From positions 1-22,243 of IMG/VR virus record IMGVR_UViG_3300048597_000226: DNA of 22,243 nt, one strand, 5' to 3'. The position numbers and the translations under genes were made by a program. Positions within the stretch are counted from its first letter, which is position 1. Each line of letters begins with the position of its first letter. A model generated the notes under the pieces. It was not told the origin of the DNA. It made no database searches and saw only the letters and a list, made by a program, of their open reading frames with translations. The DNA comes from a virus. Of this stretch, positions 1 through 22,243 are shown piece by piece.

Positions 1-275
1 CGCTGCTCCTCGTCGACCTGGACGGTCCGGTTCTCGCCCGGGTTGCCGTTGCCGAGACTGGAGAGGTTGACCTTCTGGCTGCGGTTGTCGGCTTCGAGCT
101 TCGCGACCCGCTCTTCGGAAGCGATCTGCTCGGCAGCCGCGGAGTAGTCCGCATCCGCCTGCTTCCACTGGGCACGCTCCTCGTCGGTGAACGAGCGGCC
201 TTCGGTCTTGATCAGGGTGTTGAGCCGTCGCAGCTCGGCTGCCGCGGCCTCACGCTTTTTCTTGAGTTCTTCCAT
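1..275 (-). CDS. HK97-family major capsid protein, N-terminal fragment (cut by window edge)
   Basis: Only the first 91 codons are present; the gene runs off the left edge. The ATG at 275 has an upstream GAGGAGA (286-291 region) as ribosome-binding site. The visible part is highly charged, Lys/Glu/Ala-rich and predicted to be helical (MEELKKKREAAAAELRRLNT, then a second Glu/Ala-rich helix), as expected for the scaffolding delta-domain at the start of HK97-type capsid proteins. That domain is removed by the prohead protease encoded immediately upstream. The identification rests on this N-terminal coiled-coil character and on gene order (terminase, portal, protease, capsid), which is canonical; the capsid fold itself lies outside the window. 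It could instead be a separate scaffold protein, but the order makes that less likely. Confidence 0.75.
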   Translation of the reverse strand, partial: MEELKKKREAAAAELRRLNTLIKTEGRSFTDEERAQWKQADADYSAAAEQIASEERVAKLEADNRSQKVNLSSLGNGNPGENRTVQVDEEQ

Positions 276-453
276 CGCCGGTGTCTCCTCGGCCGGCTTC
301 CGCAGACAATGCGGTCCCGCCGGCGAATATGAATCCGCCCTGCAAGGCCGCCAGTTGGATAGCGGGGAAACTTGCTACTTGATGCCCCGCATGGTGACCG
401 GCTGGGCGGTCGCGGGACGGGTTAAGTTCGAACACGACTCTACCAGACAGCCA

Positions 454-473
454 CGCCGATCTCCAAATCGGCG
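454..473. other. short hairpin in the protease-capsid gap
   Basis: A perfect 7-bp inverted repeat (CGCCGAT, 6-nt loop, ATCGGCG) lies 14 nt after the protease stop, inside the 211-nt gap between protease and capsid. No T-tract follows on either strand, so it is not a standard intrinsic terminator. It could stabilise or process the capsid mRNA. The rest of the gap (276-486) shows no convincing gene. Confidence 0.3.
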
Positions 474-486
474 CGGCCGCGTGCGG

Positions 487-1161
487 TCATATCGACGAAA
501 TCTCGGCCAGGCGGGCCGTCGATTCGGCGATGTCGAGGTCGGCCGCGATCGCTGCCGCAGCCGCCCGACGCTCGGCCTGCGACTGCTCGAGCCACGCCAG
601 CGCCTCGGCGTGGTCGCCGTCCGACCGGACGCCGGTCGTCGAGGACGAGTACGCCGGGAACGTCACGGGCCCGACGTCGAACAGTTCGGCCGCGACGATC
701 TCGCGGATGATGGTCTCGTTACCGGACTCGTCCTTCACGTCCCGCCGCACCTGCTCGAGCACAGCGAACGAGAAGCTCGAACCGGTCACGTCGCCGCGCT
801 GGATCGCCGCGAGCACCTTCGCCGCGTCGGCCGTGTCGGGCGGATCGATCTCGTAACGCAGGCCGACGGCGTCGACGCTGAGCCGGAGCGTGCCGGCCTT
901 CGTGCGGCCGAGGATCTCGGACGGGTCGTGATTGAACAGAGCGCGGACGTCATCTTCGCGGATCGCCCGGTCGAACGCACCAGGCATGATCCGCTCGGTG
1001 AAACCGTAGTAACCGCCCGGGATGACGAACTCGGTGCCCGGGTCCGCCGCGTTGTAGAAGACTGCCGCGTAGCCGACGATCTTGGCCGCGTCGCCCTCGG
1101 CCCGCTTCTCGATTCTGGCCGTCGCCATCGCGAGCTGCCGGCGTTCGATGTTACCTGCCAT
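487..1161 (-). CDS. HK97-type prohead (capsid maturation) protease
   Basis: 224 aa, a usual length for the U35 prohead protease family. It cleaves the delta-domain from the capsid protein during head maturation. The core runs from about residue 25 to 160, starting KIVGYAAVF with PGAF near 60. The candidate catalytic His78 is in ALFNHDP and the candidate Ser is in GSSFSF (128-129), matching the His/Ser pair of the family. The C-terminal third is Ala/Arg/Glu-rich. The start was chosen at ATG 1161 because GGAGGGG lies 4 nt upstream; this ATG overlaps the portal stop by 11 nt (ATGGCAGGTAA), implying coupled translation. An in-frame ATG further upstream (1185) lies deeper in portal and has no comparable ribosome-binding site. 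Confidence 0.92.
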   Translation of the reverse strand: MAGNIERRQLAMATARIEKRAEGDAAKIVGYAAVFYNAADPGTEFVIPGGYYGFTERIMPGAFDRAIREDDVRALFNHDPSEILGRTKAGTLRLSVDAVGLRYEIDPPDTADAAKVLAAIQRGDVTGSSFSFAVLEQVRRDVKDESGNETIIREIVAAELFDVGPVTFPAYSSSTTGVRSDGDHAEALAWLEQSQAERRAAAAAIAADLDIAESTARLAEISSI

Positions 1162-2854
1162 CAGACCCCTCCAGTTTGACTCCATGATCAGTCGCCCACT
1201 GCCGGACCGCCGCGGCCAGGCCTGCCGCCTTCGCGCGGCCGGCGACGTCGAGCAGCTCGGTGCGGGCCGTTGCAATCAGAGCCCGGCACTGGTCCTCGGC
1301 CGAGCCGAGCAGCCCCATCGCCTCGGCCACGCCGCACGCCGGGGCCAGAATGTCGCGGACCGCCGGTGCATGATCGGATTCGACCGAGTCGAGCCAGCCG
1401 ACGAACGTCGACGGCGACCGGGCCGCCTTCGCCGCGGCCACCGCGAGCCGCTTCCACACCCGCCGCTCGGCGTCGTTCTGGGCCCGGCAGACCGCCTCGA
1501 TCACTTGTGCTCTGTTCGTGTCGGTCTGATCGGCCGCGTCGATGCCGTCGGAGTTCGGATCGTTGCCGCCCGCACCGCCGGGGCCGTCGATCATCGGGTC
1601 GTTGAACGTCCCGCCCTGGCCGAAGTTCGCCGGCGTCAGCAGCTCGCCCGCGTCGCCGCCGAGCGTGTTCATGTTGAGCATCGACCGGGCCTCGTCCGGC
1701 GTGATGACCGGCCGGCCGCCCGTCAGGATCCGGATCCCCATGGTCGTCGACTTGAAGTCGGCCCGCTGCAGCTTCTCAAGGTTGAATTCGATGAGGTGAC
1801 TTTCGGCGTCCTTCTCTTCCTCGGACAGCAGCTTGTCCTGAGACTCGTACTCGAAGCTCGACAGCCAGAAGTCGAGGCAGTCCTGCAGGTACGACAGGTT
1901 CTCCTGTTCGAGCGAGTTGTAAGCCGACCGCTCGCCGTTGCCGAGCTTGTGAGGCGGGATGCCGAGCCAGTTGCTCATGTCCTTGACCGACATGTCGCGG
2001 GTCTGCTGCACCTGGCCGGTGTTGGCGTCGATCGTCAGCGGCTTGGCGGTCAGACCCTGCGTCAGGATCATCGTCCGGTACATGTTGTTGATGCCGGCGT
2101 ACATCCGCTCGAAGCCGTCGCGCAGCTTGATCAACTGATCTTCGCGGATCGTGCCGGGGGCCTCGAGTACGATCGACGGCCGCACGCCGTTCTTCAGGAA
2201 CACTTCGCAGAACTTCCTCGCGCCGATGCCGAGGCCGATCTCGTCGCGGGCCAGGTCGACCACGTTGTAGCCGATCAGCCCGTCGTAGCTGAGCCCCTTG
2301 ATGTGCAGGATGTCTTTCGGCTCAACCTTCGTCACGGGCCCGCCGCCGGACTCGATCACGTACCAGATCGTCCCGTCGTCTTCGCGGACCGGGTAAGTGC
2401 CCTCCGGGTCGAGCGGCCACAGCCGCAGCGGTTCGCCCGTCATCTTGTCCCGTTCGATCAGCGCGTAGCCGTTGCCGCGTGCGACCGCGTGCCCGATGAG
2501 TTGCATCCGGAACACATTGGCGGTCTGGTAGGGGTTCGGCTTCCAGCGGACGAGGCGGTAGGCCGGGTGCCGCACGTCGCGGTCCTTGCCGCCGTCCCGA
2601 CGCTTGTAGACGTGCAGGGGGAGCTTGCCGACGTCTCTGGCGATCAGGTTGACACCACGCCACCAGGGGCTGTACTGCAGCGCCGACTCCGGCTCGACCT
2701 TGACGCCCGACATGGACTCGCGGCCGCCGAGGAGGTCCCAGGCCTGCGGCGAGTTGATGTCGAACGAGGTCGACTCGATCGACCGGCGTGCCGTCAGAAG
2801 CAGGTCTGTGCCGACACCGCCGACGACCGATTCGAATGCGGGCAGGTTGCTCAC
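1151..2854 (-). CDS. phage portal protein, HK97 family
   Basis: 567 aa. It would form the dodecameric ring at the head vertex through which DNA enters and leaves. Recognisable family features: the N-terminal SALQYSPWWRGVNLIARDVG segment (portal proteins start with a similar 'permanent residents' helix), then KLPLHVYKR, HPAYRLVRWKPNPYQT, GNGYALIERD, and NWLGIPPHKLG near the middle. The common portal core ends at about residue 420; the last ~130 residues are a Gly/Asp/Asn linker followed by an Ala-rich helical extension not usual for the family. Translation starts at a GTG (2854) that overlaps the large-terminase stop (GTGA), with only a weak Shine-Dalgarno, so re-initiation from the upstream gene is likely. 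Confidence 0.93.
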   Translation of the reverse strand: MSNLPAFESVVGGVGTDLLLTARRSIESTSFDINSPQAWDLLGGRESMSGVKVEPESALQYSPWWRGVNLIARDVGKLPLHVYKRRDGGKDRDVRHPAYRLVRWKPNPYQTANVFRMQLIGHAVARGNGYALIERDKMTGEPLRLWPLDPEGTYPVREDDGTIWYVIESGGGPVTKVEPKDILHIKGLSYDGLIGYNVVDLARDEIGLGIGARKFCEVFLKNGVRPSIVLEAPGTIREDQLIKLRDGFERMYAGINNMYRTMILTQGLTAKPLTIDANTGQVQQTRDMSVKDMSNWLGIPPHKLGNGERSAYNSLEQENLSYLQDCLDFWLSSFEYESQDKLLSEEEKDAESHLIEFNLEKLQRADFKSTTMGIRILTGGRPVITPDEARSMLNMNTLGGDAGELLTPANFGQGGTFNDPMIDGPGGAGGNDPNSDGIDAADQTDTNRAQVIEAVCRAQNDAERRVWKRLAVAAAKAARSPSTFVGWLDSVESDHAPAVRDILAPACGVAEAMGLLGSAEDQCRALIATARTELLDVAGRAKAAGLAAAVRQWATDHGVKLEGSDGR

Positions 2855-4548
2855 AGGAAGTGAATCTCCGGGTCGCCCAGTTGCTGTGTGTCCATCGCCA
2901 CGCCGAGCGGCATCAACGCCGCGATCACGCCGTCGATCCGGCCCGTGCTCTTCTTCTTGCTGGGCTTGCGGCAGCCGGCCGCGTCCTGCTCAATCGCGAC
3001 GTTCATGACGCACGATCGTAACACAGGGCACCCGTTATGCAGAAATTGACGCCCCACCACATTGCGTTCGAACTCGATAACCGGGTCCTTCATGCTGAAA
3101 AAACCCTGCCCGAACCCGACGCACGCGTAACCCTTCCCCTGCAGATTCGCCGAGAGCTTCATCGCGAACCGCCGGTCGAACACGATCGTGCTGACGGGAG
3201 TCTCGGCGTTCTGCTGCTCGATCCATTCCTCGACGTAATCCGGGTCGATCACCGGGCCCGGGATCAGGGTCAGGTAGCCGTCTTCTGCCCACTGCCGGTA
3301 CGGCTGCCCGTCCTCGTCCGACTTCTGATCGATCCCCTCCTCCGGCAGCCAGAAGTGCGGCACGAGGATCCACAGGTCGCCGTTCGCGGCCGGCGGGTAC
3401 AGCTTGACTCCCGCCGTCAGGTCTCGGCTGCTCGACATGTCGATTCCGATCAGGCACCGCCGACCGGCGAGCATCTCCGGCGTGATGATGCCGCCACACG
3501 CGTCCCACCGCTCGACCGGCAGCCAGGTCGAGACCGCCTCGGTGAGCTGGTTGAGCTTGAGCCGGCGGAACGCGCCCTGCCGGCCTGGCACCGCGATCGC
3601 CTCGTCGCGTTCGGCGACCAGGTCTTCGAGCCGCACCGTCACGCCGAGGTTCGGGTTCGCCTTGGCGTAGACCTTCTCGTCCTTCCAGTCGTCGCCGTCG
3701 TCGAGCGTGTAGATCAGGGCGAACAGCCGGTCGTCCTGCCGCTTCCCCTGCAGCATGGCGACCGCCGACTTCCGCAGGTCGAACCACAGCGTCTGCTTGT
3801 CGTAACCGGCCGTCGTCGTCCGCACGATCAGCGGCTGATCGCGGGCGCCGGTCGCAGTCTGGATCACGTCCCACAGCAGCTCGTCACGCCACGCGTGCAG
3901 CTCGTCCGCGATCGCACCGTGCACGTTGAGACCGTCGAGCGATCCCGACTCGCGACCGAGCGGTTGCAGCGTGCCGTTCGCGGCGGGGAAGGCGATCGCG
4001 GACTTGAACAGTTCGAGCCGCTGGCTGAGCGCGTCCGACGCCTTGACCATCCGCTTCGCGTCTTCGTGCGTGATGCGGGCCTGGTCGAGCTTCGTCGCGA
4101 CGCAGTACACCTCGGCGCCCGCTTCGCCGTCGAGCACGAGCAGGGCCAGCGCGAGCACCGCGGCGAGAAACGTCTTGCCGTTCTTGCGAGCGACTTCGAG
4201 GTGGATGTGGCGGAAGCGACGCGTGCCGTCCTTGCGACGCCAGCCCCACACGCTGCCGAGAAGGAAGTACTCCCACGGTTCGAGGTCGATCGGCTTGCCG
4301 GCCCATCGACCCTTCGAGTGAGTGAGCAGCGAACAGAACTTGTAGATCAGTCCCGCGAGATCCGGGCGCCACACGTAACCGCGGCGGCCGGCCGACTTGA
4401 GATCGCTGAGGTGCCGGCGACAGGCGCGACGGGCCAGGTCGCCGACGACGATGCGACCAGCGACGACGTCGCGGGCGTACTTCGTCGCGGGGTCGTCAGG
4501 CTCGCTTCGACGAGTTGATGAGGGTTTGGAGCGGGTCTTCGTTGGCAT
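2851..4548 (-). CDS. terminase large subunit (packaging ATPase/nuclease)
   Basis: 565 aa, full length for the HK97-type Terminase_1 family. It translocates phage DNA into the prohead and cuts the concatemer. The N-terminal ATPase carries a Walker A-like ARKNGKT (120-126) and Walker B IADELH (213-218) with the catalytic Glu in DE. The C-terminal RNase H-like nuclease carries GIDMSSSRDLTA (Asp370), then FDRRFAMK, and DGVIA near 535 as the other acidic positions. The typical opening DPATKYARDVVAGRIVVGDLARRACRRHL is present in full. The ATG at 4548 overlaps the small-terminase 3' end by 53 nt. The gene is followed directly by portal (GTGA overlap). Confidence 0.96.
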   Translation of the reverse strand: MPTKTRSKPSSTRRSEPDDPATKYARDVVAGRIVVGDLARRACRRHLSDLKSAGRRGYVWRPDLAGLIYKFCSLLTHSKGRWAGKPIDLEPWEYFLLGSVWGWRRKDGTRRFRHIHLEVARKNGKTFLAAVLALALLVLDGEAGAEVYCVATKLDQARITHEDAKRMVKASDALSQRLELFKSAIAFPAANGTLQPLGRESGSLDGLNVHGAIADELHAWRDELLWDVIQTATGARDQPLIVRTTTAGYDKQTLWFDLRKSAVAMLQGKRQDDRLFALIYTLDDGDDWKDEKVYAKANPNLGVTVRLEDLVAERDEAIAVPGRQGAFRRLKLNQLTEAVSTWLPVERWDACGGIITPEMLAGRRCLIGIDMSSSRDLTAGVKLYPPAANGDLWILVPHFWLPEEGIDQKSDEDGQPYRQWAEDGYLTLIPGPVIDPDYVEEWIEQQNAETPVSTIVFDRRFAMKLSANLQGKGYACVGFGQGFFSMKDPVIEFERNVVGRQFLHNGCPVLRSCVMNVAIEQDAAGCRKPSKKKSTGRIDGVIAALMPLGVAMDTQQLGDPEIHFL

Positions 4549-5005
4549 CGTCCGCCGGCGGTGCTTTGAGATTGGAGCGACTCGCAGGTGTCAGGCCGAA
4601 CTCGCCGAGGAATTGCTTGACCAGGCGGAACGCCTCGCGCTGCAGTTTGACGGCCGGGTGCACGGTCATCCGTGTGCCGACCTTGATCCCGGAGTCGCGA
4701 GCGAACACCTCGACCGTGATGATCCGCCCTTCCCGGTTGAGAAGGCGACTGGCTTCGTACAGCTCGGCATGAGCCATGCAGTACGCAGTCAACGCCGACC
4801 GGTCGACCAACGTCAGAACGCCGAGCCGATCCAACTCCGGCGTGATCCGCTTCCACTCGGCCCGGGCCTCGGCACTCAACCAGCTCGGCTGCGACGGGAT
4901 GCCGCGAGTCGGCTGCGGTTCGTGCGTGTTGATCGGTCGCCGACCGGGATTCCCGGCCAGGATCTTGAGCTTCGTCGGCTTCGCGGCCGGCCCGCGTGCT
5001 CCCAT
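4496..5005 (-). CDS. terminase small subunit, P27 family
   Basis: 169 aa. It would recognise the packaging site and recruit the large subunit. The N-terminus MGARGPAAKPTKLKILAGNP is the hallmark of the P27-type small terminase: a basic leader followed by LK.L.GNPG. The central helical part (WLSAEARAEWKRITPELDRLG, then LVDRSALTAYC and a substitution of hydrophobics typical of the family) ends near residue 140, followed by a polar tail. GGGGGAG lies 10 nt before the ATG. It lies downstream of an HNH endonuclease gene and overlaps the large subunit, the standard order for HNH-dependent packaging systems. Confidence 0.92.
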   Translation of the reverse strand: MGARGPAAKPTKLKILAGNPGRRPINTHEPQPTRGIPSQPSWLSAEARAEWKRITPELDRLGVLTLVDRSALTAYCMAHAELYEASRLLNREGRIITVEVFARDSGIKVGTRMTVHPAVKLQREAFRLVKQFLGEFGLTPASRSNLKAPPADDANEDPLQTLINSSKRA

Positions 5006-5100
5006 GACGTTAGATCTCCCCCAAATCGCTCAGAAACGTGCGCAAAAATGGGCTCTGGGGCAAGGAACGGTCCCTGGCGATACTGCCAAAAAGGCAGCCC
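5006..5100. other. non-coding gap between HNH and small terminase; possible packaging-site region
   Basis: This 95-nt gap is one of the few non-coding stretches. It holds a small hairpin (CTGCC, AAAAA loop, GGCAG; 5083-5097), a partly symmetric GGAACGGTCC (5065-5074 region) and an A-rich patch CAAAAATG. In HNH-dependent phages the cos or packaging-recognition site usually lies at or near the terminase genes, so this gap is a candidate. No cleavage site can be proven from sequence alone. Confidence 0.25.
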
Positions 5101-5469
5101 CTACCCCATGCCATTATGGCAGTCCCCAGAGGCCCCCAGATTGCCTTTGCGGCACGTTCCGCGGACTCGCTTGCGACCGAAGCCGCCGTCGTACTTGGCT
5201 GTCTTGCGGTTGTGGTGGCGTGGGCAATGCCAGTCGAGGTTGCCCGGGTCGTCAGTCCCACCCTCGCTCTTCGGCTTGCGGTGGTCGAGATGGAAGTCGT
5301 GACGCCAAGGCTCGCCGCACACCTTGCAGGGTGTGTGGGGTACTGTCTCACGCAACCGCCGCCAATCAACACCGTACCCGCGCTGCGACGCGCTCGGCCG
5401 AGGGTCGCGTGCCCTCGGCCGAGCGGTCACCAGTCGCGGTGGTCGGTGAGTCGGAATGATCGGCTTCAT
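5101..5469 (-). CDS. HNH endonuclease (packaging-associated)
   Basis: 122 aa. It belongs to the small HNH nuclease group found next to terminases; in HK97-like phages such proteins act with the terminase in site-specific DNA cleavage. Visible features: GYGVDWRRLRE (31-41), a first Cys pair C48-x2-C51, the HNH core HLDH (60-63) with PKSEGGTDDPGNL (Asn77), and C82-x3-HHN (85-87) followed by RKTA. The ATG at 5469 is preceded by no clear Shine-Dalgarno. An upstream GTG at 5523 is in frame and would overlap the preceding gene body by 14 nt, giving 140 aa, so the start is uncertain. The ATG itself forms an ATGA overlap with the stop of an alternative reading frame of the preceding locus (see findings). 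Confidence 0.9.
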   Translation of the reverse strand: MKPIIPTHRPPRLVTARPRARDPRPSASQRGYGVDWRRLRETVPHTPCKVCGEPWRHDFHLDHRKPKSEGGTDDPGNLDWHCPRHHNRKTAKYDGGFGRKRVRGTCRKGNLGASGDCHNGMG

Positions 5470-5509
5470 GGTCTGAGAGTGTAACAGACACAGGGCATCG
5501 ACGCCAAAG

Positions 5510-5946
5510 TCACGAGGCCGCACGTCGACCCGCTTCGGTGAGCGAGTAGCCCTTCATCGTCTGCTCGAACCACTCGTGATCGAGCGTCAGGTGCATGCCC
5601 GTACCGCTGATGCCGAGGCGGTTGCAGATCACTTCCCTCGTCAGTGGCCCGCTGACGAGGAGCAGCTTGGCCACGGCGAGCCGTCGCCCGGATGCTGGTG
5701 CCGAGTCGTCCGCCGCCTTCTTCGGTCGCCCGACCTTGGCCCGCTGCGGCTTGCCGTGGATCCGCAGGCTGATGATCTTGCGGACCTGGTCGAGCACGCT
5801 GACCTGCTTCTCGAGTTCCTCGATCTGGACGTTGAGTTCGTCGATCGCCGCCTGGTCGGCAGTGCTGAGCAGCTTGATCAACTGCTCGCTGGTTGACGGT
5901 TCGGTTCGGTTCGGTTCGGTTCGGTTCGGTTCGGTTTCGCATTCAT
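5510..5946 (-). CDS. putative phase-variable DNA-binding protein (coiled coil, AT-hook, winged helix); out of frame as sequenced
   Basis: The body reads from just before the repeat tract to a TGA at 5510 and has about 125 residues. It contains a coiled coil (IDELNVQIEELEKQVSVLDQ), then HGKPQRAKVGRPKKA, whose GRPKK resembles an AT-hook, and a C-terminal winged-helix-like segment (LLLVSGPLTREVICNRLG, then WFEQ and GYSLTEAGRRAA). Two ATGs lie just downstream of an excellent AAGGAGG: 5946, overlapping the sigma stop as ATGA, and 5942. Between them and the body lie eight AACCG units (5897-5936). With eight units, ATG 5946 yields only 22 residues and ATG 5942 enters a 158-residue unrelated frame. 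Seven units would join 5946 to the body, and nine would join 5942. A TTG at 5881 could start a 123-aa form independently. A sequencing or assembly indel is the main alternative. The function is probably regulatory DNA binding (inference). Confidence 0.7.
5897..5936 (-). repeat. pentanucleotide tandem repeat, 8 x AACCG
   Basis: Eight perfect CGGTT units on the plus strand (AACCG on the coding strand), 40 nt, immediately after the two candidate start codons. The unit length is not a multiple of three, so gain or loss of a unit shifts the reading frame. The tract has no stop codon in any frame and every frame encodes the same cyclic pentapeptide E-P-N-R-T, which lets ribosomes cross it in all three frames. 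Confidence 0.97.
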
Positions 5947-6578
5947 ACTGCCTCCTTGAGCTGGAATCGACGTTGGAGCTTTTCAGTTGCCGCCCGCTGA
6001 ATCTGGCGGACGCGTTCTTTGCTGATGCCGAGTTCGGCACCGATCTCACGCAGGGTGTAGCCCTCCGACCGCGAGCGGATGACGAAGAACTCCTTGCGAG
6101 TACAGAGCTGGCGTGCGATCTCGACCCGGTCGCGGTCCTCGGCCGCGTCGAGGTCGACGTCCTGCTGCCCCACCATGTCTTCGAGGGCGCTGGGCATCTT
6201 GTCGCCTTCGTGGTCGCCGTTGAGGAAGCAACGCGAGAGCTTGCGGTGCGTGTTATCGGTCTTGTTGGCCGAGGCCTGGCTGACCATGAGGAAGCCGGCG
6301 CCGGGCCGGACGCCACGCTGAAGCCTCATGCGGACACGGAACCAGGCGAACGTCCAGAACTGGTTGCCGAGCGACTCGTCGAAGTCGTGAACCGCCTCGA
6401 CGAGCCCACGCCAGCCCTCCTGGACGGCGTCTTCGAAGTCGTCGTACGCGAGGACGAGGTTCTTCACCTTGGGATCGCCGCGAAGCATCCGCATGAGCTT
6501 CTTCTGGGCGTCGAGGACGAGCTGCTCCTGCCGGGCGGTCAGGGGCGGCAGGGTTGAGTAGTCGCGTTCGCGGACCAT
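5943..6578 (-). CDS. sigma-70-family RNA polymerase sigma factor
   Basis: 211 aa. It probably redirects host RNA polymerase to phage late promoters (inference from position before the packaging genes). Region 2 spans about residues 44-90 (AYDDFEDAVQEGWRGLVEAV, then FWTFAWFRVRMRLQR). Region 4 has the classic helix-turn-helix YTLREIGAELGISKERVRQI (about 174-193). The linker between them is short, and there is no region 1.1. The start at ATG 6578 follows GGAGG by 10 nt and overlaps the upstream stop as TAATG; an in-frame start 27 nt further upstream lies inside the neighbouring gene. Its own end AAGGAGGCAGTATGA provides the ribosome-binding site and first start codon of the repeat-containing gene, so the two are translationally coupled. 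Confidence 0.93.
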   Translation of the reverse strand: MVRERDYSTLPPLTARQEQLVLDAQKKLMRMLRGDPKVKNLVLAYDDFEDAVQEGWRGLVEAVHDFDESLGNQFWTFAWFRVRMRLQRGVRPGAGFLMVSQASANKTDNTHRKLSRCFLNGDHEGDKMPSALEDMVGQQDVDLDAAEDRDRVEIARQLCTRKEFFVIRSRSEGYTLREIGAELGISKERVRQIQRAATEKLQRRFQLKEAV

Positions 6579-7015
6579 TAAACTTCTACCTCCTGGAACG
6601 ACCAATCGCCCTTCGTGCGACGGACGACGATGAACTGGAACGGGAAGGCACGTGCGGCGAGCTTGAGCTTGAGCCAGGCGTCGTCCCGCATGAACCCCTT
6701 CACCTCGTGGAACTGGAGCCCGGTCGGTGTCAAGACCGGGAAGTCGGGACGGTAGTGGGTGCGGCGGGCGAGCCGCAGAGTGAAGGCCTCGAACTCGAAC
6801 CAGAGCACTTCGCCGGCCCGGCGTCGGGCCTCGAGCAGCTCGGCGTAGGCCGTCTCGGTGCGGTTCATGACCCCGCGCTGGGGTCGGTGAGTGACGCGGG
6901 CGACGAAGTCCGGCCGGTTCTGCTCGAGCAGCCTGGGAAGCCGGACGGTCAGGGGCGTGCCGGTGGCCATCGAGACCACCCTGTCAGCCAGTTTCGGGTC
7001 GAGCTTCATGCCCAT
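6578..7015 (-). CDS. PD-(D/E)XK-type nuclease, DUF1064-like
   Basis: 145 aa. The core is the DUF1064-type nuclease fold: TETAYAELLEARRRAGEV (catalytic-type Glu near 55), then HYRPDFPVL (Pro90-Asp91-Phe92), and QFHEVKGFMRDDAWLKLK, with Glu104-x-Lys106 as the E-x-K half of the motif and a following Asp/Arg helix. These are the residues expected for an active PD-(D/E)XK enzyme. In phages such proteins lie in replication modules and may process branched DNA; the substrate cannot be deduced here. The ATG at 7015 has AGGAG 6 nt upstream and follows the primase stop by 9 nt. The stop overlaps the sigma start. Confidence 0.8.
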   Translation of the reverse strand: MGMKLDPKLADRVVSMATGTPLTVRLPRLLEQNRPDFVARVTHRPQRGVMNRTETAYAELLEARRRAGEVLWFEFEAFTLRLARRTHYRPDFPVLTPTGLQFHEVKGFMRDDAWLKLKLAARAFPFQFIVVRRTKGDWSFQEVEV

Positions 7016-7024
7016 GGACGGCTC

Positions 7025-9076
7025 CTAGAACGCGTGCTCCAGCTCGCTGTTCGACCAACCCGGAACAGAACAAGGAATACAGGGTTGGTCGAACACGCTC
7101 GATTCCGGCCGGCAATCGTCGTCGAATTCGCCCGGTTCGGGTCGGCGGTGCCCGCCGTACCGGATCTTGCCGAGCGGCAGGTCGAGCAGCCGCTTGAGGA
7201 CCCGCTCCCGGGCCGACTTCGACCGGTGGCCGAGGCGGATCTGGCGGTAACGGACGATCCGCCAGCGGTGGCTGTTCGGGATCTCGACGGGCTCGATGGC
7301 GACCTTCTCCCGGGCAAGCCGCTCCTCGGTCGCTTCGTCGTCGAAGCCGTCGCTGACGACCGCCAGGAGCTTGTAGTCGTGCTTCGACTTCTCCCGCTTC
7401 GGGAGCGACCAGCCGCGCGAGCTGCCGCCCGGCTTGCGGTGGCCGTCGAAGAGGTTGATGCAGCGGATGAGCATGGCGACCGCCTCATCCTTCGGCGTCT
7501 CAGTGGCCCCGGCGAACGGCACGTTGGCGACGATCAGGCGGATCCCGGGCTCGGGGGTGTCGACGAAGAAGTACTCGCCCTTCTGGCGGCGGATGCGGGC
7601 GACGATCGTGGTCTGCTGATCGCGGGGTGCCTCGATGGCCCAGACGCTCTCACCGGCCACGCCGGCGATCCGGCAGCGGTAGTTGATGGCCCACTCGCCG
7701 CGGTGCAGGTGGCCGCAGGCGGGGCACGACCAGGCCTCGCAGCGGGGCTGGATCAGGCAGAAGATCTTCTCGTCCGTCTTCTGGTCGGTGCGTTCGGTGA
7801 CGATGGTGCGGGCACGCGGGCACGGTGCGAACTCGTGCCGGATCTTCTCGATCTCGGCGGCGGCCGTGCCGACGATGTCGGGCTTCGTGGCCTGCTCATT
7901 GCGGCGGCGTCGCTCGACCTCGGAGCAGGACGGCGTACCGTCCGGGCCGGACTCGGCGATGTCCCAGCCCTCGGCGTAGTACTTGTCCCACATGCGGGCC
8001 TGCAGCTCGACATCGATGCCGTTGACGATCTTCGGCGTGTCCGGGGCAGTCTCGGCGGCCGCCTGGTCGACCTCGGCCAGGTGCTTCGCGATCCGGTTGT
8101 GCCCGACGCGGGCCCGGGCCTTGATCTTGCGGCCCTCGTCGCCTCGCTGGCGATCCTCGAGGAGGAAGCCGGTCTCGCCCGGCTGCTCGAGCGCCCACTT
8201 GCACTTCGAGCGGATCTGGGAGTCGGACCAGGGCGGCGAGCAGCCGAGGTTCCACTCGCCGATCACGTCGCAGGCTTCTTCGAGCGACAGGGCGAAGCCG
8301 CGGGTGACCCGGGTGACGACGGCGTTGGTGTGCTGCCAGCCGCCCTGCCCGGCGACGGCGACGGGCGTGCGGGCCAGGTAGGCCCGGGCCCGGTCGATGC
8401 GGCGGTCGCCGTTGACCCGCCGCAGGAACTCGGCGTACCGGACCTCCTGCGGCGTGACGCTCGGTGCGGTGGCCGCGGTGAGCTGGTCGGCGAGCCAGGC
8501 GGGCGGTGCGGCGAACGGCACGTCCCACGGTGCCGACAGCCAGCGGTACTCGTGGCCGGTGTAGTGGACGCTGGGAGCGATCTGGATGAGGTGGTTGCCG
8601 GCGAGCAGCTCGACGCCAGGGCCGAGCGTGATCGCGGACCGGCCGAAGTGCTGCTGCTGCCAACGGAAGTACCAGTGGTAACCGCCGCCGCCCGTCTCGT
8701 CCTGGGGCGTCGTCGGCAGCTCACCGTGCGTGGCGAGCAGTCGGGCGAGCGTCTCGGTACCGCCGTTGCGGGGGTCGACGTCGAGGACGGCCAGCCCGGC
8801 CCGACCGGTAGCGAGCGCCCAGCCGACCGAGCTGGGGTCGTCGTGGAACCGTTGCAGGTACAGACCGAGGACGTTGGGGTTGAGGCCGTTCTCGAGATCC
8901 CGCCACTTGCGACGCGGGTGTTTACCGGCCGAGGTGTCGCCGGGCTTGCAGCGAGAGCAGCGGCAGCTCGACTGACCGGCGGGCGGCTCGACCCGGACGC
9001 CCCACGTCGGGATCAGCGCGGCGGGGGTCGAGTCGATCCAGTATTGAAGTTCGGCGGGGGTTCGGTAGCTTTTCAT
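7025..9076 (-). CDS. bifunctional primase-polymerase (AEP) with long zinc-binding C-terminal extension
   Basis: 683 aa. The N-terminal AEP/Prim-Pol domain (about 10-230) primes and may extend DNA. It shows CRCSRC (38-43 region), GKHPRRKW, the metal-binding AVLDVDPRNGG (Asp99, Asp101), GGGGYHWYF (His134) and ELLAGNHLIQIAPS. A primase C-terminal-like helix set follows (about 250-330, ACDVIGEWN, then WSDSQIRSKCKWALEQP). The last ~320 residues form a separate region with C-x10-C-x2-C-type cysteines (PRCEAWSCPACGH) and no helicase motifs. The ATG at 9076 was chosen for its AGGAGA 7 nt upstream; it gives a protein beginning MKSYRTPAELQYWI. The helicase needed with it may be the RecD2-like protein or a host enzyme. 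Confidence 0.88.
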   Translation of the reverse strand: MKSYRTPAELQYWIDSTPAALIPTWGVRVEPPAGQSSCRCSRCKPGDTSAGKHPRRKWRDLENGLNPNVLGLYLQRFHDDPSSVGWALATGRAGLAVLDVDPRNGGTETLARLLATHGELPTTPQDETGGGGYHWYFRWQQQHFGRSAITLGPGVELLAGNHLIQIAPSVHYTGHEYRWLSAPWDVPFAAPPAWLADQLTAATAPSVTPQEVRYAEFLRRVNGDRRIDRARAYLARTPVAVAGQGGWQHTNAVVTRVTRGFALSLEEACDVIGEWNLGCSPPWSDSQIRSKCKWALEQPGETGFLLEDRQRGDEGRKIKARARVGHNRIAKHLAEVDQAAAETAPDTPKIVNGIDVELQARMWDKYYAEGWDIAESGPDGTPSCSEVERRRRNEQATKPDIVGTAAAEIEKIRHEFAPCPRARTIVTERTDQKTDEKIFCLIQPRCEAWSCPACGHLHRGEWAINYRCRIAGVAGESVWAIEAPRDQQTTIVARIRRQKGEYFFVDTPEPGIRLIVANVPFAGATETPKDEAVAMLIRCINLFDGHRKPGGSSRGWSLPKREKSKHDYKLLAVVSDGFDDEATEERLAREKVAIEPVEIPNSHRWRIVRYRQIRLGHRSKSARERVLKRLLDLPLGKIRYGGHRRPEPGEFDDDCRPESSVFDQPCIPCSVPGWSNSELEHAF

Positions 9077-9096
9077 CAGCTTTTCTCCTGTATGCT

Positions 9097-9133
9097 GCCC
9101 CGGCGGGGTCACAAATACCGCCGGGGCTTTTTT
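9097..9133 (+). terminator. intrinsic terminator on the plus strand, in front of the minus-strand primase
   Basis: A perfect 10-bp stem (GCCCCGGCGG 9097-9106, CCGCCGGGGC 9118-9127) with an 11-nt loop is followed by TTTTTT (9128-9133) on the plus strand. It has the form of a Rho-independent terminator for rightward transcription, while all genes here run leftward. On the minus strand it is a stable leader hairpin ending 6 nt before the AGGAGA of the primase. Confidence 0.75.
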
Positions 9134-9168
9134 GTTGAGTTCGTTCGCGTCAGATCCTGAGTATCGCA

Positions 9169-9411
9169 TCAGACCCCCTCCGGAACAAAATCGGCGTCGA
9201 GGATCGGCAGTCGCCGCACCCAATGCCGCGTGTTTCTGGCGGTCCCCCAGAACCGGTGCACGTGCAGCCAGCCGGACCGCCAGGCGTCGTGCTCGTAGCC
9301 TTCGTTGAGCAGGCAGTACTTGTTGTCGGTCAGCTCGTAACCGTTGAGACGGGCGTCCGAGCCTAGGTTGAACGCGATGGCCACGCGTTCGGCGGTGGTG
9401 AGTGTGGTCAT
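9169..9411 (-). CDS. small protein, weak RMF/CrpP-like pattern
   Basis: 80 aa, function not known. The segment from about residue 13 to 50 (AFNLGSDARLNGYELTDN, then EHDAWRSGWLH) follows the pattern of small proteins related to ribosome modulation factor: a Gly-spaced helix, a polar loop and a terminal W-x-x-G-W. The resemblance is by eye only and the usual NPY motif is missing. The C-terminus is basic and aromatic. The ATG at 9411 has a GGAG about 11 nt upstream. It is separated from the primase by a 92-nt gap containing the hairpin/terminator. Confidence 0.65.
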   Translation of the reverse strand: MTTLTTAERVAIAFNLGSDARLNGYELTDNKYCLLNEGYEHDAWRSGWLHVHRFWGTARNTRHWVRRLPILDADFVPEGV

Positions 9412-9427
9412 GGCAGCTCAGCTCCAG

Positions 9428-9622
9428 TCATTCCAATGGGTCTAATGACCGGATGTTTCCTTTGATCTCGTGCCACGCTGGCTTGTTGCCGATCCTGCCC
9501 AGCACAAGCCAGTGTCCGCGGCTCGTCTTGGTGACAGGCAAGCGTGCTACTCGCTCGCCGTCAGTGATCCACGCACGCCGGTAAGTGAGTCTCACCCACA
9601 CTTCGCGTATCCACTCGATCAT
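9428..9622 (-). CDS. small basic protein, unknown function
   Basis: 64 aa. No family recognised. It opens MIEWIREVWVRLTYRRAW, an amphipathic aromatic/basic helix, and then reads like a small beta-rich domain (VARLPVTKTSRGHWLVLGRI). A strong GGAGG lies 8 nt before the ATG, and the ATG overlaps the preceding stop as ATGA, so it belongs to the coupled small-gene array. Confidence 0.65.
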   Translation of the reverse strand: MIEWIREVWVRLTYRRAWITDGERVARLPVTKTSRGHWLVLGRIGNKPAWHEIKGNIRSLDPLE

Positions 9623-9852
9623 CGACCTGCCCTCCTCATTGCTGCCCGTACGTTCCCCAACTCCCCGACCACGCCCTGCCGCTGCTTGTCCGTCGCCGTG
9701 CCCCGCAGCATCGCCACCAGTGCTTCACCGTGCCGCGTCAGGAAGTGACAGCAGCCGATCCCGGACTCGCGGCCGACCTGGACCTCGGCTTCGAGGAAGC
9801 GGGCGACCAACTCGCCGTCGTCGATGAGCATGACGGGGGCGTAGAGGGTCAT
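9619..9852 (-). CDS. small protein, unknown function
   Basis: 77 aa. Not recognised. The N-terminal third (MTLYAPVMLIDDGELVARFL) is hydrophobic/acidic; the middle carries a Cys-Cys pair (IGCCHFLTRHGEALVAML), and the C-terminus is a basic helix. It is joined to both neighbours by 4-nt ATGA overlaps (start 9852 with the upstream stop, stop 9619 with the downstream start), so co-translation is likely. Confidence 0.6.
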   Translation of the reverse strand: MTLYAPVMLIDDGELVARFLEAEVQVGRESGIGCCHFLTRHGEALVAMLRGTATDKQRQGVVGELGNVRAAMRRAGR

Positions 9853-10148
9853 GGCTTGGCCGCCAGTGCCTTGCGGGCGATGTCTTCAATGTCACTAACG
9901 AGCGTCGGATAGTAATGCCTTGCGAGCGTTTCGTGATCGCTGGCGTATGGCACGCTGCATTCCACTCCGCCCGCGATCTGTTTCAACGCCGCTTCCAGGT
10001 GGATGACTCGGGCAGTCAGACTCTCGATCCGGCAGCGGTCGTGAAAAATGCAGCCGTTTTTGCACCACGGGCATTGGTCGCCGAATTTCATGCCGCTGAC
10101 CACGGCTTCGGCGGAGTCTTTCCACGCTTGGATCTCTTCGTCGGTCAT
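9849..10148 (-). CDS. small CPWC-type putative zinc-binding protein (paralogue A)
   Basis: 99 aa, starting MTDEEIQAWKDSAEAVVSGM. Cysteines are arranged C26PWC29-x3-C33-x3-H36-x2-C39, consistent with a metal site. A C-terminal helical module follows (LTARVIHLEAALKQIAGG, then SDIEDIARKALAAKP). The N-terminal half is a close paralogue of the gene at 10654-10896, and the C-terminal helix recurs in the gene at 10145-10657. The ATG at 10148 overlaps the upstream stop (ATGA), with AAGGTG just before as the ribosome-binding site. Longer in-frame extension to 10409 lies inside the neighbour and is Arg-rich, so I reject it. Function unknown. Confidence 0.75.
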   Translation of the reverse strand: MTDEEIQAWKDSAEAVVSGMKFGDQCPWCKNGCIFHDRCRIESLTARVIHLEAALKQIAGGVECSVPYASDHETLARHYYPTLVSDIEDIARKALAAKP

Positions 10149-10657
10149 GACGACACCTTCAGTGCCTTGCGGGCGATCTCGCCGGCCAGCGTGTCGGCGT
10201 CGTGCGTGTTGACGATCATTTGCAACGCCTCCTCCAGCTCGGCGACGCGGGCGAGCGACTCGGCCAGCATGTGCGTCTGGCATCGCCACGACTGGGGGCT
10301 GGCAGGCTCGGTGCCGCAGCAGCCGGGGCACGGCGGGCCGGACTGACGGTAGGCGTTGAGGGCGTTGGCTATGCGTGTTTCCGCCCTCGCTGCCACGCAC
10401 TTCTCGCACGGTGCCGCCCCAGTCTCGTAATCACATTGGCAACTGCCGCCACCGATGTACTGGAGCAGGGCTTGCAAGTGTTCCGTCTCGCACGCCTCCG
10501 CCAGCCGGTCCGCGACTTCTCGGGGGACGGTCTGGTCGTTTGCTGTGCTGACGAATGTCGCATTGCCGCAATTGCATTTCGGGCACTCAAGGTGGAATCT
10601 GTCGTGCTCGCCGCATGATTTTTTCAGCCAGTATCCGCTCGCGTTTTTCTCGCTCAC
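10145..10657 (-). CDS. cysteine-rich small protein with array C-terminal module
   Basis: 170 aa. No family recognised. Cys clusters suggest two or three zinc sites: ECPKCNCGN near residue 24, SCQCDYETGAAPCEKC near 75-90, and CPGCCG near 110 with a later C-x-T-H. The C-terminal ~35 residues (SLARVAELEEALQMIV, then EIARKALKVSS) form the helical module shared with the gene at 9849-10148. The GTG at 10657 overlaps the upstream stop (GTGA) and is preceded by AAGGCGGTG, so the start is well supported. Confidence 0.7.
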   Translation of the reverse strand: MSEKNASGYWLKKSCGEHDRFHLECPKCNCGNATFVSTANDQTVPREVADRLAEACETEHLQALLQYIGGGSCQCDYETGAAPCEKCVAARAETRIANALNAYRQSGPPCPGCCGTEPASPQSWRCQTHMLAESLARVAELEEALQMIVNTHDADTLAGEIARKALKVSS

Positions 10658-10896
10658 GGCTTCACCGCCTTTCGGTACTCGGCTTCGCAAGTTTCTGTCC
10701 ACGGCTCACCGCTTTTGATGACGCTGGCGAAGAACGCCAGGCACCGTTCAAGCTCGGCGACACGGGCGGCCAGCCGGTACCGCTGATGGTGGATGCAGTC
10801 GTTCTTCTTGCACCACGGGCACCGGTCGTCGCCCATCATGCCGCTGATCACCGCCTCGGCGGATTCCTTCCACGCTTGGATCTCTTCGTTGGTCAC
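10654..10896 (-). CDS. small CPWC-type putative zinc-binding protein (paralogue B)
   Basis: 80 aa, starting at GTG 10896 (VTNEEIQAWKESAEAVISGM). It is a near copy of paralogue A over the first ~40 residues, with CPWCKKNDCIHHQRY in the cysteine region; the last Cys of paralogue A is Tyr here, so a metal site may be altered. A coiled module LAARVAELERCLAFF follows, then a short tail ending RKAVKP. The GTG overlaps the upstream stop (GTGA) and the end AAGGCGGTGAAGCCGTGA serves the next gene. Function unknown. Confidence 0.72.
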   Translation of the reverse strand: MTNEEIQAWKESAEAVISGMMGDDRCPWCKKNDCIHHQRYRLAARVAELERCLAFFASVIKSGEPWTETCEAEYRKAVKP

Positions 10897-11576
10897 GACG
10901 ACACCACCTTTCGGAACTCCACAACCCACACCCACGGATTCGACTCCCACGGGTGCGACTTGCCGCCGTTGATCTCGTCCCAAGCCCGGGCAAACGCAAT
11001 TTCTGGGCTACTGTGGCAAAGCTTGGCCTTGTCGTAGCCGGTGCCATTGAAGACGTACCCTCCGTTCGGGAACGACTTCGCCCCTTCGGCCATCGCGTCC
11101 GCTTCGCTGATCGCCTGCAACCGCTCCACCCGCACGGCGGTTATTTCGAGCGTGATGCGTGATGCCCAGCGGGGCATGTGGATGGGTGAGTTGACGCGAT
11201 TCCTAAGTTCGCCCTTGTACGATTGCAAAAACTCATTCGGCGCGACCCGCCAATGATCTTGGCTATCGGCGGCGACGTATTTCGAGACGGTCAAGCCGTT
11301 CGGGCCTGTGTCGTTCTCCAGCCGCCACGCTTCCCGCACCCAGAGCCGGTCGCCGGGACGGCCGTAGGGGCACTTGATGCCGTGGTCCTTTGGATGGCCG
11401 GCATCGTCAAGTTCCTCGCTCGGCCAGATAGCCCACACGGGCAGACCGCCCGCCACGTCAAAAATTGCCGCCGGGCTTGTCGGCTGCGTCTTCATCACCC
11501 GCCGCGTCTGCGTCTTGTGGCCGGCGAGGATCGCCTGGACCAGCGAACCGCTGAACAGGATCGGTCGCTCTTTCAC
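10893..11576 (-). CDS. ASCH-domain-like phage protein
   Basis: 227 aa, starting at GTG 11576 (VKERPILFSGSLVQAILAGHKTQTRR). This opening is typical of a widespread phage/prophage protein with an ASCH-like (PUA-related) fold, thought to bind RNA or nucleotides. Further signatures: PYGRPGDRLWVREAW near residue 90, WASRITLEITAVRVERLQAIS near 150, and FARAWDEINGG followed by W-x-x-NPWVWVVEF at the end. The length is normal for that family. It is linked to the neighbours by GTGA overlaps on both sides. The biological role in phage growth is not established. Confidence 0.82.
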   Translation of the reverse strand: MKERPILFSGSLVQAILAGHKTQTRRVMKTQPTSPAAIFDVAGGLPVWAIWPSEELDDAGHPKDHGIKCPYGRPGDRLWVREAWRLENDTGPNGLTVSKYVAADSQDHWRVAPNEFLQSYKGELRNRVNSPIHMPRWASRITLEITAVRVERLQAISEADAMAEGAKSFPNGGYVFNGTGYDKAKLCHSSPEIAFARAWDEINGGKSHPWESNPWVWVVEFRKVVSS

Positions 11577-11938
11577 GGCGACACCGCCTTCGGCTCGCTG
11601 TCGATGTCGGCCTCGTCGGAAACGCGTTCCAGGTTGCCTGCGTTTGTGACGATCAACCCGTTCCGGCTTTTCGACAGGTAACACACTTCGTCACCTTCGA
11701 TTGCCCGCACGATGCCGGTGGCACTATGGTCCTTCTTCCACCGCACCGGATCTCCGACCTCCAGCTTGGGGACGTGCGGGCGCAGATCGCACTCGCGGTA
11801 TCCCGTGACGAGGCCGCCCCTGCTTCCCCATTGCAGGTCGTAGAGGTAACCCTGCACGTGAACCGCAACGACCGTCGCCGGCCCGCGTGCGTCGCCGTAA
11901 TCGACTTCCTGCCCCACGCTGAACTTCGGTTCGGACAT
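11573..11938 (-). CDS. small beta-rich protein with two SH3/KOW-like repeats
   Basis: 121 aa, function unknown. Two similar segments, KFSVGQEVDYGDARGPATVV and later LEVGDPVRWKKDHSATGIV, look like successive small beta-barrel (SH3/KOW-like) repeats, each opening with a G-x-x-V turn. The C-terminus is acidic. The ATG at 11938 overlaps the DnaN stop as TGATG; a GTG 3 nt earlier is also possible. The stop overlaps the ASCH gene start (GTGA) after AAGGCGGTGTCGCCGTGA. Confidence 0.65.
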   Translation of the reverse strand: MSEPKFSVGQEVDYGDARGPATVVAVHVQGYLYDLQWGSRGGLVTGYRECDLRPHVPKLEVGDPVRWKKDHSATGIVRAIEGDEVCYLSKSRNGLIVTNAGNLERVSDEADIDSEPKAVSP

Positions 11939-13044
11939 CACGCACCTGCCTTCTCGTTCATCTGTATCATCACGTGCTTGCCTTCAGACTTGCCCGCGGT
12001 GAACGTCATCGGGCGGTGCTGCTCGCACCGCATCTCGACCGTCTCGGCCTCGACCGACTGAAGGTATTCGGCCAGGTGCCGTGCGTTGATCCGCAGCTTG
12101 ACGCCCGGGCCTTTGACGGTGGCCGGGAGTCGGCCGACAAACCTGCCGAGGTCGCTCTTCGACTCGACCTCGATCTGCGAGCCGTCCGCCCACAGGCTGA
12201 ACGCCTTGTCCTCGGCCATGATCCCGGCCTGTCGGACCTTCTCCAGCATCGCGGCGCGATCGAATTTCACGACGACCTTGCGGCGGCTGTCCTCGAGCAG
12301 CGGTTCGTACGGCGGATAGACGCCTTCCCGCAGTCGACACGTGATCGTCATGGACTCGCAGGTGAACTGGATCGCGTTCTTGCTGACGCCGATGTCGACC
12401 TGCGTCTCTTCACCCATCCCCTTGATGGATGACGCTACCACCCGCAGAGCCGGCGTCGGAATGATGCACTTGCACGCAGTGAGGACGGCCGCTTCCCGGC
12501 TGACGAACGAAAGGCGGAGCGTGTCGGTCGCGACCAGGCGGAACTCAGACTCGGCCGCCTCGATTCGGACGCCGTCCATTACATGATTCGAGTTGCTCGC
12601 ACCGCGGGCCGATGCGAACGCTACGCGTCTGATCATCGTCGTCAGATCGGCGGACGTCGTTTCGACGCAGACCGGCAGGCTGCCGGGCATGTCGGGGAAG
12701 GCGTCGGCATCCTCCGTCGCGACCTCGTACGAAGCGGGCCACGCCGACACTTCGAGGCTGCCGCTGCCTTCGGACCGGAGGCTTACCGTGTCCGCGCTGC
12801 CTTCCTTCAGGATGGCGGCGACTCGCGGCGAGAGCAGTACTCGACCCGGCGTGTACGTGCCCTGCTTCGGCCGCGAGACCGACACGGTGACGTCGATGTT
12901 CGTCGCCGTCAGCGACCACGAGCCGCCGCCGTCGACGTTTAGCAGGGCGTTGCGAATCACCTTCTTCGGTGACTCTTCGGGTGCGATCCGCAGCACCGAT
13001 TCGAGGTCGCGTAGAAACGAGACACGGTTGACTTCCAGACGCAT
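11938..13044 (-). CDS. dnaN: DNA polymerase III beta subunit (sliding clamp)
   Basis: 368 aa, the usual clamp length. It forms a ring that tethers DNA polymerase and other enzymes to DNA. The three clamp domains can be followed: domain 1 from MRLEVNRVSFLRDLESVLRI with SLTATNIDVTVSV, domain 2 with DLTTMIRRVAFAS and HVMDGVRIEA, and RLVATDTLRLSFV; domain 3 with VKFDRAAMLEKVRQAGIMAE to the C-terminus. The end is KHVMIQMNEKAGA rather than the usual P-M-R-L-style tail. The start is ATG 13044, with GGGGG 7 nt upstream; an ATG at 13050 overlaps the helicase stop but sits too close to the ribosome-binding site. It belongs with the helicase gene immediately upstream. No polymerase gene is in the window. 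Confidence 0.92.
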   Translation of the reverse strand: MRLEVNRVSFLRDLESVLRIAPEESPKKVIRNALLNVDGGGSWSLTATNIDVTVSVSRPKQGTYTPGRVLLSPRVAAILKEGSADTVSLRSEGSGSLEVSAWPASYEVATEDADAFPDMPGSLPVCVETTSADLTTMIRRVAFASARGASNSNHVMDGVRIEAAESEFRLVATDTLRLSFVSREAAVLTACKCIIPTPALRVVASSIKGMGEETQVDIGVSKNAIQFTCESMTITCRLREGVYPPYEPLLEDSRRKVVVKFDRAAMLEKVRQAGIMAEDKAFSLWADGSQIEVESKSDLGRFVGRLPATVKGPGVKLRINARHLAEYLQSVEAETVEMRCEQHRPMTFTAGKSEGKHVMIQMNEKAGA

Positions 13045-13046
13045 GA

Positions 13047-15422
13047 TCATTCCCCCTTGAGCAGCTCGACCAGACCAGTGACCCGACTCTCCAGTGCGAC
13101 CCGCCGGATCTGCTTCTCGACCGTCTCGGACTTGCCGATGACGAGGCAGATCTTCTCGGCCCGGCTGATCGCGGTGTAATGCCATTCGCGGCTGGCGATC
13201 ATGCCGGCCGCCTCGTCCGCGAGAATGATGACGACCGGCCAGCCGCTGCCCTGCGACTTGTGGCACGTGATCGCGTACGCCAGATCGAAGTTGCAGCCGC
13301 GGCCGCGGTCCTGATCGTCGTCGTCGCGGTCCCGCCCCTGGTACGTGGCGGCGACGTGCACCTTGACGGCTCGGTTGCCTTCGAACTGGAAGATGGCGGC
13401 GGTCGGACCGATGGCCAGGCACTCGCCGATCTCCCCGTTGGCGACGTACCACTCGGCCGCGGCCTTCTTGCCGCCGACCTTCGCCGCCTTCGGGTCGCGG
13501 GCCGGCACCCAGCGTGCGGCGTCGGTGCAGATGAAGCCGTTGCCACGGTCGGGCTCGACGGCCGAGTACTGGCCGTTGCGGAGGCAGATGATCTTGTCGC
13601 CGACGTGGAAGTCGTGACCGGCCGAGGCGGCGTTCGGGTTGAGTGTCTTCTGGAGCAGGTCGTTGACCGGCTTGCGGCTCAGCTCGGACCGCTTGTTCGC
13701 GGCGACGAGTACCTGCACCTGCCAGACCGGGTCCCACGAGCCCTCGGCCTTCGGGTCGTTGTCGAATCGCTGCTTCATGCGGCCGAGCAGCTCGACCAGG
13801 CGTTCGAGCGACTCGGCCGGTTTGGTCGCGCGGACGAGCCGCAGGTTCGCACCGCTCGGCAGGTCGAGCCGGTCGGCGAAGGTCGGTGGCTTGCCGTCCT
13901 TGATGCGGGCACAGCTCTCGACGATCAGGCCGGCGTTGCGGCGGATCTCGGTGAGCAGGCCGAGCGGCAGGCCGGACGCGGCGAAGTCCCGCAGCGGGGC
14001 ACCGTGGCCGACGGGCGGCAGCTGGTACGGGTCGCCGATGAACAGGATCTGCGTGCCGTCCGAGCACGCGTCGAGCAGGCTGTACATGAGCGACGCGTCG
14101 AGCATCGACGACTCGTCGACGAGGATGAACTTGTGATGGAGCGGCAGGTGCCGGCTGTGTTCGAACTCCTCGTCCTGCGGGCGGTAGCCGAGCAGCTTGT
14201 GGATCGTCAGGGCCTCGACCTCGACGCCGGCGAGCTTCATCGCGATCGCACAGCGGACCGCAGCCTTGCCGGTCGGGGCACAGACGGCGATCAGCTCGCG
14301 ACCGTGCCGGAACAGCAGCTCGCGGACCAGGGCGGCCGCCGAGTAGGTCTTGCCGGTGCCGGGCGTGCCGAGGAACAGGCCGACCGGTCCGGCGGTCGCC
14401 TTGCCCAGCTCGGCGAGCTGGTGCGGGCTGAGCCCGGCGTTGGCCGGCGGCACCGGCCACGTGGCCTTCGTCGCCTGGAGTCGGCGGATGCGGGCCACGA
14501 TGCCGCGTTCGTCGTCCGCCCGGCGTCGCACGGCGACACAGTCGCGACCGTCGAGCTTGCGTTCGGCCATGATGCCGGACCGCACGGCGAGCCGGATCGC
14601 CTGGTCGGGCGCGATCCCCTCGTGATGCCGGCCGCAGTTGTTGTGGATCGCGTCGTCGCAGACTTTACGCTGGCACCAGGTCGAGCCGTCGACCGCGGCG
14701 GCACCGTACGCAGCCCACAGGGCCTGACGCTTGAGGTCGTCGGGCGGCAGGCCGAGATCGACGTGCAGCTTGTCGGCCCGCGGCAGGGGCACGTCGAACA
14801 GCGTCGTCAGCTTGAGCGGGTCCTTGCGGACCTTGGCGGCCGCGGCGGGCCCCCACGCCCGGACGAGCTTCGCGGTCAGCTTGCGGGAGAAGCCGCGGCC
14901 GGCGAGCAGCCGGAAGAGGTCGAGCTTCGCGTGCTCGTCGTCGAGCATCGACTTCACGGCCCGCGACACGCTCGTCACGTAGTCGAGGTCCATCTTGATC
15001 ACGGCCGCGATTCGGTCGGGCGACTCGATCAGAGTCGGGATCGTCAGGCCGGCGAACTGCTTCCACAACTCGACGCCCTGGGCGTATTCGAACGGCGTGT
15101 TGTCGGTGATGAATTCGAGCAGCCCGTCGCGGGTGGTCGGGGCGTCGAGCATGACCAGGTCGAACTTGAACTGCCGGCCCCAGCGACCGGCGGTCTCCCA
15201 GCGCCCGGCGAAGCTGTAGTGGCGACGCTCCAGGATCTCCTGATCCGGGTCTTCGCCCTTCGCCTGCGTGCTGCCGTTGATCTCGATGATGACGAATCCA
15301 CTGTCTTCATCGCGGTAACGGATTCGAGTCACCTGCCCGGTCAACAGGTCGCAGTCGCTGACCTGTACTCCCCGACCGCTGGATCGCAGGGACTTGTAAC
15401 TGGGAGCCGCCGTAGTCGCCAA
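13047..15422 (-). CDS. RecD2-like superfamily 1 DNA helicase
   Basis: 791 aa. It would be a 5'-3' helicase working in phage replication or recombination. An OB-like beta-rich N-terminus (TGQVTRIRYRDEDSGFVII) and helix-hairpin-type region precede the ATPase core: Walker A GTPGTGKT (352-359), CAPTGKAA near 383, Walker B LVDESSM (434-440), motif III GDPYQLPPVG (463-472), then C-terminal CHKSQGSGWPVVII and HYTAISRAEK, as in the RecD/TraA family. The start is a TTG at 15422, chosen because AAAGGAGGTG lies just upstream with correct spacing and no ATG fits. It is followed 2 nt later by dnaN. Confidence 0.9.
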   Translation of the reverse strand: MATTAAPSYKSLRSSGRGVQVSDCDLLTGQVTRIRYRDEDSGFVIIEINGSTQAKGEDPDQEILERRHYSFAGRWETAGRWGRQFKFDLVMLDAPTTRDGLLEFITDNTPFEYAQGVELWKQFAGLTIPTLIESPDRIAAVIKMDLDYVTSVSRAVKSMLDDEHAKLDLFRLLAGRGFSRKLTAKLVRAWGPAAAAKVRKDPLKLTTLFDVPLPRADKLHVDLGLPPDDLKRQALWAAYGAAAVDGSTWCQRKVCDDAIHNNCGRHHEGIAPDQAIRLAVRSGIMAERKLDGRDCVAVRRRADDERGIVARIRRLQATKATWPVPPANAGLSPHQLAELGKATAGPVGLFLGTPGTGKTYSAAALVRELLFRHGRELIAVCAPTGKAAVRCAIAMKLAGVEVEALTIHKLLGYRPQDEEFEHSRHLPLHHKFILVDESSMLDASLMYSLLDACSDGTQILFIGDPYQLPPVGHGAPLRDFAASGLPLGLLTEIRRNAGLIVESCARIKDGKPPTFADRLDLPSGANLRLVRATKPAESLERLVELLGRMKQRFDNDPKAEGSWDPVWQVQVLVAANKRSELSRKPVNDLLQKTLNPNAASAGHDFHVGDKIICLRNGQYSAVEPDRGNGFICTDAARWVPARDPKAAKVGGKKAAAEWYVANGEIGECLAIGPTAAIFQFEGNRAVKVHVAATYQGRDRDDDDQDRGRGCNFDLAYAITCHKSQGSGWPVVIILADEAAGMIASREWHYTAISRAEKICLVIGKSETVEKQIRRVALESRVTGLVELLKGE

Positions 15423-15461
15423 GTTGCACCTCCTTTCGCGTGTGTGGTTTCGTGGCGTGGA

Positions 15462-15950
15462 TCAGATGTCGTCGAGGTCGTCGGCCTTGCTCTCCGACTT
15501 GCCGCCGCCCTGACGCTCGCCGGCACCGGCCGGCTTCTTGCCCTCCTCCGTGTTCAGGAACGCCCGGACCTTCTTGTCCTCGTGGTCGAGCGGCCAGAGA
15601 CCGCCGTACGTCAGCCGCGTCACGGTCCGGTCGCTCTGGTCGAGCTCGTGCTTGACCTCGATCACGAACTCGGACCCGACCGCGTTGTCGAACAGGATCT
15701 CCTGATCCTCGTCGCCACTGTCGTCGATCAGGCCGAGGCGGCGGGTCATCAGCGTCAGCCGGGCTTGTGCCTTCTCGCTGAGCCAGAGGTCCTCCTTGAG
15801 CTCGAGGTCGCCGTTCGCGAAGATCAGGCGGACGGCCGAGTTGTTCTTGGTGTCGTGCTCCTCGACATCGACCAGGATCGCCCGGTGGAAGCCTTCGGGG
15901 AACTGCTCGCTGCTCGAGACGTTCTTCTTGACGCGTGCCTTTACTGCCAT
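15462..15950 (-). CDS. SSB-like acidic-tailed protein (DUF669-like)
   Basis: 162 aa. The body reads as a single beta-rich domain (PEGFHRAILVDVEEHDTKNN, then RLIFANGDLELKEDLWLSEK and EFVIEVKHELDQSDRTVTRL) and resembles DUF669-type phage proteins found next to RecA-like annealing/recombination ATPases. The last 30 residues are disordered (Gly/Lys/Ser/Glu) and end DDLDDI, an acidic tip similar to single-stranded-DNA-binding proteins. I infer ssDNA binding in recombination; no signature is decisive. AAGGAG lies 10 nt before the ATG. The preceding gene's stop overlaps the start (ATGGCAGTAA). Confidence 0.6.
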   Translation of the reverse strand: MAVKARVKKNVSSSEQFPEGFHRAILVDVEEHDTKNNSAVRLIFANGDLELKEDLWLSEKAQARLTLMTRRLGLIDDSGDEDQEILFDNAVGSEFVIEVKHELDQSDRTVTRLTYGGLWPLDHEDKKVRAFLNTEEGKKPAGAGERQGGGKSESKADDLDDI

Positions 15951-16078
15951 GACTTGCTGACTCCTTCGAGGCGATGCTCGATCTGGTTGAGTTCCGGGTC
16001 TGATCTGATCCAGAGGTGCGGGAACCCGAGCACCTCCAGGCTGGCTTCGGCCACGGCCGCGGCACCGTACCGCGACAC
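15941..16078 (-). CDS. small protein overlapping the SSB-like gene, unknown function
   Basis: 45 aa if started at GTG 16078 (VSRYGAAAVAEASLEVLGF). It ends in a 10-nt overlap with the next gene (TGGCAGTAA inside ATGGCAGTAA), typical of the coupled genes here. The only in-frame ATG (16210) would overlap the upstream ATPase by 107 nt and give a Pro/Thr-rich leader that is the shadow of that gene, so I prefer the GTG or no gene start resolved. No family recognised. Confidence 0.45.
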   Translation of the reverse strand: MSRYGAAAVAEASLEVLGFPHLWIRSDPELNQIEHRLEGVSKSWQ

Positions 16079-16103
16079 GAGCTGGTCGAGCCGCTCTCCG
16101 GGC

Positions 16104-17258
16104 TTAGTAGGGCTTGCCGTCGGGGAGCAGGTTGGCGTTGGGGTCGAAGGCCGGGTGGGTTGTCCCGGCGGCGCTTTTGGTGTCGGTGTGCCCGTTCTTG
16201 CCGTCGTCACCGTGGAAGATCTGGCGGGCGGTGATCATGGTCGACAGCTTCGTGCACAGCTCGTCGAGCTGGAGGTCGTCGAGTTCCTTCGCGGACGCCA
16301 CGCCACGCTTCGCCAGCGCGGCCTTGTACTGCTCGTCACTCATGCCGAGCAGCTTCTTGTACTCGCGAAGCCGCTCGTACTTCGACTGCCGGGCCTTGCT
16401 CTCCTTGGCTTCGGACTTGGGAGCGTCGACGGGCTTCGTCGGCTCGGTCGGTTTGGCTATGGTCTCGGCGGGCTTCCCCTCGGTCTTGGCTTCCGCGGCA
16501 GGCTTGAACTCCGGCTTGGCCTCGGCTTCCTGCGGTCGACCGGTGCCGAGCCAGTCGATGAACGGCTGGAAGAACAGTGCGTCGGGCTTCGTCACGACCT
16601 TGCCGTCCAGTGCGGCACAGCGCGAGCCCTCGACTCGCAGGACGTGTTCGTTGTCGAGCCGGCCGAGCAGGTCGAACTCGTAGTCCATGCCGGCACGCTG
16701 GACGGTGGCGAGCCCGACCTTCTTCGGAGTCGACTTCTTGTGCCCGTTCTTGTCGACCTCTTCCTCGACGATCCAGTCTGTCTTGACCCGCATGGTGCAG
16801 ATCACGTGGATCGGCGCGGCCAGAATCGCGTCGACCATCGCCCGGTGCTGGGGCGTGATGTCCTTCCACGCCGACCACTTGCCGCCCTTCGCGTCGATCA
16901 TGTCCATCACGCCGCCGGCACCTTCCCAGGCGTGCGACAGCGAGTCGATGACGAGTGCCGCGTAGCCCTGCTTCGCGGCGGCCTCGATCAGTTGCTGGTA
17001 CTTGGTCGGCCCGTAGCTCCGCAGGTCGATCACGTCGAACTCGAACGGATGGCCGTCCGGGTTCTCCCCGGCGTACTTCGCGAGCGAGCCGTGCTCGGTG
17101 TCGATGGCCGCGACCCGGCCGTTGCCGCCGTTGGCGTGTGCCAGGGCGAACGCCAGGCGAAGGGAAGTAAACGACTTGCCCGCCTTGGCCGGCCCGGCGA
17201 AGGCGACGCGGGCCCGGGCCTGCGTGCGTGTGGCTTTCTGGAACGGGTTAGATGACAT
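16104..17258 (-). CDS. RecA/Sak4-like AAA ATPase (AAA_24 type)
   Basis: 384 aa. The N-terminal ~230 residues are a RecA-like ATPase: Walker A GPAKAGKS (22-29), AAIDTEHGSLAKYA (50-63), Walker B ALVIDS (101-106) followed by LSHAW, then ICTMRVKTDW. This is the phage Sak4/RAD51-like group used for single-strand annealing or strand exchange. A low-complexity Lys/Glu/Pro/Ala linker (about 245-300) leads to a helical C-terminal domain (KYERLREYKKLLGMSDEQY). The ATG at 17258 has GGGGAG 7 nt upstream and overlaps the preceding stop by 11 nt. The downstream SSB-like protein and RecD2-like helicase complete a plausible recombination unit. Confidence 0.85.
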   Translation of the reverse strand: MSSNPFQKATRTQARARVAFAGPAKAGKSFTSLRLAFALAHANGGNGRVAAIDTEHGSLAKYAGENPDGHPFEFDVIDLRSYGPTKYQQLIEAAAKQGYAALVIDSLSHAWEGAGGVMDMIDAKGGKWSAWKDITPQHRAMVDAILAAPIHVICTMRVKTDWIVEEEVDKNGHKKSTPKKVGLATVQRAGMDYEFDLLGRLDNEHVLRVEGSRCAALDGKVVTKPDALFFQPFIDWLGTGRPQEAEAKPEFKPAAEAKTEGKPAETIAKPTEPTKPVDAPKSEAKESKARQSKYERLREYKKLLGMSDEQYKAALAKRGVASAKELDDLQLDELCTKLSTMITARQIFHGDDGKNGHTDTKSAAGTTHPAFDPNANLLPDGKPY

Positions 17259-17502
17259 CGGCGGACTCCCCGGTGATGGTGTGGAATTGAGGCGTGTTGG
17301 TCTCGTAAGCGGCTGCCGCCTCGATCTCTTTCGTCGTGATCGCGTGGCCGAGGGCGACCATCAGGTCGCGGGCCTCGTCGAGCTGGATCGTCATGGGCGG
17401 TGCACCGGTCACCCGGATCGCGATCCGGAACATGTCCGGGCCCTGCGAGAACACGTCGAGGTTCTCTCCGAGGCACAGGTCAATGGCTTCGCTCTTCGGC
17501 AT
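17248..17502 (-). CDS. small protein, unknown function
   Basis: 84 aa, starting MPKSEAIDLCLGENLDVFSQ. No family recognised. It contains a beta-strand-like stretch FRIAIRVTGAPPMTIQLDEA and two helices (ARDLMVALGHAI, then KEIEAAAAYE). GGAG lies 9 nt before the ATG. Its stop overlaps the ATPase start by 11 nt, so it is probably co-translated with it. Confidence 0.6.
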   Translation of the reverse strand: MPKSEAIDLCLGENLDVFSQGPDMFRIAIRVTGAPPMTIQLDEARDLMVALGHAITTKEIEAAAAYETNTPQFHTITGESADVI

Positions 17503-17520
17503 GCTGCGTTTCTCCAGGTG

Positions 17521-17736
17521 TCAGTCGGTCTGGTACCAGGCCGGATCGGCCAGGTCGTGGAAGTTGCTGGGCAGGTCGCTCTTCGCGATGCGGACCCGCG
17601 TCTCGCGCTGGATCTCGAAGTGAGCCAGGGCGAGCGCGGCCAGCCCGGCCCGGGCACCGTGGTAGGCGGCGATCGCGGTGGTCGCACCGGCGATGATGAT
17701 CAGGGCCATGACGGCGAGAAACTGCGGTGCACTCAT
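17521..17736 (-). CDS. small single-pass membrane protein
   Basis: 71 aa, starting at ATG 17736 (MSAPQFLAVMALIIIAGATT) with CGGAG 8 nt upstream. One transmembrane helix covers about residues 4-28, followed by an Ala-rich segment, a basic stretch (IQRETRVRIAKSD) and a short polar tail. An in-frame extension to 17781 has no ribosome-binding site and enters a structured leader. No family recognised; possibilities include a holin-like or spanin-type factor, but nothing specific supports either. Confidence 0.6.
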   Translation of the reverse strand: MSAPQFLAVMALIIIAGATTAIAAYHGARAGLAALALAHFEIQRETRVRIAKSDLPSNFHDLADPAWYQTD

Positions 17737-17762
17737 GACTCGCTCCGATTGGATTTCAAACA

Positions 17763-17820
17763 CGTCGCGGGTGTCGGCCACGCGGCCGAGGCATCCGATG
17801 CTGCCGAGTCACCCGCGACG
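17763..17820 (-). other. structured intergenic element, three-way-junction-like
   Basis: In the 89-nt gap before the membrane-protein gene, an 11-bp perfect outer stem (17763-17773 with 17810-17820) encloses two further hairpins: 6 bp (17774-17779 with 17784-17789) and 4 bp (17791-17794 with 17798-17801). No T-tract follows. It may be a small structured RNA, a processing site or a protein-binding site. Confidence 0.5.
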
Positions 17821-17825
17821 GTGGC

Positions 17826-17981
17826 TCATGGTTGCGGGGTCTCGTTCGACTCCTCGTCGATCCGCTTCGCGACCTCGTCGATGACCGACTCACAGTCGGC
17901 CGGCACTTCGAAGATCCGCGTCGTCGTCTCGCCGACCGGGTCGAGCGAGACGAACTTGATCCGCAGGTTGACCACGTTCAT
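17826..17981 (-). CDS. very small protein, unknown function
   Basis: 51 aa, starting MNVVNLRIKFVSLDPVGETT; a compact beta-like N-terminus and an acidic amphipathic helix (SVIDEVAKRIDEESNE). The ATG overlaps the preceding stop (ATGA). Not recognised. Confidence 0.6.
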   Translation of the reverse strand: MNVVNLRIKFVSLDPVGETTTRIFEVPADCESVIDEVAKRIDEESNETPQP

Positions 17982-18181
17982 CGCTTGCCGCCCTTCAACG
18001 CAGCGACCGCGTCGTTCTTCGCACAGAGCAGCCGCAGCGTCGCGCCGGGTGCCCCGGTCTCCAGCTCCGCACTCGCGACCGCGATGCGTTTGCGGATGAC
18101 GCTCGGCACCTTGCGGGCGTGTTCGCCGCAGAAGGCCGACGAGGTCAGCCGCGGACAGCCTGGGACACAACACCGGTTCAT
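17978..18181 (-). CDS. small zinc-finger-like phage protein
   Basis: 67 aa, starting MNRCCVPGCPRLTSSAFCGE. The pattern C-x3-C (CVPGC), then FC-x2-H, matches small phage/host proteins with a C-x-x-x-C...C-x-x-H zinc knuckle followed by a basic helix (RKVPSVIRKRIAV). The ATG at 18181 has GAGGAG upstream, supplied by the end of the preceding gene; a GTG at 18190 would overlap that stop but lies too close to the ribosome-binding site. Function unknown; DNA or RNA binding is possible. Confidence 0.65.
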   Translation of the reverse strand: MNRCCVPGCPRLTSSAFCGEHARKVPSVIRKRIAVASAELETGAPGATLRLLCAKNDAVAALKGGKR

Positions 18182-18186
18182 GATCT

Positions 18187-18489
18187 TCACTCCTCGAAGC
18201 CGTCCCCGGACCCGTACCCGTACCCGGACCCGTCCCCGGACCCGTACCCGTACCCGGACCCGGACCCGGACCCGGACCCGGACCCGTCCCCGGACCCGTA
18301 CCCGTACCCGGACCCGTCAGCATGCGCGGCATTGGCTATGAACCCGTCGCGGTCGCGGTGCTCGCTTATGCCGCCAGCGATAGGATTCCCGTGCGTATTC
18401 GCGATGAACTTCTTCACGCCTTCGAGGCAAGCCCCGGCGTCAAGCACGTCGCAGACCGTCACGGTCGGTTGGAAGTGAGGCCAGCCCAT
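18187..18489 (-). CDS. small protein with Gly-Ser/Tyr/Asp repeat tail
   Basis: 100 aa. Residues 1-58 form a domain (MGWPHFQPTVTVCDVLDAGA, then GVKKFIANTHGNPIAGGIS) similar in style to phage proteins that carry a V-x-D-V-L-x-A-G-A-C motif. The remaining ~40 residues are a strict alternation of Gly with Ser, Tyr or Asp, ending DGFEE. The tail is encoded by a hexanucleotide repeat (18201-18318), so unit gain or loss keeps the frame. The ATG at 18489 overlaps the upstream stop (TAATG), with GGGAGG 7 nt before. Such tails occur in some phage proteins; the role is not known. Confidence 0.7.
   Translation of the reverse strand: MGWPHFQPTVTVCDVLDAGACLEGVKKFIANTHGNPIAGGISEHRDRDGFIANAAHADGSGYGYGSGDGSGSGSGSGSGYGYGSGDGSGYGYGSGDGFEE
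18201..18318 (-). repeat. hexanucleotide/30-nt tandem repeat coding Gly-Ser/Tyr/Asp
   Basis: About 19 imperfect hexamers (plus strand CCCGTA, CCCGGA, CCCGTC and similar). A 30-nt higher-order unit recurs identically at 18201-18230, 18231-18260 and 18286-18315, showing recent expansion. Codon-multiple length means size changes alter the protein tail without a frameshift. Confidence 0.95.
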
Positions 18490-18752
18490 TACGCCGCCTC
18501 CCACTTCGCCGCAGCCTCGGGCGTAACCTCGAACACGGCTGTCACTTTGCGGACTTCGATGTCCGCACGGGCCGAGATTTTCGACTTCGGCGTCGGGCCG
18601 GTCTCGGCCAGTTCCATCACGCCGCGAGTCGTGCCCCAGTAGATGCCCATGCGGGCACGCGACAGCTTCACCGTGTCGCCGGTCGTGTCCGTGGCGTACC
18701 CGAAGAACACGCCGCGATGCTCGGTGCAGATGATGACAGGACGCTCGTTCAT
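18489..18752 (-). CDS. small phage protein, DUF6948-like
   Basis: 87 aa, starting MNERPVIICTEHRGVFFGYA. The run R-P-V-I-x-C-T-E-H-R-G-V-F-F-G-Y with a later T-R-G-V-x-x-L-x-x-T-G-P-T and V-T-A-V-F-E-V-T-P-E-A-A marks a well-populated phage family (DUF6948 style). Predicted to be a small beta-barrel-like protein. Function unknown. GAGGA lies 8 nt before the ATG; the stop overlaps the next start. Confidence 0.75.
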   Translation of the reverse strand: MNERPVIICTEHRGVFFGYATDTTGDTVKLSRARMGIYWGTTRGVMELAETGPTPKSKISARADIEVRKVTAVFEVTPEAAAKWEAA

Positions 18753-18786
18753 GTTTCGATTCCTCGATCAGACCACTGCTGCATTC

Positions 18787-18803
18787 GCCGGCACCGTGCC
18801 GGC
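18787..18803. other. short perfect dyad in the operon
   Basis: GCCGGCAC, one base, GTGCCGGC (8-bp arms) lies between the micro-protein stop and the next gene. No T-tract, so it is a possible protein-binding or RNA hairpin site only. Confidence 0.3.
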
Positions 18804-18811
18804 AAACGATC

Positions 18812-18895
18812 TCACTCCTCGAAGCCGTCCGGCGGTGCCGTCACCCACTCCCACGCGAGCCAGACCACCGCCGTGACGGCGAAAAGCACTTCCAT
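18812..18895 (-). CDS. 27-residue membrane micro-protein, first well-supported gene of the leftward operon
   Basis: 27 aa (MEVLFAVTAVVWLAWEWVTA and a short tail ending DGFEE). A single hydrophobic, Trp-rich helix covers residues 3-19. GC at third positions is very high (about 23 of 27 codons), and GGAGG lies 8 nt before the ATG, which argues for real translation. The ribosome-binding site is part of a 10-bp hairpin just upstream. The last 19 nt are identical to the end of the gene at 18187. No family recognised. Confidence 0.6.
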   Translation of the reverse strand: MEVLFAVTAVVWLAWEWVTAPPDGFEE

Positions 18896-18929
18896 GCGGT
18901 CGTCCTCCGTGCGCACCGCGGACGACCGC
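18896..18929 (-). promoter_or_regulatory. hairpin overlapping the ribosome-binding site of the micro-protein gene
   Basis: A perfect 10-bp stem (GCGGTCGTCC 18896-18905 on the plus strand, complement 18920-18929) with a 14-nt loop. On the transcript the 3' arm GGACGACCGC directly precedes the ATG, and the GGAGG lies across the loop and arm, so folding would hinder ribosome binding. Confidence 0.5.
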
Positions 18930-18976
18930 ACAAACGGCAAAAGCGTTTTGCACGGAGTTCGCGGAGTTCCCGACAT

Positions 18977-19093
18977 TCATGTCACAACCGGGATGCCGAG
19001 AGTTCCTGATGCGGTCGTTGCGACCGTTTCGGCCTTCCCAAACTGCCGGGCGGGAATGTAGGCTTCGGTTGCTACACCGTCGCGGCCTTGCAT
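18977..19093 (-). CDS. possible 38-residue leader peptide
   Basis: 38 aa from ATG 19093 to TGA 18977 (MQGRDGVATEAYIPARQFGK and on), within the leader of the leftward transcript. The upstream GGGCCGGGG is a poor ribosome-binding site and third-position GC is only moderate (about 58%), so support is weak. It could be a leader peptide or chance. Confidence 0.25.
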   Translation of the reverse strand: MQGRDGVATEAYIPARQFGKAETVATTASGTLGIPVVT

Positions 19094-19116
19094 CCCCGGC
19101 CCGGCACCGATACTAT
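19088..19116 (+). promoter_or_regulatory. weak rightward promoter for the repressor gene
   Basis: TTGCAT (19088-19093), 17 nt, TACTAT (19111-19116). It is a weak match, but correctly spaced; the operator 19116-19133 would cover its start, allowing autoregulation. Confidence 0.35.
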
Positions 19117-19140
19117 TACAGAGACTCCTGTAAGTGTCAA
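19110..19140 (-). promoter_or_regulatory. leftward early promoter, overlapping operators
   Basis: On the minus strand a perfect -35 TTGACA (19135-19140) and, at 17-nt spacing, AATAGT (19112-19117; 4 of 6 matches to the -10), with TAGTAT at 19110-19115 as an alternative. Both repressor dyads overlap it. The transcript would run through the whole leftward operon. Confidence 0.6.
19116..19133. promoter_or_regulatory. operator O1 (TTACAGAGACTCCTGTAA)
   Basis: An 18-bp dyad with outer arms TTACAG/CTGTAA. It lies in the spacer of the leftward promoter and at the start region of the rightward one; likely bound by the adjacent Cro/CI-type protein. Confidence 0.6.
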
Positions 19141-19155
19141 CAGGAGTTCCTGTAA
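19138..19155. promoter_or_regulatory. operator O2 (CAACAGGAGTTCCTGTAA)
   Basis: An 18-bp dyad with inner arms ACAGGA/TCCTGT. Its centre is 22 bp from that of O1, two helical turns, which favours cooperative binding on one face. It overlaps the TTGACA of the leftward promoter. Confidence 0.6.
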
Positions 19156-19174
19156 TTTTTCTGCGGGGGTGTTC

Positions 19175-19492
19175 ATGGTGGTGTTGACGCCACGAAACAG
19201 GCTGAAACGCAAGGTGACTCCAGAGCAAAAGGACTTTGCTCAGTCGGTGGGTGCCCGCCTCCGTGCGCTCCGAGCAACTGCCGGTCTCGAACGGCAGGAG
19301 CTTGCAGAGCGTGCGGGCGTCAAGCTGTCGCTGATTCGCGACGCTGAGCAGGGGATCAGTCGGCTGACCCTCGACAACGCCTACAAGATCGCGTGCGGTC
19401 TGGGCGTGCCCGTGGATAGTCTGTTCAGTGGCCCGACGCTGCCGCCGCCGAAGCCCGGTCGTCCGCCAAAGCATGCGACCGATGAGGAATAG
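19175..19492 (+). CDS. Cro/CI-type phage repressor (Xre helix-turn-helix)
   Basis: 105 aa. One HTH_3 domain occupies about residues 18-78: VGARLRALRATAGLERQELA, then ERAGVKLSLIRDAEQGISRL and an ending IACGLGVPVDSLF. A short Pro-rich basic tail PPPKPGRPPK resembles an AT-hook. There is no LexA-like C-terminal peptidase, so induction would not be by RecA-stimulated self-cleavage. The ATG at 19175 follows GCGGGGG; longer in-frame starts lie in the operator region. It is the only lysogeny-type regulator in this part and reads away from the leftward operon, with two dyads upstream, as in phage immunity regions. Confidence 0.85.
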   Translation: MVVLTPRNRLKRKVTPEQKDFAQSVGARLRALRATAGLERQELAERAGVKLSLIRDAEQGISRLTLDNAYKIACGLGVPVDSLFSGPTLPPPKPGRPPKHATDEE

Positions 19493-19496
19493 CTGG

Positions 19497-20387
19497 CTAC
19501 TTCCGTTTCATTGCGCGGTACTGCTCAAGCGTGAGAATTGACTTGGTTCTGGCATCGTAGACGATGTGCCCGCTCCACTGGTCCGCCGTCAAGTTGGTAT
19601 CACCAATGAAGGCTTTGCCGTATATGTCAGATGTCGGATCGGCGTCTGCTTCGTGCTGCACTTCTTCACGGAGCAGGGCATCGACAACTTCTTTGGGCGG
19701 CAGCGGATTCGAGAAGTCGAGCGAGCACGTTCTCAATCCTTCGACGCGGTTCAGAGTCACGGTGTAGCGGCGGGCCCATTGGGTTTGGACCGTGATCGGG
19801 CGGCGTTCTCTTTTCGCAGACTTCCTTCTTTCGACTGACGTCTCGTATTCTTTCGCAACCTTGCCAGCCTGCTCGTCAGCAGCCTCGTAGAGAAACGCTG
19901 CGACCACGACCGATCTCGCTGTCATGAGGCGGGCAATTCCGGCTTCGGCGAGTTGGCGTTCAAAGTTCCCTTGCGGCCTCGATGCCGCGAACTGTCTCAG
20001 TTCAGCCTCGAACGCTAATGGGCTGGTTTGACCGTTGACGTGTGACTCGCAGATTTCGGCCAAGCGGACGAGCGGGGTGATCTGCACTTGTGCAATCACC
20101 TTGTCGTGATCGGCGGTATCACGTGAACGCTTGCCGTCGACCGCCACCCAGACAGCGGCGGCAGACAGGAGGACAATGACGGCGATGAACAGGAACGCGA
20201 ACTCGGAGCCATGCAGTTCCAGTGCGTTCTTCGGCCGCACTACAGTCACCGACGCTTGCGGCTCCGCTTCCTTCGCCGCCCCCACCACCAACCCCTTCAT
20301 CCCGCACCGGCACTTTGCAACCTTCCCCGCTCGGTCATCCGGCAGGTTGAACGTCAGTCCGCAGCCCGGGCAGTTGTAGGGGATCAT
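19497..20387 (-). CDS. zinc-ribbon, single-pass membrane protein; possible moron
   Basis: 296 aa. It opens with a zinc ribbon (NCPGCGLTFNLPDDRAGKVA, then CRCG), followed by a polar linker, one transmembrane helix (FAFLFIAVIVLLSAAAVWVA, about 63-83) and a ~210-residue soluble domain probably outside the cytoplasm. Such ribbon-plus-helix architectures are frequent in planctomycetes. The gene converges on the repressor, 4 nt apart, and is outside the lytic operon, which fits a lysogenic-conversion or superinfection-exclusion gene (inference). AGGAG lies 7 nt before the ATG. No functional domain recognised. Confidence 0.75.
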   Translation of the reverse strand: MIPYNCPGCGLTFNLPDDRAGKVAKCRCGMKGLVVGAAKEAEPQASVTVVRPKNALELHGSEFAFLFIAVIVLLSAAAVWVAVDGKRSRDTADHDKVIAQVQITPLVRLAEICESHVNGQTSPLAFEAELRQFAASRPQGNFERQLAEAGIARLMTARSVVVAAFLYEAADEQAGKVAKEYETSVERRKSAKRERRPITVQTQWARRYTVTLNRVEGLRTCSLDFSNPLPPKEVVDALLREEVQHEADADPTSDIYGKAFIGDTNLTADQWSGHIVYDARTKSILTLEQYRAMKRK

Positions 20388-20451
20388 GGCGACTCTCCTG
20401 GATGCGGGTAGTATCCAGAGAGCGGGGCGGAGCGGCTACCGGGAGAACACC

Positions 20452-20592
20452 GTGCTCGAAGATATCAAGTACACCCTTCAGTGCCACCCGATTGCAGGCT
20501 GGCTGTTCGTCGGATTCACTGCCATCACGCTTGCCGCGACTGCGATCACGCAGATCGGCGGAGCGTTGAAGGTGCTCGGCATCATCAAGTGA
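20452..20592 (+). CDS. 46-residue single-pass membrane protein
   Basis: 46 aa from GTG 20452 (VLEDIKYTLQCHPIAGWLFV and on). One transmembrane helix covers about 17-38, with a short cytoplasmic or outside tail (KVLGIIK). GGGAG lies 7 nt upstream, favouring the GTG over an earlier ATG at 20386 whose leader is not protein-like. It is divergent from the zinc-ribbon gene across a short region. Function unknown. Confidence 0.6.
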   Translation: MLEDIKYTLQCHPIAGWLFVGFTAITLAATAITQIGGALKVLGIIK

Positions 20593-20607
20593 CGAAAGCG
20601 ATTTGTT

Positions 20608-20922
20608 CTAGGCCGCGTCGGCTTCCTGCCGATACGAACGTGCGGCGAGCCAGAAGAGCTGCGCTTGCAGAGCGAACGCTATCAAGGCGATGACGACAAT
20701 GTCGGACACAAATCCTTTCTGGCAGATCGCCACCGGGACAGCGTCCGCGGTGCTCGCTGCGTCGATCGTTGGGACGTTCCGCCATTGGCGGATGGTCGCA
20801 TCAACCAAGACTGAAAAAATCGTGAGCCAGCAGACCATGACAAAGAAGTCAAAGGTCGCTGCGATCCGCAGCAGAGACGTTTTCTTGGCGTTTTCCATAA
20901 CCTTAGTCGCACTTCTCGCCAT
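20608..20922 (-). CDS. two-helix membrane protein (antisense alternative to 20690-21082)
   Basis: 104 aa from ATG 20922 (MARSATKVMENAKKTSLLRI and on), with GGAG 8 nt upstream. Two transmembrane helices (about 34-53 and 77-96) with basic termini satisfy the positive-inside rule. It lies tail-to-tail with the 46-aa gene, 15 nt apart, and its unique part (20608-20689) is GC-rich at third positions. It overlaps the plus-strand reading by 233 nt on the opposite strand, so probably only one is real. Confidence 0.45.
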   Translation of the reverse strand: MARSATKVMENAKKTSLLRIAATFDFFVMVCWLTIFSVLVDATIRQWRNVPTIDAASTADAVPVAICQKGFVSDIVVIALIAFALQAQLFWLAARSYRQEADAA

Positions 20923-21082
20923 CCTGATTTCTCCGCTGTTCTCGCCCACGATAACACCGACGCTCCTAGCATTCTACGCCATCACGTCCGTCGTCGCGGT
21001 GTTCGGGCTCTGCCACGCGCTGGCCCTGATGACGTGGGCCGTGGTCGCCCGCTGCACAGGCCGAGACGACCTGCTCGAATAA
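20690..21082 (+). CDS. three-helix membrane protein (antisense alternative to 20608-20922)
   Basis: 130 aa from ATG 20690, or 127 aa from 20699 (MSDTNPFWQIATGTASAVLA). Three hydrophobic helices (about 11-28, 63-83, 92-116) are separated by a basic loop; the C-terminus is RCTGRDDLLE. The part not shared with the antisense reading (20950-21082) has very high third-position GC, a strong sign of coding. It follows the 46-aa membrane gene on the same strand. The ribosome-binding site is only AAGG. Function unknown. Confidence 0.5.
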   Translation: MTTMSDTNPFWQIATGTASAVLAASIVGTFRHWRMVASTKTEKIVSQQTMTKKSKVAAIRSRDVFLAFSITLVALLAILISPLFSPTITPTLLAFYAITSVVAVFGLCHALALMTWAVVARCTGRDDLLE

Positions 21083-21126
21083 CGCGTAAGTTGTCAAAGA
21101 TCACGCCGGCGAGCTGGTCGCCGCTG

Positions 21127-21483
21127 TCACTTCCCGACCAGTCCCATCGTCTTGAGTCGCTCCATCGCACGCCGATGTCTGGCCGTCGTCTGCCGCGGCG
21201 TATCGACCCGCGGCGACGACCTTCGTTCCGGTCCGTGGTCCCGCAGCACGGCGAACACCGCGACCCATTGCGGCATCACTCGCCGTCGATCCGCGACCAC
21301 GACGCTCGGCAGGATCAGCGGTTCGCCGAACCGTGCCGAGCAGCAGCCGCGACTCATCCAGCGGTACACCGTGTCGAGCGACGGGGCGCGTCCGGCGACT
21401 CGCAGTCGTCGGGCCACGTCGGCCGGGTCCAGTGCCCGGCTGTCGTCAAAGGGTTCGAGGTTGTGACCGTGCAGAGCGTTCAT
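21127..21483 (-). CDS. small helix-turn-helix protein, candidate excisionase/regulator
   Basis: 118 aa. Residues about 18-70 (DPADVARRLRVAGRAPSLDT, then VYRWMSRGC and PLILPSVVVADRRRVMP) look like the winged or MerR-like helix-turn-helix of excisionase-type proteins, and resemble planctomycete proteins that carry a V-Y-R-W signature. The C-terminal half is basic (RRSSPRVDTPRQTTARHRRA). Proximity to the integrase makes an excisionase/RDF role plausible (inference). No good ribosome-binding site is visible before the ATG at 21483. Confidence 0.65.
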   Translation of the reverse strand: MNALHGHNLEPFDDSRALDPADVARRLRVAGRAPSLDTVYRWMSRGCCSARFGEPLILPSVVVADRRRVMPQWVAVFAVLRDHGPERRSSPRVDTPRQTTARHRRAMERLKTMGLVGK

Positions 21484-21515
21484 GCCCGAACGATACGGGC
21501 AGCGAAACGAAATAT

Positions 21516-21854
21516 CTACAGGTCGAGATCCGTAGTACCATTCTCGGTGGACGGCGGTGCGTGTCGGTGGATTTGTACCAGTGCGAATCCGCCGCGGACC
21601 TTCTCAAGCCGGCCCGCATGGACGAGCGCGGTCAGGGCCTTGCAGACGGTCGGGCTGCTGTAGGCGTCCGCACCGAGCGTGCGACGAAGGAACTCGAACA
21701 CGGCCGCCGCCTTCATCGGTCGACCCGCCGTGCGGATCGCGTCGAGGACGTGGCGCTGGCACGGTGACAGGCGGACGGGCGGCAGCTCGGCGACTGCGTC
21801 GAGGTCGGCCAGGAGCGTGCGGAGACGTGCGGCGATCAGGTCAGCGTGTGACAT
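21516..21854 (-). CDS. winged-helix DNA-binding protein
   Basis: 112 aa. Residues about 29-95 form a winged helix: RLSPCQRHVLDAIRTAGRPM, then FEFLRRTLGADAYSSPTVCK and LTALVHAGRLEKVRGGFAL with the wing. Probably a transcriptional regulator or partner of the gene downstream (32 nt away). The ATG at 21854 has no ribosome-binding site and follows a structured leader. Confidence 0.65.
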   Translation of the reverse strand: MSHADLIAARLRTLLADLDAVAELPPVRLSPCQRHVLDAIRTAGRPMKAAAVFEFLRRTLGADAYSSPTVCKALTALVHAGRLEKVRGGFALVQIHRHAPPSTENGTTDLDL

Positions 21855-21868
21855 GGTAGGGCAGTGGG

Positions 21869-21915
21869 TTGATGGGTGGGCGGCGTACCGCCGGGGATCG
21901 ATCCTGCCCCATCAA
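21869..21915 (-). other. structured leader upstream of the winged-helix gene
   Basis: An 8-bp perfect outer stem (TTGATGGG 21869-21876, CCCATCAA 21908-21915) encloses a 5-bp hairpin (CGGCG/CGCCG, 21881-21893) and the palindrome GGATCGATCC (21895-21904). The 3' arm on the minus strand ends 14 nt before the ATG. It is a candidate regulatory RNA fold or operator; too short to be a tRNA. Confidence 0.4.
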
Positions 21916-21972
21916 TCTCGCACATTAGTGGCCGGCTGTTCAGGTCGGTAGTGTCGGAAACGTCTAAAGAAC

Positions 21973-22020
21973 CGGCCCGTCTTTACATTTTGACGGCCAA
22001 CAACGGCCGAATGCGGCCAA
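21973..22020. repeat. helically phased CGGCC(A/G)A repeats beside the integrase
   Basis: CGGCCAA (21994-22000), CGGCCGA (22004-22010) and CGGCCAA (22014-22020) recur at exactly 10-bp steps, with a related CGGCCC at 21973-21978, 21 bp before the first. They end just after the integrase stop. Sites phased with the helix beside an integrase are typical of integrase arm-type or excisionase binding (inference). Confidence 0.6.
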
Positions 22021-22023
22021 AAT

Positions 22024-22243
22024 TCAACCGACCTTGGCCATGATTTCCGCCGCTTTTGCCCGGTCGGCCTCGGCGTAGATCTCGGTGGTCTGGGCGTGAC
22101 GGTGGCCGAGGATCACTTGAGCCGCGTCCAGACCGGCCGCAGCCCGGACCCGCGAAGCCGCCGCGTGGCGAAGCTGGTGCGGGTGCCAGTGCGGCACGCC
22201 GGCCGTGCGGCAGGCGCGGGCGATGGCGTGCCCGAGCGTCGTC
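22024..22243 (-). CDS. tyrosine recombinase/integrase, C-terminal fragment (cut by window edge)
   Basis: The last ~73 residues of a phage-type tyrosine integrase; the start lies beyond the right edge. Box II is recognisable as HWHPHQLRHAAASRVRAA with the His-x-x-Arg pair (HQLR). It is followed by VILGHRHAQTTEIYAEAD, containing the second conserved His (LGH) and the Tyr nucleophile in EIYAE. The end is AAEIMAKVG. The catalytic centre of this fragment looks intact. It would insert the phage into the host chromosome; the attachment site is probably at or near the adjacent repeats. Confidence 0.93.
   Translation of the reverse strand, partial: TTLGHAIARACRTAGVPHWHPHQLRHAAASRVRAAAGLDAAQVILGHRHAQTTEIYAEADRAKAAEIMAKVG

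Follow-up and report, generated by a model that had tools for sequence, protein, structure and literature searches.

The window, i.e. the whole stretch of DNA analysed, is one virus record, 22,243 bases long, and its gene content resembles that of a temperate phage. Its replication genes are a primase and a RecD-like helicase; a divergent HTH_3 repressor-like gene, a portal and a head protease are also present, and at the right end there is a fragment that we take, by the look of its translation, to be integrase-like. Likewise by look only, the 370-codon frame at 11938-13050 is presumably DnaN-like (sliding-clamp-like), and the protein encoded at 19497-20387, with an N-terminal CPGC/zinc-ribbon-like part and a TM-like region, we take to be planctomycete-like.

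All features of the locus described here lie on the minus strand. A RusA-like Holliday junction resolvase (6578..7015) and a Sigma-70-family factor (5943..6578) stand upstream. They are followed by a coding frame of 128 codons plus stop (5510..5896), hereafter the body frame, whose product is predicted to have a long N-terminal helix, a GRPKK motif and a weakly winged-helix-like C-terminal part. Downstream lie an HNH endonuclease (5101..5523), which overlaps the end of the body frame, and the small (4496..5005) and large (2851..4548) subunits of the terminase. The site therefore adjoins both a sigma factor and the packaging genes, as had been noted in the original prediction. Between the sigma factor stop and the body frame lies a tandem array of the pentanucleotide AACCG.

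The AACCG array and the start codons ahead of it

A single period-5 array was detected with TRF at 5897-5936, with 8.0 copies and a 100% match, in agreement with the eight perfect units originally described. The array (AACCG)8 is 40 nt long (1 mod 3) and begins ten bases past the A of the ATG at 5946 (array 5936-5897), the minus-strand sequence around it being CTCAAGGAGGCAGTATGAATGCGA(AACCG)8TCAACCAGCGAGCAGTTGATC. The longest perfect period-5 run in simulated windows was 19 nt (300 Markov-1 simulations), and a set of 65 further loci from phages or prophages, 614,804 bases in total and fetched by protein similarity and not by repeat, contains no perfect period-4/5/7/8 array of at least 20 nt. 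Pentanucleotides were found to be rarer than any other repeat class in a survey of mycobacteriophages (PMC6426759). The array is much longer than chance would produce, and it has the properties expected of a contingency locus, namely a perfect short-unit repeat, a unit length that is not a multiple of 3, and an extent beyond chance. The tract is free of stop codons in all frames, again as predicted, and its codons are unadapted to the genome: CGA accounts for 8% of Arg codons, and the tract scores 0.0 per codon under the codon model described below, whereas most genes reach +0.3 to +0.4.

The sigma factor gene ends in ...CTC AAG GAG GCA GTA TGA, with the Shine-Dalgarno (SD) sequence AAGGAGG (5951..5957) contained in its last codons. 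The duplex of this motif with the anti-SD (-11.4 kcal/mol) is among the strongest of the window starts examined. Two ATG codons, both named in the original prediction, share this one SD sequence and lie in different frames: ATG 5946 (5944..5946) overlaps the sigma stop (TGA 5945-5943) in an ATGA arrangement, and ATG 5942 (5940..5942) abuts it (TGAATG). The region around the two codons is the least folded among the start regions examined.

The number of units determines which of these codons is in frame with the body. With 1 mod 3 units (7, 10), ATG 5946 is joined to the body frame, giving a protein of 143 aa at 7 units; with 0 mod 3 units (6, 9), ATG 5942 is joined to it, giving 145 aa at 9 units. 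At the 8 units seen, neither is in frame: ATG 5946 opens a leader ORF of 22 residues (MNAKPNRTEPNRTEPNRQPASS*, 5878..5946), and ATG 5942 opens an ORF of 158 codons (5466..5942) that is non-coding over the body by codon statistics. These frame counts at 7, 8 and 9 units are the ones given in the original prediction. A further candidate start is a TTG codon in the body frame (TTG 5881, 5879..5881), codon 6 past the tract. Its SD (-2.8 kcal/mol) is the weakest among the starts examined, and most of the region around it is base-paired; between the AAGGAGG and this codon, the body frame contains no ATG, GTG or TTG. Because the SD is strong at the ATG codons and weak at TTG 5881, with no body-frame start in between, the start signals sit upstream of the array and are cut off from the body at 8 units. 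The array is thus placed between start codons and a coding body, with the unit number setting the frame, as in contingency loci, and more than one initiation codon lies upstream in different frames, as in multi-start loci of the lic2A type.

The body frame and its product

Coding potential was scored with a codon model that had been trained with the remaining genes of the window, for which known genes in the correct frame mostly score +0.2 to +0.5 per codon. The body frame scored +0.323 per codon with a GC3 of 0.86, and the two alternative frames over the same DNA -0.503 and -0.441. As the body frame out-scores the other two, the 158-residue frame from ATG 5942 is not a gene.

The original prediction had described the product as a coiled-coil/AT-hook/winged-helix protein. 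In structure models the N-terminal helix (body residues 1-40) has a pLDDT of 83-95, and the GRPKK motif is found at residue 56, so that the long helix and the motif hold; the winged helix is weakly indicated, by a match of the C-terminal part to PF25213 (HVO_A0261_N) of 20.1 bits, below the curated cut-off of 35. The HVO_A0261 N-terminal domain is, we assume, winged-helix-like. The AlphaFold models were made without an alignment and are too poor for fold comparison past the N-terminal helix; confidence in the C-terminal part was low, and a confident fold was not obtained for the body. No match of value was returned by searches of PHROG, NCBIfam and PDB with the body, and no homologues were found in viral contigs, genome contigs, phages, plasmids or PDB. 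Relatives sought via the sigma factor, TerL, the primase, the AAA protein and the DNA pattern at the sigma end yielded distant phages only, none of which has the sigma-body junction. Given the GRPKK motif, the long N-terminal helix and the weak wHTH match, a DNA-binding role is plausible. Considering also its place between the sigma factor and the HNH and terminase genes, the body frame probably encodes a DNA-binding protein that regulates the late or packaging stage.

Known repeat switches and AACCG tracts in other phages

Repeat-driven contingency loci are known from bacteria, where they mostly concern surface structures and restriction-modification genes and often act against phages. It is an established arrangement for a repeat to be preceded by several start codons that lie in different reading frames (PMC4235727). 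In lic2A and similar loci of Haemophilus influenzae, as that article summarizes Dixon 2007, the number of units selects the start codon and the level of expression. The present locus resembles lic2A, as far as it is described in that summary, in having a non-triplet repeat at the 5' end of the gene and start codons in different frames upstream; lic2A is a bacterial surface-structure gene with a tetranucleotide, whereas the candidate switch described here has a pentanucleotide and belongs to a phage gene whose function is probably regulatory. Pentanucleotide arrays within a coding region are exemplified by hsdM (GACGA)n of H. influenzae, where the threshold is three units and (GACGA)4 switches at a high rate (PMC2651432); hsdM, in contrast to the gene described here, belongs to a bacterial restriction-modification system, and a dual start is not described there. 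For Neisseria, the detection threshold is five units (PMC5953494). By comparison with these values, the eight units of the present array exceed the published lengths able to switch (PMC2651432, PMC5953494).

A further precedent is pil1 of Streptococcus gallolyticus, where a gene can be under the control of pentanucleotide repeats in the leader ORF that precedes it (PMC3894217). Common to pil1 (GCAGA)n and the present locus is a pentanucleotide array that is translated in a leader ORF, the length of which is set by the number of units (PMC3894217). The pil1 leader controls a transcription terminator, whereas here no terminator is predicted and two of the three states fuse the array to the gene. 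Specifically, a terminator hairpin soon after the leader stop, which would mark attenuation of the pil1 type, is absent: no terminator-like site (attenuator hairpin then T) was found in 4900-7100.

IMG/VR was scanned for at least five AACCG units, which returned five contigs only, a count from which records near the present one may be left out. The AACCG tracts of other contigs (L064/L069, L065, L067, L068, L073, L076) have the unit in common with the present array, but the phages and genes are unrelated. In IMGVR_UViG_3300033463_000051, an unrelated phage of 101,082 bases, one locus with a tract in non-coding DNA occurs at both ends, with 5 units versus 6 (L064 1-224, L069 11188-11416; 224/229 nt, with zero mismatches and one 5-nt gap). 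This pair suggests that the AACCG unit slips in phages; it may stem from the coexistence of both lengths in a single phage population or, given its position at the contig ends, from an assembly effect. The tracts of L065, L067 and L073 are located in 5' leaders shortly ahead of phage gene starts, and the one in L073, with four units, belongs to a 22-codon leader ORF that overlaps with the beginning of the gene after it. Within coding sequence, the tract of L068 forms a linker (EPNRTEPNR within a protein), and a 292-codon gene in L076 (minus strand, ~2904 onward) begins with ATG(AACCG)3, in frame behind GGAG, where one unit gained or lost would shift the frame. L076 differs from the present locus in having only three units, as against eight. 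Judging from these placements in leaders, intergenic DNA or coding frames, the AACCG unit is not specific to switches. The combination of an SD sequence, two ATG codons and a long array is seen at the present locus and in none of the other AACCG contigs.

A candidate frame switch and its alternatives

We favor, at a probability of roughly 0.48, the reading that the locus is a translational simple-sequence-repeat switch of the contingency-locus type, with two starts in different frames, captured out of frame and situated where such a switch would be unusual, at the junction between regulatory and packaging genes of a temperate phage. The small gene directly follows the sigma factor gene and would probably be translationally coupled to it. 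AACCG units would be gained or lost by replication slippage. With 1 mod 3 units, the protein would be made from ATG 5946, at a 4-nt spacing to the SD, and with 0 mod 3 units from ATG 5942, at an 8-nt spacing and probably at a different level. With 2 mod 3 units, as in the eight seen, translation would produce the 22-residue leader ending at TTGA, and only weak re-initiation at TTG 5881 would be left. It counts against this reading that any one sequence has a chance of 1/3 of falling into the out-of-frame class. The phase switch proposed in the original prediction is thus retained as to its anatomy, the reality of the coding body and the placement of the strong SD at the ATG codons and not at TTG 5881; what is modified is the state at 8 units, which, in view of the TTGA overlap, may be one of low expression rather than strictly off.

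Among the alternatives, neutral slippage fares best, although we regard it as unlikely. It holds that the EPNRT repeats of the tract form an N-terminal tail that is mutable and unstructured, that was expanded by chance and whose frame changes are not selected; the contig would then represent a transient or frame-broken allele, with an in-frame number in most such phages. The in-frame tail of L076 and the linker of L068 are AACCG tracts in unrelated phage proteins, the unadapted codons of the tract are as expected for a recent expansion, and the codon statistics kept in the body fit recent loss as well as they fit switching. As a tail or leader made of AACCG units may do no harm, this explanation stays alive. 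It has to account, however, for eight perfect units placed precisely between a coding body and a strong SD that serves two ATG codons, which is a narrow place for chance, and for the absence of such an array from ~615 kb of other phage loci.

A second alternative builds on an overlap that did not figure in the original prediction: at 8 units, the stop of the leader (TGA 5880-5878) overlaps TTG 5881-5879 as TTGA, an NTGA arrangement. TTG 5881 could accordingly be the working start, used by re-initiation after the 22-residue leader; the tract would then be a leader that is mutable and lacks structure, and expression would be on at 8 units. Since TTG makes up only 0.3% of 5041 internal codons, TTG 5881 may be a genuine secondary start; the RecD gene in the window also starts with TTG, behind a strong SD, and pil1 provides the precedent for a leader ORF that contains a controlling pentanucleotide repeat. 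We nevertheless consider it improbable that this is the main mode of expression: the weak SD and the mostly paired start region of TTG 5881 speak against it, the strong SD lies ~70 nt upstream at the ATG codons, the TTGA overlap is used only at 2 mod 3 units, and the attenuator-like hairpin was not found. A stem-loop at TTG 5881 that had appeared notable (z -2.2 versus shuffles) was discarded as ordinary, as 29% of 61-nt windows in the same genes fold equally well or better.

An error of assembly or base calling in the tract length, by which the true genome would have 7 or 9 units and the gene would simply be on, is suggested by the derivation of the sequence from a single virus record and by repeat tracts being the commonest site of length errors. 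We judge it very unlikely, as the 40-nt tract fits within one ordinary read and short-read accuracy at pentanucleotide repeats is reported to be about that of non-repetitive DNA (PMC4235727); moreover, frames are uninterrupted in the other genes checked in the window, which makes general frame damage by assembly unlikely. Programmed ribosomal or transcriptional frameshifting within the tract, joining ATG 5946 (-1) or ATG 5942 (+1) to the body at 8 units, could profit from the stop-free tract, in which a slip anywhere would work, but is hardly credible given the absence from the tract of an X XXY YYZ heptamer, of a homopolymer run and of a stimulatory structure (-0.7 kcal/mol).

If the favored repeat switch operates, it would take a place in the biology of the phage that we propose tentatively, as less probable than the switch itself: a temperate phage would carry a three-state switch of its own (start 1, low, start 2), placed in the operon that links the sigma factor to the packaging genes, and clonal phages or lysogens would differ in the regulator by slippage. 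Phages would then be applying the contingency-locus strategy to themselves, betting on slippage in their own regulatory operon; in the open-licence literature searched, a phage regulator switched by such a repeat is not described.

The window contains a second array, at 18205-18316, with a unit of 6/18 nt (CCCGGA / CCCGGACCCGTACCCGGA) and 6.2 copies of the 18-nt unit. As this unit length is a multiple of 3, gain or loss of units brings about no frame switch. The ORF concerned (18187-18504), on the minus strand, has weak codon statistics, and the array lies in its GYGSGDG-type tail.
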